Below are positions 1 to 64,000 of a stretch of DNA of 64,000 nt, piece by piece. Under the pieces are notes generated by a model that did not search any database, was not told the DNA's origin, and was given only the letters and a program-made list of their open reading frames with translations. How positions within the stretch are numbered: position 1 is the first letter of the stretch; every line of letters starts with the position of its first letter. The position numbers were made by a program, and so were the translations under genes. The stretch is from contig NZ_JABEQJ010000008.1 of the NCBI RefSeq assembly GCF_014174255.1, forward strand, positions 62,001-126,000, read 5' to 3'. The stretch is from Gluconacetobacter sacchari. GTDB taxonomy: Bacteria; Pseudomonadota; Alphaproteobacteria; Acetobacterales; Acetobacteraceae.

Positions 1-255
1 AATCGAGAGGCCATTGAACTTGCCTCCGACCCGGACCCCGTATTCCTGGAACACCAGATCCTGATAAGCCCGCAACTTCTCGAAGATCGCGGCTTTCACC
101 GCTAGGTTGTGCGCTGCCAGCGCCTGGAAGTCGGCCGCGATCTCCACCGCCAGCTCGTGCTGAAGCACGATCTCCGGTCGGATCGATCCCACCGGGATCT
201 CGCGGCCGTCCGGATTGGTCAGCGTCCGAGGCTGCGTCTTTTCGATAGCGTTCAT
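1..255 (-). CDS. DUF3164 family Mu-like early protein (3' part missing)
   Basis: The ATG at 255 opens a frame that runs off the left edge, with 85 codons visible. The visible part has an N-terminal NPDGREIPVGSIRP segment and ends in QEYGVRVGGKFNG. This matches the DUF3164 family of Mu-like phages, where a QYGVKLGGK-type motif recurs. Members are about 200 residues, so more than half is outside the window. The biochemical role of the family is not established. The start overlaps the stop of the upstream gene (TGATG), so it is the last visible member of the early operon. Confidence 0.75.
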   Translation of the reverse strand, partial: MNAIEKTQPRTLTNPDGREIPVGSIRPEIVLQHELAVEIAADFQALAAHNLAVKAAIFEKLRAYQDLVFQEYGVRVGGKFNGLSI

Positions 256-533
256 CAGCTCATTTCCTTCTTGGCCGGCACATTCTCGGCCAGTCGATAC
301 ATCCCAGCGGCGATCAGCAGCGAGCAGGCCGCCGCATGCGCCGCACAATCCGAAGCTGCCCGCAGGTCGCCGGCTTCATATTTCTCGACCGCGTCATTGA
401 TGGCGCTTTCGCCATCGTCGAGAAGATCATTGATGTCGTTCGAACTGTCCTTCATGCGCTCCTGAGCGCGCCTCCAGACATTGGTCAGAACGATCTCCAT
501 ATCGCGGGTCTGCACCCGGACCTGTTCCGTCAC
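255..533 (-). CDS. Hypothetical Mu-like early protein, 92 aa
   Basis: This is a small soluble acidic protein with no domain I recognise. The middle (DSSNDINDLLDDGESAINDAVEKYEAGDL) is predicted mostly helical, followed by an alanine-rich helix. Its stop shares bases with the downstream DUF3164 start (TGATG), and its ATG overlaps the upstream stop (ATGA). Translational coupling within the early operon is therefore likely. The position suggests an accessory early function. Function is unknown. Confidence 0.65.
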   Translation of the reverse strand: MTEQVRVQTRDMEIVLTNVWRRAQERMKDSSNDINDLLDDGESAINDAVEKYEAGDLRAASDCAAHAAACSLLIAAGMYRLAENVPAKKEMS

Positions 534-769
534 GACCGCACCTCGTGAAACTCGGCATCGATCACGCGGGCTTCCTCGCGGCGCAGGATGTCCTGCACCA
601 CATTCTCCGCCAGTGCCGTCTCGATCTGGGCCGACACGTCCATCAACTGGACGCCCATCGCCGCCAGATCGGCCTTGGTCATCGTGACCGGCCCCGCCGC
701 GTTAAGCAGGGCGAAGGCTGTCCGCCGCAGATCGCTCGTGCAGCTATGGATCTGTTCGTACGTTGCCAT
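530..769 (-). CDS. Hypothetical Mu-like early protein, 79 aa
   Basis: This is a small helical protein (MATYEQIHSCTSDLRRTAF at the N-terminus) with no recognised family. The stop overlaps the next start by ATGA at 530-533. The start lies directly against the stop of the upstream gene at 770, so the pair is read without a gap. It has no signal peptide or membrane segment. Function is unknown. Support comes from its place in an unbroken chain of coupled genes and its GC-rich codon use. Confidence 0.6.
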   Translation of the reverse strand: MATYEQIHSCTSDLRRTAFALLNAAGPVTMTKADLAAMGVQLMDVSAQIETALAENVVQDILRREEARVIDAEFHEVRS

Positions 770-1048
770 CTACCGTCCCTCCAATCCGGCCGCGATCTCA
801 CGCCCGGTCATGCCGCCGGGCAGGCGATCGAGGAAATCAAGAATCACCGCCTCACGAGGCCGGGGATGCGCGCCCCAGGATCCATGAAGCTGAAACGCCA
901 TGTCGGCAGAGGTGCCCGATCCGAACTCGGCCGTGATCGCCCGCAGATCCCGCACCAGCGGGTCGAACCGCTCCGCCGCGTCGAAGATCGTGTCCATGGT
1001 CACGTCATGCAGCGTGTCCATCACCAACACCGTCAACGTCTCGCTCAT
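770..1048 (-). CDS. Hypothetical Mu-like early protein, 92 aa
   Basis: The protein begins MSETLTVLVMDTLHDV. It looks soluble, with an amphipathic middle and a basic C-terminus (GREIAAGLEGR). I recognise no domain. Its ATG overlaps the upstream stop by ATGA (1045-1048), and its TAG abuts the next ATG at 769. It is most likely an accessory early gene of the phage. Function is unknown. Confidence 0.6.
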   Translation of the reverse strand: MSETLTVLVMDTLHDVTMDTIFDAAERFDPLVRDLRAITAEFGSGTSADMAFQLHGSWGAHPRPREAVILDFLDRLPGGMTGREIAAGLEGR

Positions 1049-1328
1049 GCCACCCTCCAGAAGCGCTTCTTCTTTTCCCCGTCCATCTTCCCGATGAACT
1101 TCCAGCCCGTCTCCTTCGACACCACCGTGAACGAAGCCTGCCAGGATGACACCGCCTCGGTGACGAAGATCGAATCCCCGATCTCCATGGTCCGGATCAG
1201 CGCGTCCCGGCGCTCCTTCATTCCCGATCCGGAGGGTCCCCGCACGTTCGTCGGAAACGGCACGTTCTTCTCGATGCCCGGCAGGGCGGTGCCCCCCCCC
1301 CGGAGGAGAAGCTGCTCAATACTGTCAT
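1045..1328 (-). CDS. Small Mu-like early protein, reading frame broken at a G10 tract
   Basis: The natural start is ATG at 1328, which has a GGGAG ribosome site inside the end of the MuB gene and begins MTVLSSFSSGGG. The frame then meets ten Gs (minus strand; C run at 1292-1301). The downstream frame, ending DGEKKKRFWRVA at 1045, is out of register by one base. Eleven Gs would give one continuous 94-residue protein (MTVLSSFSSGGGGTALPGIEKN, then VPFPTNVRG). The segment 1045-1263 can also be read alone from a GTG. The break may be a sequencing or assembly error, true inactivation, or slippage-dependent expression. Function is unknown. Confidence 0.55.
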
Positions 1329-1330
1329 GG

Positions 1331-2314
1331 TCAGTCTCCCTTCTTCACGATGCGGGGGAATTCCCCGGTCATATGCGCCTTCCACGAGGCTTCCATGTCC
1401 CCGATGGCCACGCTCTCGCGGCCATGGACGCGGGCGATGCGCACGGCATTGCGCAACACCTTGGTCATCGACCGCAGCGCGCCGTCGCGCATGGCGATCG
1501 CCTTCGCGGCGTTCACCACATCCTCGTCGTCCAGGCCCCATTCCTTCAGGATCGGGCACACATCGCTCTGGAGCGGTGCGCCGACATTCCGCCGATGCCC
1601 GATGCGGCTGAAGATCTGCGCATGGTCAGCCGTGCGCCCCAGCCCGTCGATCTTGCCGATCAGCGGCGCGTTGCCGCTCAGCACCACGCCGACCTTGGCC
1701 TGGTCATGGATGGACCGCAGCATTTCGATGCCCGGCACGCTGAGGTGCTGCGCCTCATCCACCACGATCAGCCCGGACGATCCGGACAGCTGGCGCAGCA
1801 CAGCGCGCTCCTGCCGCGTTCCACGCTCCTGCACCCCCTGCTGCTCGGCCAGCTCATCCAGGATCGCGCTCGGGCTGATCTTCTTGGGCGTCGCGGTGAT
1901 GACCCAGACATTGTTGTTCTGGGCCGCGTAAGCCTCGATCGCCATGGTCTTGCCCACGCCGGCATTCCCGGCGATCAGCCCCATGTCCGGACCGAACTGC
2001 GCACCCTCCAGCACGGCAAACAACCGGCTCGCCGTGCGCGTCTGCACAAATCCGGGCACGCTCGGCACCAGTGACCGCTCTCGATCGCGACGCGCCAGCC
2101 CGTCCAGCCACCGCCGGGCCCTTTCCACCCGCTTCTCGTTGTCGCCGTTATACGTGCCGTTCAGCCAGGCCGAGAACGTCTGATACGCCTCGCCCATGGC
2201 ATCCGCGACCTGCCGGCGCGTCAGCCCGCGCGCCTCCATCGCCTCGCGCACGCGCTGCCGCAGCGCGTCGTCGTCGGGCGCGCCATTCTGGTTGTTCATG
2301 GTCTCGTTCGTCAT
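1331..2314 (-). CDS. MuB-like AAA+ transposition target-selection ATPase
   Basis: This 327-residue protein is a Mu B homologue. In Mu, B binds target DNA with ATP and delivers it to the transposase. Residues 22-53 form a helix-turn-helix (LTRRQVADAM, TFSAWLNG), as in Mu B. Walker A is GNAGVGKT at about 116-123, and Walker B is LIVVDEAQH with Asp186 and Glu187. The C-terminal part is the helical MuB C-terminal region. The ATG at 2314 is used; the long upstream extension of this frame is antisense to the transposase gene and was discarded. The gene is 60 bp downstream of the transposase, as in Mu. Confidence 0.9.
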   Translation of the reverse strand: MTNETMNNQNGAPDDDALRQRVREAMEARGLTRRQVADAMGEAYQTFSAWLNGTYNGDNEKRVERARRWLDGLARRDRERSLVPSVPGFVQTRTASRLFAVLEGAQFGPDMGLIAGNAGVGKTMAIEAYAAQNNNVWVITATPKKISPSAILDELAEQQGVQERGTRQERAVLRQLSGSSGLIVVDEAQHLSVPGIEMLRSIHDQAKVGVVLSGNAPLIGKIDGLGRTADHAQIFSRIGHRRNVGAPLQSDVCPILKEWGLDDEDVVNAAKAIAMRDGALRSMTKVLRNAVRIARVHGRESVAIGDMEASWKAHMTGEFPRIVKKGD

Positions 2315-2373
2315 TACTGTAGGGTCTTCCCTGAAAATGTTGCCTTGGTGACGCGGTTGTTCTGAAAGCCGCG

Positions 2374-4401
2374 TCACTCTTCTTCGTCTTCGACGGGGCG
2401 GAGATAGCCGCGCGCAGCGCGCTCCATGGCCATCGCCCGCTCCAGATCGTCCTCGTCCTCGTCGGCGAATGCCGCATGCGCCAGCGCGGTATTGCCGACG
2501 ACAACGGGGGATTTCGAAAAGATCGGGCGCACAACCTTGGCCTCGATCACGTCCTCGGGCTCGTCGGGTGTGGCGCTGGGGGCGTACAGCGCCTGAAGCT
2601 GTCCCAGCGACATATCCAGCTCGGCCGCCTTCATGCGCTTCGCCGCCTTCATCCATTCCGCGCGGCGACGGTTGTCCGCCTGGGCAGCGCTCTTGTCCGC
2701 GAACCCGGCCGGCTCCAGGCACTGCGCGGCACCCAGATAGGTCCCGTCCAGCCGGTAGACGTGCAGATCCTCCTGCAACGCCTGCGGATCGAACCGCACC
2801 ACGACCGACTGCCCGCGCAACGGCAGCAGGAAATCGGCCCAGAACCGGTTGCCCTCCAGCATGATCGAACCGTCGGTGCGCCCGACATTGATCGACTCCG
2901 CCGCCATCAGCCATAGCCGGCGCTGCTCGGCCGTGGCCTTCTTGATCGGGGCGTGGACATAGGATTCCGCGAATGCCTGGGCGAAGCTCAGCGTCCCGCC
3001 ACAGACCCGCGACCGGCGTCCGGCCCGGTTATTGTGCTCGTCGATTCCCTCGGCCACCACCTTGATGAATTCGTCGAGCGGCACCGCCTTGCTGCCGTAA
3101 TTCTCCGGCTTGGCCATCGGGTTATTGCCGGTATAGGCACCCTCAAAAGCCGGATGCTTCGCGATGCTCTGCGAGAAATCACGGAACGCGCGCTCGATCG
3201 GCTTGGACTGCCCCGAATAGGGCCACGTCCAATGCACCTCCACACCAAGCTGCGGCATGATCCCGGTCGGCTCATCCTCGCGAACCTTGAACCGATACCG
3301 GTTCTCGACGCCGCCGGTCAGCCACTTGCTGGCAAAGTTCCTGCCGTTGTCGAGGAAGCACATCTTGGGAATGCCCCATCGCTCGACCATGTCGCCGAAG
3401 GCGAGGCGCACGGCCTCCTTGTTCTCGGAAATGTCCAGGCGCCATGCCAGGATCATTCCGGAGCGCAGGTCCTGGAACGCCACCAGGATCGGCCGCAGGA
3501 TCTTCACCTTCCCGCCCTCCGGCCACGCGACGAACACATCGAATTTGTGGCCGTCCGCGTTCACCGCCTCCATGGCGTGAAACGACGACCGGTCGCGGAC
3601 CTGTGCTGGAAACATCCTCTTAAGCGCCTCTTCACCCTTGCGGCACACCGTGATCAGCTGGGGCGGAAACTGGTCCATCCGACGCTTCAGCGTCTTTTCG
3701 GATGGGATGGACCAGCCGCTCCCTTTCGCTTTGTCGGCTAGCCGACGGTAGCAATCAGTAAATCGCGGCTGGGAAAGGCGCAGATAATCGGCCTTGAGAG
3801 CCGCCCAAGCCTCCGGTGAGCATTCAGCCCGCTTCGCCGCCCCCGCGTAATGCGGGGCCAACGCCGCCAGCCAATCGCACCGGTCGATCCCGCGAATATC
3901 GCGATACCAGTTATGGATCGTCGTCACGCCGACCGATTCCTGACGCGCGACATGCATGAGGGCGATCGTCTTCACGGTTCCCGAGCGCTCCATCAGCTCG
4001 ACCGCCTCGATAATCCGGTGCGCCCGGCGGGCCTTTTCCTTCAGGGTATCCGGCAGCGCGTCAAAGCGGCGCCACAGATCCTCCCGGTGTCGCTCGCCCA
4101 TGGCGGCATCCGCACGCTCCGCCTCGGCCTGTTCCTCCTGACGCTTTCGATGGAGCTGGCTCGCCAGTTCCGCCTGCGCCTCCATCGGCAGGACATATGG
4201 GGTGAATTCAAACCCGCCGCCCTGACCCTTGCGCCTGCGCCATGTCTGCCCCTCGCGCTCGGGCGACATCCAGTTCTCGCTGGCGGCCCGCGCCTGGATA
4301 CCCTGCTTGGTCGCCGGCATGCGCGGTAATCTCAGCGCGGCAAGCTCCGCCGCCGAAAGCCACGGCACCGACGCATCCACGTAATGCACGGCGCCCATCA
4401 T
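2374..4401 (-). CDS. MuA-like DDE transposase
   Basis: This 675-residue protein carries out strand nicking and transfer at the phage ends. The N-terminal region (about 10-70) matches the Mu transposase DNA-binding wing, with WLSAAELAALRLPRMPAT. Helical end-binding domains follow at about 110-250. The RNase-H-like catalytic core has Asp283 in NADGHKFDVF, Asp351 in FLDNGRNF and Glu403 in GQSKPIERAF. Mu has Asp269, Asp336 and Glu392. The C-terminus is rich in Glu and Asp, as expected of the MuB-contacting tail. The start overlaps the upstream stop by ATGA. All key residues are present, so the enzyme looks intact. Confidence 0.95.
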   Translation of the reverse strand: MMGAVHYVDASVPWLSAAELAALRLPRMPATKQGIQARAASENWMSPEREGQTWRRRKGQGGGFEFTPYVLPMEAQAELASQLHRKRQEEQAEAERADAAMGERHREDLWRRFDALPDTLKEKARRAHRIIEAVELMERSGTVKTIALMHVARQESVGVTTIHNWYRDIRGIDRCDWLAALAPHYAGAAKRAECSPEAWAALKADYLRLSQPRFTDCYRRLADKAKGSGWSIPSEKTLKRRMDQFPPQLITVCRKGEEALKRMFPAQVRDRSSFHAMEAVNADGHKFDVFVAWPEGGKVKILRPILVAFQDLRSGMILAWRLDISENKEAVRLAFGDMVERWGIPKMCFLDNGRNFASKWLTGGVENRYRFKVREDEPTGIMPQLGVEVHWTWPYSGQSKPIERAFRDFSQSIAKHPAFEGAYTGNNPMAKPENYGSKAVPLDEFIKVVAEGIDEHNNRAGRRSRVCGGTLSFAQAFAESYVHAPIKKATAEQRRLWLMAAESINVGRTDGSIMLEGNRFWADFLLPLRGQSVVVRFDPQALQEDLHVYRLDGTYLGAAQCLEPAGFADKSAAQADNRRRAEWMKAAKRMKAAELDMSLGQLQALYAPSATPDEPEDVIEAKVVRPIFSKSPVVVGNTALAHAAFADEDEDDLERAMAMERAARGYLRPVEDEEE

Positions 4402-4784
4402 GCCGCCACCCGCCGGGGCTGGGCGGCGCGGCCGGCCAATTGCCAGACTCGCGCCGCCCGTTCCACCATGAGGTTGTCCACACCAACCATGGAGGAATTC
4501 GTGAAGACACCGTACGGCTGGATCGAAATACCGGGAAACCGCGCACCCGATATTCTTTTTCCATTGCTCGAAATATTGAGTGCGCGCCCCGATTCCTCAA
4601 CCCTTTCATCGGTCGCGCCAGGGAACCAACCGGAACTGGACTCGGTCATCGACAGCCTTGCGCAGGCCGGAAGCTTCGCCCCGCTAGGCGAAATGTCCCC
4701 GCCAGCTTCGGCCCTGCTGAAAGAACACGTCGTCACCCTCATGGCGAAAGCGGCAACTGCTGTCAGGATGAGAAAACCGTTCAT
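4398..4784 (-). CDS. Hypothetical early protein, 128 aa, with antisense ORF
   Basis: The gene is joined by ATGA overlaps to both the gene before it and the transposase after it, which is the main argument for it. The first 16 residues are hydrophobic (MNGFLILTAVAAFAM), but the rest shows no known domain. Codon use in the first two thirds is less GC-rich at third positions than in its neighbours. The last 30 codons (ending AGRAAQPRRVAA) look native. A competing plus-strand ORF (4501-4872) has its own Shine-Dalgarno. One of the two may be recent or non-coding. Function is unknown. Confidence 0.45.
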   Translation of the reverse strand: MNGFLILTAVAAFAMRVTTCSFSRAEAGGDISPSGAKLPACARLSMTESSSGWFPGATDERVEESGRALNISSNGKRISGARFPGISIQPYGVFTNSSMVGVDNLMVERAARVWQLAGRAAQPRRVAA

Positions 4785-4990
4785 GACTGTTGCCCCCGGC
4801 CAAACGTCAGACCTGCACCTACTAGTGATGCTGCTCTCGTCCGAAATTCGGTCACCGAAAAATCTTCAGTAATCGCAAGATCAACTAAGGATCGTGCCTC
4901 AGCCAACGTGTGCGCCTCTATTTCTCGGGGGGAGAAAAGCATTCCGCAGACTTCTCCGGCAGCGGAGCGGATCGGCTTGTAGTCCGTCAT
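4781..4990 (-). CDS. Hypothetical Mu-like early protein, 69 aa
   Basis: This is a short soluble protein (MTDYKPIRSAAGEVCGML...) with one central helix rich in Ala, Glu and Arg. No family was recognised. It is joined to the upstream gene by TAATG at 4990 and to the downstream gene by ATGA at 4781-4784. It therefore sits inside the coupled early operon just ahead of the transposase module. Function is unknown. Confidence 0.6.
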   Translation of the reverse strand: MTDYKPIRSAAGEVCGMLFSPREIEAHTLAEARSLVDLAITEDFSVTEFRTRAASLVGAGLTFGRGQQS

Positions 4991-5448
4991 TACCGACTTC
5001 CCCGAACGGCCTGGCGCCGGAGCATCCGCTCACGCTGTGCCAGGTCTTTTTTCTGTTCACTGACTGCCGCCAGCTCGATCATCGGCAGATACCGCCGCTC
5101 GATCACTGCCCAGCCGTGCGGCTCCGCAAGAAATTCCACCAACCGCCGGTCGGCGACCGCATGCACCAGCGCGTCGAAGCGCGGCACGCTGATCTGGTGC
5201 CCCTCACGCATGGCTGACGAATAGGCGTTCAGCATCGGCACACTGACCGGACGCTCCAGAATGGCCGACATCCGCGCCGCCACGTCCTCACGCGACTGGC
5301 CGCACTCCTGAAGGCTGATCGAAATCGCGCGCGACAGACGACCGGAATACGAATTGGCGCGGATCAGGCGTTCATCGAACCGGACCACCGGCTCCGGTGG
5401 CGCCCAGTCCAGCAGGGACAACTGTCCCGGCACGGGACGGCGGCTCAT
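4990..5448 (-). CDS. Conserved Mu-like phage protein upstream of transposase, 152 aa
   Basis: This protein begins MSRRPVPGQLSLLDWAPPEPV. It contains FDERLIRANSYSGRLSRAIS, an SREDVAARMS helix pair resembling a regulator-type helix-turn-helix, and LVEFLAEPHGWAVIERRYLPM. From memory, proteins with this LLDWxPPE...AxPFGWAVIxRRY pattern are common just upstream of the transposase in Mu-like phages, usually annotated as hypothetical. A C-terminal basic helix follows. The ATG at 5448 was chosen over an upstream extension because it overlaps the preceding stop by ATGA. A role in early regulation or DNA binding is inference only. Confidence 0.65.
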   Translation of the reverse strand: MSRRPVPGQLSLLDWAPPEPVVRFDERLIRANSYSGRLSRAISISLQECGQSREDVAARMSAILERPVSVPMLNAYSSAMREGHQISVPRFDALVHAVADRRLVEFLAEPHGWAVIERRYLPMIELAAVSEQKKDLAQRERMLRRQAVRGSR

Positions 5449-5702
5449 CGCACCACCTTCACGGTCGTCAGGGCATATCCTTCCACCAGTCCCGGACAGT
5501 CTTTCGACGTAGCCACCCACAAGACTTCAGCGACAATTCCTTCCCACACAAAGTTGCCCACCGAGCATGGAGGAGTGGTCAGGAGCAGCATATCGCCCGG
5601 ACAAACCTCTCCTTGCGGCCTGATTATGATCCCGACCTGAAACCCGTCAGTGATGGCTTCGATCGCCTCTTTGGGCATCGTCTCGCTGTGAAAGCGCTTC
5701 AT
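5445..5702 (-). CDS. Hypothetical Mu-like early protein, 85 aa
   Basis: This is a small protein beginning MKRFHSETMPKEAIEAITDG. It is rich in beta-strand-forming stretches (FQVGIIIRPQGEV, MLLLTTPPCSVG, VEGYALTTVKVVR). It has no membrane segment of usual length and no recognised domain. It overlaps both neighbours by ATGA. The lower GC of this stretch compared with the transposase gene fits a phage accessory gene. Function is unknown. Confidence 0.6.
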   Translation of the reverse strand: MKRFHSETMPKEAIEAITDGFQVGIIIRPQGEVCPGDMLLLTTPPCSVGNFVWEGIVAEVLWVATSKDCPGLVEGYALTTVKVVR

Positions 5703-5974
5703 GCCGCACCCCCACGCGCCCGCGCATCCTCGGCCAGGATCGCCAGCACATCGTCAGCCGAGAAATCCAGCGCCCAGAACAGATCCAGCATCGCGCCGAA
5801 CCCGATCTCCGTCGTCCCACTCTCGACATTGCGCACCGTCCCGATCGAGACATTGGCGTCCGTCGCCAGATCGATCGCCGTCAGGCCCTGCCGGGCGCGG
5901 ACCTGCTTGATCATCTGCCCGACAAACCGCCGCACGTCATGCGCGTGGGCGTTGCGTGAAACTGGATGTTTCAT
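5699..5974 (-). CDS. XRE-family helix-turn-helix regulator, 91 aa
   Basis: Residues about 17-62 form a Cro/C1-type helix-turn-helix: MIKQVRARQGLTAIDLATDANVS, then a recognition helix in IGTVRNVESG. The tail is short and acidic, with no sensing domain. Small XRE proteins of this type act as transcription regulators. Here it lies inside the early operon between the ParB-domain gene and small hypothetical genes, with ATGA overlaps on both sides. It would be made together with the transposition genes. Its target is unknown. Confidence 0.8.
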   Translation of the reverse strand: MKHPVSRNAHAHDVRRFVGQMIKQVRARQGLTAIDLATDANVSIGTVRNVESGTTEIGFGAMLDLFWALDFSADDVLAILAEDARARGGAA

Positions 5975-6888
5975 GCTGCCTCCTGCGCGGCATCCCGGCC
6001 GATCCGGTGGTGCTGCGGCGACAGGAAGTCGATGATGTGAGAGCGTTCCTCCGCGCTGGCGCGATGCCAGAAATCTTCGAACGAATTCACCACCTCGGGC
6101 CGCAGGTAATCGAGAATGGCGCTACGGCCACCCGCATCGGCCACCTTCCAGACCCCGATGAACTTCTGATACGCGGTCGGCGGTTTTGCCTTGGGCCGGT
6201 TTTCGATCTGGCGGACAATCTCGCCGACCTGCCGGATACCGGGCCACTGGGCGATGAAGTCGGCAATCCGCCGCTGCATCTCCGGCGTTTCCTTGGCCAG
6301 GGCGTCGAGCTGGGCGCCGCTATCCGCGATCCATGTGCCGGCGATCTTCGAGCGCACGTCGGGAACGATGTTCCGATGCCGCGCCACCGCGATCTCGATC
6401 GCGCGCTTCGTCAGCCCAAGACGTTCAGCGGTCGCTGTCGTGAAGGAGGCGATCAAAGCGAAGACCTCTTCGCTTTGATCGGACCTCCGGTCACCACCGC
6501 GTTTCGTCTCGGGGTGCAACTCCTCGTAAACGCGCTTGCGCTCGGCCAGAAACGTCGCCCGGTCCAACGGGCTCAACTCCCGGCGGCACAGGTTTTCGTC
6601 GATCTCCAGAAGCTGGGCTTCCAGGTCCGTGACCTTCAGCACCACGCATGCGGCGGTATCGGCGCCGATCTCCCGCAGCGCGGCCTCCCGGTGCGCCCCG
6701 GCGATCAGCTCATATTTCTTCCCCGTGCGCTCCAGCGCCTTCGAGACATTCAACTTCCGGACTTCGAGCGGCACCCGCTGCCCATGCTCGCGCATCGACG
6801 CGGCAATCAGCGCCACCCAGTCCGGGTCCACCGACCGCAGCCGATCCCCGACCGCGATCTGGTCGAGGGGAATCATCTCGACGTTCAT
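5971..6888 (-). CDS. ParB N-terminal domain protein of Mu-like phage
   Basis: This 305-residue protein has a ParB/Spo0J N-terminal nuclease-like fold at about 1-110. It shows MIPLDQIAVGDRLR, a GAHREAALREIGAD box (the GxHRxxA motif) and IDENLCRRELSPLDRA. A helical DNA-binding region follows (GLTKRAIEIAVARHR). Such ParB-like proteins are frequent in the early operons of alphaproteobacterial Mu-like phages. No ParA partner is seen nearby, so plasmid-style partition is unlikely. It may organise phage DNA or regulate transcription. ATGA overlaps join it to both neighbours. Confidence 0.8.
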   Translation of the reverse strand: MNVEMIPLDQIAVGDRLRSVDPDWVALIAASMREHGQRVPLEVRKLNVSKALERTGKKYELIAGAHREAALREIGADTAACVVLKVTDLEAQLLEIDENLCRRELSPLDRATFLAERKRVYEELHPETKRGGDRRSDQSEEVFALIASFTTATAERLGLTKRAIEIAVARHRNIVPDVRSKIAGTWIADSGAQLDALAKETPEMQRRIADFIAQWPGIRQVGEIVRQIENRPKAKPPTAYQKFIGVWKVADAGGRSAILDYLRPEVVNSFEDFWHRASAEERSHIIDFLSPQHHRIGRDAAQEAA

Positions 6889-7190
6889 GCCGCCACCGCC
6901 TTTGCACGCTGATCAGCACGCGGAAGGGCGGTAGGAGTGCGGTCTACCGTAAACGAAACCGGAGTCCCGTCCTCATGATACCGGTCAGGCCAGACCTCTT
7001 CGGGCTTCATGCCCAGCGCCTTGGCAATCTCCCGCTCTATCGGAACCGAGTAGCCCGGTGTCGCAATCACCTTGCTCACCGCCGCCACGCCGCGCCCGAT
7101 CAGCACGGAAAACGCGGCCAGCGAGCCGTACAGGATGCGCAGCCGGGCCTTTATCTCCTCCGGATGCAATCCCCTGGGCTTTTGTGCCAT
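6885..7190 (-). CDS. Ner-like (Nlp family) early regulator
   Basis: This is the first gene of the leftward operon, 101 residues. LHPEEIKARLRILYGSLAAF, then the GVAAVSKVIATPG recognition helix and IEREIAKALGMKPEEVWPDRY, match the Ner/SfsB family. Mu Ner represses both the early and repressor promoters during lytic growth. The basic tail (about 75-101) is longer than in Mu Ner. The gene starts about 100 bp downstream of a candidate early promoter. Its position directly next to the divergent repressor is the same as in Mu. Confidence 0.85.
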   Translation of the reverse strand: MAQKPRGLHPEEIKARLRILYGSLAAFSVLIGRGVAAVSKVIATPGYSVPIEREIAKALGMKPEEVWPDRYHEDGTPVSFTVDRTPTALPRADQRAKAVAA

Positions 7191-7289
7191 ACATAGCCTC
7201 CTTGAACCGGGGCGGTGCCAGCCGCCCCTCTTTCGTCCCCCGCTTCCGCAAGTTTTTGCGGTGCATGTCCGTCGCGAGGTATGACCGTG

Positions 7290-7317
7290 AGAATACGCTT
7301 TTCGGTATCTGAATCAA
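7290..7317 (-). promoter_or_regulatory. Candidate early promoter for the phage transposition operon
   Basis: Reading leftward, a -35-like TTGATT (complement of 7312-7317) and a -10-like TATTCT (complement of 7290-7295) are separated by 16 bp. They sit upstream of the Ner-like gene. One TTGTCGGTT operator copy (7332-7340) lies about 15 bp upstream of the -35, so repressor bound there could control it. This is pattern matching only. Confidence 0.4.
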
Positions 7318-7330
7318 CGGAAAACCGTCC

Positions 7331-7341
7331 CTTGTCGGTTC
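7331..7341 (+). promoter_or_regulatory. Single repressor/transposase operator copy
   Basis: CTTGTCGGTTC matches one arm of the palindrome at 7426-7454. It lies between the candidate early promoter and the repressor gene. It is a plausible half-operator for the S24 repressor or an enhancer-type site bound by the transposase N-terminus, as in Mu. Confidence 0.5.
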
Positions 7342-7425
7342 GATGCAGACAGTTTTCTGTGGATAACCGATCACAAGCCGCATCTATCAGCCGGAAAACA
7401 GGTGAAGAACATACCGTTTTCAGTT

Positions 7426-7454
7426 TTTGTCGGTTCGCGCCGTGAACCGACAAA
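7426..7454. promoter_or_regulatory. Perfect 11-bp inverted-repeat operator at the repressor start
   Basis: TTTGTCGGTTC (7426-7436) and GAACCGACAAA (7444-7454) are exact complements separated by 7 bp. The right arm ends on the A of the repressor ATG. Bound protein would therefore block repressor translation or transcription initiation. This is what autoregulation by the repressor, or shut-off by Ner, would look like. Confidence 0.65.
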
Positions 7455-8131
7455 TGGAAAACAGGTTCGATAGGCTGAAAAGGGTGGTGAAAGCTGCGGG
7501 CGGCAACGAGCCTGTTGCGCAGAAGGCCCTGATCGGCACAACCACGCTAAGCGGCTATATGAACGGCAAAGAGTGGAAGTTCAGCCACGCTGAGAAGCTT
7601 GCCGAGGCATGCGGTGTAAGCCTTCAATGGCTTCTTTTTGGCGATAGCAGCCCCGTCGCCACACCGGAATCGGTGCCGACACCCAGCAATGACAACATCG
7701 ACCACCTCGACTATTACGATGTCGCGGCGTCGGCAGGCTTCGGTGCCTATGCTTCAGGTGCCCCCGCTCCGGAGAAATTGGCAATTTCCCGCCATTTTCT
7801 GCGGCATGACCTCGGCCTGACGCCCCAATCGGCCATCATGATCCAGGTGGATGGCGACAGCATGGAGCCGACCCTCAGCGCGGGGAATCGGATCATCATA
7901 GACAAACGCCCCAAGCCGGCCCTGAACGGCATCCACGTCTTGGTCGTCAACGGAAGCCTGCTGGTAAAGCGCCTGGCCGCGACCAGCGACGGCATCCGCA
8001 TCATCTCCGACAACGACCGCTATCCCTCAGAAACAGCGGCAGCCTCCCGTTTCCATTGGGGCGCCCCCGATGGCGACGACACCATCACCATAATCGGCCG
8101 CGTCGCCTACAGATTGCAGGCATTGTCATGA
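7454..8131 (+). CDS. LexA/CI-like S24 phage repressor
   Basis: This 225-residue protein has an N-terminal helix-turn-helix (about 5-62; ALIGTTTLSGYMNG, then VSLQWLLFG) and a C-terminal S24 peptidase domain. The self-cleavage site is probably Ala94-Gly95 in AASAGFG. The nucleophile is Ser136 in DGDSMEPT and the general base is Lys172 in LLVKRLAA. It should keep the prophage silent and be inactivated by RecA-stimulated autocleavage, so induction by DNA damage is likely. The classic Mu repressor is not of this type. The ATG at 7454 is preferred over a TTG at 7427 because the latter lies inside the operator palindrome. Confidence 0.9.
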   Translation: MENRFDRLKRVVKAAGGNEPVAQKALIGTTTLSGYMNGKEWKFSHAEKLAEACGVSLQWLLFGDSSPVATPESVPTPSNDNIDHLDYYDVAASAGFGAYASGAPAPEKLAISRHFLRHDLGLTPQSAIMIQVDGDSMEPTLSAGNRIIIDKRPKPALNGIHVLVVNGSLLVKRLAATSDGIRIISDNDRYPSETAAASRFHWGAPDGDDTITIIGRVAYRLQALS

Positions 8132-8355
8132 ATACAGATGATGAAATCGCAGAACTGAAAGAGATTATCAGGCAACAGGGCGTCGTAATTTCGTCTATCG
8201 TTCTTCTTTTATTTAGAATTATCTACAACAAAAATGGCGTTGATTTTTCATCCAGCATTAAAGAAGACCAGATGGGTGAATTATTAAGGGAAGTCACATT
8301 ACTGACCAAGAAGACCCGTTCGGTCTTTCAGGAGAACCCCAGTGAGCGGGACTGA
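8128..8355 (+). CDS. Small protein with one hydrophobic segment, 75 aa
   Basis: The ATG overlaps the repressor stop (ATGA), so it is probably co-translated in the lysogen. The sequence has an acidic start (MNTDDEIAELKEIIRQQG), a hydrophobic stretch (VVISSIVLLLFRIIY, about residues 19-33) and a charged helical tail. AT content is higher than in its neighbours. It may be a small membrane protein expressed from the prophage. Superinfection exclusion or a holin-like role is possible but not shown. Confidence 0.6.
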   Translation: MNTDDEIAELKEIIRQQGVVISSIVLLLFRIIYNKNGVDFSSSIKEDQMGELLREVTLLTKKTRSVFQENPSERD

Positions 8356-8689
8356 TTACATTGAGAAAATGGAGTCCAATGTCGTCGAGATGAAGAGCCT
8401 GCGACCTCAAAAATCCCTTGGCCGCACGCGCGGAGGCGGAGATAATGGTGGCATGGACCTCACAGATCACCGTCTGACCGAACTGGAACGGCGCGCCGAG
8501 CGAACCGAAGCGAAGCTGGATAAGCTTGTCGAGACCATTCATGGCCTTGATAAATCGGTCATTGCCGCCAGCAGCGGCTTGGGTGGGCGTCTGGATCTGA
8601 TCGAGAAGAAGCTCCCCAACTGGTGGCAGCCTTATGTGGGCATCGGTGCCCTCGGTGCCACGTTCGCATTACTGGCGCATTTCCTGTAG
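8342..8689 (+). CDS. Coiled-coil membrane-anchored small protein (XhlA-like layout)
   Basis: A GTG at 8342 (ribosome site AGGAGA just upstream) opens 115 codons that overlap the previous gene. Residues about 38-85 form a coiled coil (DHRLTELERRAERTEAKLDKL), and a single C-terminal membrane span follows (YVGIGALGATFALLAHFL). This layout resembles XhlA-type and other phage tail-anchored proteins that work with lysis or exclusion factors. Its location downstream of the repressor implies expression in the lysogen. Confidence 0.65.
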   Translation: MSGTDYIEKMESNVVEMKSLRPQKSLGRTRGGGDNGGMDLTDHRLTELERRAERTEAKLDKLVETIHGLDKSVIAASSGLGGRLDLIEKKLPNWWQPYVGIGALGATFALLAHFL

Positions 8690-8982
8690 CAGACGGAGGC
8701 CGTATCCGGCGGCTAAGGGCGTTTCCAATGACTCTGACGCGCCGCTAAGCGACCTCTGAGAGACCGTCCAGGCGCCGACCCCCGATGTTCCAAACCCGAT
8801 GTCCGAAACGCCGATTTGTCGGTTTACTTCCAGACATCGGGCAGGCTAAAAATCGCCCCTGTGGATAACCGGCGCGCGCCGCGCAACCCAAGGCGCGACC
8901 ACGATTTTCCGTCCCGGATAATCCCCGAACATCCCACAAAATCCCGCCTTGTCGGTTGTTCCATTCCCCCTGTCCCCTTTCA
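8690..8982. other. Phage terminus region with repeated transposase/repressor-type sites
   Basis: No gene is seen. TTGTCGGTT occurs at 8816-8824 and 8949-8957, in the same orientation. CCCGATGTT and CCCGATGTC are direct repeats, with an inverted GACATCGGG, between about 8780 and 8842. CTGTGGATAACCG occurs at 8859-8871. Read inward, the proposed end is TGAAAGGGG. Multiple short repeats within 200 bp of a terminus are expected of a MuA-type end with several binding sites. Confidence 0.6.
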
Positions 8983-9342
8983 GTGGCCTATCCGCGCCTG
9001 ATGTACAAATCGAGCCTGAGCTATGCCTACAAGGGCTTCGATACCAGCATCGATGCGTCATACATGTCGCAGCGCAACCTGAGCTATACCGGCGATGCCA
9101 AGGTGCCGTCCTACTGGCTGGCGAATTTCAGCATGCGCTACAAGTTCGGCAATATGGGTAAATATGCCCATTCGCTGGGCTTCATGCAGAATCTGGAACT
9201 GTCCTTCAATGTCTATAACCTGACCAACCAGTTCTACGTCTCGACGATGGGCGAGAACGGCTTCCCGCTTTCGGGAGATGCCCAGTCGTTCCTGCTGGGG
9301 GCGCCGCGCCAGTTCTTCGGGTCGGTTCGCGCGGAATTCTGA
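8983..9342 (+). pseudogene. TonB-dependent receptor, C-terminal remnant cut by the prophage
   Basis: The frame VAYPRLMYKSSLSYAYKG...RAEF ends at 9342. It has the alternating beta-strand pattern of a TonB-dependent receptor barrel, including NLELSFNVYNLTNQFY and a terminal SVRAEF with a final Phe. Only about 120 residues of a 700-900 residue family are present. The barrel start, plug and TonB box are missing and would lie beyond the other prophage end. The frame begins exactly where the phage terminus is placed, which argues that the insertion disrupted the gene. It has no start codon or promoter of its own. Confidence 0.85.
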
Positions 9343-9360
9343 CGCGGATCTGCGGCTCGT

Positions 9361-9388
9361 CCCCGCGGCGCGCGCATGCGTCGCGGGG
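9361..9388. terminator. GC-rich hairpin between convergent genes
   Basis: CCCCGCG (9361-9367) pairs with CGCGGGG (9382-9388), with extra G-C/G-T pairing inside. It lies between the receptor remnant and the convergent peroxiredoxin gene. There is no clear U-tract, so it is only a candidate terminator. Confidence 0.4.
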
Positions 9389-9396
9389 GTGGTGGT

Positions 9397-10029
9397 TCAG
9401 CGCGGCTGGGCCACCAGGCGGAGATAGGGGCGCAGCGTCTTCCAGCCCGTGGGGAAGAGGGTACGGGCCTGCTCGTCGCTGACCGAGGGGGCGATGATCA
9501 CGTCCTCGCCATCACGCCAGTTGGCCGGGGTCGTGACCTTGTGGCGGTCCGTCAGTTGCAGGCTGTCCAGGACGCGCAGGATTTCGTCGAAATTGCGCCC
9601 CGCCGATGGCGGGTAGGTCACGGTCAGCCGGACTTTTTTCGCGGGGTCGATGATGAAGACCGTCCGGACGGTGACCTTGGGGTCCGCTGCCGGGTGGATC
9701 ATGTCGTACAGGGCCGCCACCTTGCCGTCCGCGTCGGCGATGATGGGGAAATCGACCGTCGCGCCCTGGGTGTCGGCGATGTCGGCCGCCCATGCCGCAT
9801 GACTGCCGACGGGATCGACGGACAGGCCGATGACCTTGGTGCCGCGCTTCGCCCATTCCGGCGCGAGCTTCGCCACCGCCCCCAGTTCGGTGGTGCAGAC
9901 GGGGGTGAAATCCTTGGGGTGGCTGAACAGGATGCCCCACGAATCGCCCAGCCATTCATGGAAACGGATGCGACCGATGGTCGTCTCCTGCTCGAAATCA
10001 GGCGCGATGTCGCCGAGATGAATGCTCAT
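9397..10029 (-). CDS. 1-Cys peroxiredoxin (Prx6 family)
   Basis: This 210-residue thiol peroxidase reduces hydrogen peroxide and organic hydroperoxides in the cytosol. The peroxidatic Cys45 lies in HPKDFTPVCTTEL, and no other Cys is present, so it is a 1-Cys enzyme needing an external thiol. The C-terminal half (DRHKVTTPANWRDGEDVIIAPS) is the Prx6-type dimerisation extension. The ATG at 10029 has AAGGAG upstream. A perfect palindrome lies about 55 bp upstream and may be its operator. It is monocistronic. Confidence 0.93.
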   Translation of the reverse strand: MSIHLGDIAPDFEQETTIGRIRFHEWLGDSWGILFSHPKDFTPVCTTELGAVAKLAPEWAKRGTKVIGLSVDPVGSHAAWAADIADTQGATVDFPIIADADGKVAALYDMIHPAADPKVTVRTVFIIDPAKKVRLTVTYPPSAGRNFDEILRVLDSLQLTDRHKVTTPANWRDGEDVIIAPSVSDEQARTLFPTGWKTLRPYLRLVAQPR

Positions 10030-10521
10030 GGTGGAAATCTCCTTCCCATCGGGCCCCGGATCCGCCGGGAGACTCGATAACGACGATATATCGTCATATG
10101 GAATATTCAACTCGTCATTTTGTATTATATCGACGATTCGTGATGCGCCCGGCGCGGGATGAACGAGGCGGCTGATTGGTGCCGTTCGGGCTTGGTTTAT
10201 AAAAACATAATAAAAACAATAGGTTAACTTGTTGATGTTGCAACGTTCATCATATTGCGTGATTGTTGTAATGTACGAATATTTGTCGTTTTAATCTTGA
10301 CGTCCGGTGGGGACGCTGTATCGTTCGTGCTGTCGCCATTGGGAAATGGTGTGACCATCCGGAGGATGAAGTCCGATGACGCTCTGGCGGGCGCGAATGT
10401 GTCGCAGCGATCGATGTAGCGCGGGACGGTCCGGTTCCATGGGGCCGGTCTCCGCCCGATAACGTGCCGGTGGCGGAGGCTGCCGGTGGCCCGCGCAAGC
10501 GGAACGACAAGGCAGCAGACA
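10030..10521. promoter_or_regulatory. Intergenic region with perfect palindrome GACGATATATCGTC
   Basis: The region of 492 bp holds no convincing gene. GACGATATATCGTC (10082-10095) is a perfect 14-bp palindrome upstream of the peroxiredoxin. A related ATATCGACGAT half-site lies near 10126-10138. The stretch 10085-10300 is markedly AT-rich for this genome. It is a plausible operator/promoter region for the peroxiredoxin and the divergent cysE-side genes. Confidence 0.45.
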
Positions 10522-10731
10522 ATGTTTGAATCACGGATCGTTGAAATCGAAGGCACGTTTCTGGGGGCGCTGATCGTGGAGGCCGATCGCAAGACGCGGC
10601 GCTTCTATGCCGCGCATGACAGCGTGCGACCGCTCCATAACCGCGTCCTGGCCGAGGCGGACGAGTTGACGCGGCAGGTGGTGGGGCAGTTCCGCCGCGC
10701 GCATGCGGACAGTCTGACGCGGGCGCGCTGA
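10522..10731 (+). CDS. Small conserved-looking protein upstream of cysE, 69 aa
   Basis: MFESRIVEIEGTFLGALIVEADRKTRRFYAAHDSVRPLHNR has regular beta/helix character and normal host codon use. It reads as a compact soluble protein. I do not recognise the family. It ends 30 bp before cysE in the same direction, so the two probably share a transcript. The ATG at 10522 follows a purine-rich AAGGCAGCAG. A link to cysteine metabolism is suggested only by position. Confidence 0.6.
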   Translation: MFESRIVEIEGTFLGALIVEADRKTRRFYAAHDSVRPLHNRVLAEADELTRQVVGQFRRAHADSLTRAR

Positions 10732-10760
10732 CGCGGCGCGGTTTCCGTCCGGATCGGGCG

Positions 10761-11657
10761 ATGAGACCGGAACGGCGAAGGGATGACGGGGACGTCACCA
10801 GCCTGCGTGCCTATTTCGAACAAGGCGGGCTGGATGCGGCGGCGGCGGCGGGCGCCGCCGCCCCGACGATCTCGCCGGCCGGCCTGTGGGAATTGATCCT
10901 GGCCGAGGCCCGGGCGCATCGTGACCCGGTGCTGCGGGACCTGACGCGGCCCAGTATTCTCGACCAGCCGGATTTCGCGACCGCGCTGGCCTTTCTGCTG
11001 TCCCGCAAGCTGGGCGGCGATCTGGTGCGCCGGGCGACGGTCTTTGCGCTGATACGGGATTTTCAGATCCGCCGCCCGCCGGCGGTGGACATGGCGGCCG
11101 CCGATCTGGCGTCGATCTGCGAGCGCGATCCGGCCGCGAGCGGCCTGCTGGTGCCCTTCCTGTTCTTCAAGGGGTTCCATGCGATCCAGTCCTATCGGCT
11201 TGCGCATTGGCTGTGGCACGAGAACCGCCGGCCGCTGGCGCATTATGTCCAGGGCCGGACGTCGGAACTGTTCGCGGTGGATATCCATCCCGCGGCCCGG
11301 CTGGGGAAGCGGGTCATGTTCGACCATGGGACCGGTATCGTGGTGGGCGAGACCGCCGTGATCGAGGACGATGTCGCCCTTTTGCAGAACGTCACGCTGG
11401 GCGGGACCGGCAAGCAAGCCGGCGACCGGCATCCCAAGGTGCGGCGCGGCGCGTTGATCGGCACCGGGGCCAAGGTGCTGGGCAATATCGAAATCGGCGA
11501 GGGTGCCAAGGTCGGGGCCGGGTCGATCGTGCTCGGCCCGGTTGCCCCGTTCACGACCGTCGTGGGCAATCCGGCGCGGGTGGTCGGCGCGCCGCACCGG
11601 GGATTGCCGTCCCTGACGATGGACCAGAGCCTGTCCGGCATCGCGTATGACATCTGA
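10761..11657 (+). CDS. cysE: Serine O-acetyltransferase
   Basis: It makes O-acetylserine from serine and acetyl-CoA, the first step of cysteine synthesis. Residues about 25-165 are the helical N-terminal CysE domain. Residues 165-275 form left-handed beta-helix hexapeptide repeats, with FDHGTGIVVGETAVIEDDVALLQNVTLGGTGK holding the catalytic His and substrate loop. The C-terminus ends SGIAYDI; an Ile end is typical for the CysE tail that engages cysteine synthase. At 298 residues it is slightly longer than E. coli CysE (273). The start is ATG 10761. Confidence 0.93.
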   Translation: MRPERRRDDGDVTSLRAYFEQGGLDAAAAAGAAAPTISPAGLWELILAEARAHRDPVLRDLTRPSILDQPDFATALAFLLSRKLGGDLVRRATVFALIRDFQIRRPPAVDMAAADLASICERDPAASGLLVPFLFFKGFHAIQSYRLAHWLWHENRRPLAHYVQGRTSELFAVDIHPAARLGKRVMFDHGTGIVVGETAVIEDDVALLQNVTLGGTGKQAGDRHPKVRRGALIGTGAKVLGNIEIGEGAKVGAGSIVLGPVAPFTTVVGNPARVVGAPHRGLPSLTMDQSLSGIAYDI

Positions 11658-11828
11658 CGGGCAGGCGGGCGAGCCTGGCAGGACGGGGAAGGCGCATGGC
11701 TTGCGCCATAATTTTGCAACATATTCCAATGATGCTATTGCCACGCCGCCGGACCGCTCGCGCTGCGCGGGATGGCAGTTTCATGGCGTGGAGGGCGTTC
11801 GACCGCCCGTTATGGCCGACCGGATCTT

Positions 11829-12953
11829 ATGCAAAAGACAATCAAGAACGTTCTGACCTGTCCTGTCTGGGTGCTTCAGCTTTTTACCGGGGCGAAATCC
11901 TTTCGCGACAATCCGTTGATCGGCAGCCGGCGGCTGAATGAGGCGGGTCTGCACGGCTTGCGCCAGGGCCTGGCCCATTGGGCCGCGGGATGGCGGCGGC
12001 GGCGGCTCCGTCGGGCGATTCCGCCGCATCTCGCCGCCGAATTCGACCGCGATGGCTTTGTGGTTATTCGTGACTTCCTGCCTGCCGCGACCTTCGGGCA
12101 GGTTCTCGACGATGTCCGGCGGTATCGCGGCGCGGGGCGCGAAACCATTCAGGGTGACACGGTGACCCGCCGGATCGCGCTCACGCCCGACAGTCTGGAC
12201 CGGATGCCCGGCGTGCGGCGATTGCTGGACGGGACGCTGCTGGGGCGGCTGATCCGGCTGGCCGGGAGCCGGGATTGCGAGCCGCTTTATTATATCCAGA
12301 CGATCCTGCCGCATGCCGTCACCGGCGAGGGCGACCCGCAGTTGCAGCTTCATGCCGACACGTTCCATCCGACCGTCAAGGCCTGGTTCACCCTGACCGA
12401 CACGGCGGAGGGGAGCGGGCCGTTCGTGTATGTTCCCGGATCGCACAAATTGAACCCGGCCCGCCAGGCCTGGGAAAAGCGGATGAGCCTGGCGGCGGGC
12501 CCGTCCGGGGACCGTCTGAGCGGACGCGGATCCTTCCGGGTCGACGAGGCGGCGATTGCCGGCATGGGCTATCCGCCGCCGCGCGCCGTCGCCGTGCCGG
12601 CCAACAGCCTGATCGTGGCCGATACCGGCGGGTTTCATGCGCGCGGCGTCAGCGCGGACCCCGGGATCCGGGTTGAAATCTGGGCCTATGAACGGGGGAA
12701 TCCGTTCTTCGCGCCCTTGATCGACATATGGCGTATTCCGGCGCTCGGCCGGCGTCGGGGGGCCTTTGTCTGGGCGCTTCATGACTGGCTGGAGGCGAGC
12801 GGCTTCGGTGTCCATGTCTGGCGCAAGCGGAGCGATGTCGGTGCGTTCGATGGCGAGGTCGCCGGCCATGGGGCGGTGGGGATTCCGCCTGGCTTGTCCA
12901 CCCGTTTCGGACAGGTGACGTCCCGCATGATCCGGCGGTTCGCGCGCCGATAG
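11829..12953 (+). CDS. Phytanoyl-CoA dioxygenase (PhyH) family protein
   Basis: This 374-residue protein has a non-heme iron and 2-oxoglutarate dioxygenase fold. [17 protein letters not shown] is the typical entry motif. The iron ligands are likely His and Asp in [10 protein letters not shown] and the distal His in GGFHARG. A VPGSH segment lies between them, as in the family. The substrate cannot be read from sequence; bacterial members hydroxylate varied small molecules. The N-terminal 60 residues are basic and outside the domain. The gene stands alone after cysE with 170 bp of spacer. Confidence 0.8.
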
Positions 12954-13023
12954 GCTTGCGCCCGTTCCGACCGTTCTGTACCGATCGGGGGCTATCGTGC
13001 CGGTCGGTACGGAAGGGGATGTG

Positions 13024-13488
13024 ATGTCAGGTCCGCTGGTTCCTCCATTTACGGCCGAAACCGCGCGGCTGAAGGCGCGATTGGCGGAAGATGCCTGGAA
13101 TAGCCGCGATCCGCAGCGGGTTTCTCTGGCCTATACGCCGGATTGCCGGTGGCGGAATCGGGCCGAGTTCATCGAGGGCCGCGACGAGATCGTGGCGTTC
13201 CTGCGCCGGAAATGGCAGCGGGAGCGCGATTACCGCCTGATCAAGGAGGTCTGGGCCCATGACGGTGATCGCATGGCCGTCCGGTTTGCGTATGAATGGC
13301 ATGATGAGAGCGGCCGGTGGTTCCGCTCCTACGGCAACGAGAACTGGGAATTCGATGCCGGTGGCTTGATGCGCCGGCGGATCGCCTCGATCAACGATCT
13401 GGCGATCCGTGACGAGGACAGGCTGTTTCATTGGCCGCTCGGCCGGCGCCCCGACGATCATCCGTCGCTCGGTGCGTTGGGGTTGTAA
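13024..13488 (+). CDS. DUF1348 / SnoaL-like NTF2-fold protein
   Basis: This is a 154-residue single-domain protein. [71 protein letters not shown] is the conserved core of the DUF1348 branch of the NTF2-like superfamily. Members form a cone-shaped pocket, and no general reaction is assigned. The ATG at 13024 with GAAGGGG upstream was chosen over the earlier GTG-side extension. It is convergent with the P1 peptidase, 15 bp apart. Confidence 0.85.
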
Positions 13489-13503
13489 GCGGGAATTTCT
13501 GTT

Positions 13504-14622
13504 CTATCCCGGCAGGCTCTTCCAGGTCGGGCCTGTCATGCCGGGTGGCAGCGTGGCTTCGTACACGCCGCGCGCCACGGCGCGGGACAGCACGTCGGCC
13601 GCCAGGGCGCCCAGGCGTGCCACGTAGAGCGGGCGCGGACCGGGGGGAAGCGGGCGGCGGGCGGTGGAGAGGGCGAAGATGACGTCGCCGTCGAAGGGGG
13701 AGTGAACCGGGCGGATGGCGCGGGCGAGGCCGTCCTGCGCCATCATGGCCACGCGCCTGAGATCGTCGGCATCGAGATCGGCGTCGGTGGCGATGCAGGC
13801 GATGGTGGTGTTGGCGCGGGCCGCCGGGTTGAATTTGGCCTGGCCCCATTCCTCGGGATCGACATGGGCGGTGCTGGCGCCCAGGCCTCCGAATTCGCGG
13901 CCCATTTCGAACGCGCCGGCCCAGAAATGGCGCGTGCCGGGCACCACCACCGAGCCCAGGCTGTTGACCGCGACGATCGCGCCGACGGTCAGGCCGTCGG
14001 CGGTGACGAAGGATGCCGAACCCAGCCCGCCCTTCAGCGCGCCGGCCTGCGCCCCGTAGCCCGCGCCCGCCGTGCCCAGGTCGAACCGGCGGGAGGGGTG
14101 GTCCATGGCCCGCAGCGCCAGGTCGCGATAGGGCGGGTTGAGGCCCCAGTTCTTGTCGCCGCCATTGGCGAGGTCGAACAGGATCGCGGTGGGCACGATG
14201 GGCGAGGGCGGCACGCCAGGCTGCTTCGACATCGTGAAGCCGCGCCCGCGCGCGCCCAGCCAGGCGGCCACGCCGTCGGCGGAGGCCAGCCCGTAGACCG
14301 AGCCGCCGGACAGCACGACGGCGTCGACGCTGCGTACGAGGTTGCCGGCGGTGAGGGCATCGGTTTCCCGCGTGCCGGGGCCGCCGCCGCGCACGTCCAC
14401 CGCGCAGGCCGCGCGCTGGTCGGGCAGGATGATGGTGACGCCGGTACGGACGCGGGCGTCATGCGCCTCGCCGATGGTCAGGCCGGCGACGTCGGTGATG
14501 AGATTGGTGGGGCCGACACGGCCGGGGCCGGGATGCAGGGGACCGCCGTCCGCGGCGGGCGCCGCCCGGGCCGCCAGGATCGGCAGGGTGGCCGTGAGGC
14601 CGAGAAGCGTGCGTCTGTTCAT
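13504..14622 (-). CDS. P1 (S58, DmpA-like) aminopeptidase, Tat-exported
   Basis: This 372-residue protein starts MNRRTLLGLTATLPILAARA, a twin-arginine-type export signal. The mature part is an S58/P1 peptidase (DmpA or L-aminopeptidase/D-esterase family). Family segments include GPTNLITDVAGLTIGEA, VDVRGGGPGTRETD, LSGGSVYGLASADGVAAWL and GAIVAVNSLGS near the self-processing site. These enzymes act on N-terminal or beta-peptide bonds. It lies 28 bp downstream of the amidase on the same strand and probably works with it on amide or peptide substrates in the periplasm. Confidence 0.85.
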   Translation of the reverse strand: MNRRTLLGLTATLPILAARAAPAADGGPLHPGPGRVGPTNLITDVAGLTIGEAHDARVRTGVTIILPDQRAACAVDVRGGGPGTRETDALTAGNLVRSVDAVVLSGGSVYGLASADGVAAWLGARGRGFTMSKQPGVPPSPIVPTAILFDLANGGDKNWGLNPPYRDLALRAMDHPSRRFDLGTAGAGYGAQAGALKGGLGSASFVTADGLTVGAIVAVNSLGSVVVPGTRHFWAGAFEMGREFGGLGASTAHVDPEEWGQAKFNPAARANTTIACIATDADLDADDLRRVAMMAQDGLARAIRPVHSPFDGDVIFALSTARRPLPPGPRPLYVARLGALAADVLSRAVARGVYEATLPPGMTGPTWKSLPG

Positions 14623-14650
14623 CGGAAGCGGGCCTTGTGCGATGGGACGG

Positions 14651-16063
14651 TCAGGCGAGGGAGGGGGGCTGGACGGAGTCTCCCGGCCAGTGGGGTATGC
14701 GTCCATATTCGCGTTCGAACCAGCGCCCCAGGCGGATAGCCTGGAGATCGGCGAAGCGGCGCGTGACGATTTGCAGGCCGATGGGCGTGCCGCTGCGCGA
14801 GACGCCGCAATTGAGGGTCAGGGCCGGCTGTTCGGACATGTTCCACGGCAGGGTGAAGGCGCAATGTTCGAACGGCCGCGACGGGTCGTTGGTCGGCGAG
14901 GCCCAGTCGGCGGGAAAGGAGAGGTTGGGCGTGGTGGGGGAGATGACCACGTCGACCTCGTCGAACAGGGCGGCGCAGGCCCGGCGCAGGGTGAAGGTGC
15001 CGCCGAAGCCGCGCGCGGCCTCCGCGCCGGTTACCCGGGCGCCCGCGCTGACCCATTCGAGGATGTAGGGCAGGATGCGTTCGCGCCGTGCGTCGGGCAG
15101 GCGGCGGACCTCGTCCCAGAATTTGGCGCGCCAGAAGACGTCGATCCCGTCGAGGATCTCGCGCGTGAGGACGGGTGGGGCGTCGGCCACCAGGGCCCCG
15201 GCGCGGGCGAACAGGGTGGCGGCGTTTTTTACGGCGGCGGCGATTTCGGCATCGACCGGCAGGCCGCAGCCGGCATCGAGCATCACGCCCACGCGCAGGC
15301 CTCGCGGTGGCAGGGGCGCGGCCGCCCAGTCGATGGCCTCGTAGGGCAGGGAGGTGGCATCGCGCGGGTCCGGCAGGGTGAGCGGCCCCATGGCCAGCGC
15401 GGCGTCCGCCATGTTGCGGGTGATGGGGCCGGCGCAGCGGCCGGTGTAGTAAGGGTCGATGGGGATGCGGCCCAGCGTGGGTTTGAAGCCCACCGTGCCG
15501 CACCAGGCAGCGGGCAGGCGCACCGAGCCGCCGATGTCGGTGCCGACATGGATGGGCCCGTAGCAGGCCGCCGTCGCCGCCGAGGCCCCGGCGGAGGAGC
15601 CGCCGGGATTGGTGGCGAGGTTCCATGGATTGCGCGCCAGCGTGTGGAAGCTGGACAGTCCCGAGGACAGCATGCCGTAGTCGGGGATGGTGGTCTTGGC
15701 GAAAATGATGGCCCCGGCCTCGCGCAGGCGCGCGGCGCAGGGGGCGTCGGCCGGGGCCGGAGTGCGTTCGACCGCCGCGGTACCCAGCGGCACCGGGTCG
15801 CCGGCGGTGGCGATCAGTTCCTTGACCGTGACGGGGATGCCGTCGAGCGCCCCCATGGGCCTGCCCTGCCGCCAGCGCGCGGTCGCGGCGGCGGCCTGGA
15901 TCTCGGCCTGTTCGGGGCGCCACAGATAGAGCGCGCCGAGTGCCGGTTCCCACCTGGCGATATGGGCGTTGAGCGCGCGCATCACCTCGGTGGGCGTGAA
16001 CGCGCCACTGGCGTAGCCGGCGAGCAGTTCCGTCGCGTCGCACGCGAAGAGGGGTTTCGTCAT
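14651..16063 (-). CDS. Amidase signature family enzyme
   Basis: This 470-residue amidase has the Ser-cisSer-Lys triad: Lys81 in VTVKELIA, cis-Ser156 in NPGGSSAG and nucleophile Ser180 in GTDIGGSVRLPA. It should hydrolyse a carboxamide; the substrate is not predictable. No signal peptide is seen, so it acts in the cytosol. A GTG at 16066 is an alternative start one codon earlier. It sits between the TonB-dependent receptor and the exported peptidase, all in one direction, suggesting one operon for taking up and breaking down an amide-containing compound. Confidence 0.9.
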   Translation of the reverse strand: MTKPLFACDATELLAGYASGAFTPTEVMRALNAHIARWEPALGALYLWRPEQAEIQAAAATARWRQGRPMGALDGIPVTVKELIATAGDPVPLGTAAVERTPAPADAPCAARLREAGAIIFAKTTIPDYGMLSSGLSSFHTLARNPWNLATNPGGSSAGASAATAACYGPIHVGTDIGGSVRLPAAWCGTVGFKPTLGRIPIDPYYTGRCAGPITRNMADAALAMGPLTLPDPRDATSLPYEAIDWAAAPLPPRGLRVGVMLDAGCGLPVDAEIAAAVKNAATLFARAGALVADAPPVLTREILDGIDVFWRAKFWDEVRRLPDARRERILPYILEWVSAGARVTGAEAARGFGGTFTLRRACAALFDEVDVVISPTTPNLSFPADWASPTNDPSRPFEHCAFTLPWNMSEQPALTLNCGVSRSGTPIGLQIVTRRFADLQAIRLGRWFEREYGRIPHWPGDSVQPPSLA

Positions 16064-16084
16064 CACAGGCGCCCTGGACCGGTA

Positions 16085-18436
16085 TCAGTAGGAAATGACG
16101 GCACGGACACCCCAGGTCGCGGGCATGCCGGCGAGGGCGACCGTATCGCCGTTGACGAAATAATTGCGTTCCACGTCATAGCGTTTGTTGAAGATATTGT
16201 TGCCGAAGGCCGCGACCGTCCAGCGGTTGTTCCTGGGACCGAAGGCGAGGTTGGCGCCCCAGAGCGTATAGCCCGCGACATTGTACAGCGACCCGAACAG
16301 CGAGCGGTAGGTGGAGCGTAGCGCATAGTTCATGCCCGCCGTGAGCGCGTAGTCGCCCATGGACCAGCGATAGGACGCCGAGCCGTTGAGCGTGAGTTTC
16401 GGTGCCGGCAGGCTGTCGCCCTTGCGGCTGGCATAGACGCCGACATAGGTGCCATTGATGCGGTCGGCCCGCAGGACGGAGTAGAAATTGTCGAACTGGC
16501 CGATGGCCCAGCCGCCGGACTGGGTGAGGGTCAGGCCGGGCAGGGGCGACCATTCGGCCTCGAACTCCAGGCCGTAGAGGTGGGAATGAGGCGCGTTGAC
16601 GATGGAGCCGACGAGCCCGGTCTGCGGATTGACCACGGCGGACTGAATCTGCTGGCCATGATAGTCGTAATAGAACGACGAGATGTTCAGCCGCAGATTC
16701 TGTCCTGGCAGGTCGACTTTGTTGCCCAGTTCCCACGCGTCGAGGGTTTCGGCCTTGAAGGGCTTGGTGGAGACCTGTGGTGCCGCGGTGTTGTAGGTGG
16801 TGAAGCCGCCCGATTTGATGCCGTGGCTGTAGGAGACATAGAGCATGTCGTGGCGGACGGGAGTGTACTGGATCGAGAATTTCGCAGACGGCCGGGTATA
16901 GTCGTAATGCTGGCGCGGGCCGAACGGCGCGTTGCCGGGGTCCGACCCGCTGAGCATGTAGGACTGGAAATCATAGAGGCGGCGTGATTCGTGCTCGACC
17001 CGGACGCCGCCGGTGATGGAGAGCGTGTCCAGCAGCCGGTAGGTGGCCTGGCCGAAGCCGCTGATCGTGTTGACCATCTGGGAATATTTCACCACGCGGT
17101 CGAAGCCGTAGGAATCCATGAAGCCCGAATGGTACTGATCGGACAGATACTGGTTGGAATAATAGAGGCCCGCCACCCAGGACAATCGCGACGGGCCGCG
17201 TGAGGTGAAGCGCAGTTCGTTGGAGAACACGTTGGCGCGGGACTGGTAATAGACATCGGCGATGGCGAGGGACGAGGCGTCGTAATTGTCGTATTCCTGG
17301 CGCGCGGCGGCGTCGTAGCTGGCCAGTTCCGTCAGGCGGAACCCGGTGAAATCCTGGTCGATGCGCAGGGACAGGCCGCCGGTGTCGATGTGCGAGAACG
17401 GCTTGCTGTCGGGGCTGATGCCGATTTCGCGCGCGAATTGCGGAGACGTGCCCCAATGCGCGATATCGCGGTCGGTATCGGCCGGGTAGATGGGATAGGC
17501 ATTGCCGTAGAGGATGTTGAGCGACCGGAGCGGCGAATAGAGATGCAGGCCGTTGGCGTCCGACCGGTCGCGGCCGCCATGGATGTTGAGCGTGACCTTG
17601 AGGCTGTCGGTGGGGGTGGCCTCGGCGATCAGGCGGGCGGCGGCGCGATCGACATTGCCCAGGCGGTCGCCCCGGTCGTCATGCTGCCAGGCGCCGCCCT
17701 GCTGGGTCTGCCCCGACAGGCGGACCTTGATGAAATGGCCGAGCGGGCCTGAAAGATAGCCCTCGACCTTGCCGGCATCGAAACGGCCGTACTGGGCGTT
17801 GAGCCCCGCATGGAAACTGTCGGTCGGGTGGTTGAGAATATAGTTGATGGCGCCGCCCGTGGTGTTGCGGCCGTACAGCGTGCCCTGGGGGCCGCGCAGG
17901 ATTTCCACCCGGCTGATATCGAACATCATGCCGTTGCTGGCGAAGGGCACCGGGTTGGCGACTTCGTCGAGATAGATGCCGACGGTCGGGGCGTTGTTGC
18001 TGGCATAATCGTTGAAGCCCACGCCGCGAATGGTGAAGGAGGGCTGGCCGCTGCCGAACTGGGGCGTGACCTGCAGCGAGGGCGTGAGATATTGCAGGTC
18101 GAACACCGTGTTGACGTTGCGGGTCGCCAGGTCCTTGCCGGTGATGACGGCGATGGAACTGGCCACGTTCTGCACGTTCTGGCTGCGGCGATCGGCGGTG
18201 ACCGTAATCTGTTCCAGCCGGCTGGCGCCCGGGACGGGCTGGGGCTGTGGCGCCGGGGGCGTGCGGGCGGCGCGGGCCGGCCGGGTGCCGGCGGTTGCGC
18301 TATCCGGTGCCGGGGCGGCGGCGGCGGCGCCTGTCGAGCCCACGCACAGGATGGTGGACAGGGCGGCACGCAGCGGCAGGCGGATGGCGCGGGGGCGGAA
18401 AGATCCGCCGGGTGCGATCAGATTCACGGGAGGCAT
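16085..18436 (-). CDS. TonB-dependent outer-membrane receptor
   Basis: The protein is about 783 residues. After an export signal and Ala/Pro linker come LEQITVTADRRSQNVQNVASSIAV (TonB box and plug start), the plug (FTIRGVGFNDYASNNAPTVGIYLDE, ILRGPQGTLYGRNTTGGAINY) and a 22-strand-type barrel ending GVRAVISY. It resembles the FecA/OMR branch common in sphingomonads and acetic acid bacteria. It should import a ligand with TonB/ExbBD energy. The ATG at 18436 is used; 18469 is an alternative. A LysR regulator lies divergently 275 bp away and probably controls it. Confidence 0.93.
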   Translation of the reverse strand: MPPVNLIAPGGSFRPRAIRLPLRAALSTILCVGSTGAAAAAPAPDSATAGTRPARAARTPPAPQPQPVPGASRLEQITVTADRRSQNVQNVASSIAVITGKDLATRNVNTVFDLQYLTPSLQVTPQFGSGQPSFTIRGVGFNDYASNNAPTVGIYLDEVANPVPFASNGMMFDISRVEILRGPQGTLYGRNTTGGAINYILNHPTDSFHAGLNAQYGRFDAGKVEGYLSGPLGHFIKVRLSGQTQQGGAWQHDDRGDRLGNVDRAAARLIAEATPTDSLKVTLNIHGGRDRSDANGLHLYSPLRSLNILYGNAYPIYPADTDRDIAHWGTSPQFAREIGISPDSKPFSHIDTGGLSLRIDQDFTGFRLTELASYDAAARQEYDNYDASSLAIADVYYQSRANVFSNELRFTSRGPSRLSWVAGLYYSNQYLSDQYHSGFMDSYGFDRVVKYSQMVNTISGFGQATYRLLDTLSITGGVRVEHESRRLYDFQSYMLSGSDPGNAPFGPRQHYDYTRPSAKFSIQYTPVRHDMLYVSYSHGIKSGGFTTYNTAAPQVSTKPFKAETLDAWELGNKVDLPGQNLRLNISSFYYDYHGQQIQSAVVNPQTGLVGSIVNAPHSHLYGLEFEAEWSPLPGLTLTQSGGWAIGQFDNFYSVLRADRINGTYVGVYASRKGDSLPAPKLTLNGSASYRWSMGDYALTAGMNYALRSTYRSLFGSLYNVAGYTLWGANLAFGPRNNRWTVAAFGNNIFNKRYDVERNYFVNGDTVALAGMPATWGVRAVISY

Positions 18437-18710
18437 GCGCGGTGTCTCCGGGTTGGCCGATGTCGGCATGGGATGATGCGATGCGGCATGGTTGCATAGT
18501 CGAAATGAGATGCGTGAGCTCGAAAAGCGGAGCAGAGTGGGTCGGTTTCCGTAGCACCCCGGCGATGCGTGGTGGTGTATGACGGGTGGAGGGAACAGGA
18601 CGCGGGGCACGGCGCAATAACGGTTGCCTCGCCGGGCGGTCTGTTTCACATTGTTATTGAATCATAACGATATAGCGCGCTGCGCGTCAGACTGTTTCCG
18701 GGTGGCTGTC

Positions 18711-19673
18711 ATGGACATGAAAGCCCTGAGTGTTTTCATAGAGGTTGCGCGCACGGGGTCGCTGCGGCAGGCCGCCCAGCTTCTGGGCATGTCGCCGGCC
18801 GCCGTGGCGCGCAAGCTGGACCATCTGGAATATTATTTTCGCACCCAGCTGCTCGACCGCTCGCCCAGCGGCATGGCGCTGACGGCCGCCGGGGAATTGC
18901 TGGCCGATCGGGCGCGGCTGACCCTGGGCGACATGGATACCACCCGGCAACTGATCGACGACCTGCGCGGCCTGCGGCGCGGCAGCGTGTGCATCTATGC
19001 CGGCGGGGCGCTGGTGTCCGAGCTTCTGGTGCCGATCCTGACCGACATCCATGACCATTATCCGGGCCTGCGTTTCCGGGTCAGCGAGGGGCGCACCCAG
19101 GAATTGTTCGAGGCCCTGCGCCATGGCGAGGCCGATCTGGGGGTTGCCATCTTCTCGCCCGAGAGTGCCAGGCCCTATGTGCAGGCCAGCACGCCGCTGG
19201 ACCATGCCGCGATCATGGGGGCCGATCACCCGCTGGCGACGATGAGGGGGGTGAGCCTGCGCGATATCGTGCGTCATCCGCTGGCGGTGCCCGATGCGTC
19301 CTATTCCGTGCGGCAGGAGGTCGAGCGGGTGGCGCGGAACAACGGATTGAGTATCGACCCCGTTTTCGTCACCGGGTCGCTGATCGTGCAGAAGGAACTC
19401 GCCTTGCAGGGACGGGCGGTGCTGATCCTGCCGCCGGATTGCTTTCGCCGCGAGATCGAGGCCGGATCGCTCAGGAGCGTGCCCTTGCTGGGGGACGATC
19501 GGATCAGCACCAGCCTGGATGTGTGCCGCCACCCCGAACGCGCCCTGACCTATGCCGCGCGTGCCCTGAACGCGGCGCTGCTGGAGCATGTGCGCCGACG
19601 GGAGAAGGGGATGGGCGGGGTGGCGCCATGCTGGCAGGATAGGCGCGGGGCCGGCCTGCGATATCAGGCGTGA
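18711..19673 (+). CDS. LysR-family transcription regulator
   Basis: This 320-residue protein has a winged helix-turn-helix at 1-60 (MKALSVFIEVARTGSLRQAAQLLGMSPAAVARKLDHLE). A periplasmic-binding-like effector domain follows, with GALVSELLVPILTDIHDHYPGLRFRVSEGR and EADLGVAIFSP. It is divergent from the TonB receptor/amidase genes and upstream of the symporter in the same direction. It likely regulates both sides in response to the transported compound or a breakdown product. The start is ATG 18711 (MDMKAL), excluding a long upstream extension. Confidence 0.92.
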   Translation: MDMKALSVFIEVARTGSLRQAAQLLGMSPAAVARKLDHLEYYFRTQLLDRSPSGMALTAAGELLADRARLTLGDMDTTRQLIDDLRGLRRGSVCIYAGGALVSELLVPILTDIHDHYPGLRFRVSEGRTQELFEALRHGEADLGVAIFSPESARPYVQASTPLDHAAIMGADHPLATMRGVSLRDIVRHPLAVPDASYSVRQEVERVARNNGLSIDPVFVTGSLIVQKELALQGRAVLILPPDCFRREIEAGSLRSVPLLGDDRISTSLDVCRHPERALTYAARALNAALLEHVRRREKGMGGVAPCWQDRRGAGLRYQA

Positions 19674-19705
19674 GCGCGTGTCGGCGCCATGGGAAAGGAA
19701 GACGC

Positions 19706-19909
19706 ATGAGGGATATCTGGCGCGGCGTGCTGGGGATCGGCGTGCCGTTCGGCGCGATCGTGGGTCTGTTGCCGGTGCTGGGGGCGAGCCGGATGCTGAT
19801 CTTCGGGATGCCGCTGGTCGTGTGCTGGCTGTTCGGCTGGTTCTTCCTGACCGCGCTGTGCATGGCTGTCGTCTGGGTGGTTTTCGATCGCGGGCGCGAC
19901 GATGGCTAG
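19706..19909 (+). CDS. DUF3311-like small membrane partner of the symporter
   Basis: This is a 67-residue protein with two membrane segments (VLGIGVPFGAIVGLLPVL and PLVVCWLFGWFFLTALCMAVVWVVF) and a charged end (DRGRDDG). Small DUF3311 proteins are regularly encoded directly before sodium:solute symporters of the PanF type. Here the stop overlaps the symporter start by 8 bp. It probably forms part of, or helps insert, the transporter. GGAAAGGAAG precedes the ATG. Confidence 0.8.
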   Translation: MRDIWRGVLGIGVPFGAIVGLLPVLGASRMLIFGMPLVVCWLFGWFFLTALCMAVVWVVFDRGRDDG

Positions 19910-21266
19910 CATCGTCTTCTTCCTGGTCATTCTGCTGTCCGTCCTGGTGGCGCTGTTCTCGCGGCGCGGCCATGCGCACCAGGACAGCCGCGATTTCTTC
20001 GTCGCGTCCGGCCAGTTCGGCGGGATCCTGGTCTTCATGCTGGCGGTGGGAGAAACCTACAGCATCGGCAGCATCATGGGGTTTCCGGCGGCGGCGTACA
20101 GCGCCGGCACGTCGTTCATCATCTGGTTCCTCGGCTATATCCTGCTGGCCTATCCGGCCGGCTACTTCATCAACCCGCTGATCTGGCGGGTGGGGCGGGA
20201 TTTCCAGGCGCTGACCATGGCCGACCTGTTCCATGCCCGCTTCGGCAGCCGGGGGCTGGAGCGGCTGGTGGTGCTGACCGCGATCCTGTGCATGCTGCCG
20301 TTCGGCGAATTGCAGTTCGTCGGGTTGCTGCGCGTGATCGACCAGTTCCACTGGGCGCTGCCGGAGCGATGGACGATCGTCGCCGCCGCCTGCCTGACCT
20401 TTGCCTGGATCATGCTGTCGGGCATCCGCGCCCCGGCCTATGTCTCGGTCATCAAGGACAGTCTGGTGCTGATCGCGGTGACGGTGGTGGGGCTGGCGGC
20501 CCTGCGGGCCGGGGGGACGACGCATCTGCCGGCGGTGGCGTGGACCGGCCATCCGGTGACGGCGCGGGACCAGATCTATGCGCTGTCCACCATTCCGCTC
20601 CAGGCCGTGGCGTTCTGCGTCGCGCCGCAGACGGTGGCCTTCGTGTTCACCGCGCGCTCGGTGCGGACGGTGCGGCGCAACCAGATCGTCATGCCGCTCT
20701 ACATGGTGATGTTTCCGTTTCTCTACCTGGTGGCGCTGTATGCGCGTTCGGCGGCGCTGCCGGTGCCGGGGCCCAACGCGGTGTTCATGGTCGCGGCCGG
20801 GGCGCTGCTGCCGGGCTGGATGGTCGGGCTGGCCGCCGGCGCCTGCGCGCTGTCGGCGCTGGTGATCCTGGCCGGCACCTGCCTGGCCATCGGCCCGCTG
20901 GTGTCGCGCAACCTGCTGCATGGCCTGTCCGATGCCGGGCAGCGGCGGGGGGCGCAGGCGGTGATCGCCGGCTATCTGCTGTTCTCGATCCTGGCGGCGG
21001 GGCATCTGTCGGGCCTGATGGTGACGCTGACCAGCTTCTATTACCTGGGGGTGTCGCAGTTCATCCCCGGTATCGCCGCCATCATCTGGCGCTGGCCGGT
21101 CTCGGCCCGCGCGCTGGGGGCCGGGCTGGCGGTGGGCGACGCGGTGGCCATGGGGGGCGCGCTCGCGGGCTTTCAGCCGGCGGGACTCAACATGGGCATG
21201 GTCGGCCTGGTGGCCAACCTGCTGGTCGTGGTGGCGGTCCAGCGGCTGGAGCGACGACCAGCGTAA
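19902..21266 (+). CDS. Sodium:solute symporter (SSF) family permease
   Basis: This 454-residue inner-membrane protein has about 12-13 predicted spans. SSF features include YSIGSIMGFPAAAYSAGTSFIIWFLGY at the cation site region and IRAPAYVSVIKDSLVLIAV. It should use a sodium or proton gradient to import an organic acid, amino acid or similar solute. Being next to a LysR gene, a TonB receptor and two amide hydrolases, it is a plausible inner-membrane step of the same pathway. It overlaps the DUF3311 gene by 8 bp, and its TAA overlaps the next ATG (TAATG). Confidence 0.9.
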   Translation: MASIVFFLVILLSVLVALFSRRGHAHQDSRDFFVASGQFGGILVFMLAVGETYSIGSIMGFPAAAYSAGTSFIIWFLGYILLAYPAGYFINPLIWRVGRDFQALTMADLFHARFGSRGLERLVVLTAILCMLPFGELQFVGLLRVIDQFHWALPERWTIVAAACLTFAWIMLSGIRAPAYVSVIKDSLVLIAVTVVGLAALRAGGTTHLPAVAWTGHPVTARDQIYALSTIPLQAVAFCVAPQTVAFVFTARSVRTVRRNQIVMPLYMVMFPFLYLVALYARSAALPVPGPNAVFMVAAGALLPGWMVGLAAGACALSALVILAGTCLAIGPLVSRNLLHGLSDAGQRRGAQAVIAGYLLFSILAAGHLSGLMVTLTSFYYLGVSQFIPGIAAIIWRWPVSARALGAGLAVGDAVAMGGALAGFQPAGLNMGMVGLVANLLVVVAVQRLERRPA

Positions 21267-21475
21267 TGTTTGACATCCGTCAAATCGGCGGGGCGCCGGT
21301 CGATGTTATGATAAACCCGGCGGATCCTCGCGCGGATGGCGCCGCCGCTTCGGTGCCCTGGCCAGGGGCGTGGGTCCGTCCCGCGGCCGGAGGGCGGCCC
21401 GAGGACGCGGCGCGGGTCCTGCGCGCGCAGTATCGCACCATCCTGACCACCCATGACGCCGGGGCGCGGCCGTGA
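21266..21475 (+). CDS. Possible small protein coupled to the symporter, 69 aa
   Basis: The ATG at 21266 shares an A with the symporter stop (TAATG). It opens a frame beginning MFDIRQIGGAPVDVMINPAD and ending ILTTHDAGARP. No family was recognised. The Pro/Ala/Arg-rich middle is like a chance GC-rich frame, but the start arrangement and a helical segment (EDAARVLRAQYRTIL) argue for a real gene. Evidence is weak. Confidence 0.35.
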   Translation: MFDIRQIGGAPVDVMINPADPRADGAAASVPWPGAWVRPAAGGRPEDAARVLRAQYRTILTTHDAGARP

Positions 21476-21529
21476 CCGGGATCGGCGCGAGCCTTTCTGT
21501 CGTTCGGCCCTTCCAGAGGAATGAGACTG

Positions 21530-22903
21530 GTGGAGAAAACCCAGGAGCTTGTGACCAACCGCCTGTTCAAGGACATCGCGGTCGGCGAGACGGCGGACCT
21601 GACCGAGATCCTGACCCGGGACGATGCCGACCTGCTGGGCGGCTGGCGGCCCGACGGGGCGGGCGTGGAGGCGGATGCCGTCTCGCAGTCGGTGGCCAGC
21701 ATGTGGATCGGCATCCTGGTCATGCGGCTGGTCAGCACGTGCTTTCCCGGTGTCGGCAGCGTGGTGCGGGGTTATGCGCTGACGTTGGAGGGCGGTGGAC
21801 TGGCGGTCGGCGACCGGGTGGTCGTGACCTGCCAGGTGGTGGGCAAGCACGATACGGATCCGCTGCTCGACCTGACCTTCGTCTGCGTGCGGCAGGATGG
21901 GGGCGAGGTCGCGCGCGGCACGATGCGGATCCAGGCGCCCGAGGCCCCGCAATCGGTGGTCATGGCCTGTTCGTCGTTCGAGCATATCGTCACCCGTCGC
22001 CGTTTCCGTGCCCTGTGCGAGAAGGCGGCCGCGTTGCCGGTGCTGCCGGTGGCGGTGGCCTATCCCTGCGACGACCTGTCGCTGCGGTCGGCCTGCGACG
22101 CGGCCCGGCGCGGGCTGGCGCGGCCGATCCTGGTCGGGCCCAGGGCGCTGATCGAGTCCGTCGCCGGGGAATCCGGCCTGTCGATCGACGGGCTGGAGAT
22201 CGTCGAGGCGGCGGACCCGGCCGCTGCCTCGGCCCAGGCGGTGGCGTTGGTGCGCGCGGGGCGGGCGCGGATGCTGATGAAGGGCGCGGTGCATACCGAC
22301 GTGCTGCTGCACGAGGTGGTGGCGCGGCAGACCGGCCTGTGCGCGGAGCGGCGGCTGAGCCATGTCTTCGTCATGGACGTGCCGTTCCATGACCGGCTGC
22401 TGATGATCAGCGACGCGGTGGTGAATATCGCGCCCGACGTGCGGGCCAAGCACGACATCGTGCAGAACGTGATCGATTTCGCGCATGTGCTGGGGCTGGC
22501 GGAGCCGCGCGTGGCCGTTCTGTCGGCGGTGGAGACCGTCAACCCGGCGATCCAGTCGACGCTGGACGCGGCCGTGCTGTCGAAGATGGCGGATCGCGGG
22601 CAGATCACCGGCGGCATCGTCGACGGGCCGCTGGCCTTCGACAACGCGGTGAACCGGAATGCCGCGAAGGTCAAGCATATCGATTCTCCCGTGGCCGGAC
22701 GGGCGGATATCGTGATCGTGCCCACGCTGGAGGCGGGCAACATGCTGGCCAAGGAACTGTCCTTCCTGGCCGGGGCGGATGCCGCCGGCGTGGTGCTGGG
22801 GGCCAGGGTGCCGGTGATCCTGACCAGCCGCGCGGATTCCGAGCAGGCCAGGCTGACCTCCTGCGCCATCGCGCTGATCATGGCCCATGGCGCCGCCGCG
22901 TGA
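21530..22903 (+). CDS. MaoC-like hydratase fused to phosphate acetyl/butyryltransferase
   Basis: The protein is about 457 residues. Residues 1-150 are a hotdog MaoC-type enoyl-CoA hydratase domain (LFKDIAVGETADLTEILTRDDADLLGG). Residues 155-457 are a phosphotransacylase domain of the Ptb/Pta type (RPILVGPRALIESVA, RMLMKGAVHTDVLLHEV, VMDVPFHDRLLMISDAVVNIAPD, DGPLAFDNAVN). Fused members are known as bifunctional enoyl-CoA hydratase/phosphate acetyltransferase. A GTG at 21530 is preferred because AGAGGA is correctly spaced for it; an ATG at 21521 has that site directly abutting. No acetate or butyrate kinase is seen next to it. Confidence 0.85.
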   Translation: MEKTQELVTNRLFKDIAVGETADLTEILTRDDADLLGGWRPDGAGVEADAVSQSVASMWIGILVMRLVSTCFPGVGSVVRGYALTLEGGGLAVGDRVVVTCQVVGKHDTDPLLDLTFVCVRQDGGEVARGTMRIQAPEAPQSVVMACSSFEHIVTRRRFRALCEKAAALPVLPVAVAYPCDDLSLRSACDAARRGLARPILVGPRALIESVAGESGLSIDGLEIVEAADPAAASAQAVALVRAGRARMLMKGAVHTDVLLHEVVARQTGLCAERRLSHVFVMDVPFHDRLLMISDAVVNIAPDVRAKHDIVQNVIDFAHVLGLAEPRVAVLSAVETVNPAIQSTLDAAVLSKMADRGQITGGIVDGPLAFDNAVNRNAAKVKHIDSPVAGRADIVIVPTLEAGNMLAKELSFLAGADAAGVVLGARVPVILTSRADSEQARLTSCAIALIMAHGAAA

Positions 22904-23990
22904 GCGTGCCGCGGCGTTCGCCTTCGTCGGCGCGGGCCAGGCCGTGGGCGATCAGGCGTTCGATGATCTCGGCGTAGCGCACGCCGCTGGCCTCCATGGC
23001 CATGGGATACATGCTGATGTCGGTGAAGCCGGGGATCGTGTTGACCTCGTTCACCACGATCGTCATGTCCGCGGTCAGGAAGAAATCGACGCGGGCCATG
23101 CCGTCGCAGCCGAGGGCGCGGAACGCTTCGGCGGCGATGGCGCGCAGCCTGGCTTCGACCTCCCGCGGCAGGTCGGCGGGCACCGTCAGGACCGCGCCGC
23201 CGGCATCGATATATTTCGCGTCGTAGCTGTAGAAGCCGTGGTTGGCCGAGGGGACGATCTCGCCGGGCCGGGAGACGAACAGCGCGCCCGTGGCATCGTC
23301 CAGCACGCTGCATTCGATCTCGCGGCCCGTGATGCATTGCTCGGCCAGCAGGCGGCTGTCGTGCCGGAACCCCTCGGCCACGGCCGGCGGAAATTCCTGG
23401 CTGCCGGAGATTTTCCGCACGCCGACGGAGGAGCCCTGGCGCGCCGGCTTGAGGAAAAACGGGAGCCCGATCGTGCTTTCCAGCGTCGCGAGATCGGGTA
23501 CCGCGCCCTGGCGGATGGTGATGGAGCGGGCGACCGGAAGGCCGCTCGCGCGGAGGAGCTGCTTGGCGATCACCTTGTCCAGCGCGGTGGCCGAGCCGAG
23601 GATGCCGCAGCCGGCGAGCGGCACCCGCGCCACGTCCGCCATGCCCTGCACCGAGCCGTCCTCGCCATGGAGGCCGTGCAGCACCGGGAACAGGATGTCG
23701 ATCTGTCCGGCCTCGACCGCGCGGCCGTCGGGGCCGATCGCGAGCATGCGTCCGTGGCCGCCGGGGAGGAGGCAGATCTCGGTGCCGGTTTCGGGCGTGG
23801 AGAGCGCGCCGGAGGCGAACCGGCTCATCAGCCATCGGCCGTCGCGCGTGACGAAAATCGGCGCCGCGGCGTATCGCGCGGGGTCCAGGGCCTTCATGAC
23901 GTTGGTGGCCGACAGCACGGAGACCGCATGCTCGGTGGAGCGGCCGCCGAACAGCACGGCGACGCGCAACCGGGGTGAGGGGGCTGGCAT
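22878..23990 (-). CDS. ddl: D-alanine--D-alanine ligase
   Basis: This 370-residue ATP-grasp enzyme joins two D-alanines for peptidoglycan precursors in the cytosol. The N-domain shows LRVAVLFGGRSTEHAVSVLSATNV and LFPVLHGLHGEDGSVQGMAD. The omega-loop/central domain is GFYSYDAKYIDAGG. The C-terminal ATP/Mg site is RVDFFLTADMTIVVNEVNTIPGFTDISMYP. Length fits the DdlA type. An AGGAGG ribosome site precedes ATG 23990. It is not in the mur/fts cluster and overlaps the tail of the convergent fusion gene by 26 bp, so it may be a second, accessory ligase. Confidence 0.93.
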   Translation of the reverse strand: MPAPSPRLRVAVLFGGRSTEHAVSVLSATNVMKALDPARYAAAPIFVTRDGRWLMSRFASGALSTPETGTEICLLPGGHGRMLAIGPDGRAVEAGQIDILFPVLHGLHGEDGSVQGMADVARVPLAGCGILGSATALDKVIAKQLLRASGLPVARSITIRQGAVPDLATLESTIGLPFFLKPARQGSSVGVRKISGSQEFPPAVAEGFRHDSRLLAEQCITGREIECSVLDDATGALFVSRPGEIVPSANHGFYSYDAKYIDAGGAVLTVPADLPREVEARLRAIAAEAFRALGCDGMARVDFFLTADMTIVVNEVNTIPGFTDISMYPMAMEASGVRYAEIIERLIAHGLARADEGERRGTLTRRRHGP

Positions 23991-24111
23991 GGGACCTCCT
24001 GGCGCCGCGTGAACGTCGTTTATTGGAAAGCGGAATCGATTCGATTGAAAGAGCCACTTCCCGGACAGGTCGTGGGCCAGCCGGACGACGGAGCGATGGC
24101 CGCGCGGTGCG

Positions 24112-24885
24112 TCAGAGGCCGCGCCAGATCATGTAGGCGGCGACGCAGAAGATGACGCCGGAGAAGAAGACGGTCAGGGCGCCCGTGGTGCCCGCCATGG
24201 CCCGGGCGGCGCGCAGGCCGCCGAAACTGCCGGCGATGCCGCCGATGATGAACAGCAGGGCGAGGTTCCAGTCGATCAGGCCGGAGGCCATGTAGCTGAT
24301 GGCGGTGCTGGCGCCGAAGGCGGCGACGGCGACCAGCGAGGTGCCGATGGCGTTGAGGATCGGCATGCCGGTGGAGGCGACCAGCGCCGGCACGATCAGG
24401 AACCCGCCGCCGATGCCGAAAAAGCCCGACAGCAGGCCGGTGCCGAGGCCCGAGGCCATGACGCGGGCCATGTTGTCGCGATTGCAGGCGGCGCCGGGGC
24501 AGCCCTGGTTGCGGCGCCCGCGCAGCATCAGCACGCCGACCACCACCATCAGCAGCGCGAAGCACAGCAGCAGGCGGCGCCCGTCCATCGCCTTGCCCAG
24601 CGTGGCGCCGGCCAGGGCGCCGGCCACGCCGCAACTGGCGAAGATCGCGGCGCATCGCCATTTGACGGTGGCCGCCCGCGCGTGCTGCGCCACCCCGGCC
24701 AGGGCGTTGACCGCCACCGCCAGCGCGCTGGTGCCGATGGCGACATGCGGGTTGGCGACGCCGACGACATAGACCATCAGCGGCACCGCCAGAATCGATC
24801 CGCCGCCGCCGATCAGCCCCAGCGTGAAGCCGACCAGGACGCCGGAGAGGATTTCCAGCGCCAGGTGGGCCAGGTGGGCGTGCAT
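24112..24885 (-). CDS. TauE/SafE-family sulfite/sulfonate exporter
   Basis: This 257-residue inner-membrane protein has about eight spans. GFTLGLIGGGGSILAVPLMVYVVG and GFFGIGGGFLIVPALV are the two inverted repeat motifs of the TauE family. Such proteins export sulfite, thiosulfate or sulfoacetate. It starts one base after the stop of the SQR fusion gene, so the two are coupled. It probably removes sulfite or thiosulfate made by persulfide oxidation. Confidence 0.9.
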   Translation of the reverse strand: MHAHLAHLALEILSGVLVGFTLGLIGGGGSILAVPLMVYVVGVANPHVAIGTSALAVAVNALAGVAQHARAATVKWRCAAIFASCGVAGALAGATLGKAMDGRRLLLCFALLMVVVGVLMLRGRRNQGCPGAACNRDNMARVMASGLGTGLLSGFFGIGGGFLIVPALVASTGMPILNAIGTSLVAVAAFGASTAISYMASGLIDWNLALLFIIGGIAGSFGGLRAARAMAGTTGALTVFFSGVIFCVAAYMIWRGL

Positions 24886-24886
24886 G

Positions 24887-26569
24887 TCAGGCGCCCGGGT
24901 TCGTTCGGGGCGCCACCATCAGTTCGTGCCCGCGCAGCATGGCGTGCCAATAGAGCGGGGGCATGACCCTTTCCTTGAGGAACCATGCCAGGCGCGTGGG
25001 TTGCGTGCCGCGCAGCAGCCACGGCGGCAGGGTCGGCTCCAGCTTTCCGCCATAGCCGAATTCGGCCAGCACGATCCGCCCGCGTTCCACCGTCAGCGGG
25101 CAGGCGCCGTAGCCGTCATAGGTGGCGACGGGCGCCTTGCCGTCCAGCGTTGCCAGGACATTGACCGCCACCACGGGGGCCTGCTTGCGCACGGCGGCGG
25201 CGGTCTTGGCGTTGGAGGTGCCGGCGACGTCGCCCAGGGCGAAGACATCGGCGAAGCCGGTGTGGCGCAGGGTCGCGGGATCGACGGCGACGAAGCCGTC
25301 GGCGCCGGCCAGCGGGCTGGTGGCGACCACGGCGGGGGCGACCTGGGGCGGGACGGCGTGCAGCATGTCGAAGCCGCGTTCGATGCGGGTCGTGCCCTCG
25401 GTGGTCGTGCGTTCGAAGGTGGCCATGCGCCGGTCGCCATCGACCGCCACTAGCCTGGAGCGCAGGGTCAGCTCGATGCCGTAGCGTTCGATATAGGCCA
25501 TCAGCGGGGGCACGAAGGCGGGTACGCCGAACAGGGCGGGTGTCGCGGTGTCGAACGCGACCGTCATGTCCTTCAGCGCGCCGGCGCGACGCCAGGCATC
25601 GCAGGCCAGGTACATCGCCTTCTGCGGCGCGCCGGCGCATTTGATCGGCATCGGCGGCTGGGTGAACAGGGCGGTGCCGCGTGCCAGGCCCCGCACCAGC
25701 TTCCAGGTATAGGGTGCGAGGTCGTAGCGGTAGTTGGACGTGACGCCGTTGCGGCCGAGCGTTTCCTCCAGCCCCGGGATCGCCCGCCAGTCCAGAGTCA
25801 GCCCCGTGGCGACCACCAGCACGTCGTAGGACAGCGTGGCGCCGTCATCCAGCGCGACCTCGTGGCGGTCGGGCCGGAAGCCGGCCACGGCCTGGCGCAC
25901 CCAGGTCGCGCCCGAGGGGATCAGGCCCTCTTCGGGGCGTTTCGTCTGTTCGGCGGTGAAGACGCCGCCGCCGACCAGGGTCCAGCCGGGCTGGTAGAAA
26001 TGCGTGGCGGAGGGCTCGATGATGGCGACGGAGATGCCGGACCGGCGGCGCAGGATGCTGGCGGCGGTGGCCAGGCCCGCCGCGCCGCCGCCCGCGATCA
26101 CGACATTGAAATGCCGGCCCGGCTTTGTCCCGGTCGCGGGGGCGGCTTGGCCGGCGGTCGCCAGGCGCGGTTCCAGCGGTGACAGGTCGATGCCGGCGGA
26201 CCGGCCCGCCGCGAGGATGGCGTCGGCCGGCATCGTGCCCGCCTGCGCCAGCGCCCAGAGCCGGGCGGCCCGGCCGCCGCCCTGGCAATAGGCCAGCACC
26301 GGGCCCGGCATGGTGTCCAGCGCCGCGCGCATGGCCCGCACCGCGGCCTCGTCCGGCGTGCTGCCCGACGGGACGGGGATGGCGACGAAGGCCAGCCCCC
26401 GGTCGTGCGCCGCGCGCGCGATGTCTCCGGCCGGGGGCTGGCCGGCTTTCTCGCCGTCCGGACGGGCGCAGACGATCGCCTTGAACCCCGCGTCGGCGGC
26501 CTGGTCCACGTCGGCGGCCGACAATTGGGGAGAGACGGAAAACTGGGGTGTCAGGGAACGGAAGGACAT
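24887..26569 (-). CDS. DUF442 phosphatase-like domain fused to sulfide:quinone oxidoreductase
   Basis: This is a 560-residue fusion. Residues 1-110 are the DUF442 (Blh/TIGR01244) domain with Cys95 and Arg100 in YCQGGGR. Residues 150-560 are an FAD oxidoreductase of the SQR type. Its nucleotide motif is VVIAGGGAAGLATAA, one redox Cys lies in PIKCAGAPQK and another in YGACPLT, and LGDVAGTSNAKTAAAVRKQ binds FAD. It oxidises sulfide and passes electrons to quinone, releasing persulfide or polysulfide. In this operon it follows the persulfide dioxygenase gene (39 bp gap) and precedes the TauE exporter. Confidence 0.9.
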   Translation of the reverse strand: MSFRSLTPQFSVSPQLSAADVDQAADAGFKAIVCARPDGEKAGQPPAGDIARAAHDRGLAFVAIPVPSGSTPDEAAVRAMRAALDTMPGPVLAYCQGGGRAARLWALAQAGTMPADAILAAGRSAGIDLSPLEPRLATAGQAAPATGTKPGRHFNVVIAGGGAAGLATAASILRRRSGISVAIIEPSATHFYQPGWTLVGGGVFTAEQTKRPEEGLIPSGATWVRQAVAGFRPDRHEVALDDGATLSYDVLVVATGLTLDWRAIPGLEETLGRNGVTSNYRYDLAPYTWKLVRGLARGTALFTQPPMPIKCAGAPQKAMYLACDAWRRAGALKDMTVAFDTATPALFGVPAFVPPLMAYIERYGIELTLRSRLVAVDGDRRMATFERTTTEGTTRIERGFDMLHAVPPQVAPAVVATSPLAGADGFVAVDPATLRHTGFADVFALGDVAGTSNAKTAAAVRKQAPVVAVNVLATLDGKAPVATYDGYGACPLTVERGRIVLAEFGYGGKLEPTLPPWLLRGTQPTRLAWFLKERVMPPLYWHAMLRGHELMVAPRTNPGA

Positions 26570-26608
26570 CGGTGGCGGACCTCGGGGGACGGAAGGAGAG
26601 GGGACGGA

Positions 26609-27535
26609 TCAGAGCGTGTCGATCGGGATCTTGATGTAGCGCGTGCCGTTGGATTCCGGCGCCGGCAGGCGGCCGCCGCGCATGTTGACCTGCACTGACG
26701 GCATGATCAGGTTGGGCAGGGAGAGGGTGGCGTCGCGCGCGGCGCGCATGGCGGTGAAACTGTCCTCGGCCACGCCGTCATGCACGTGGATGTTGCCCTG
26801 GCGTTCGGCGCCGATCGTGGTTTCCCACGCGAAATGGTCGCGGCCGGGGGCCTTGTAGTCGTGGCAGAGGAACAGGCGCGTCTCGTCCGGCAGCGACAGC
26901 AGGCGCCGGATCGAACGGTAGAGCTGGCGGGCGTCGCCGCCGGGGAAGTCGGCGCGCGCCGTCCCGTAATCGGGCATGAACAGCGTGTCGCCGATGAAGG
27001 CCGCGTCGCCGATGACGAAGGCCATGTCGGCGGGCGTGTGGCCGGGGACGTGCAGCGCGATCGTGGGGATGCGGCCGATGGCGAAGTGGTCGCCGTCGCG
27101 GAACAGATGGTCGAACTGCGAGCCGTCGCGCGCGAATTCGGTGCCGGCATTGAAGATCTTGCCGAACACGTCCTGCACGCGGACGATCTCGGCCCCGATG
27201 CCCAGCCTGCCGCCGAGCTGCTGCTGCAACCAGGGCGCGGCCGACAGGTGGTCGGCATGGGCGTGGGTTTCGAGCTGCCACTGCACATGCAGCCCCTCGG
27301 CGCGGACGTAATCGACGATGCGCTGCGCCGAGCGGTGGCCGGTCCGGCCCGAGGCGGCATCATATTCCAGCACGCTGTCGATGATCGCGGCGTCGCCGGT
27401 CGCGGGGTCATGCACGACATGGCTGGCGGTGAAGGTTGCCTCGTCGAAGAAGGTCCGCACCGTCGGGCGGGGGATGGTTCCCTGCTTCGCATCTTGGATC
27501 TGGGACGCGGCTGCGGCCAGTGCGGGGTCGGACAT
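26609..27535 (-). CDS. Persulfide dioxygenase-like MBL-fold hydrolase
   Basis: This 308-residue metallo-beta-lactamase-fold protein of the ETHE1/Blh group has THAHADH (His91, His93, Asp95, His96), a later His in LHVPGHTPADM and Asp in FIGDTLFMPDYG. ETHE1-type enzymes oxidise glutathione persulfide to sulfite with a single iron. It is the first gene of the leftward sulfur operon, with an AGGAG ribosome site, directly across from the peroxiredoxin-ArsR pair. The AT-rich divergent region carries two palindromes that could be operators. Confidence 0.9.
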   Translation of the reverse strand: MSDPALAAAASQIQDAKQGTIPRPTVRTFFDEATFTASHVVHDPATGDAAIIDSVLEYDAASGRTGHRSAQRIVDYVRAEGLHVQWQLETHAHADHLSAAPWLQQQLGGRLGIGAEIVRVQDVFGKIFNAGTEFARDGSQFDHLFRDGDHFAIGRIPTIALHVPGHTPADMAFVIGDAAFIGDTLFMPDYGTARADFPGGDARQLYRSIRRLLSLPDETRLFLCHDYKAPGRDHFAWETTIGAERQGNIHVHDGVAEDSFTAMRAARDATLSLPNLIMPSVQVNMRGGRLPAPESNGTRYIKIPIDTL

Positions 27536-27551
27536 CGGGATTCTCCTGACA

Positions 27552-27600
27552 ATTAACGAAATTCATTAATTATCGTTTCATGGTTTATTTAATAATTAAA
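27552..27600. promoter_or_regulatory. Two AT-rich palindromes in the sulfur-locus divergent promoter
   Basis: ATTAACGAAATTCATTAAT (27552-27570) is a 19-bp palindrome with one mismatched pair. TTTAATAATTAAA (27588-27600) is a perfect 13-bp palindrome. They lie between the divergent persulfide dioxygenase and peroxiredoxin-ArsR genes. AT-rich inverted repeats here are expected of an ArsR-family operator, most simply for the ArsR protein encoded at 28287-28736. Confidence 0.6.
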
Positions 27601-27642
27601 CTGTCTTGCGTCAAGCCGGATCGTCCTTTTATGAAGGGGCGT

Positions 27643-28290
27643 ATGATCGATCCTGTTCCTCTCCCCCGCGTCGCCGTGCCGCCGAAGATCGGGGATGCCG
27701 CGCCGGATTTCACCGCCCGGACCACGCAGGGCCGGCTGCGGCTGAGCGACCTGCGCGGGCGGTGGGTGCTGCTGTTTTCGCATCCGGCGGATTTCACGCC
27801 CGTCTGCACCAGCGAGTTCCTGGCCTTCGCGGCGTCGTTCGAGCGGTTCCACGCCTTGAACTGCGCCCTGCTGGGCCTGTCGGTGGACAGCCTGTCCGCG
27901 CATCTGGCGTGGGTGGAGGCGATCCGCGCCCAGTTCGGGGTGACGATTCCCTTTCCGATCATCGAGGACCCGTCGATGGCGATCGCCCGGGCCTATGGCA
28001 TGCTGGACGCGACGGCGGAGAGCAGCGCCACCGTCCGGGCGGTGCATGCGATCGACCCCGAGGGGGTGATCCGCGCCATTATCTGGTATCCGATGTCGGT
28101 CGGCCGGTCGGTGGCGGAAATGCTGCGGCTGGTGGCGGCGTTGCAGAAGGTGACGACGGAGGACGTGCTGACGCCGGAGGGCTGGATGCCGGGCTGCGAC
28201 ACCGTGCTGCCCGCCGTCCAGACCCAGCGGGACGCGGTGGCGGCCGGGCCGGCCTGGTTCCTGCGGACGCGGCCGGATACCGGCGTGTGA
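27643..28290 (+). CDS. AhpC/TSA-type peroxiredoxin in the sulfur locus
   Basis: This 215-residue thiol peroxidase has a peroxidatic Cys55 in HPADFTPVCTSEF and a second conserved Cys in the C-terminal WMPGCDTVLP. An extra Cys in LNCALLG is also present. It is related to the Prx6-like protein at 9.4-10.0 kb but has the C-terminal Cys that one lacks. Peroxiredoxins reduce peroxides and can also reduce persulfides. AAGGGG sits ahead of ATG 27643. It overlaps the ArsR start by GTGA, so the regulator and peroxidase are made together. Confidence 0.88.
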   Translation: MIDPVPLPRVAVPPKIGDAAPDFTARTTQGRLRLSDLRGRWVLLFSHPADFTPVCTSEFLAFAASFERFHALNCALLGLSVDSLSAHLAWVEAIRAQFGVTIPFPIIEDPSMAIARAYGMLDATAESSATVRAVHAIDPEGVIRAIIWYPMSVGRSVAEMLRLVAALQKVTTEDVLTPEGWMPGCDTVLPAVQTQRDAVAAGPAWFLRTRPDTGV

Positions 28291-28736
28291 GCGGCCTGAC
28301 GCCGGACGAGGCCGGGAGGCTGGCCGAGCGGCTGAAACTGTTCGCCCAGCCGCAGCGGTTGCGGATCCTGTCGCTGCTGCTTGGCGGGGCGCGTGCCGTC
28401 AGCGTGCTGGAGAGCGAGACCGGCATCGGGCAGCCGGTGCTGAGCCAGCAGCTTGGCGCGCTGCGCCGGGCGGGGGTTTTGCGTTGCGAGAGGGAATCCC
28501 GTTCGATCGTCTACAGTTTCCAGAATGACGTGGAAATGGAGCGGGCGCGCGGGTTGCTCGGGCTGCTGGAGGCGCCGGGCGATGGTCGCGCGGCATCGGC
28601 GTGGCGGCGCGGGATGCCGGCGACGCGGGAGGAGGCCGGCGCCGTGTTCGCGCGCGTGGAAGGGCGCGAGGGGGTTGAACAGGGCGTCGGCGCCCTGTCC
28701 GCTCGGCCCATGAATGACGAGGGGTGGAGCGGGTGA
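28287..28736 (+). CDS. ArsR-family regulator of the sulfur locus (sensor Cys pair absent)
   Basis: This 149-residue protein starts at GTG 28287, overlapping the peroxiredoxin stop. The winged helix-turn-helix covers about 10-90 (LKLFAQPQRLRILSLLLGG, SETGIGQPVLSQQLGALRRAGVLRCERESRSIVYSF). It resembles the BigR/SqrR/YgaV group that represses sulfide-oxidation genes. In those proteins a Cys in helix 2 (often LRILC) and one near the C-terminus form a polysulfide bridge. Here helix 2 has Ser and the only Cys is in the wing. The tail (about 95-149) has no Cys. Sensing must therefore differ, or another factor senses. Confidence 0.88.
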   Translation: MSGLTPDEAGRLAERLKLFAQPQRLRILSLLLGGARAVSVLESETGIGQPVLSQQLGALRRAGVLRCERESRSIVYSFQNDVEMERARGLLGLLEAPGDGRAASAWRRGMPATREEAGAVFARVEGREGVEQGVGALSARPMNDEGWSG

Positions 28737-28850
28737 TGGCGGCGGGCTGGCTCCGCTGCCGATCGAGGCATGGGCGCGGATGCCGTGCGGTCGGTCTACA
28801 GGACCGAAACCTCCGCCGATGGGATCACGCGAACGGTTTTGGGGCCGGCG

Positions 28851-29300
28851 TCATCGGTTGGTGATCCAGAGGGCCATTCCTCTTGCATCCGGCAAGACAT
28901 TCTCGAAACCGAAACGTTCGTAAAGCTGCCAGGCGTCCGCGTTGGCTATCAGGCTGACATAGGTTTCGGCGGGAACGGTGGCGCGTATATGGCGCATGAT
29001 CGCGTCCACGATCGCGGACCCGATTCCTCGCCCCTGATGGGCGGGATCGACGGCGATGTCGACGATATGGATAAAGAGCGCGCCGTCGCCGATCATCCGT
29101 CCCATTCCGACGATGTCGGAATCATGCGCGACATGCACGCCATGGAGCGTATGGGGCAGGCCCGCCCTGGCCGCGCGCAGGCTGCGCGGGCTCAGACCGC
29201 TTGTTTCACGCAGGCGGCAATAGGTCGCGGCGTCGGGCGGCCCCGCGCGGAAGGCGTATCCCGCGGGCAGGGGAGGGTCGTTTTGGAGGCCGAAAGACAT
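28851..29300 (-). CDS. GNAT-family N-acetyltransferase
   Basis: This 149-residue acetyl-CoA-dependent acetyltransferase has its acetyl-CoA loop in IVDIAVDPAHQGRGIGSAIVDAIMRHI (the Q/RxxGxG/A motif). LYERFGFENVLPDARGMALWI is the typical GNAT C-terminal strand pair. The substrate is unknown. It is convergent with the ArsR gene and stands alone. An ATG start at 29300 fits domain length. Confidence 0.88.
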   Translation of the reverse strand: MSFGLQNDPPLPAGYAFRAGPPDAATYCRLRETSGLSPRSLRAARAGLPHTLHGVHVAHDSDIVGMGRMIGDGALFIHIVDIAVDPAHQGRGIGSAIVDAIMRHIRATVPAETYVSLIANADAWQLYERFGFENVLPDARGMALWITNR

Positions 29301-29359
29301 GAGGGCTGTTTCCTTGGAGAAATTTCCCCATCGTCAGCCTGATCGATCGCTCGGATAAA

Positions 29360-29397
29360 ATGACTCGATGCAAGCCGACTGATGCGGCTTGAGTCAT
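29360..29397. repeat. Nested inverted repeat in a gene-free stretch
   Basis: The 295-bp gap between the GNAT start and the efflux operon end holds no gene. CAAGCCG (29371-29377) pairs with CGGCTTG (29385-29391), and an outer ATGACTC (29360-29366) pairs with GAGTCAT (29391-29397), leaving a 4-base bulge. It could be an operator or RNA hairpin upstream of the GNAT gene. There is no T-run to call a terminator. Confidence 0.4.
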
Positions 29398-29595
29398 GAA
29401 ACGAGACCTTACGCCGCTCCGGAAACGGAGCGCCACCAGGAACCGATTGCGGTGGTGATTGCGTGGGTCATGCTTTCATCCCTGCCATAGTCGGAATTTT
29501 TACGCAATTGCGGATGGTGGACCCCGCCGTCTTTCGCTGGAGCGCGGCGTTCCGGCGGACGGCGGGTGATCGGCTGCCCCGCGAGCGGGGCGGGA

Positions 29596-31053
29596 TTACA
29601 GGATATGGCCCATGGCCGAGGCGGTCGGGCGGGGCGGCACGGTGCTGGTCCAGCCGCCGCCCAGGGCCTTGTACAGGGTGACGCTGTTGGCCAGGGTCTG
29701 GAGCTGCGTGGTGATGCCGCCGAGGCGGGCGGTGTACAGGTCTCGCTGCGCGATCAGGGTGGAGAGGTACGGGTCGTAGCCCGCGCGGAAGCGCGTGATG
29801 GCCAGGTGGTATTGCCGGTCGTTGGAGGCGATCAGGGCGTTCTGGGCCTGGAGCTGTTTCAGATAGGTGTCACGGCCGGCCAGGGCGTCGGCGACTTCGC
29901 GGAACGCGGTCTGGATCGTCTTTTCGTAGCGGGCGATTTCCTCCTTCCTGCGGGCTTTCGCGATGCGGAGCTGGGCCGTCAGGCGGCCGGCGTCGAACAG
30001 CGGCAGCGTGATCTGGGGTGCGACGTTCCAGGCGCCCATGCCGCCCTGGAACAGGCGGGTGATGTTGTTGCTGGCGGTGCCGTTGGCCGCCGTGATCTGG
30101 ATCTTGGGGAAGAACTCGGCACGGGCCGAGCCGATATCGTCGTTGGCCGCGCGCAGTACGTCCTCCGCCGAGAGGATGTCGGGGCGGCGGGCGATCATGT
30201 CCGACGGCAGGCCGGCGGGGATTTCGGGAAAGGCCGTGACGGCGTCGAGCGATGTGAGGGATTGCAGGGCCCGCGTCGTGGCGTCGTCCAGCGGGGTGCC
30301 GACCAGCAGCGTCAACTGGTCCAGGGCCTGGGCGCGTTGGCGCGTATAGACCTGCAAGCTGGTTTCGGTGTCGTGCAGCGCGGATTCCGCCTGTGCCACG
30401 TCCAGCGCCGTGACCGTGCCGGTCAGGGCCGCCTGCCGGACCAGGTCGTAGGTGCGCTGGCGGCTGTCCAGCACCTGCTGCGTGACCAGAACCGCCTGGT
30501 TGTCGGCCACCCAGGTCAGCATGCCCGACGCCACGGCGGCGATCAGGCTGAGCTGCATGTTCTCGCGGTTGAGGGCGTCGGCCATGTAGCGGTCGAACGC
30601 GGCCTGCGAGGCGCTGCGGATGCGGCCCCACAGATCGACCTCGTAGGCCGAGACGCCGAAGCCCACCGCGTATTGCCGCATGAAGAACGCGCCGTTGGTC
30701 TGCGACAGGCTCCAGATCTTGGCATATTCCTTCTGGACGTTGGCGAGCGCGCCGCCGTTCAGGGTGGGGAACAGGGCCGCGTTTTCGATGTCGAACTGCG
30801 CGCTGGCGGCCTCGACCTGATGCTGGGCGATCCGCAGATCCTGGTTGTTGGCCAGGGCCTGGTCGATCAGGCGCCGCATCACCGGGTCGCGGTAGAAATG
30901 CCGCCAGTCGGGCTGGCCGATGCCGCCAGCCGCCGCGTTGCCGCCGGGCCATGCCGCGGCGATGACGGGGGCGGGGCGGTGATAGGCCGGGATCATGGTG
31001 CAGCCGGTCAGCAGCAGGGCAACGCCGGCGGCGAGGAATCGGGTGGGCCGCAC
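29596..31053 (-). CDS. NodT-family RND efflux outer-membrane lipoprotein
   Basis: This 485-residue TolC-like channel starts at GTG 31053. The N-terminus MRPTRFLAAGVALLLTGCTM has a lipobox (LTGC). Two outer membrane efflux protein repeats follow, with long helices such as DLRIAQHQVEAASAQFDIENAALFPTLNG and LFDAGRLTAQLRIAKARRKEEIARYEKTIQTAF. It is the third gene of a tripartite efflux operon, 2 bp after the adaptor gene. It would complete a channel across the outer membrane. Confidence 0.92.
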   Translation of the reverse strand: MRPTRFLAAGVALLLTGCTMIPAYHRPAPVIAAAWPGGNAAAGGIGQPDWRHFYRDPVMRRLIDQALANNQDLRIAQHQVEAASAQFDIENAALFPTLNGGALANVQKEYAKIWSLSQTNGAFFMRQYAVGFGVSAYEVDLWGRIRSASQAAFDRYMADALNRENMQLSLIAAVASGMLTWVADNQAVLVTQQVLDSRQRTYDLVRQAALTGTVTALDVAQAESALHDTETSLQVYTRQRAQALDQLTLLVGTPLDDATTRALQSLTSLDAVTAFPEIPAGLPSDMIARRPDILSAEDVLRAANDDIGSARAEFFPKIQITAANGTASNNITRLFQGGMGAWNVAPQITLPLFDAGRLTAQLRIAKARRKEEIARYEKTIQTAFREVADALAGRDTYLKQLQAQNALIASNDRQYHLAITRFRAGYDPYLSTLIAQRDLYTARLGGITTQLQTLANSVTLYKALGGGWTSTVPPRPTASAMGHIL

Positions 31054-31055
31054 CG

Positions 31056-32223
31056 TCAGGCTCCCTTCGTTTCGGCATCTTGGTGGGGGGCGACGGGGCT
31101 GCCGTCATGCAGGGCGGAGGGGGGGTGGACCACCAGTTGGCTGCCGTCGGGCAGGCCGCCGAGGATTTCGATCCGGTCGCCGTAATCGCGCCCCACGGCG
31201 ACGTGGCGGATGGTGACGCGGTTGTCGGGCGAGACCGTTGCGACCGACAGCCCGTCGGCCTCGTAATTCAGGGCTTCCGCCGGGATCAGCGTGACGCCGG
31301 CCGTGCGCGGCAGGTCGAAATGGATGCTGGCGTAGAGGCCGGCCGCCAGGCGGCCGTCCGGATTGTCCAGTTCGATTTCCACCGGCAGCATGCGGCTGTC
31401 GCGTTCCAGCGCGTGGCCGGTGCGGGTGACGGTGCCGGCGACGCGCAGGTCGGGCCGCGCGGGCAGCGAGAGCGCGGCCTGGGTGCCGATCGCGATGCCG
31501 GTGGCCTGGTCCTGCGGCACGTGGACGCGCACGCGCAGGCGGTCGGTGCGCGCCACGGTGAACAGCGGTGCCGCCTGGACGTTGTCGGCGTTGACCAGAT
31601 CACCGACCTCGACCGTGCGGGCGGTGACCACGCCGTCGAAGGGCGCGGTGACGGTGGTGTAGGCCTGGCGCTGGGCCATTTCGGCCAGGGCGGCGCGGGC
31701 GGCGTCCTGTTCGGCCAGGCGGGCCTGCTGGGTGATGCGATCGACATCGAAATTCTGCCGGCTGACGGCGCCGCCGCCGACCAGGCCCGCCGAGCGCCGC
31801 GCCGTGACGCGCGCCAGGTCGAGGTCGGCCTGGGCCTGGGCCAGGGCGGCCTGTGCATGGGCGACCTGCCGGTCCAGTTCCGGGGCGCGGATGATCGCGA
31901 GTACCTGGCCGGCCTTGACCGGGGTGCCGATATCGACGAACCGCTTTTCGACATAGCCCGAGGCGCGGGCGCCGATCGCCGCGGTTTCCAGCGGGGCGGT
32001 CTCGCCCGGGAGGTCCAGCGCGACCGGGGAGCGGTCGGCGTGGACGATCATCGTCCGCACCTCCGGCACCTGGTCGCGGCGGGTGTCGGCCAGCGCCCGC
32101 ACGGCGCGGGCGCGCTCGACATGCGTCACCGCGCCGTAGCCCAGCAGGGCCGCCAGGCCGAGGCCGATCGCGGTGCCGGTCGCGCGGCCGCCGCGCGAGG
32201 GGGGAGCGGACGGGGAAGAGATG

Positions 32224-32231
<8 letters not shown>
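31056..32231 (-). CDS. RND efflux periplasmic adaptor (HlyD/MFP family)
   Basis: This 391-residue adaptor has one N-terminal membrane anchor (TGTAIGLGLAALLGYGAV). Lipoyl half-motifs are GYVEKRFVDIGTPVKAGQVLAII and YTTVTAPFDGVVTARTVEVGDLVNAD. An alpha-hairpin lies between them, and a beta-barrel with LRVRVHVPQDQATGIAIG follows. The start is ATG 32231, overlapping the pump gene by 8 bp. It links the RND pump to the NodT channel. Confidence 0.92.
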
Positions 32232-35409
<3,178 letters not shown>

Positions 35410-35813
35410 AGGGTCTCTCTATGCGATGGATGGAGGAGCGAGGTGCGCTCCGGAGATGCCGGGTGGGCCCGTCCGCCATCGTGGCGTCCTGTCGATTATC
35501 AGACCGATACGGAGGGCGCCCGGCGCAGGCTTGCGGGGATCATGCAACCCTTGGCGGGACGGGTGGTAGAGCGATCCGCCCCGGTTATTGCATGATCCTG
35601 CATGATGGGTGCGGCAATGTGAAAAAGCCGCAATGCGCGTTGTGATTACGTGACTGTATATGAATATGAAATTTATTATTTTTTGTGGGCTTCCGTTCCA
35701 CGGTAATACGATTCGATCAAATGCTTGCACGATCCGCGCGGAGGGGAGGAATGTTCTCGGTGATCGGATCGGATATGCGGTATGGGGACCGGGAAGCTGG
35801 CGAGGAGGGAAGG
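35410..35813. other. Divergent promoter region of the efflux operon and araC-type gene
   Basis: This 404-bp stretch has no supported gene. Bases 35640-35705 are AT-rich (GACTGTATATGAATATGAAA and following), which is unusual here and fits a promoter. Several dyads and GAGGAGGGAAGG, the ribosome site of the AraC-type gene, lie near the right end. No specific operator could be assigned. Confidence 0.4.
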
Positions 35814-36737
35814 ATGATGCAAGACCTGCTTGATCGTCTGCGCGACGCGATCGAACGGCATTGCGTGAAGCCGAGCACGAACACGGTGCTGCCCGGCCTT
35901 CTGCTGTTTCGGGCCGAGGCCCCGACCACGCCCATGGACCTGGTGTATGAACCGCGCTTCTGCCTGATCGTGCAGGGCAGCAAGCAGGTCATGCTGTGCG
36001 ACCAGACATTCGATTACGATGCCAGCAAATATATGGTGACGGCCGTCGACTTGCCGGTGACCAGCCACATCACCCATGCCCGCCCGGACGAACCCTACCT
36101 GGCGTTGTGCCTGACGCTGGACCCGGTGCAGATTGCCGACGTGCTGCTGGAAATGCAGCACGGTCAGGCCGGAGAATCGTTGCATTGTTCGCGTTGCATG
36201 GTCGTCAGCGACCTGACGCGGCATATCCTCGACCCGGTGACGCGGCTGGTCGGGTTGCTGGACGAGCCGGGCGACATGGCGTTTCTGCGGGACTCGATCG
36301 TGCGGGAACTGCTCTATCGTTTGTTGCAGGGGCCGCAGGGGGGCGTGCTGCGGCAGATCGCCACCGCGGGCAGCAATCTGTCGCATCTGAACCGGGCGAT
36401 CGCGTGGATCCGGACGCATTATGCGGAGGCGTTCGATATCGCGGAAGTCGCGCGACTGGCGGCGATGAGCCCGTCTTCCTTCCATCGTCATTTCCGCGCG
36501 GCCACCATGATGAGCCCGCTGCAATATCGCACCCGGCTGCGCCTACAGGAGGCGCGGCGGCAGTTGATGAGCGGAGGGGTGGATGCGGCGGAGGCCGGCT
36601 TCGCGGTGGGGTATGACAGCCCGTCGCAATTCAGCCGGGAATATCGGCGGATGTTCGGCAGCCCGCCGGCGCGCGATGCGCAGAGGATCCGGGCGGAAAA
36701 CGCGGTCGGCGCGCGGGAGCTTGAACTGGCGGAATGA
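35814..36737 (+). CDS. AraC-family regulator, likely controlling the RND operon
   Basis: This 307-residue protein has an AraC N-terminal cupin (about 1-180; PTTPMDLVYEPRFCLIVQGSKQVMLCDQTFDYDASKYMV). A C-terminal pair of helix-turn-helix motifs follows at 195-290 (FDIAEVARLAAMSPSSFHRHFRAAT and AAEAGFAVGYDSPSQFSREYRRMFG). It starts at ATG 35814 with a strong GAGGAGGGAAGG site. It is divergent from the efflux pump, so it probably activates that operon in response to a toxic compound. Confidence 0.9.
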   Translation: MMQDLLDRLRDAIERHCVKPSTNTVLPGLLLFRAEAPTTPMDLVYEPRFCLIVQGSKQVMLCDQTFDYDASKYMVTAVDLPVTSHITHARPDEPYLALCLTLDPVQIADVLLEMQHGQAGESLHCSRCMVVSDLTRHILDPVTRLVGLLDEPGDMAFLRDSIVRELLYRLLQGPQGGVLRQIATAGSNLSHLNRAIAWIRTHYAEAFDIAEVARLAAMSPSSFHRHFRAATMMSPLQYRTRLRLQEARRQLMSGGVDAAEAGFAVGYDSPSQFSREYRRMFGSPPARDAQRIRAENAVGARELELAE

Positions 36738-36743
36738 GGGGAT

Positions 36744-36772
36744 ACGCCCCCTTCTTCGCATGAAGGGGGCGT
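36744..36772. terminator. Bidirectional terminator hairpin
   Basis: ACGCCCCCTTC (36744-36754) pairs perfectly with GAAGGGGGCGT (36762-36772) around a 7-base loop. It lies between the convergent AraC-type gene and yghU, so it can stop transcription from either side. There is no long T-run. Confidence 0.7.
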
Positions 36773-36794
36773 GCCCTGCGCGGTGTCGCGGGGG

Positions 36795-37670
36795 TTATCC
36801 GGCCTGGTCGAGCTTGTCCTGCGTCCTGGTCTGGAAATCGCCGGCGTCGTGGCGTTCGCGCAATTGTTCCGACGGCTCGCCGCTCATGCGGTTGACCATG
36901 CGGCCGCGCTGGACGGCCGGGCGGTCCAGCAGGCGGTCGGCCCAGGCTTGAAGGTGGGTGTAGTCCTGCACGCTCAGGAATTCCGCCGCGCCGTAGAGCC
37001 AGCCTTTGACCAGGCCGCCATACCAGGGGAAGATCGCCATGTCGGCGATGGTGTAGGTGTCGCCCGCGATATAGGGGGTTTCCGCCAGCCGGCGATCCAG
37101 CACGTCGAGCTGGCGCTTGGTCTCCATCGCGAAACGGTCGATGGCGTAGGCGATCTTGTGCGGTGCGTAGGCGTAGAAATGCCCGAGCCCGCCGCCCAGA
37201 TAGGGGGCGCTGCCGACCTGCCAGAACAGCCAGTTGAGACATTCCGTGCGCCCGGCGAGGTCCTTCGGCAGGAAGGCGCCGAATTTCTCGGCCAGGTAGA
37301 GCAGGATGGAGCCGGATTCGAACACGCGGAGCGGCTCCGGCCCGCTATGGTCGACCATGGCGGGGATTTTCGAATTCGGGTTGACGGCGACGAAGCCGCT
37401 GCCGAACTGGTCGCCGGAGCCGATATTGATCAGCCAGGCGTCGTATTCGGCGCCCGCATGGCCGGCTTCCAGCAATTCTTCCAGCAGGATCGTCACCTTT
37501 ACGCCGTTGGGGGTGCCGAGCGAATAGAGCTGGAGCGGGTGGCGGCCGACGGGCAGCGCCTTGTCATGGGTCGGACCGGCGATGGGGCGGTTGATGGCGG
37601 CGAAATGGCCGCCGTTCGCGCTGTTCCATGTCCAGATCTTCGGCGGGGTGTAGTCGGTCGGGTCGGTCAT
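36795..37670 (-). CDS. yghU: YghU-type glutathione transferase/disulfide-bond oxidoreductase
   Basis: This 291-residue protein has the YghU signature (IWTWNSANGGHFAAINRPIAGPTH, then LPVGRHPLQLYSLGTPNGVKVTILLEELLEAG). The thioredoxin-like GST N-domain has NPNSKIPAMVDHSG and the helical C-domain follows. YghU enzymes bind two glutathiones and reduce disulfides of small thiols and organic hydroperoxides. It is cytosolic. A second GST-like gene lies 14 bp upstream in the same direction, forming a likely two-gene operon. Confidence 0.92.
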   Translation of the reverse strand: MTDPTDYTPPKIWTWNSANGGHFAAINRPIAGPTHDKALPVGRHPLQLYSLGTPNGVKVTILLEELLEAGHAGAEYDAWLINIGSGDQFGSGFVAVNPNSKIPAMVDHSGPEPLRVFESGSILLYLAEKFGAFLPKDLAGRTECLNWLFWQVGSAPYLGGGLGHFYAYAPHKIAYAIDRFAMETKRQLDVLDRRLAETPYIAGDTYTIADMAIFPWYGGLVKGWLYGAAEFLSVQDYTHLQAWADRLLDRPAVQRGRMVNRMSGEPSEQLRERHDAGDFQTRTQDKLDQAG

Positions 37671-37684
37671 CGTGGAACTCCGGG

Positions 37685-38387
37685 TCAGGCGGCGGGGGGA
37701 TAGTTCGAGGGGAACAACGCGCGCAGGGCGCGTTCGTCGGTCGCGGTCTTGAAATCATGGTCCTGGCCGACGGCGCGCGCGCGCGATCGCCGGGCGGGCA
37801 TCGATGGCCTGGAAATAGCGGTCGAGATGCGGCCAGGGGGCCAGCGTGTCTTCCGCGCCCTTCAGGATCCGCGGGGCGCGGTCGAGCCAGCCCCAGGCCG
37901 ACATGTCGGCGATCGTGTAGCTGTCGCCGACGAGATATTCCCGCTCCGCGAGATGATCGTTCAGCACCTGATAGTGCCGTTCGGTCTCGCGCCGGTAGCG
38001 GTTGAGGGCGTACGCCTGGTCCTGGGGGGCGAAATACTGGAAATGGACCGTCTGGCCGGAAAAGGGGCCCAGCCCGGTGGCGATGAACATCAGCCAGGAC
38101 AGCAATTCCGGCCGGTCGGCGGGCGTGCCGAGAAAGCGGCCGGTCTTTTCGGCGAGGTAGAGCAGGATGGCGGTGGAATCGAAGACGCGCGCCGGGCCGC
38201 CGCCCGGCCCGTCGGGATCGACGATCGCCGGGACCTTGCCGTTGGGGTTGATGGCGCGGAAGGCCGGGTCGTGCTGCGCGCCCTCGCGGGTATCGACCGG
38301 GACGACCGTGTAGGGAAGGCCGGTTTCCTCGAGCAGCAGCGCGACCTTCGCGGGGTTGGGCGTGGGATGGAAATAGAAACGGATCAT
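37685..38387 (-). CDS. YfcG-like glutathione transferase, C-terminus frameshifted at a GC repeat
   Basis: MIRFYFHPTPNPAKVALLLEETGLPY and NPNGKVPAIVDPDG form the GST N-domain, and the helical domain follows to ARPAIARAR. At an alternating GC tract (37773-37785) the frame shifts and reads into a stop at 37755. In the correct frame the expected tail (AVGQDHDFKTATDERALRALFPSNYPPAA) continues to a stop at 37685. Two extra or one fewer base in the tract would restore it. The truncation removes about 28 residues of a family C-terminal extension. The GGAGG site is optimal for ATG 38387. Confidence 0.75.
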
Positions 38388-38488
38388 GGTGCCTCCGCTT
38401 GCCTCGCGCATGGGCGATGCGTTTTAGTATGAGCGTTCTATAATGACGCGTCGGGCCGCGTGTGGCAAGATCGCGTGGCAAAGCCTGC

Positions 38489-39145
38489 ATGGATGATGGA
38501 ATGGCGCGGCCCCGGGAATTTGATGAGGATGCGGTGCTGGACGCGGCGGTCGCGTGCTTCTGGCGGCATGGTTTCGATGCGACCTCGATCCGGGACCTGA
38601 TCGGGGAGACCGGATTGACGGCCGCGAGCCTGTACAATGCGTTCGGCGACAAGCGGTCGCTGTTTCGGCTGGCGCTGGAACGGTACATCGAGGGAGGGAT
38701 CGGCCAGCGTCTGGCGCGCTACCAGGAGGTGTCGCCGCTGGAGGGGGTGCGCGGCTATCTGCGCGACGTGGTGGAGCGCTCGCTGAACGATCCGGCCAAC
38801 AAGGGCTGCATGGTCGTGAACGCCGCGCTGGAATTCGCGACGCGGGACAGCGAGTTCCGGCCGATGATCGCCGGGACGTTCGCCCGGATCGAAGCGTTCT
38901 TTCTGGACTGCGTGCGGCGGGGGCAGCACGATGGCAGCGTCACGCGCGCGCTGGCGGACGAGGATCTGGCCCGGCATTGCCTGGCGGTGCTGATGGGGGT
39001 GCGGGTGCTGGCGCGCATTCGCCCCGAACGGGCGGTGCTGGACGGCGCCGTGGCCGCCCTGCTGCGGTCGCTGGAGGCGCGGCCGGATGAGGGGTTGTTG
39101 ATTTCCCGCAACGACCATGCGGAAATACGGCCGGACACGCCTTGA
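38489..39145 (+). CDS. TetR-family regulator
   Basis: This protein of about 218 residues has an N-terminal helix-turn-helix (MARPREFDEDAVLDAAVACFWRHGFDATSIRDLIGETGLTAASLYNAFGDKRSLF) and a TetR ligand domain that includes LNDPANKGCMVVNAALEF. It is divergent from the GST gene and 12 bp before the LysE-type exporter. A TATAAT-like -10 lies at 38439-38444. An alternative start is ATG 38501 (MARPRE). It likely controls one or both neighbours. Confidence 0.88.
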   Translation: MDDGMARPREFDEDAVLDAAVACFWRHGFDATSIRDLIGETGLTAASLYNAFGDKRSLFRLALERYIEGGIGQRLARYQEVSPLEGVRGYLRDVVERSLNDPANKGCMVVNAALEFATRDSEFRPMIAGTFARIEAFFLDCVRRGQHDGSVTRALADEDLARHCLAVLMGVRVLARIRPERAVLDGAVAALLRSLEARPDEGLLISRNDHAEIRPDTP

Positions 39146-39157
39146 GGAGGACGGACG

Positions 39158-39793
39158 ATGATTCTGCCGGTGACCCATCTTGCCGCGTTCGCGCTGGTCG
39201 CGCTGGGCATGGCGCTGACGCCCGGCCCCAACATGATCTATCTGATTTCGCGCTCCATCTGCCAGGGGCCGCGCGCGGGGCTGGTCTCGCTGGGTGGGGT
39301 GGCGCTGGGGTTTCTCTTCTACATGCTGTGCGCCGCCCTGGGGATCACCGCGCTGGTGATGGCGGTGCCCTATGCCTATGACGCGCTGCGGCTGGGTGGG
39401 GCGGTGTACCTGCTTTATCTGGCATGGCAGGCGATCCGGCCCGGGGGGCGGTCGCCGTTCCAGGTGCGGGCGCTGGCGGCCGATGGCAATCGCCGGCTGT
39501 TTCTCATGGGGTTCATGACCAACCTGCTGAATCCCAAGATCGCCGTGATGTACCTGTCGCTGCTGCCCCAGTTTACCGTGCCCGGCGGAGCGATGCTGGC
39601 GCAGATCCTGATCCTGGGCTGTGCGCAGATCGTCATCAGCGTGCTGGTGAACGCGGCCATCGCGCTTTCCGCCGGCAGCCTGGCGCGCTTCCTGGATGCC
39701 AACCCGGGTTTCGCCAGGGCGCAGCGCTGGATCATGGCGAGCGTATTGGGCGGGCTGGCGGTGCGGATGCTGGCCGAGCGGCGGGGCGCGTGA
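39158..39793 (+). CDS. LysE-family exporter
   Basis: This 211-residue inner-membrane protein has six spans. LVALGMALTPGPNMIYLISRSICQGPRAGLVSLGGVALGF is the LysE/RhtB signature and FMTNLLNPKIAVMYLSLLPQF the second motif. It exports amino acids or homoserine-lactone-like solutes. A GAGGAGG ribosome site precedes the ATG. Next to the TetR gene it is probably its target. Confidence 0.92.
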   Translation: MILPVTHLAAFALVALGMALTPGPNMIYLISRSICQGPRAGLVSLGGVALGFLFYMLCAALGITALVMAVPYAYDALRLGGAVYLLYLAWQAIRPGGRSPFQVRALAADGNRRLFLMGFMTNLLNPKIAVMYLSLLPQFTVPGGAMLAQILILGCAQIVISVLVNAAIALSAGSLARFLDANPGFARAQRWIMASVLGGLAVRMLAERRGA

Positions 39794-39860
39794 AGGCCTG
39801 ACCGCTTCGCCGGAGCCATGCATCGCTTGCGTATGAAGGCTGCCGGCATGGTCTGGAAAA

Positions 39861-39936
39861 TGGCTCCCGAAGTAGGACTCGAACCTACGACCCAGCGATT
39901 AACAGTCGCTTGCTCTACCAACTGAGCTATTCGGGA
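39861..39936 (-). tRNA. tRNA-Asn (anticodon GTT)
   Basis: The complementary strand has acceptor arms TCCCGAA and TTCGGGA. It has a D-arm AGCTCAGTTGGTAGAGC, anticodon loop ACTGTTAAT, a T-arm GTAGG-TTCGAGT-CCTAC and an encoded CCA end. The cloverleaf folds completely. No integrase or island lies against it. Confidence 0.97.
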
Positions 39937-40095
39937 TCAGCGCCGGGGCACCGTATAGCGGAGGTTCGTGACGCAGGTAAAGCCCTTGGGAGGTTTTTTT
40001 TAACGGCTAGGACAGGATGCCCCAACCATGCGAAGACGGGGCACGGGCGCGGACGGGCATCGTGCCGGACAGGGCGGAAAGGGCCGGAGACACGG

Positions 40096-41193
40096 ATGGA
40101 TCAGAAGACCGGCCGATCCATGCCCGGGCCGACGCGCCGGCGCCTGCTTGTCGCCGGCTGCGCGGCGGGCGGGGCCGCTGTCGCGGGGGGGCTGGCGGTG
40201 CATTATCGCGCGCCCAGGCCCGTGGTATGGCACAAGATCGTGCCCGATGGCCGGGTGCGGCGGCTGGTCCTGTCCTGGCCGTCGTCGAATCGCCTGTTGT
40301 TCGCCGTCGCGCGGGACCGGTTCTTCGGGCCGTACAATCTGGAGGTGAGCCTGGTGGACGGGGCGCGCACCGGACGCTCGACCATCGCCGACGTGGTGGA
40401 GGGACGGGCCGTGGGCGCGGCGGCGCCGGTTCTGACCTGGCTGGACCGGTTTCGCCTGGGGACGATCCCCGTGCATCTGGCGTGCGGCCTGCAATCGGGC
40501 GCTTTCCGCCTGCTGGTGCGGCGGGGGGTGAAGGGGACGCGGCTGGAGAGTGTCGCGGGGATGCGAATCGCCGTGACGGACCCGGATATGGCCGACCGGC
40601 TCTTCTTTTCGGTGATGATGCGGCGCAAGGGCATCGACCCGGAAACGGCCGTGCATTGGGTGACGCTGGGGCCGGGGCAGGTCGAGGCGGCCGCGCGGGC
40701 GGGCGAGATCGACGCGGTGGCGGCGCATGACCCGCTGGCCTGGCGATGGCTGCACCTGCCCGATTCGCCGTTCTTCGAACTGGTCAACAGCACGACCGGC
40801 CATTATGGCGAGCGGACCAACCTGGCCCTGGGCCTGTCGGACACGCTGCTGCGCGGCGACCCCGTGGGGGCGGCGTCGCTGGTGATGGCGCTGCGCGCCG
40901 CGTCGGGCTGGATCAAGGCGCACCCCGACCAGGCCGCCGGCCTGATGGGGACGGTGGCCGATGGCATGGAGAGCGGCCAGGTGCTGGCCATGCTGCGGCA
41001 CGAGACGCTGGGCATCAGCCCCGTGGGGAGCGACCTGCGGGTGCAGGTGTCGCAATATGTGGACGAGATGAAGCTGCTGGGCCGGGTGCCCGACACCGTC
41101 GGCTCGGCGGCCTATGCGCGCCGCCTGTGCGTCAACGTGCTGGAGGCCGACGAATCCGGGGCGCTGGCGATCCCCGCCGCCGGACCGGCCTGA
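40096..41193 (+). CDS. NitT/TauT-type ABC substrate-binding protein, exported
   Basis: This 365-residue protein has a Tat-like N-terminus (GPTRRRLLVAGCAAGG) that also contains a possible lipobox. The mature part has the NMT1/SsuA-like fold: LSWPSSNRLLFAVARDRFFGPYNLEVSLVDG, then MRIAVTDPDMADRLFFSVMMRRKGIDPETAVHWV. It should bind nitrate, sulfonate or a related small anion, or a thiamine-precursor-like ligand. No permease or ATPase lies next to it, so it is an orphan. The ATG at 40096 was chosen over longer reads through the tRNA region. Confidence 0.82.
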   Translation: MDQKTGRSMPGPTRRRLLVAGCAAGGAAVAGGLAVHYRAPRPVVWHKIVPDGRVRRLVLSWPSSNRLLFAVARDRFFGPYNLEVSLVDGARTGRSTIADVVEGRAVGAAAPVLTWLDRFRLGTIPVHLACGLQSGAFRLLVRRGVKGTRLESVAGMRIAVTDPDMADRLFFSVMMRRKGIDPETAVHWVTLGPGQVEAAARAGEIDAVAAHDPLAWRWLHLPDSPFFELVNSTTGHYGERTNLALGLSDTLLRGDPVGAASLVMALRAASGWIKAHPDQAAGLMGTVADGMESGQVLAMLRHETLGISPVGSDLRVQVSQYVDEMKLLGRVPDTVGSAAYARRLCVNVLEADESGALAIPAAGPA

Positions 41194-41212
41194 CGCCGGC
41201 GCGGCGGGCGGT

Positions 41213-42664
41213 TCAGCCGACCGCGGAGCAGAGATACTTGATTTCCAGATAGTCCTCGATGCCGTGGCGCGAGCCCTCGCGGCCCAGGCCCGACTGCTTG
41301 ATGCCGCCGAAGGGCGCGACCTCGGTGGAGATCAGGCCGGTATTGTGGCCGACCATGCCGTATTCCAGCGCCTCGGCGACGCGCCAGACCCGCCGCGCGT
41401 TTTCGGTATAGAAATAGGCCGCCAGGCCGAATTCGGTGTCGTTGGCCATCGCGACCGCCTCTTCCTCGGTCTCGAAGCGGAACAGGGGGGCGACGGGGCC
41501 GAATGTTTCCTCGCGCGCCACCTTCATGGCCTGCGTCACGCCGGTCAGGATCGTCGGTTCGTAGAAATTGCCGCCGAGCGGGGGCTGCCGGCCGCCGGCG
41601 ACCAGCGTGGCGCCGTGGGCCAGCGCGTCGGCGACGTGGGATTCGACCTTGCGGATCGCGTCGGCGTCGATCAGCGGGCCGATCGTCACGCCGGGTTCGG
41701 TGCCCGGACCCAGCTTGATCGTCCGCACCGCCTCGGCCAGGCGGCTCGCGAAGGCGTCATGGATGCCGGACTGGACATAGAGCCGGTTGGCGCAGACGCA
41801 GGTCTGGCCCGCATTGCGGTATTTCGAAACCAGGGCGCCCTCGATCGCCGCGTCGAGGTCCGCGTCGTCGAAGACGATGAACGGCGCGTTGCCGCCCAGT
41901 TCCAGGCTGAGTTTCTTGATGGTGGGCGCGCACTGGGCCATCAGGATGCGCCCGACCTCGGTCGAGCCGGTGAAGGAGAGCTTGCGTACCACGTCGGACG
42001 CGGTCAGCGCCCCGCCGATGGCGCGGGCATCGCCGGTGACGACCTGGAACACGCCGGACGGCACGCCCGCCCGTTCGGCCAGCGCGGCCAGGGCCAGCGC
42101 GGTCAGCGGTGTCTGTTCGGCGGGCTTGACGATCATGGTGCAGCCGGCGGCCAGGGCCGGCGCGGCCTTGCGGGTGATCATCGCGGCCGGGAAATTCCAC
42201 GGCGTGATCGCGGCGCAGACGCCGACCGGCTGCCGGATGACCAGCAGCCGCTTGTCGGCGGTGGGGGCGGGAATCGTCTCGCCGTAAATGCGCCGGGCTT
42301 CCTCGGCGAACCATTCGAGGAACGAGGCGGCATAGAGGACCTCGCCCCTGGCCTCGGCCAGCGGCTTGCCCTGTTCGGCCGTCATCAGCGCCGCCAGGTC
42401 GTCGGCGTTGGCGACCGCCAGGTCGAACCACCGACGCAGGATGGCGCCGCGATCCCGCGCGGTGCGGGCCGACCAGGCGGGCAGCGCGCGGGCGGCGGCG
42501 GCGATCGCGGCTTCGGCCTCGGTCGCGCCCAGGTCGGGAACCTGGCCCACGGTGTGGCCGGTCGCCGGGTCGGCCACCTGGATGGGCCGCCCCGTGGAAC
42601 CGACCCATTCTCCGTCGATCAGACAGGCCGACCGCAGCAGGGTCGGGTCTTTCAGTGTCACCAT
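41213..42664 (-). CDS. gabD: NAD(P)-dependent succinate-semialdehyde dehydrogenase
   Basis: This 483-residue aldehyde dehydrogenase oxidises succinate semialdehyde to succinate in GABA breakdown or related pathways. PWNFPAAMITRKAAPALAAGC and KLSLELGGNAPFIVFDDADL (general base Glu) fit the GabD type, and NAGQTCVCANRLYV holds the catalytic Cys. GVVAPFGGIKQSGLGREGSRHG-like ends (VAPFGGIKQSGLGREG) support it. An IclR regulator is divergent, 93 bp away, with a palindrome in between. Confidence 0.9.
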   Translation of the reverse strand: MVTLKDPTLLRSACLIDGEWVGSTGRPIQVADPATGHTVGQVPDLGATEAEAAIAAAARALPAWSARTARDRGAILRRWFDLAVANADDLAALMTAEQGKPLAEARGEVLYAASFLEWFAEEARRIYGETIPAPTADKRLLVIRQPVGVCAAITPWNFPAAMITRKAAPALAAGCTMIVKPAEQTPLTALALAALAERAGVPSGVFQVVTGDARAIGGALTASDVVRKLSFTGSTEVGRILMAQCAPTIKKLSLELGGNAPFIVFDDADLDAAIEGALVSKYRNAGQTCVCANRLYVQSGIHDAFASRLAEAVRTIKLGPGTEPGVTIGPLIDADAIRKVESHVADALAHGATLVAGGRQPPLGGNFYEPTILTGVTQAMKVAREETFGPVAPLFRFETEEEAVAMANDTEFGLAAYFYTENARRVWRVAEALEYGMVGHNTGLISTEVAPFGGIKQSGLGREGSRHGIEDYLEIKYLCSAVG

Positions 42665-42679
42665 TGCCGCCTCCCGTTC

Positions 42680-42695
42680 GTTCAGTATATTGAAC
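42680..42695. promoter_or_regulatory. Near-perfect palindrome in the gabD-iclR divergent promoter
   Basis: GTTCAGTATATTGAAC is a 16-bp palindrome with one mismatched pair. A TGAAC half-site follows at 42710-42715. It sits between gabD and the IclR-family gene and is a good candidate operator for that regulator. Confidence 0.6.
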
Positions 42696-42757
42696 GATAG
42701 ATCATCATAGTGAACTGTGGGAGCATCCTGTTTCCCCAGTCAAGGTGGGAGAGGCGG

Positions 42758-43540
42758 ATGGGGGCTCACGATCGGATCAGCGCAGGTGGGGGGCATGTGC
42801 CCGCCCTGCGTCGGGCGGTGGCGATTCTGGATTATATTTCAGCCTCTTCCGAGGCGCCGACGCTCTCGGGGCTGGCGCGCGCGCTGGGGTTGCCCAAGAG
42901 CACGGCGCATGGGCTGGTGCAGGCGATGGAAGAACTCGGGCTGCTGGCGCGCGCGGCCGACGGCACCCTGCGGACCGGACCGCACTCGTTGCGCTGGGCC
43001 GGCGATTTCCTGGCCCGGACCGACCTCGTGTCCGCGTTCCGGCAGTCCATCGCCGAATCCTGGCGATCCGCGCAATTCACCGTGACGATGACGGTCCTGG
43101 ACGGGAACGAGGTCGTCTATATCGCCTGTTCGGAGGCCAACCGGCCGCTGGACGTGGCCTTTCGCATCGGCATGCGGCTGCCGGCGCCCTTTACCGCGAC
43201 GGGCAAGGCGCTGCTGGCGGCGCGGCCCGACCGGGACCTGGACGCGCTGTTCGCGCGGGGATTCCCGGCGCCGCTGACACGCTACAGCGTCGCCTCCATG
43301 CCCGACCTGCGGCGGGAACTGGCCGAGACGCGGCAGCGGGGCTTTTCGATCGATGACGGGCAGATCCGCGAGGGGTTGTTCTGCCTGGGGGCCACGGTCG
43401 GCGACCATGCCGGGCAGGCGGTGGCGGCGCTGGCCCTGTCGCTGACGCGCAGCGAGGCGTCGCCGGACATGGTGGCGATGCTGGGGCGGTCCCTGATGGA
43501 CGCCGCCGCCGACCTGTCGCGCCGGCTCGGGGCTGGCTGA
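42758..43540 (+). CDS. IclR-family transcription regulator
   Basis: This 260-residue protein has a winged helix-turn-helix at about 10-70 (LRRAVAILDYISASSEAPTLSGLARALGLPKSTAHGLVQAME). An IclR effector domain follows (FRIGMRLPAPFTATGKALLAARP and REGLFCLGATVGDHAGQAVAALALSL). A GAGAGGCGG site precedes ATG 42758. It is divergent from gabD and probably controls it in response to a metabolite. It is convergent with the next TetR gene. Confidence 0.92.
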   Translation: MGAHDRISAGGGHVPALRRAVAILDYISASSEAPTLSGLARALGLPKSTAHGLVQAMEELGLLARAADGTLRTGPHSLRWAGDFLARTDLVSAFRQSIAESWRSAQFTVTMTVLDGNEVVYIACSEANRPLDVAFRIGMRLPAPFTATGKALLAARPDRDLDALFARGFPAPLTRYSVASMPDLRRELAETRQRGFSIDDGQIREGLFCLGATVGDHAGQAVAALALSLTRSEASPDMVAMLGRSLMDAAADLSRRLGAG

Positions 43541-43550
43541 CCGGCCGGCG

Positions 43551-44282
43551 TCAGGCCGCCGCGCGGCGCCTGCGGGCCGGCGACGCGGGCTTTTTGGGCA
43601 CGTCCGCTGATTCCGGCGGGGTTTCGTGGCGGAAGATCGCGAGGATCTGGGTCGCGATCTCGGAGCGGGACATGCGGCCCTCGTGATACCAGGTATCGGC
43701 CGTGTTCAGCAGGCGCAGCAGCAGGATGCGATAGATCTGGCGGTCGATCCCGGCCGGCAGGGGCAGGGCGTCGACGATGTCGCGGAACAGGGCTTCGAAC
43801 TGGTCGCGCTTGCGGACCAGGATGGCCTTCACCGCCTCGGGCACCGAGCGGAAATTGTTCATGATCGGCAGGGTGAGCGATTCGGGGTTGAGCTGGATTT
43901 CCAGCATCTCGGTGCAGGCGGCCTCCAGCCTTGCCCAGGGCGCGGTATGGGACGCCATGGCGGCGCGCACCCGCCGCGCCGCCGCGTCCAGCGCCCGGTC
44001 GTGGATTTCGATGAACAGGGCCTCTTTCGAGCGGATATGGTAGTAGAGCGACCCGCCCATCATGCCGGCCCGCTCCGCGATTTCGCGGATCGAGGTGGCC
44101 TTGTAGCCGTATTCGGCGAACAGCTTGGCCGCGATTTCCAGGATTTCCTGACGTCGTTCCGGATTGGGCGCCGTGTCGGCCGCCGACGGGGCGTGGGCAC
44201 GGCCGCGCCTGACCGGGCGGCCCGGGGAATCGGCATGGGTCCTGTCCGGACCGGGGGGTCTGTGCTTCTGCCTCGCGTTCAC
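43551..44282 (-). CDS. TetR-family regulator of the acyl-CoA locus
   Basis: This 243-residue protein starts at GTG 44282. A basic, disordered 40-residue leader precedes the helix-turn-helix (ERRQEILEIAAKLFAEYGYKATSIREIAERAGMMGGSLYYHIRSKEALF). The C-domain shows TADTWYHEGRMSRSEIATQILAIF, as in FadR/KstR2-type TetR proteins controlling acyl-CoA metabolism. It ends in [14 protein letters not shown]. It is divergent from the acyl-CoA dehydrogenase/thiolase genes, which it probably represses. Confidence 0.88.
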   Translation of the reverse strand: MNARQKHRPPGPDRTHADSPGRPVRRGRAHAPSAADTAPNPERRQEILEIAAKLFAEYGYKATSIREIAERAGMMGGSLYYHIRSKEALFIEIHDRALDAAARRVRAAMASHTAPWARLEAACTEMLEIQLNPESLTLPIMNNFRSVPEAVKAILVRKRDQFEALFRDIVDALPLPAGIDRQIYRILLLRLLNTADTWYHEGRMSRSEIATQILAIFRHETPPESADVPKKPASPARRRRAAA

Positions 44283-44579
44283 GCCGCCCTGTGCTCCTGG
44301 TGTGTGCGTCCAGGCAATTCTTAATACATGGCCGGTTCATGTTCCATGGCCTGATGCGGATAACGCGGCCGGCCGGACGGCGCGTACTCAACCATGTGTG
44401 ATGAAGCCCGCGGGTTTTAGGCCTCGACAGGCGCGGTGCCGCGCCATAGAGAACGTTAACTAACAAGTGTTTGGTATGGGCGGTGCCGGGCGAACCGGAT
44501 GCGCCGTTGCGCGAAGACCTGTCTGTTTGTTGAAAAAAACCTGGCGAAATCGACGATAATCAGAACGACGGAGGGTGGC
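44283..44579. other. Divergent spacer of the acyl-CoA locus
   Basis: These 297 bp hold no supported gene. GTTAACTAACAAGTGTTTGG (44454-44473) contains a partly palindromic AACAAGTGTT and could be the TetR operator. The AT-rich ATTCTTAATACATGG at 44318-44332 may be promoter sequence. Neither is certain. Confidence 0.3.
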
Positions 44580-45309
44580 ATGCCGTCCTGCTCGGCGCCG
44601 GTGCGCGACATGATGTTCCTGCTGGAGGATGTGTTCGACGCGCCCGCGATCTTCGCGCGACTGCCGGCCCATGCCGAGACCGACCTGGGCATGATCGAAA
44701 GCATCCTGGAGGAAGCGGGGCGTTTCTGCGCGGAGCGGCTCCAGCCGCTGAACGGGAGCGGGGATGTCGAAGGATGCCGGATCGAGAATGGCGTCGTGCG
44801 GACGCCGCGGGGATTCCGCGAGGCCTATGCCGCGTCTCGCGACGGCGGGTGGAGCGGACTGTCGGCCGAGCCTGAGTTCGGCGGGCAGGGCCTGCCGCGC
44901 ACGGTGCAGATCCTGGTCGACGAGATGCTGTCGGCCGCCAACCTGTCCTTCGGGCTGTTTCCCGGCCTGACGCGGGGGGCCTGCGAGGCGCGCCGCCCTG
45001 GCCGAGGCGCTGGGCTTGCTGGAAGGCTGCACGCGCCGGCTGGTCGGGGGCGACCTGTCGTCGCCCGACGAGCGCAATGCCGCCGCCGTCGATTATCTGC
45101 GCCTGTTCGCGCTGGTCTGTTTCGGGTGGGTCTGGCTGCGCATGACCTTGGCGGCGCCGCGGCGCGACGACGGGACGGACCATGGGCGGCGCATCGTGGC
45201 GACGGCGCGTTTCTTCGCCGAGCGGGTGCTGCCCCAGGCGCGGGGGCTGGCGGCGCAGATCGGGGCGGGTGCCGGCGCGATCATGGCGCCGGACGCCGAC
45301 TGGTTCTGA
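44580..45309 (+). pseudogene. Acyl-CoA dehydrogenase with large internal deletion
   Basis: The start (MPSCSAPVRDMMFLLEDVFDAPAIFARLPAHAETDLGMIESILEEAGRFCAERLQPLN) is the N-terminal domain of a roughly 600-residue FadE-like acyl-CoA dehydrogenase. The frame continues to GLFPGLTRGACEA. A second frame then carries the family C-terminal domain (ALAEALGLLEGCTRR, DYLRLFALVCFGWVW, ATARFFAERVLPQARGLAAQI). The FAD and catalytic Glu region is missing, about 350 residues, and the two parts are out of frame. The junction is near 44990-45005. It cannot make an active enzyme. Confidence 0.85.
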
Positions 45310-45351
45310 GCGGCCGGGCAGGCGCGCATCATCATATCGGAGTGTGCGATC

Positions 45352-46539
45352 ATGAATCCTGACGATCCTGTCGTCATTGTTTCGGCGGCCCGGACGCCGG
45401 TCGGCTGGTTTCAGGGGGCGCTGTCGGGTGTGTCGGCGACCGAGCTGGGTGCCGTTGCGATCCGCGGGGCGCTGGATCGGGCCGGGCTGGCGGCCGACAG
45501 GTTCGATACGGTCCTGATGGGGTGCGTGCTGACCGCCGGGCTGCGCCAGAACCCCGCGCGGCAGGCGGCCCATGGCGCCGGCCTGCCGTTCGACGTTGCG
45601 ACCGTGACGGTCAACAAGCTGTGCGGATCGGGGATGATGGCCATTGCGATGGGTCATGACGCGCTGCTGGCCGGCTCGGCCCGGGCGGTGGTGGCCGGCG
45701 GCATGGAATCGATGTCGAACGCGCCCTATCTGCTGCCCGGGGCCCGCCAGGGATACCGCCTGGGCCATGCCGGGGTGGTCGACCACATGTTTCATGACGG
45801 GTTGGAGGATGCGTACGAGCCCGGGCAACTGATGGGGCATTTCGCCGAGCAGACGGCGCGCGACTATGGGTTCGGCCGGGCGGAGCAGGATGATTATGCC
45901 CTGATGACGCTGGCGCGGGCACGCGCGGCGGTGGAGAACGGCGCGTTCGCGGAGGAGATCGTGCCCGTGAGCGTCAGGACCCGCAAGGGGGAGGCCGAGG
46001 TCGCGCGGGACGAGAACCCCCTCAAGGCCCAGCCGGACAAGATTCCGACTTTGCGCCCCGCCTTCGGCAGGGACGGGACCATCACGCCGGCCAGTTCGTC
46101 GGGCATTGCCGATGGCGCGGCGGCTGTGGTGCTGGTGCGTCGGTCCTGGGCCGGGCAGGAGGGATTGCCGGTCTTTGCCGCCATCCGCGCGCTGGCGGTG
46201 CATTCCCAGGCGCCGCGTGCCTTTACTCAGGCGCCGGTGCCGGCCATCCGCAAGGTGCTGGACCGCGCCGGGTGGGCGGTCGGCGACGTGGATCTGTTCG
46301 AGATCAACGAGGCCTTTGCCGTGACCGCCATGGTGGCGCAACGCGACCTGGAGATTCCGCCTGAAAAGCTGAACGTGAATGGCGGGGCCTGTGCGCTGGG
46401 GCATCCGATCGGGGCGACGGGGGCGCGGCTGGTGACCACTCTGCTGCATGCGTTGCGGGCGCGTGGGCTGCGGCGCGGGGTGGCTTCCGCCTGCATCGGC
46501 GGCGGCGAGGCGATCGCGATCGCGGTGGAACGGCCCTGA
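45352..46539 (+). CDS. Acetyl-CoA acetyltransferase (thiolase)
   Basis: This 395-residue thiolase joins or splits acetyl-CoA and acyl-CoA. Cys91 in VNKLCGSGM is the acyl-carrying residue. NGGACALGHPIGATGARL holds the active His, and SACIGGGEAIA holds the second Cys. The length is normal and no break was found, unlike the genes on either side. It lies between two degraded genes of the same locus. It may still work alone or be on the way to loss. Confidence 0.92.
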   Translation: MNPDDPVVIVSAARTPVGWFQGALSGVSATELGAVAIRGALDRAGLAADRFDTVLMGCVLTAGLRQNPARQAAHGAGLPFDVATVTVNKLCGSGMMAIAMGHDALLAGSARAVVAGGMESMSNAPYLLPGARQGYRLGHAGVVDHMFHDGLEDAYEPGQLMGHFAEQTARDYGFGRAEQDDYALMTLARARAAVENGAFAEEIVPVSVRTRKGEAEVARDENPLKAQPDKIPTLRPAFGRDGTITPASSSGIADGAAAVVLVRRSWAGQEGLPVFAAIRALAVHSQAPRAFTQAPVPAIRKVLDRAGWAVGDVDLFEINEAFAVTAMVAQRDLEIPPEKLNVNGGACALGHPIGATGARLVTTLLHALRARGLRRGVASACIGGGEAIAIAVERP

Positions 46540-46599
46540 TGGCCGGGCTCCCCGCCGGCCCCCGGGCAAGAAGCACGAAAAGATGACGAGGGGGACGCC

Positions 46600-47923
46600 A
46601 TGACGGACGAGCGTGTCCGGAGCGTGGATTCCAGGCGCCGGGAAATGGGTGCGGACGAGGCGGCACGCCTGATCGCGCATGGCGACGTGGTGGGAATGGG
46701 TGGTTTCGGCCCCGGCGGCACGCCCAAGGCGCCGCCCCGGGCGCTGGCCGCCCGGGCCGTCGCGCGGCATGACCGGGGCGAGCCGTTCACGATCAGCCTG
46801 CTGACCGGTGCGTCCACCACGCCGGACGTGGCTGATCCGCGAAGATGGCGGCATCGTGCCCACCCTGGCCATCGGCAATGCCAAGACCTGGCTGGAAATG
46901 GCCGACCGGGTCATCATCGAGGTCAATGGCTGGCATACGACCGAGCTGGAGGGCATCCACGACATCTGGAGCGGCGACCGGGAAACCGGGGGGCGGATCC
47001 CGGCCCTGGGCTGGGCGGGGGAGCGGATCGGCGATGCGGTCCTGCGGGTCGCGCCCGAAAAGGTCGCGGCGGTGGTGCGGACCGACGAGGGCGATCTGGG
47101 CCAGTCGTTTCGCGCCGTGCCGGATGCCGCGCTGATCGCCGGCCATATCGTCGAATTCCTGAAGCACGAGGTGGCGCGCGGCCGGTTGCCCGCCACGCTG
47201 CCGCCTCTGCAATCGGGGGTGGGCAATATCGCCAATGCCGTCATGACCGCGCTGGCCGACGCCCCCTTTACCGACCTGACCGCCTATACCGAGGTGATCC
47301 AGGACGGGATGCTGGACATGGTCCGCAGCGGCAAGATGCGTGTCGTCTCCGGCGCGTCGCTCTATCTGAGCCGCGAGCAGGCGGCGGCGGCCAATGCGGA
47401 CATGGCCTTTCTGCGCCCCCATCTGCTGCTGCGGCAGCAGGAGGTCAGCAACAATCCGGCGGTGGTGCGCGGCCTGAACTGCATTGCGATGAATGCCGGG
47501 ATCGAGGCGGACATCTACGGCAACGTCAATTCCTCCCGCGTCATGGGATCGCGGGTGCAGAACGGCATCGGCGGGTCGGGCGATTTCGCGCGGAGCGCGC
47601 TGCTGTCGATCTTCATGCTGCCGTCGGTTGCGCGGGGCGGGTCCATTTCCTCGATCGTGCCGATGGTGTCGCATGTCGACAACATCAACCAGGACGTTCA
47701 TGTGCTGGTGACCGAACGGGGGCTGGCGGACCTGCGCGGCCTGTCGGCGCGGCAGCGGGCGCGGGTGATCGCCGAGAACTGCGCGCATCCCGATTTCCGG
47801 CCGCGACTGCGCGACTACATGGCGCGCGCCCAATCCCTGGGCGGCGGCGACACGCCCCATCTGCTGGGCGAAGCCCTGTCGTGGCATCAGCGCTTTATCG
47901 AAACGGGATCGATGCGCCTTTGA
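46600..47923 (+). pseudogene. AarC-type succinyl-CoA:acetate CoA-transferase, internal deletion and frameshift
   Basis: The first frame reads MTDERVRSVDSRRREMGADEAARLIAHGDVVGMGGFGPGGTPKAPPRALAAR and stays homologous to SLLTGASTTPDV. A second frame resumes with LIREDGGIVPTLAIGNAKTWLEMADRVIIEVNGWHTTELEGIHDIW and runs to the end (LSWHQRFIETGSM). It keeps IEADIYGNVNSSRVMGS with the catalytic Glu. AarC of Acetobacter is about 505 residues. Here about 65 residues between GAST and EDGGIVPT are missing and the register changes near 46830. AarC completes the acetate-resistance citric acid cycle of acetic acid bacteria. This copy is probably inactive. Confidence 0.85.
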
Positions 47924-47941
47924 GAGCGGAGGATCGGACGC

Positions 47942-48361
47942 ATGGACGGCAATGACGACGGACCTGACGACGGCGACGAACTGACGATCCGGGTCATCGC
48001 CATGCCGGCGGATACCAATCCGACGGGGGATATCTTCGGCGGCTGGCTGGTGTCGCAGATGGACCTGGCCGCCAGCACCACCGCCGCGCAATGCGCGCGG
48101 GGACGATGCGCCACCGTGGCGATCGACGAGCTGAGGTTTCATCGGCCGGTGGCGGTGGGCGACGAAGTCAGCATCTATATCCGCCTGCTGAAGGTCGGGC
48201 GGACCTCGATGACCATCGGCGTGACGGCGTGGCGGCGGGTGCGGCACACCAGGCAGGTGCAGAAGGTCACGCAGGCGCGGTTCGTCTTCGTCGCGCTCGA
48301 TGGCGATGGCCGGCCGCGGCCGGTCGATCAGCCGCCCGACGCGGCGCCGGTGGCGCCGTAG
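47942..48361 (+). CDS. YciA-like hotdog acyl-CoA thioesterase
   Basis: This is a 139-residue single hotdog domain. MPADTNPTGDIFGGWLVSQMDLAAS carries the catalytic Asp of the YciA/ACOT group, and VAIDELRFHRPVAVGDEVSIYIRLLKVGRTSMTIGV is the conserved core. It releases CoA from acyl-CoA in the cytosol. It lies 18 bp after the broken CoA-transferase gene and overlaps the tail of the convergent oxygenase by 34 bp. Confidence 0.88.
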   Translation: MDGNDDGPDDGDELTIRVIAMPADTNPTGDIFGGWLVSQMDLAASTTAAQCARGRCATVAIDELRFHRPVAVGDEVSIYIRLLKVGRTSMTIGVTAWRRVRHTRQVQKVTQARFVFVALDGDGRPRPVDQPPDAAPVAP

Positions 48362-49200
48362 CGCACCCGCTTTTCCTTCAGCCAGCGGCGATAGGCGACC
48401 GAGAGCGAGTCCGCGCGGGTCGGGATTTCGGCGCGCGCGTCCAGCGGCAGCAGGCGGGGGCGCTGGTTTTCGAGAATGATCCGGTCCTGGAGGAAGATCT
48501 TCTGCTGGAACTGGATCAGGTCGGCCTGGGCCGAGATGTCGTCGATCAGGAACATGACCGGGTGGGCGCGGCAGCGCTCGGGCTGTGTCGGCTGGACGAA
48601 CAGGGCGATGACGTCGGGGCGCAGCGCGTCGTTGGGGCAGGTCTTGTACAGCAGGGTCACGAACGGCGAGGCGACGCGGTAGATATAGCCCGTGTCCTGC
48701 CCGGCCGCCGCCGACAGGGCGGCCTGCGGCTGGTGGAAGCGGCAGTCGGTGGCCCAGACCTCGTCGACGTCGCGCCGCCATTCGGCGTGGTAGCGGCTGA
48801 CCTCGGTCTGGGGTTCGGCGCCCAGGATGTTGGTGTGGACGAAGGGGAAATGCGCCATGTCGAGGAAGTTCTCGACCACGCGCAGGCCCGAGGCATGGAC
48901 GTCGATCGAGCCGCAGCAGACCAGCCGGCGATCGGGCTCGTCGGCCTCGGGGATGGCGAGCGGCGTGGCGGGGGGCGTGCCGAGGCTGGTCCACAGGCAG
49001 CCATGGCGTTCGGCGACCGGCAGGGGGGTGTCGCGCCCCTCGGCCAGGACCTGTATCGTGCCGCAGGCGGCGCGCCGGATCGTCAGCGCCACGCCGAGCA
49101 GGCGCGTGCGGGTGGCGGCCGGTCCCGTCGTTTCGAGAAAGCCGACCGCGTGCCAGGCATCGAGCACGGCGCGGTCTTCCGGGTCCACGCGATGGGACAT
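48328..49200 (-). CDS. Rieske-oxygenase catalytic subunit lacking its Rieske cluster (NdmC-like)
   Basis: This 290-residue protein has the mononuclear iron site of Rieske oxygenases: ENFLDMAHFPFVH, with Asp114, His117 and His122 in a D-x2-H-x4-H pattern. The later IFLQDRIILENQRP has a likely ligand Asp239. The N-terminal cluster motifs (CxH and CxxH) are absent: the sequence passes from RLLGVALTIRRAACGTIQVLAE directly to PLPVAERHGCLW. This layout is known for NdmC, the 7-methylxanthine N-demethylase subunit, which borrows a Rieske domain from NdmD. It is the last gene of the BMP ABC importer operon. The alternative is a simple in-frame deletion of a normal oxygenase. Confidence 0.85.
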   Translation of the reverse strand: MSHRVDPEDRAVLDAWHAVGFLETTGPAATRTRLLGVALTIRRAACGTIQVLAEGRDTPLPVAERHGCLWTSLGTPPATPLAIPEADEPDRRLVCCGSIDVHASGLRVVENFLDMAHFPFVHTNILGAEPQTEVSRYHAEWRRDVDEVWATDCRFHQPQAALSAAAGQDTGYIYRVASPFVTLLYKTCPNDALRPDVIALFVQPTQPERCRAHPVMFLIDDISAQADLIQFQQKIFLQDRIILENQRPRLLPLDARAEIPTRADSLSVAYRRWLKEKRVRYGATGAASGG

Positions 49201-49210
49201 TGGATTCTCC

Positions 49211-50149
49211 TTACCGCACGTCGCGGTGGTAGGGCACGCCGAGCGCCGCCGGGGCGGCCATGATGCGGCGCATGCGGTGCCAGACGATCACCGGCACGAT
49301 GATGAACGCGATCGTGCCCAGATAGGGCAGCATGTTGAGGAAAGCGGGGGCGATCGGCCAGTTGCGCGCCTGGCCGACGAAGGACAGCGCGGTGACCAGC
49401 CCGAACAGCAGGCCCGACAGGGTGGCGCCGAAGGGCCGGTAGCCGGCGAAGATGACCAGGGCCAGCGCGATCCAGCCCCTGCCCGCCACCAGCCCTTCGG
49501 ACCAGACGGGGACATAGGTGAGGGTGAGGTAGCCGCCGGCGGCGCCGGCCAGGCCGGCGCCCAGCGTGACGTACCAGAAGCGCAGCGCGGTGACCGGCAG
49601 GCCGGCGGCGTCGGCCGCCGCCGGGTTTTCGCCCACCGCGCGCATCGCCAGCCCGTGGCGGGTGTGGAACATCACCCAGTGCGCCAGGGCCGGCAGGACC
49701 AGGTAGATCAGGTAGACGGGCAGGTTCTGGCCGAAGACGGCCGGGCCGATCACCGGCAGGGAGGACAGGCCGGGAATGGGCACGCGGCCGAAGGTGGCGG
49801 GTGAGGGCACGCCCGCGTAGTCGTGGCCGATGGCGGCCGACAGGCCGAGGCCGAGGAACGTGACCGCCAGCCCGCACAGCACCTGGTTGGCGCGGACGAT
49901 GACGGTGGCGAAGGCGAAGGCCATGCCGCCGGCGACACCGGCCAGGGTCGCCGCCAGCAGACCCAGCCACGGGTCGGGGGTGGCCACCACGGTGATGATG
50001 GCGACCACCGCGCCCAGCGACATCAGGCCCTCGACGCCCAGGTTGGTAACGCCGACGCGTTCGGCCAGGACCTCGCCCAGCGCCGCCAGCGCCAGGACGC
50101 CGCCGGCCAGGACGGCGGTGGAGAGCATGCCGGTCAGCAGGTCGATCAT
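49211..50149 (-). CDS. BMP-type ABC importer permease (second permease)
   Basis: This 312-residue inner-membrane protein of the BPD_transp_2 family has about 8-9 spans. It begins MIDLLTGMLSTAVLAGGVLALAALGEVLAERVGVTNLGVEGLM and contains FHTRHGLAMRAVGENPAAADAAGL, the coupling-helix EAA-like loop. It resembles the second permease (NupQ/YufQ) of nucleoside importers. Its ATG overlaps the stop of the first permease (ATGA). The oxygenase gene follows 10 bp downstream. Confidence 0.92.
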   Translation of the reverse strand: MIDLLTGMLSTAVLAGGVLALAALGEVLAERVGVTNLGVEGLMSLGAVVAIITVVATPDPWLGLLAATLAGVAGGMAFAFATVIVRANQVLCGLAVTFLGLGLSAAIGHDYAGVPSPATFGRVPIPGLSSLPVIGPAVFGQNLPVYLIYLVLPALAHWVMFHTRHGLAMRAVGENPAAADAAGLPVTALRFWYVTLGAGLAGAAGGYLTLTYVPVWSEGLVAGRGWIALALVIFAGYRPFGATLSGLLFGLVTALSFVGQARNWPIAPAFLNMLPYLGTIAFIIVPVIVWHRMRRIMAAPAALGVPYHRDVR

Positions 50150-51216
50150 GGCCGGGCCTCCGCGCCCGTGGTGGCTCGGCGGACCGTGACGGGGCGGTAA
50201 TGGGCCAGCTCGTCGGCGATGGCGATCATGAACAGCACCAGTCCCGTGATGGCCAGGACGGCCGACGCCGTGAGCTGCTGGGTTTGCAGCACGATGCCCG
50301 CATCGAGGATGAAGGCCATCAGCAGGGCGGCGGGCAGCACGTTGAGGCAGGATCCGCGTGCCAGCACCGCGACCACGATGCCGAAATAGCCGAAATTGTT
50401 GGCGAGCCCGCCTTGCAGCCGATGCACGGTGCCCGCGACCTCGAACATGCCCGCCAGCGCCGCCAGTCCGCCCGACAGCAGCATCGCGCCCAGGATGCGG
50501 GCGCGCACCGGAATGCCGGCATAGCGGGCGGCCTGGTCGTTCGCGCCGCCGATGGTGATCTGATAGCCCCAGCGCGTGCGGGTGGTCAGCCAGGCGAGCG
50601 CCAGCACGATGGCGAGGGCAATGGGGAAGCCCCAATGCACCACGCCCCAGATTTCGGGGATGCGGACCGGCAGCCGGCCGGTCGAGGCCAGCGCGCCGGT
50701 GACGCGGTCGTGCCACGGGCCGACCGCCAGATAGGTGGTGAGCAGCCCGGCGACGAAATTGAGCAGCAGGGTGGTGATGATCTCGTTGACGCCGGCATAG
50801 GCGCGGGCCAGGGCGGGGAGCAGGATCCAGCCCATGCCGCAGGCGATGCCGCAGGCGGCCATCAGCGGCAGCACCAGCCAGGCCGGGCCGGGCAGGAACA
50901 GGCCGACCGCCGTGGCGCCGATGGCGCCGGCGTAGAACTGGCCCTCGGCGCCGATATTCCACACGCCGATCCGCCCGGTGACGGTCACGGCCGCGCCGGT
51001 GAGCAGCAGGGGGGTGAGGAACAGCGCCAGGTCTTCCAGCCCGAAGCGGGAGCCCACGGCGGAGCGCACCACCAGGTCGGCCAGCAGGCGCGGGTCGCGG
51101 CCCGACAGGGCGAGAAACAGGGTGGTGATCGCCAGGGCGGCGGCGATGGCCCCCGCGCGCCAGGCCAGCCGGCGGGCCGGCGTGACGGTGGGCAGACGGT
51201 GCAGCGTGCCGGCCAT
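50146..51216 (-). CDS. BMP-type ABC importer permease (first permease)
   Basis: This 356-residue inner-membrane protein of the BPD_transp_2 family has about 9-10 spans. VTGRIGVWNIGAEGQFYAGAIGATAVGL is the typical nucleoside-permease motif, and GYQITIGGANDQAARYAGIPVRARIL the ATPase-contacting loop. It resembles NupP/YufP. It pairs with the 49211-50149 permease as a heterodimer. It overlaps the ATPase gene by TGATG upstream. Confidence 0.92.
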   Translation of the reverse strand: MAGTLHRLPTVTPARRLAWRAGAIAAALAITTLFLALSGRDPRLLADLVVRSAVGSRFGLEDLALFLTPLLLTGAAVTVTGRIGVWNIGAEGQFYAGAIGATAVGLFLPGPAWLVLPLMAACGIACGMGWILLPALARAYAGVNEIITTLLLNFVAGLLTTYLAVGPWHDRVTGALASTGRLPVRIPEIWGVVHWGFPIALAIVLALAWLTTRTRWGYQITIGGANDQAARYAGIPVRARILGAMLLSGGLAALAGMFEVAGTVHRLQGGLANNFGYFGIVVAVLARGSCLNVLPAALLMAFILDAGIVLQTQQLTASAVLAITGLVLFMIAIADELAHYRPVTVRRATTGAEARP

Positions 51217-52838
51217 CAGGCGTGTCCTCCGCCCGATGTCGGGCCGTTCGGTGCCGATCGGCCGCCCATCAGCAGGCCGATCGTTTCCATATCCGCCGTC
51301 GCGGCGTCGATCGTGGCCATCAGCCGGCCGTGGAACAGGACGCCGATCCGGTCGGCGACGTTCAGCAGTTCCTCCAGGTCCTCGGACACCAGGACCACCG
51401 CCACGCCCTGGTCGCGCAGGTCGGTCAGATAGCGCAGCACGGTGGCGATGGCGCCGATATCCAGGCCCCGGCTGGGGTAGGCCGCGACCAGCACCCGGCT
51501 GGCGATGCGGATCTCGCGCCGTGCCACCAGACGCTGCTGGTTGCCGCCGGACAGGTTGCGGATGGGGGTGGCGAGGTCGGGCACGCGGACCTCGGCGGCC
51601 GCGACGATCGTGCCGGCCAGGCGGGCGGCGGCGGCGCGGTCGTAGAGGCCGTGGCGGCCGATCGGCGGCCGGGCATATTCGCGCAGCGCCATGTTGTCGG
51701 TGATGTCCAGCGACGGCGCCAGGCCGCTGCGCAGCCGGTCCTCGGGGATATGGCCGATGCCGGCGCGGGCGAAGGCGGCCGGGTCGGCCAGCGGGACCGG
51801 CGCGCCGTCGAGCAGGACGGTGCCCGCCGAAAGGGGCATCATGCCGGTGAGGACCTGGGTAAGCTCGCGCTGGCCGTTGCCGGCCACGCCGGCGATGCCG
51901 AGGATTTCGCCGCCATGCACGTCCAGCGTGACGTCGCGCAGGGTTTCGATGCCGCGCGCATCGCGGCAGGAGGCGCCGCGCAGGCTCAGGACGGGCGCGG
52001 CGGCGCCAGGGTCGCGGGCGATCGCGGCGGCGCCGGGGGCGCGGGCGCGCAGGTCGCGGCGCACGATCTCGCGCCCGACCATGATGGTGGCGAGGCCGGC
52101 GGCGGTGCAGTCGGCCGTGCGCCAGGTGCCGACATGGCGGCCGGCGCGCAGGATGCTGATGCGGTCGGAGATGTCGATGACCTCGTCCAGCTTGTGGCTG
52201 ATCAGGATCACGGCGTTGCCCCGGGCGCGGAAGGCGCGCAGGGCGCGGAACAGGTCGCGCGTTTCGGCCGGGGTCAGCACCGCCGTCGGTTCGTCGAGGA
52301 TCAGCAGGCGGGCCTGGCGAGCCAGCACGCGCAGGATTTCCACCCGCTGCTGCTCGCCCGCCGACAGGTCGGCGACGACGGCGTCGGGGCGGACGGAAAA
52401 ACCGAACCGCTCGGACAGGGCGCGGGTGCGGGATTCCAGTGTTTTCGCCGAGGCGCGGAACGGGGTTTCGCGCCAGCCGAGATGGATGTTCTCGGCCACC
52501 GTGAAGGCGGGGACCAGCTTGAAATGCTGGTGGACCATGCCGATGCCGGCGCGGATCGCGTCCTGCGGGGCGGCGAAGCTCTGGCCGTAGCCGTCGAGGA
52601 TGATCTCGCCGCCGTCGGGCTGGTAGATGCCGGTCACGACATTCATCAGCGTGGACTTGCCGGCGCCGTTTTCGCCCAGCAGGGCGTGGATCTCGCCCGG
52701 CGCGACGTCCAGGCTGACATCCTGGTTGGCGATCACGCCGGGGAAATATTTGCAGATCCCCTGCAATTGCAGGATCGGCGGCGTGCCGGGGGCGATGGGG
52801 GGCGGGCCGTCGGCCGGGGCGTGGCGCGGGTCAGTCAA
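51216..52838 (-). CDS. ABC importer ATPase with two nucleotide-binding domains (BMP/nucleoside type)
   Basis: This is a protein of about 540 residues with tandem ATPase domains, as in MglA, RbsA and NupO. The first has ALLGENGAGKST (Walker A), LSAGEQQRVEILR (signature), LLILDEPTAVLTP (Walker B) and SHKL (His switch). The second has AGVAGNGQRELTQ in place of a classic Walker A, RNLSGGNQQRLVARRE, and LVAAYPSRGLDIGA with a degenerate Walker B. That asymmetry is normal for the group. A TTG at 52838 is the likely start, overlapping the binding-protein gene by 8 bp. Confidence 0.9.
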   Translation of the reverse strand: MTDPRHAPADGPPPIAPGTPPILQLQGICKYFPGVIANQDVSLDVAPGEIHALLGENGAGKSTLMNVVTGIYQPDGGEIILDGYGQSFAAPQDAIRAGIGMVHQHFKLVPAFTVAENIHLGWRETPFRASAKTLESRTRALSERFGFSVRPDAVVADLSAGEQQRVEILRVLARQARLLILDEPTAVLTPAETRDLFRALRAFRARGNAVILISHKLDEVIDISDRISILRAGRHVGTWRTADCTAAGLATIMVGREIVRRDLRARAPGAAAIARDPGAAAPVLSLRGASCRDARGIETLRDVTLDVHGGEILGIAGVAGNGQRELTQVLTGMMPLSAGTVLLDGAPVPLADPAAFARAGIGHIPEDRLRSGLAPSLDITDNMALREYARPPIGRHGLYDRAAAARLAGTIVAAAEVRVPDLATPIRNLSGGNQQRLVARREIRIASRVLVAAYPSRGLDIGAIATVLRYLTDLRDQGVAVVLVSEDLEELLNVADRIGVLFHGRLMATIDAATADMETIGLLMGGRSAPNGPTSGGGHA

Positions 52839-53955
52839 GGCCGGTGACTCCCTCGACCGCCCAGTCCCACTGATAGATCCGGGCATCGTCCATCACCTCG
52901 CCGGCCGTCACGCGGAGGCGGCCGGCGGCGTCGCGGATCGGGCCGCGAAACGGGTTGTAGCCGGCCATGATCCGCGCGCGCATCGCATCGGCGCGGGCCG
53001 CGACCTCCGGCGGGACGGTGCGGCCCCATGGGTCGCGGTCCACCCCGTGGCCGAGGGTGAGGAAATGGCCCTCGGGCCGCCAGGTGCCGGCCAGGCGGGC
53101 GCGCACCTGCTCGACATAATAATCGCGGAAATCCAGCGTGACGGAACTGACATAGGCCTCCGGCCCGTATCGGCGCATGTCGGTGTTCCACATCGCCGCC
53201 TTGATGCCGCGCTGTTCGGCCACGCGCAGATAGGCGGGCTCGTCCATGATGCCGCACAGGAAGTCGCAGCCATTCTCGGCCAGCGCGGTGCCGGCCTGGG
53301 TCGCGGCCTGCGGGTCGAACCAGGCATTGATCGAGATCGCCTGCATGGTGACCGCCGGGTTGACCGAGCGCGCGCCCAGCAGCACCGCATTGGTGCCGGC
53401 ATAGACGGACGGAATGGGAAACGAGCCGACGAAGCCGATCTTGTTGGTGCGGGTCATCAGTCCGGCGGCGATGCCGATGACGTAGCTGGCATACCAGTGG
53501 GTGATGTAATACCAGCCCAGATTGCCGGTGACGGCATGGCCGTCGCATTCCACGAACGCCACGTCGGGGGCGCGGTCCGACACGTCGCGGATGAAATCGC
53601 CGTAGTTCGAGGTGGCGATGACCATCTGCGCGCCCTCGGCCACGAACTGGCGGAAGATGCGCGTGGCGTCGGCAGAGTAGGGCACGCTTTCGACATAGAT
53701 CGTGCGCAGGCGGGGAAAGGCCTTTCGTACCGCCTGCACGCCCTGGTCGTGCATCATCGTCCAGCCGCCGTCGGTGACCGGGCTGGTATGGCCGAAGGCG
53801 ACCAGCGCGTCGGCCTCGGCCACTGGGGGCAGGAGGCGGCCCTGCGCCCGCAGGCCGGGCGGGCGCAGCAGGCCGCCCCCGGCCGCGCCGGCCGCCAGCC
53901 CCAGCAGATGGCGCCGCGATGCGAGCAGCCGCCCGTTCGGCGCGCGCGTGATCAT
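52831..53955 (-). CDS. BMP-family substrate-binding protein (purine-nucleoside-type)
   Basis: This 374-residue protein starts MITRAPNGRLLASRRHLLGLAAGAAGG, an export signal with a twin-arginine-like SRRHLLGL. The BMP/PnrA-like fold shows DALVAFGHTSPVTDGGWTMMHDQGVQAVRKAF, VIATSNYGDFIRDVSDRAPDVAFVECDG and NKIGFVGSFPIPSVYAGTNAVLLGARSVNP. BMP proteins bind purine nucleosides and, in some species, other heterocycles. It leads the importer operon (binding protein, ATPase, two permeases, oxygenase) and lies 104 bp downstream of pncA. Confidence 0.92.
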   Translation of the reverse strand: MITRAPNGRLLASRRHLLGLAAGAAGGGLLRPPGLRAQGRLLPPVAEADALVAFGHTSPVTDGGWTMMHDQGVQAVRKAFPRLRTIYVESVPYSADATRIFRQFVAEGAQMVIATSNYGDFIRDVSDRAPDVAFVECDGHAVTGNLGWYYITHWYASYVIGIAAGLMTRTNKIGFVGSFPIPSVYAGTNAVLLGARSVNPAVTMQAISINAWFDPQAATQAGTALAENGCDFLCGIMDEPAYLRVAEQRGIKAAMWNTDMRRYGPEAYVSSVTLDFRDYYVEQVRARLAGTWRPEGHFLTLGHGVDRDPWGRTVPPEVAARADAMRARIMAGYNPFRGPIRDAAGRLRVTAGEVMDDARIYQWDWAVEGVTGLD

Positions 53956-54059
53956 GCCCGACCTGGAATGGTCATGGTTCGGTATTCCCCCCTCGATGAT
54001 CCCGGGCCGGTCCCACCCGGCGCCGGGTCGTTCCCCCCGGAACAGGCCGTGCCTCCGTC

Positions 54060-54662
54060 CTACAGGCCGGCGAGATCGGCGGCCTGGACACGTTCGATGC
54101 CGTGCTGCGCCAGGACCTGCCATGTGGCCTGCGGGTCGGGGCCGACCGCGCGACATGCATCTTCGACCACGATCGCCGCGAAACCAAGGGCCTTCGCGTC
54201 GATGGCGGTGGCGCGCACGCAATAATCCAGCGCCAGCCCGACGATGAAGACACGGTTTATGCCCAGTCCGGCCAGCCACGAATCGAGCCCGGTGCGCGTG
54301 GCGCCGTCATTGTCCAGGAAGGCCGAATAGCTGTCGATATCCGGGTCGCGGCCCTTGCGGATCACCATGCCGATTCGCGCCTGGTGCAGCGCGGCCGCCA
54401 GTTCGGCGCCATGCGTGCCCGCCACGCAATGGTCGGGCCAGTGATCGGGCGTGGCCTTTCGCCCGTGGGTGCTGGCGAAGGAGACATGGCCGTGCGGATG
54501 CCAGTCCTGGCTGGCCGCCTGCTGGCCGAAGGGCAGGAGGGTCAGGTGGTTGACGACCGGGATGACCGCGTCGCCCTGCGGCACGGCGAGGGCGCCGCCG
54601 GGCAGGAAATCGTTCTGGAGATCGATGGCCAGCAGGGCGTCATGGACGGTGACGTGGATCAT
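54060..54662 (-). CDS. pncA: Nicotinamidase/pyrazinamidase
   Basis: This 200-residue isochorismatase-fold enzyme has the PncA signature. DLQNDFLPGGALAVPQGD carries the catalytic Asp, QDWHPHGHVSFASTHG and WPDHCVAGTHGAEL the metal-site residues, VIRKGRDPDIDSYSAF the Lys, and GLALDYCVRATAIDA the nucleophilic Cys. It converts nicotinamide to nicotinate. Placed between the importer operon and the Rieske-GST pair, it could serve NAD salvage or act on a product of that pathway (for example a demethylated pyridine). The start is ATG 54662. Confidence 0.92.
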   Translation of the reverse strand: MIHVTVHDALLAIDLQNDFLPGGALAVPQGDAVIPVVNHLTLLPFGQQAASQDWHPHGHVSFASTHGRKATPDHWPDHCVAGTHGAELAAALHQARIGMVIRKGRDPDIDSYSAFLDNDGATRTGLDSWLAGLGINRVFIVGLALDYCVRATAIDAKALGFAAIVVEDACRAVGPDPQATWQVLAQHGIERVQAADLAGL

Positions 54663-54777
54663 GGCGGACCTCCGCTCGGTACGGTTGCGGAACAGGGATG
54701 GCACGTTTCGGACGGTCGGGCTATCGGGGATTCGGTGCCGTGGGCGGGCATGGGCCGGGGGCGAAGGAGAGGCGGGG

Positions 54778-55458
54778 ATGAGCGTGACGCGTGAGGGCGG
54801 ATGGTATCCGCTGATGCTGTCGGCGGATCTGGAGACGGGGACGGTGGCCGGCAGTGCCGTGCCGGGGCGGGACCTCGCGGTGTGGCGGGACGGGCAGGGG
54901 CGGGCGCATGTGTGGGACGATCGCTGCCCGCATCGCGGCATGCGGCTGAGCCTGGGCTTTGTGCGCGAGGGAGCGCTGGCGTGCCTGTATCATGGCTGGC
55001 GCTTCGGGGCGGAGGGGCGGTGCGTGCATATTCCGGCGCATCCGGACCTGGCGCCGCCGGGGACGATCCGCACCGTGCCGTTGCCTGTCGCGGAGCGCCA
55101 TGGGCTGGTCTGGGCCTCGGTCGGCGCGGCCGGGGTCCAGCCGGAGGGCGATCCGGCGATGGAGGCGGCCGCATGGCTGCCGGTGCGCTCGGTAAGGATC
55201 GAGGCGCCGTGGCGGGATGTGGCGCGCGCGGTCGGGATGCCGGAAGGGCGGCGGGCCGCCGTGCTGGACCGCGATGTGGACGGCCGGGTGCTGGCGGCCC
55301 TGCTGCCGGTCGGGGCGGGGGCGTGCATGCTGCATCTACTGGCCGCCGCGCCGGCCGGGGTGGAGCGGCTGCATGATCTGGCCGATTGGGGGCGGGATGT
55401 GCGGTCGCGGGCGGAGGAACGGGCCGGGCGGGCCTGTCTGGCGGGGATCGTGGCATGA
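54778..55458 (+). CDS. Stand-alone Rieske [2Fe-2S] protein without a mononuclear iron site
   Basis: This 226-residue protein has its Rieske cluster in DRCPHRGMRLSLGFVREGALACLYHGWRF, with ligands Cys50, His52, Cys69 and His72. The part after residue 120 keeps PLPVAERHGLVWASVG, then diverges. No D-x2-H-x4-H site is present. It can only carry electrons, so it complements the oxygenase at 48328-49200, which has the iron site but no cluster. It uses ATG 54778 with GAAGGAGAGG upstream and overlaps the next gene by ATGA. Confidence 0.9.
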   Translation: MSVTREGGWYPLMLSADLETGTVAGSAVPGRDLAVWRDGQGRAHVWDDRCPHRGMRLSLGFVREGALACLYHGWRFGAEGRCVHIPAHPDLAPPGTIRTVPLPVAERHGLVWASVGAAGVQPEGDPAMEAAAWLPVRSVRIEAPWRDVARAVGMPEGRRAAVLDRDVDGRVLAALLPVGAGACMLHLLAAAPAGVERLHDLADWGRDVRSRAEERAGRACLAGIVA

Positions 55459-56081
55459 GCGACCTGGTGCTGCACGACGACGATCTGGACGAGGATTGCT
55501 ATCGGGCGCGGCTGTTCCTGTCGCTGCTGGGGCTGGAGGCGCGCCGGGTCGCGGTCGATGTCGTGCCCGGCGGCGAGCAGGACGGGCCGGCATTTCGGGC
55601 CGTTTCGCCGGCCGGGATGCTGCCGGTGCTGCGGATCGACGGGCAGAAGGTCTGCGGGGCCGGGGCCGTGCTGCTGGCGCTGGCGCATGGGCGGCCGGAG
55701 TGGCTGCCCGGGGAGCGCGCGGATTTCGCGCGGGTGGCGCACTGGCTGCACTTCGCCGGCGGGCCGTTGCGGGCGACGCTGCTGATGCGGCGGGCCTGCC
55801 TGTTCGGCGGCGCGGGGGACGCGCCATCCGCCCGCCGGCGGGCGGCGGTGGGGGCGTTGCGGATCATGGAGGACCATCTGGCCCAGCGGCGGCTGGAGGG
55901 CGGGACGTGGTTCGTGGGCGAGGGGGCGACGGTGGCGGATGTCGCGCTGTTTCCCGCCGCCGCGCTGTGTCGGGACTGGGGGGAGGAGTATTCCGCCTAT
56001 CCCGCGCTGCGGCGCTGGGTCCGCGCGGTGCGGGCGCTGCCGGGCTTTGTCGGCATGCCCGGCATCCCGGATTATGGCTGA
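55455..56081 (+). CDS. Glutathione-S-transferase-like protein (NdmE-like position)
   Basis: This 208-residue protein is GST-like. The thioredoxin-like N-domain (DEDCYRARLFLSLLGLEARRVAVDVVPGG, then AVSPAGMLPVLRIDG) and helical C-domain (WFVGEGATVADVALFPAAALCRDWG) fit the family. In the Pseudomonas caffeine pathway a GST-like protein, NdmE, holds the cluster-free oxygenase and the Rieske protein together. The gene here is translationally coupled to the Rieske gene (ATGA). That context, rather than glutathione chemistry, suggests a structural role. Confidence 0.85.
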   Translation: MSDLVLHDDDLDEDCYRARLFLSLLGLEARRVAVDVVPGGEQDGPAFRAVSPAGMLPVLRIDGQKVCGAGAVLLALAHGRPEWLPGERADFARVAHWLHFAGGPLRATLLMRRACLFGGAGDAPSARRRAAVGALRIMEDHLAQRRLEGGTWFVGEGATVADVALFPAAALCRDWGEEYSAYPALRRWVRAVRALPGFVGMPGIPDYG

Positions 56082-57418
56082 TCGGCGTCCGCGCGGCGGG
56101 GGCGGCGCGTGACCAGGAGCTGGTTGATGCGGAAGCCCTCGACGTCCACGACCTCGAAGAGGAAATGATAGGCCTCGACCTTGTCGGCCTTGCGCGCCAT
56201 GCGGCGCAGCCGGTGCATGACGAAGCCGCCGATCGTATCGAAATGATGGCTGTCGGGCAGGTCCGGCACCCCGAGTTCGCGGATTACGTCGCCGATCGGG
56301 GCGGCGCCGTCGATCAGCCATGAATTCTCGTCGCGGCGGACGATGGCCTGTTCCTCGAACGGGTTGGCCAGCCCGTCCATCAGCGCGCCCATGATGTCCT
56401 TGAAGGTGATCAGCCCCACCACCAGCCCGTATTCGTTGACGATCAGGGCGAAGCCCGCGCCGTGCGTGTCGAACTGGGCCAGCGTGTCCCACAGGTTGAG
56501 CGTGTCGGGCAGCGACAGCACGTCGCGCCGCATGCGGGAGATCTGCTTGGCTACCGGCAGGATCGTCGCCGCCGGGTCGACATCCTCGGGCTTTTCCACC
56601 ACGGCGGCCAGCACGTCCTCGGCGCGGATCGAGCCGATGACGTTGTCCAGCCCGCCATTGCAGAGCGGGTAGCGGGAATAGGGCTTGACCCGCACCTTGT
56701 CGCGCTGGCTTTCGGCGCTTTCCTGCATGTCGAGGAACACGATCTCGTCGCGCGGGGTCATGGCCGAGGTCACCGAGCGGTCTTGCAGGCCCAGGACGTT
56801 CTGGATCATCTGGTGTTCCTGCTCCAGCAGCACGCCCGAGGCGGTGCCGGCGGCCAGGATGGCGCGGAGGTCTTCCGGCGTGACCGGCTCGACGGCCGAG
56901 GCGGCCGGGATCTTGAGCGCGCGCAGGATGACGTCCGACATCCTGGAGAAGATCCAGACCAGCGGATACAGCAGCTTCAGCGCGATGGCGGGGAACCAGC
57001 CGATGCTCAGCGCCACCCGGTCGGGCGCGTTCATGGCGATGCGCTTGGGCAGCAGGTCGGCGAACAGCACGAACAGGCTCGTGATCAGCACGAACGAGGC
57101 GGCGGAGGCCACGTGCCCGGCCAGCCCGTCCTCGAGCCCGGCGCGGCGCAGGATATCGGCCAGCGGCGGGGTGAGCATGTCGCTGCTGATGACGCCGCCC
57201 AGCACGCCCACCGCGTTGAGGCAGATTTGCAGGACCGTCACCACCTGCCCGCTGTTGCGGCGCAGGCGCAGGAAGTTCACCGCGCGGCTGTCGCCGGCCT
57301 CGGCGCGCGTGCGCAGCCGCACCTCGCGCGCCGCCGCGAACGAGATCTCGGACAGGGCGATCAGGATGCTGAACCCGATCAGGATCACGACCGCGACCAG
57401 ACCGGCCAGCAGCATCAT
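56072..57418 (-). CDS. CNNM/CorC-HlyC family membrane protein (hemolysin-like)
   Basis: This 448-residue protein has an N-terminal CNNM domain with about four spans (MMLLAGLVAVVILIGFSILIALSEISFAAAREVRLRTRAEAG). Two CBS domains follow (TPRDEIVFLDMQESAE and GFALIVNEYGLVVGLITFKDIMGALMDG), then a CorC/HlyC C-domain (RRDENSWLIDGAAPIGDVIRELGVP). Such proteins act in magnesium/cobalt or polyamine handling, not as true hemolysins. Start ATG 57418 excludes a long upstream extension. It overlaps the tail of the convergent GST-like gene by 10 bp. Confidence 0.9.
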   Translation of the reverse strand: MMLLAGLVAVVILIGFSILIALSEISFAAAREVRLRTRAEAGDSRAVNFLRLRRNSGQVVTVLQICLNAVGVLGGVISSDMLTPPLADILRRAGLEDGLAGHVASAASFVLITSLFVLFADLLPKRIAMNAPDRVALSIGWFPAIALKLLYPLVWIFSRMSDVILRALKIPAASAVEPVTPEDLRAILAAGTASGVLLEQEHQMIQNVLGLQDRSVTSAMTPRDEIVFLDMQESAESQRDKVRVKPYSRYPLCNGGLDNVIGSIRAEDVLAAVVEKPEDVDPAATILPVAKQISRMRRDVLSLPDTLNLWDTLAQFDTHGAGFALIVNEYGLVVGLITFKDIMGALMDGLANPFEEQAIVRRDENSWLIDGAAPIGDVIRELGVPDLPDSHHFDTIGGFVMHRLRRMARKADKVEAYHFLFEVVDVEGFRINQLLVTRRPRRADADQP

Positions 57419-57654
57419 GCCGGTGCCTCCGTCCGCGCGGCGGGGCCGGGACAGGGTGCCAGGTCGGTGGCGGGACGGCGGATGGGGGCCGGGCGGCCCT
57501 GGGCGCAATGGGTCATGAGGCGGGTAATCTAGCCCATCCGGTGCCCTTTCGGCCAGCCGGATGCCCCCCGGGGACGGCCTGCGCGGAGGAGGCGCGGATT
57601 TGACAAGCGGACGCCGATTGCGATGCTCTCCGGCTTCCCCGATCAGGAGCGGCG

Positions 57655-59289
57655 GTGTTGAGGAAGAGGATGGCCAGGTTTCGGACGGTCCGGGTCTGTT
57701 GGGCGGCGATCGTGCTGATGGCGGGCGGTGTGTCGTGGTCCGCCCGGGCGGGGTCCGGGGTCGGGGCTGGGGACGATCCGGCCTTCGTGGAGATCGACGC
57801 GACCGGCGCCGGGACGCCGTTCCTGCATAGCTGGGAGCAGGCGTTCGGCTCGGATCGCGCCGATATGGCCCTGACGGAGAGCTATCTGCGGAACGCGGAC
57901 CGGACGCGGCAGGCGACCGGCTTTCGCTATGTGCGGTTCCACGGCATCTTCGACGATGCCATGGGCATCATGGCGCCCGATGGCGCCGGCCGCATGCATT
58001 ATAACTTCCGCAAGGTCGATGCCGTGTATGACGGCCTGCTGGCGCATCATATCCGGCCGCTGGTCGAACTGTCCTTCATGCCCAGCGCCATCGGCAGCGA
58101 CGTCCTGCGCCGCGATGGCGGGCTGGAGCCGCTGGTCGATTGGAAAGCGGATGATCGGGCCAGGCCCATTACGGATTATAGCGGCGGGACGCTGTGGTAC
58201 CGTGCCAACGTCACCTTTCCCGCGCACATGGCCGACTGGACCGCCCTGATCCGCGCCTTCGTCGAACATCTCGAACAGCGTTATGGCGCCGGGGAAGTCC
58301 GGCAATGGCCTTTCGAGGTCTGGAACGAGCCCAATCAGGCGACCTGGGTGGCGCAGCCGAAGATGGCGACCTATTTCGCCCTGTACGACAATACCGCGCG
58401 CGCCATCAAGGCGGTCGATCCGGCCCTGCGTGTCGGCGGGCCCGCGACGGGGGCCATCCACTGGGTCGGCGCGTTCGTCGACCATGTGACGCGGGAGCGT
58501 GTGCCGGTCGATTTCGTCTCGACGCATATTTATGCCAACGATCCGCCCGATCTGCTGCGATTGCCGAAATCGCCCGACAATACCGGCAATGTCGTGTGCG
58601 ACGCGACGCGGACCGCGCGCCGCGCGATCGATCGCGCCGGGCATGCGGACCTGCCGCTTTATATCACCGAATTTGGTGCCGACTGGGATATTCATAACGG
58701 CAGCGCGGATCGTCCATGGGTCGCGCCCTGGATCGCGCAGACGGTGCATGATTGCGACGGGCTGGCGCCGATCATGTCCTACTGGACGTTTTCGGACGAT
58801 TTCGAGGAACAGGGCGTGGCGGCCGACGAATTGCCGGGAGCGTACGGGCTGCTGACGACCCACGGGATTCCCAAGCCCGCGTTCAATGCCTTCGCGCTGC
58901 TGCATCGGTTGGGAAACCGGCGGCTGCCGACCGGACCGGGCGGCGGCGATGTGCTGGCGACGCGCAGGCAGGATGGCGTGATCGCCGTCGCGCTGTGGAA
59001 CCGCGATGCGGACAAGCCGCGGGCGCGGCATCTGGCGTTCAGGGGGCTGGCATCGGTTCGGGGCGCCACGGTGATCGTGATCGACCGGGCCCATGGCACG
59101 CCCGCTGCCCTGTTCGAGGCCATGGGGCGGCCCGCGTCGCCCACGCCCGGGCAGGCGCGGGCCCTGATGGCGGCCGCGCGCCTGCCGGCACCGCGAAGGG
59201 CGGCGGCGTGCGGGGAGGCGGGCCGGTGCGACATCATGCTCCCTCCTGAAAGCCTGGCCCTGTTGCTGGTGCCGGCGCGGACGGACTGA
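57655..59289 (+). CDS. Secreted GH39 glycoside hydrolase
   Basis: This protein of about 544 residues has an N-terminal signal (VRVCWAAIVLMAGGVSWSARA). The TIM-barrel of GH39 (beta-xylosidase / alpha-L-iduronidase family) has acid/base Glu225 in FEVWNEPN and nucleophile Glu339 in LYITEFGADW. VDFVSTHIYANDPPD and PIMSYWTFSDDFEEQG are family strands. It cuts xylosides or related sugars outside the cytoplasm. The start is GTG 57655 with AGGAG at good spacing; ATG 57670 is nearly as good. The two oxidoreductases downstream could act on the released sugar. Confidence 0.88.
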   Translation: MLRKRMARFRTVRVCWAAIVLMAGGVSWSARAGSGVGAGDDPAFVEIDATGAGTPFLHSWEQAFGSDRADMALTESYLRNADRTRQATGFRYVRFHGIFDDAMGIMAPDGAGRMHYNFRKVDAVYDGLLAHHIRPLVELSFMPSAIGSDVLRRDGGLEPLVDWKADDRARPITDYSGGTLWYRANVTFPAHMADWTALIRAFVEHLEQRYGAGEVRQWPFEVWNEPNQATWVAQPKMATYFALYDNTARAIKAVDPALRVGGPATGAIHWVGAFVDHVTRERVPVDFVSTHIYANDPPDLLRLPKSPDNTGNVVCDATRTARRAIDRAGHADLPLYITEFGADWDIHNGSADRPWVAPWIAQTVHDCDGLAPIMSYWTFSDDFEEQGVAADELPGAYGLLTTHGIPKPAFNAFALLHRLGNRRLPTGPGGGDVLATRRQDGVIAVALWNRDADKPRARHLAFRGLASVRGATVIVIDRAHGTPAALFEAMGRPASPTPGQARALMAAARLPAPRRAAACGEAGRCDIMLPPESLALLLVPARTD

Positions 59290-59470
59290 TGGGGAGGAGG
59301 CGCGGCGCGGGTGCGGTTTTGGCCTTGGTGCGATCTTTCCGGCGCCTGCCTCCGACGCTTTTGCCGTTGCCAGGACTTTCCGGTAACGAACAGGATATCG
59401 ATCTGGCCCAGGCCACGCGGCTGGTCTCATGCATGGGGGTGATGTCTATGGTATGCGCGCGGGTCGGGGC

Positions 59471-60556
59471 ATGAGCGGGGGCGACGGGGATATCGCCGGG
59501 CCGGTGGCCGGGGGGACGCCGGCGATCGGGTGGGGGGTGATTGGAACCGGTACGATTGCCGGGCATTTCGCGCAGGATATCCGCAACGCGCGCGGCGCGT
59601 ATCTGGCGGCGGTGGCGTCGCGCTCGCCCGGGAAGGCCGCGGCGTTCGCGGCGCGGCATGGCGGCAGGCCTGTGGCGGATGTCGATGCGCTGGTGCGCGA
59701 CCCGGCGGTGCGGGCCGTCTATATCGCGTCGCCCAACGCGACGCATTTCGACATGGCGCGGGCGGTCATGGCCGGGGGCAAGGCGGTGCTGGTTGAAAAA
59801 CCCCTTGTCAGCACGGTGGAGGATGCCGACCGTCTGGTGGCGCTGGCCGCGCTTCATGACACGTTCTGCATGGAAGGCATGTGGTCGCGTTTTCTGCCGG
59901 CCATGACGCTGGCGCGGGAGGCCATCGGGTCGGGCGCGATCGGAACGGTGCGCCGGATCCGCGCCGAACTGGCCTTTGTCCATCCGTATGATCCGGGCAG
60001 CCGCTTTTTCGACCCCGCCCAGGGCGGGGGGGCGTTGCTGGACCTGGGGGTGTATCCCGTGTCGCTTGCCCTGGCGCTGATGGGCCGCCCGGCCGGGGTG
60101 CGCGGGCGGTGGCGGGCCGCGCCGAGCGGCGTGGACATGGCTGCCGAGATGGTGCTGGAATTCGGTGCGGTGCAGGCGCACCTGGCCTGCGGATTCGATC
60201 GTGACGGCACCAACCTGTTCATGATCGAAGGCAGCAGGGGCACGCTGGTGCTCCAGCCGCATTTCATTTCCAGCCGCCAGCTTCTGGCGGTGGGGCGCAT
60301 GCCCGCGAGGGGCCTCTCCCTGATACCGTGCGGGTCCGCGCCCATGCGGTTGTTTTCGAAAGTGGCCAAGCGGGTCTGGCTGCCGGGCGTGCGCCGGCAT
60401 GATTGCGTCTATGCGGGCTATGGCTTGCAGTTTGAAATCGAGGCGGCAAGCCGGGCCGTGGCCCAGGGGCTGACGGCGTCGGCCGTCATGCCGCTGGCGG
60501 ACAGTGTCGAGACCTTGCGGATCATCGAGCAGGTACGTGCCCGGCCCCCGGCCTGA
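59471..60556 (+). CDS. Gfo/Idh/MocA-family oxidoreductase
   Basis: This 361-residue NAD(P)-dependent sugar dehydrogenase-like protein has a Rossmann motif in AIGWGVIGTGTIAGHFAQDI. VLVEKPLVSTVEDADRLV has the catalytic EKP Lys, and GGGALLDLGVYPVSLAL lies in the substrate domain. The substrate is likely a sugar or inositol derivative. It lies 180 bp after the GH39 gene and is convergent with a second member of the family. The ATG at 59471 is used. Confidence 0.9.
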   Translation: MSGGDGDIAGPVAGGTPAIGWGVIGTGTIAGHFAQDIRNARGAYLAAVASRSPGKAAAFAARHGGRPVADVDALVRDPAVRAVYIASPNATHFDMARAVMAGGKAVLVEKPLVSTVEDADRLVALAALHDTFCMEGMWSRFLPAMTLAREAIGSGAIGTVRRIRAELAFVHPYDPGSRFFDPAQGGGALLDLGVYPVSLALALMGRPAGVRGRWRAAPSGVDMAAEMVLEFGAVQAHLACGFDRDGTNLFMIEGSRGTLVLQPHFISSRQLLAVGRMPARGLSLIPCGSAPMRLFSKVAKRVWLPGVRRHDCVYAGYGLQFEIEAASRAVAQGLTASAVMPLADSVETLRIIEQVRARPPA

Positions 60557-60577
60557 ACGGAGGCGGGATGGCGCGTT

Positions 60578-61708
60578 TCAGGGCAGGTTTTTGACGGTAT
60601 GGTCGTGCTGCCCGCTGCTGAGGGCCAGGATGATCTCCGTCAGATGCAGGGAGACCCGGCCCGAGAAGAGGGGGGGCTGGCCTGAGCGGATACCGTCCGC
60701 CTGGGCCTGGATGCCGCGTGCGAAATCGATCTTGGACGGGTAGGGGGGAACCTGCGCGGCGGCCTTGCCCCGAGGGTAGCGGACCGTCTGCCCGCGATAG
60801 AAGCGGACGGGCAGTTTGCGGCCCAGCCTGTTTTCCAGCCCGTCGGCCAGAATATCGAGCAGGGAGCGGCGATAGTCGCGCAGCAGGCTGACGGCCGAGC
60901 GGTTGTCCCACAGGTCGCGCACCGTCAGGCTGCCTTTTTCCCCCAGGATGGTCAGGGAGCGGTCGCGCGGGGCGGCCAGGCCGCTGGTCAGGCGCGCCAC
61001 CACGCCGGAGCGGAAGGTCAGGCAGCCGACGGAGAAATCCGGCCCCAGCTTGTGGTCGCCCACGCCCTTGTCGCGGAAGGTCAGGGCGGACGATGCCGCG
61101 ACATGCACGATCGGGCCGAAGAGCCCATACAGCCAGCTCAGCGCGTAGCCCGCATGTTCGAGCGTGCAGCCGACCTCGAATTCATGCAGGCCGGGCCACG
61201 GTGCGCCCGACCGGCTGCGCCATTGGTGCCAGTTGCCGCGAAAGACCGGACCGTCGTCCATTTCCGCGTAGACCAGGTTGGGGCGTCCGATCTCGCCTTT
61301 TTCCATCAGGCCGCGCGTCAGCAGGAAGGCGTCGCTGAGGCCGTTGGCGGGGGCGCCGCACAGGAGAAGGTTTTTCTCCCCGGCGAGGTGGGCCAGGGTC
61401 TCCGCTTCCTCCACGGACATGGCCATGGGTTTTTCGCAATAGACATGCTTGCCCGCGTCGAGGGCCGCCTTGTTGACGGCGAAATGACTTTCGGGCGTCG
61501 TGAGGTTGACGACGATATCCACGCTGTCGTCATGCAGCAGTTCCTCCAGCCCCGCATAGGCTTCGAGCGAGTAGAAGGTGCAGAACTGGCGCAGCCTTTG
61601 CGGGTCGCGGTCCCATACGCCTTTCAGCCGCAGTTCGGGATAGTTTCGCAGGGTGGTCATGTAATAATCGGCGACATAACCTGTCCCGACAAAGGCGATA
61701 TTGGTCAT
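60578..61708 (-). CDS. Gfo/Idh/MocA-family oxidoreductase, second copy
   Basis: This 376-residue protein starts MTNIAFVGTGYVADYYMTTLRNYPELRLKGVWDRD, with an NAD(P) Rossmann motif. HVYCEKPMAMSVEEAETLAHLAGE holds the EKP motif. The substrate domain contains GLHEFEVGCTLEHAGYALSWLYGLFG. The sequence differs clearly from the neighbour at 59471-60556, so this is not a recent duplication. It faces that gene tail to tail, 21 bp apart. A role in polysaccharide precursor or sugar metabolism is inferred from family and context. Confidence 0.9.
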   Translation of the reverse strand: MTNIAFVGTGYVADYYMTTLRNYPELRLKGVWDRDPQRLRQFCTFYSLEAYAGLEELLHDDSVDIVVNLTTPESHFAVNKAALDAGKHVYCEKPMAMSVEEAETLAHLAGEKNLLLCGAPANGLSDAFLLTRGLMEKGEIGRPNLVYAEMDDGPVFRGNWHQWRSRSGAPWPGLHEFEVGCTLEHAGYALSWLYGLFGPIVHVAASSALTFRDKGVGDHKLGPDFSVGCLTFRSGVVARLTSGLAAPRDRSLTILGEKGSLTVRDLWDNRSAVSLLRDYRRSLLDILADGLENRLGRKLPVRFYRGQTVRYPRGKAAAQVPPYPSKIDFARGIQAQADGIRSGQPPLFSGRVSLHLTEIILALSSGQHDHTVKNLP

Positions 61709-61832
61709 GGAGGTCCCGTTACTCTTGCTGGGGCGGTGTCGGTCCTGTATCCGAAAGCCTTCTTTTCAGGCTGATGCGATGTTCGAGGGCGGAGCGCGCC
61801 TTTGTCAAGCCATGGGCCGGTGCGGGGCGGGG

Positions 61833-63253
61833 TTATCTGAAACAGGCGATGCCTTCGGCGCGGTCGAACTGCACCATGCCGTACTGGAACGCCCCGAACG
61901 TGATGGTTGGCGGCATGGAGCCGTCGCCGAGTTCGTATTTGACCAGCACCTGGCGGGACACCGTTCCGATGCGAAGGGTTTGCGGCTCGATGGCGACATG
62001 CTGCGTGAAGCGGCCCAGCGTGGTCTCGATCGTCTCGGTCCGGAGATGTCCTGTCCATTCCGCCGGGAAGGCGCGCAAGCGCACGGTCAGCGGTTCGGGC
62101 GTGTTGTCGCCCGTATCGACAAGCGCCTTTCCGGTTTCGCCGTCGCGGGAGACGGGAAGCAGGAGAGACATGATCAGGCCGTTTCGCAGGGATTGCAGGG
62201 TCATCCCCTCGGTGCAGGCAAGCGGCGCCGCGTGCCCGAAACGGATCGCGTGTTCCGAGAAGGTGACGTGACGGAGCTGCGACAATTGCTGCATGCCGAC
62301 GATGACGGTGCTGGCCTGGCTGACCGTCATCATCTGGTTGGTGAACGTCGTGTGGCCGATCGTCAGGACGGGCACGATGACGACGTCTTCCGCGCGGGTG
62401 CGGGTCGAACCGTCGCCTTGCCGCCCGATCCGGCCGATCGTGGCGAGATGCTTCCGGTGCGCCAGGGATGCGGGAATGGAGCCGAGGAAGGACCCGGTAT
62501 CGAAGACGGCCTGGACAGGCGTTTCGTCGAGCGCGACCGGGCCGGCCGCGACGGGCAGGCGCCGGCCGCCGATGCGGACAGGTGACGCCGCGAAATCCAC
62601 CTGGTCGGTATCGGGGCCGGAAAGCGACGGCGGCGGGACGGTGTCCGCCGGGACCGACAGGATCAGTGGATCCATGTTGCGGAATTCGAGGTCCGGCTGG
62701 CGATAAAACTGGCGGATCGGCTCGAAATAGAGATGGACGAGCCGATCGTGGGCGAATGCCCAGTCCCGGGTGCGTCCTTCGAGCATCAGGTTGCCGACAC
62801 GCACGGTCTCCAGCAGCAGATCGAGCGGATTGATGCTGCGGGCCGGATCGCCCAATGCGCCGGCTGCGTTCCGGGCGCGATCCAGCACCAGGTCGGAACC
62901 GTGCAGGTCGCCCCGCCCCGCACCCGCGCGAGGGCGGCGTCGCACAGTCCGGCCATGATGGCGTATGAGGCCGACGATGCCTGAACTGTCCTGTCGAGTC
63001 CGTCACGGATCGCATGGAGCCGCGGGATATCGCCATGCTCCATGGCAGTGAGGATGCCGTAAGCGTCGCGGACGGAAAGATAGACCCTGCCATCGGGATC
63101 ATGCTGGATCAGGTCGGGATCGAACGCCTGAACCGGGGCCTGGAGGGCGGGGCGCGCCATCGCGCGGGGGGGCACGGCCAGGAGCGCATGGAGGAGGGCG
63201 ACGCCCGGGAGCAGGGATCGAAACGGAAACATTCTGGATTGGAACCTCGTCAT
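61833..63253 (-). CDS. Exported aspartyl (retropepsin-like) protease, frame broken at a G-rich run
   Basis: The first frame, from ATG 63253, has a signal peptide (FRSLLPGVALLHALLAVPPRAMA) and runs to GLCDAALARVRGG. The second frame carries DLHGSDLVLDRARNAAGALG and on to the end (FDRAEGIACFR). Near 62909-62922 the minus strand reads GGGGCGGGGC, and one extra G would join them. The second part has two aspartyl-protease motifs, DTGSFLGSIP and DTGDNTPEPL. The joined protein would be about 473 residues. It could be a real inactivating mutation or a sequence error. Substrate is unknown. Confidence 0.72.
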
Positions 63254-63270
63254 CGCGTATCGACGGGCCT

Positions 63271-64000
63271 TCAGGCCTCCGGCAGGCCCGCCAGTTCGCG
63301 CCAGCCGGGTTCGTCGAGCGTGTCGAGGCCCAGTTCGGCGGCCTTGCGGGCCTTGGAGCCGGCGTCGGTGCCCAGGACGACCAGGTCGGTCTTTTTCGAG
63401 ACGCTGTCGGTGACGCGGGCGCCGAGGCGTTCGGCGATCGCCTTGGCTTCGGGGCGGGTCATCGTGGTCAGCGTGCCGGTGAAGACGATGGTCTTGCCGG
63501 ATAGGGTGCCTTCGGTCCGGGGTTCCTCGTCCTCGATCGTCGTCAGCATCGCCGTCAGGTCGTCGAGGGTGGCGAGGTTGTGTTTTTCCAGGAAGAAGGC
63601 CGCGAGTTCGTCGGCGATCGTGGTGCCGATGCCGGTGATCGAGCCCAGGGCCAATCGGGCGTCGGAGCCGATGGTGGTGGCGGCCAGCATCTGTTCGCGC
63701 CAGTTGGCGTACGAGCCGTAATGGCGGGCCAGCAGGCGGGCGTTGCTGGAGCCGATGCGCCGGATGCCCAGCGCGTAGATGAAGCGGGCCAGGGGGATGG
63801 TCTGGCGGGCGTGGATCGCGGCGGTGAGGTTGCGGGCGGAGAGGTCGCCCCAGCCTTCGCGCTTGGCGATGGCTTCTTCATGGTCCGGCAGGCGGAAGAT
63901 GTCGGCCGGGGTTTTCAGCAAGCCGTCCGTGTGGAATTCGGTGATCGTGCGTTCGCCCAATCCGTCGATGTCGAAGGCGTCGCGCGAGACGAAATGGATC
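63271..64000 (-). CDS. ligA: NAD-dependent DNA ligase, C-terminal part
   Basis: The visible end reads [18 protein letters not shown] (start of the HhH region), then [23 protein letters not shown]-type helix-hairpin-helix repeats. A BRCT domain follows ([57 protein letters not shown]). LigA seals nicks during replication and repair. The adenylation and OB domains lie beyond the right edge. The stop is 17 bp from the start of the protease gene, on the same strand. Confidence 0.95.

What the first reader, a model, noticed from the sequence alone, without database searches (positions are those of the whole stretch)
48328..56081. Split Rieske oxygenase built into a BMP-type ABC importer locus (Ndm-like system)
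Seen: a cluster-free iron oxygenase ends the importer operon. A Rieske protein without iron site and a GST-like protein form a coupled pair on the other strand, with pncA between. Known: NdmC (no cluster), NdmD (carries the Rieske) and NdmE (GST-like scaffold) form the 7-methylxanthine demethylase of Pseudomonas putida CBB5, and BMP proteins bind purine nucleosides. Inference: uptake and oxidative N-demethylation of an N-methylated purine, or of a pyridine such as N-methylnicotinamide given pncA. A dedicated importer and a Rieske part free of its reductase would be a new arrangement.
Basis: partly seen in the sequence, partly recalled or inferred. Interest (0 to 1): 0.82.

Follow-up and report, generated by a model that had tools for sequence, protein, structure and literature searches.

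The report
Two-part iron oxygenase with own importer
In an acetic-acid-type bacterium and many of its relatives, an oxygen-using enzyme has had its two metal centres divided between two related proteins, each keeping only one of them, and the genes sit beside a dedicated importer, probably to take up and strip methyl groups from purine-like compounds.

Summary
The oxygenase (48328-49200, -) has the mononuclear-iron motif but no Rieske ligands; the divergent pair is a Rieske protein without iron site (54778-55458, +) and an overlapping GST-like gene (55455-56081, +). It is not a local deletion: 107 of 107 oxygenases examined keep DxxHx4H and none has CxH..CxxH; 93 of 93 free Rieske proteins show the reverse. 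Of 103 loci, 98 hold both partners; the Rieske is free in 94 and reductase-fused (NdmD style) in 4. A quick tree puts the window in a large sister clade of the NdmC-type clade, without reductase-fused members among the rows sampled. New here: the confident Rieske model aligns with complete Rieske oxygenases over 220 of 226 residues, so it looks like an alpha subunit that lost its iron site, complementary to the oxygenase that lost its cluster. Deaminase and Mo-hydroxylase neighbours favour a purine-type substrate; pncA occurs in 6 of 103 loci, so the pyridine reading is weak. Function, complex and reductase are untested. Verdict: real, widespread, a new variant of the NdmCDE kind.

The parts
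48328..49200 (-). Oxygenase subunit (290 aa): mononuclear iron site, vestigial Rieske domain without cluster ligands; last gene of the importer row, 10 bp after the second permease
49211..50149 (-). ABC importer permease (BPD_transp_2)
   Evidence: given as a longer ORF
50146..51216 (-). ABC importer permease (BPD_transp_2)
51216..52886 (-). ABC importer ATPase (longest ORF; start uncertain)
   Evidence: ABC_tran 3.1e-47
52831..53955 (-). BMP-type substrate-binding protein (374 aa) with an SRRHLLG twin-arginine-like leader
   Evidence: Bmp 3.1e-30; nearest solved structures 6pi5 (1.1e-62) and 3s99 (1.3e-53); leader read from the sequence
54060..54662 (-). pncA (nicotinamidase), first gene of the minus-strand row; lineage-specific passenger or addition
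   Evidence: NCBIfam PRK11609, 187.5 bits against cut-off 174; in 6 of 103 loci
54663..54777 (.). Divergent intergenic region between pncA and the Rieske gene; the consensus scan marked no promoter-like site in it
   Evidence: coordinates; sequence; scan
54778..55458 (+). Free-standing Rieske protein (226 aa): [2Fe-2S] ligands C50, H52, C69, H72 and a shrunken C-terminal domain without iron ligands
55455..56081 (+). GST-like protein (208 aa), overlaps the Rieske stop by 4 bp; G-A stands where many GSTs have E-S (recalled)
   Evidence: GST_N/GST_C matches; alignment

Best explanation
A three-part Rieske oxygenase of the NdmCDE kind, built from two complementary, half-dead relatives of one ancestral alpha subunit. 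The oxygenase keeps the iron site and has lost the cluster-binding loops; the Rieske protein keeps the cluster and has lost the iron site; a GST-like protein acts as scaffold. Electrons would enter the Rieske protein from a reductase encoded elsewhere and pass across the subunit interface to the iron, as they pass between neighbouring subunits in ordinary alpha3 rings (recalled). The BMP importer brings in the substrate, most likely an N-methylated purine-type base, which is oxidatively demethylated and then deaminated or oxidised. Shown: genes, motifs, conservation, homology. Predicted: folds. Inferred: complex, electron path, substrate, reaction, scaffold role.
For: Complementary motifs: 107 of 107 oxygenases against 93 of 93 free Rieske proteins. 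Profile alignment of the two families, probability 96.4%, E 1.4e-9, with the gap in the oxygenase at the cluster loops and the gap in the Rieske protein at the iron-site segment. Models of both (pLDDT 92.3 and 93.6) align with complete Rieske oxygenases nearly end to end. Rieske and GST partners in 98 of 103 loci. Of 94 free-Rieske loci, 76 hold BMP, 66 a deaminase-type amidohydrolase and 20 a Mo-hydroxylase relative; one amidohydrolase directly after the oxygenase passes the guanine deaminase cut-off. Outside that set, L182 runs Rieske-oxygenase-GST-reductase-ABC-BMP-FrmA in one direction, and L183 Rieske-oxygenase-GST-FrmA: a formaldehyde enzyme beside free-Rieske systems fits demethylation. 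NdmCDE itself is reported as three of each subunit, with NdmC needing its partners for solubility (PMC10380055, passages).
Against: No complex was modelled. The C-terminal half of the Rieske protein alone matches the oxygenase only weakly by sequence (probability 27%, E 7e-4), and Foldseek's own alignments of the Rieske model have large rmsd (5.4-8.8 A in the 50 rows shown), so the shrunken-domain claim rests mainly on the predicted fold and the gapped alignment. No reductase and no frmA lies in the window locus; no NdmD-type reductase part was found in any of the 94 free-Rieske stretches, and FrmA was over threshold in 1 of 103 loci, a fused one. 22 of 94 free loci show no deaminase, Mo-hydroxylase or pncA and 18 of 94 no BMP in the stretch held, among them several full 20-kb stretches. 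No substrate was tested.
Confidence: 0.57

Rival explanations
1. Same split enzyme, but it hydroxylates a purine ring carbon or acts on another modified purine rather than removing a methyl group, as HpxD-type enzymes are said to do.
For: Guanine-deaminase-type and Mo-hydroxylase neighbours fit purine catabolism in general; two listed plasmid hits at 28-30% identity are annotated HpxD, xanthine hydroxylase subunit. The window has no frmA.
Against: HpxD-annotated hits are far more distant than the NdmC-type proteins at 46-51%; FrmA sits beside free-Rieske systems in L182 and L183.
Confidence: 0.22
2. In the Gluconacetobacter/Acetobacter clade the system has switched to an N-methyl pyridine such as 1-methylnicotinamide; demethylation gives nicotinamide, which the neighbouring PncA turns into nicotinate.
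For: pncA lies first in the minus-strand gene row, and occurs in exactly the six loci that form the window's clade, where many other clades carry deaminases.
Against: It is the only nicotinamidase over the cut-off in the genome, so NAD salvage explains it; the other 97 loci lack it; within the clade the oxygenases stay 68-90% identical to the window's, and the two nearest solved BMP proteins are not named as pyridine binders.
Confidence: 0.14
3. The GST-like protein and Rieske protein serve another oxygenase, and the cluster-less oxygenase is a binding protein or relic beside an importer.
For: 5 of 103 loci have no Rieske or GST in the stretch held, L037 with 14 kb on each side, and the oxygenase and nearest Rieske gene are on opposite strands in 54 of 94 free loci.
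Against: The iron motif is present in all 107 oxygenases, both partners occur in 98 of 103 loci, and oxygenase and Rieske lie on one strand in 40 of 94 free loci. Of the five exceptions, L098, L102 and L135 are of the second-oxygenase type, and L035 starts 3 kb before the oxygenase at the end of the record.
Confidence: 0.07

Closest known systems
NdmCDE, 7-methylxanthine N7-demethylase of Pseudomonas putida CBB5
   Same: Cluster-less non-heme iron subunit, Rieske domain on another polypeptide, GST-like third subunit; 46-51% (oxygenase), 33-39% (Rieske part, local alignments, three of four NdmD-type proteins) and 33-37% (GST) identity to the proteins of four fused clusters
   Different: Rieske protein stands alone without a reductase; oxygenase falls in a sister clade; BMP importer in the same gene row; no frmA in the window locus. 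CBB5's own sequences were not compared; the comparison used P. caffeinilytica, P. putida, Klebsiella and Sinorhizobium clusters.
SxtT / GxtA (SxtDIOX) saxitoxin-pathway Rieske oxygenases
   Different: One chain carries both metal centres
NdmA / NdmB methylxanthine demethylases
   Same: Rieske N-demethylases; PDB matches to both halves
   Different: Intact alpha subunits; the window oxygenase is 24-31% identical to four intact oxygenases of ndm-type clusters
BMP-type binding proteins 6pi5 (named atrazine periplasmic binding protein) and 3s99 (basic membrane lipoprotein)
   Same: Nearest solved relatives of the binding protein
   Different: Their gene neighbourhoods were not examined here

Membership tests
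NdmCDE-type split Rieske oxygenase | Catalytic subunit with the iron motif but no Rieske ligands | tested here: met
   107 of 107 with DxxHx4H, 0 of 107 with CxH..CxxH, window included
NdmCDE-type split Rieske oxygenase | Rieske domain on a separate polypeptide | tested here: met
NdmCDE-type split Rieske oxygenase | That polypeptide also carries the reductase (NdmD) | tested here: not met
   226 aa, no reductase model hit; no NdmD reductase part in any of the 94 free stretches
NdmCDE-type split Rieske oxygenase | GST-like third subunit | tested here: met
   33-37% to NdmE-type proteins
NdmCDE-type split Rieske oxygenase | Oxygenase lies inside the NdmC-type clade | tested here: not met
   clade of 81 rows (SH-aLRT 95) apart from the 16-row clade with all 12 fused rows (90); quick tree with long-branch warnings
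NdmCDE-type split Rieske oxygenase | Forms a three-protein complex | not testable with these tools
   no complex prediction tool
NdmCDE-type split Rieske oxygenase | N7-demethylates 7-methylxanthine | not testable with these tools
   needs an assay
Ordinary one-chain Rieske oxygenase alpha subunit | Both metal centres in one chain | tested here: not met
BMP-type ABC importer | Bmp binding protein with ABC_tran ATPase and two BPD_transp_2 permeases | tested here: met
Putative vitamin B6 ABC transporter (NF047927-NF047930) | Score over NCBIfam cut-offs | tested here: not met
   48.7/400, 137.5/465, 140.7/400 and 463/670 bits
Nicotinamidase PncA | PRK11609 over cut-off | tested here: met
   187.5 against 174
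Active glutathione transferase | E-S pair for glutathione binding (recalled) | tested here: inconclusive
   the window has G-A at the aligned position; E-S in 9 of 93 rows; no activity known

The most novel reading that the evidence does not exclude
A Rieske oxygenase whose two metal centres have been parcelled out to two paralogous alpha subunits, each a decayed copy of the other, making cross-subunit electron transfer obligatory, held together by a GST that no longer needs glutathione. The free form would be the common state in alphaproteobacteria, with the caffeine enzyme NdmCDE a branch in which the Rieske pseudo-subunit is fused to a reductase. The importer-linked versions would salvage methylated nucleobases such as those from RNA turnover.
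Probability: 0.4. Interest if true: 0.8.

Novelty: new variant of a known kind. Interest (0 to 1): 0.63.

Why it matters
NdmCDE was described as the first reported case of a Rieske domain split off the oxygenase and fused to the reductase (PMC4408171, passages). These loci show that the split lineage is broad, that the detached Rieske part stands alone in most loci sampled, and that it seems to be a complementary pseudo-subunit rather than a simple ferredoxin. If right, it gives a natural separation of the two metal centres of a Rieske oxygenase, useful for testing how electrons cross subunits, and it points to an unassigned importer-linked, probably purine-directed pathway in many alphaproteobacteria, rhizobia among them.

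Tried and rejected
Local deletion of a Rieske domain: rejected, none of 107 oxygenases examined has the ligands. Pyridine substrate from pncA: downgraded. B6 importer: scores far below cut-offs. Reductase partner: eight matches in the genome, five of them strong (E 3e-48 or better); four of the five lie 0.7-4.2 kb from one of the genome's own Rieske domains, and C18:7179 has none on its contig; none could be assigned. Sequence match of the Rieske C-terminal half alone to the oxygenase: weak. Cytokinin and pterin substrates: considered from recall; two paper searches on cytokinin gave no listing that looked relevant, and they were dropped. Papers: 10 searches, seen as listings; the free-Rieske arrangement was not seen in a listing or in the passages read of PMC4408171, PMC8055839 and PMC10380055. 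The library lacks most subscription papers, including the original NdmCDE paper, so this does not show that it is unpublished.

The tree left out 21 loci by hand as near-duplicates and is a quick tree with long-branch warnings. 'Free' means that no NdmD-type reductase part was found in the stretch held.

Full report
What is there. The region holds two divergent gene rows. On the minus strand: pncA, a BMP binding protein, an ABC ATPase (start uncertain), two permeases and the oxygenase; 104 bp separate pncA from BMP, the permeases overlap by 4 bp, and 10 bp separate the second permease from the oxygenase. On the plus strand: a Rieske protein and a GST-like protein overlapping by 4 bp. Family searches support each assignment: VanA_C for the oxygenase, Rieske for the second, GST for the third, Bmp, ABC_tran and BPD_transp_2 for the importer, and nicotinamidase over its cut-off for pncA. 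The window's Rieske domain is the best scoring of 11 PF00355 matches in the genome.

Not a local accident. In the window's family, 22 of 200 genomes match the oxygenase at 1e-20. Fourteen of these, the window's own included, have a near full-length match at 46% identity or more; the other eight match at 31-34% only, from about residue 60 on. Ten of ten such distant matches read out, from genomes with and without the split form, carry a Rieske motif. In all 13 further split loci fetched, the Rieske protein and GST are found with the oxygenase, and 11 of 13 have BMP. A plasmid search found 273 records with a match, 193 of them Rhizobium or Sinorhizobium. In a sample of 398 genomes of the phylum, 18 pass 1e-60; three of these are intact oxygenases (L175-L177), leaving 15. 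By my reading, 6 of the 15 have the Rieske followed by a reductase part on the same strand, 8 have it free (one of them, G527, with a separate reductase gene after the GST), and in one (G580) no Rieske lies in the short stretch held.

Division of the metal centres. Over 103 loci (the window, 9 plasmid loci, 13 family loci, 80 contig loci), 98 have a Rieske partner, free in 94 and fused to a reductase in 4 (P. caffeinilytica, P. putida, Klebsiella, Sinorhizobium); the same 98 have GST, and 78 have BMP. In the extracted proteins, 107 of 107 oxygenases have DxxHx4H and none has CxH..CxxH; 93 of 93 free Rieske proteins under 300 aa have CxH..CxxH and none has DxxHx4H. Left out of the 93 were the four fused NdmD proteins and three reading frames of 300 aa or more, two of which are other Rieske genes in L055 and L056.

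Relation to NdmCDE. A review describes NdmC as cluster-less, NdmD as the reductase carrying an extra Rieske cluster and NdmE as GST-like, calls the split-and-fused arrangement the first reported, and mentions 18 further organisms with ndmCDE homologues of unknown function, among them Klebsiella and, predominantly, Sinorhizobium and Mesorhizobium (PMC4408171, passages). [quoted passage not shown] The window proteins are 46-51% (oxygenase) and 33-37% (GST) identical to the fused-cluster proteins, and the Rieske protein aligns with NdmD N-termini at 33-39% over 112-206 residues for three of four NdmD proteins (the fourth was cut at its annotated start there, and one search found its Rieske part with an upstream start). 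In a quick tree of 115 rows, the 98 cluster-less oxygenases lie on one side of the root branch (support 86). One clade holds all 12 fused rows plus 4 free (support 90); the other holds 81 rows, 76 free and 5 unseen, the window among them (support 95); one free row, L097_2167, stands apart on a long branch. So it works like NdmCDE and is a sister type, not a member in the strict sense.

Substrate and pathway. Among 94 free loci, 66 have a deaminase-type amidohydrolase, 20 a Mo-hydroxylase relative and 76 BMP; 22 have no deaminase, Mo-hydroxylase or pncA in the stretch held. The R. tumorigenes gene after the oxygenase passes the guanine deaminase cut-off (419.9 against 375.4 bits); the R. johnstonii amidohydrolase scores best with the 8-oxoguanine deaminase model but under its cut-off. 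The nearest solved BMP proteins are 6pi5 and 3s99; that 3s99 holds adenine is recalled, not checked. The window genome has a guanine deaminase over the cut-off elsewhere (C9) and four Mo-hydroxylase relatives. L182 carries Rieske, oxygenase, GST, a separate reductase, the ABC genes, BMP and FrmA in one direction, and L183 Rieske, oxygenase, GST, FrmA. These two are the best hints for demethylation and for the missing reductase, but they are two loci picked out of the phylum sample, and the oxygenase frame of L182 lacks most of the N-terminal remnant. pncA occurs in six loci that form the window's own clade and is the only nicotinamidase over cut-off in the genome.

Verdict. The finding is real and larger than stated: a widespread reductase-free form of the NdmC-type split oxygenase, with a predicted complementary decay of two alpha-subunit copies. 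Function, complex and electron donor remain untested.

Noticed in passing
24 loci with the GMC gene: L036, L098, L102, L107, L109-L113, L115, L116, L118-L122, L124-L126, L128, L130, L135, L142, L143: A long extra cluster recurs in most of them: Rieske-GST-LysR-two-part TPP decarboxylase (sulfopyruvate/phosphonopyruvate decarboxylase type)-GMC oxidoreductase-amidohydrolase-second cluster-less oxygenase-Mo-hydroxylase. It looks like an unassigned catabolic pathway in which two catalytic subunits may share one Rieske protein.
   Followed up: partly
L042 14001-15812; L166, L168, L169: Two cluster-less oxygenases in tandem before one NdmD-type protein in Sinorhizobium and unnamed relatives, again suggesting a shared Rieske donor.
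   Followed up: no
window 46568-47923: The succinate CoA-transferase gene lacks about 180 bp against the congener L044 and its reading frame is split: a broken gene or an assembly fault.
   Followed up: partly
window 44499-45362: An acyl-CoA-dehydrogenase-like start that seems to shift frame and lose its middle before the thiolase-like gene (read; families recalled, not searched).
   Followed up: no
window 53850-53955: The BMP protein has a twin-arginine-like leader (SRRHLLG); the R. tumorigenes relative passes the TAT_signal_seq model, 17.5 against 16.7 bits.
   Followed up: no
L182 5784-6476: The oxygenase frame there begins near the start of the catalytic domain, so even the vestigial Rieske part seems lost.
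   Followed up: no
L175-L177: Intact one-chain Rieske oxygenases next to BMP genes in another family: a BMP link exists without the split.
   Followed up: no
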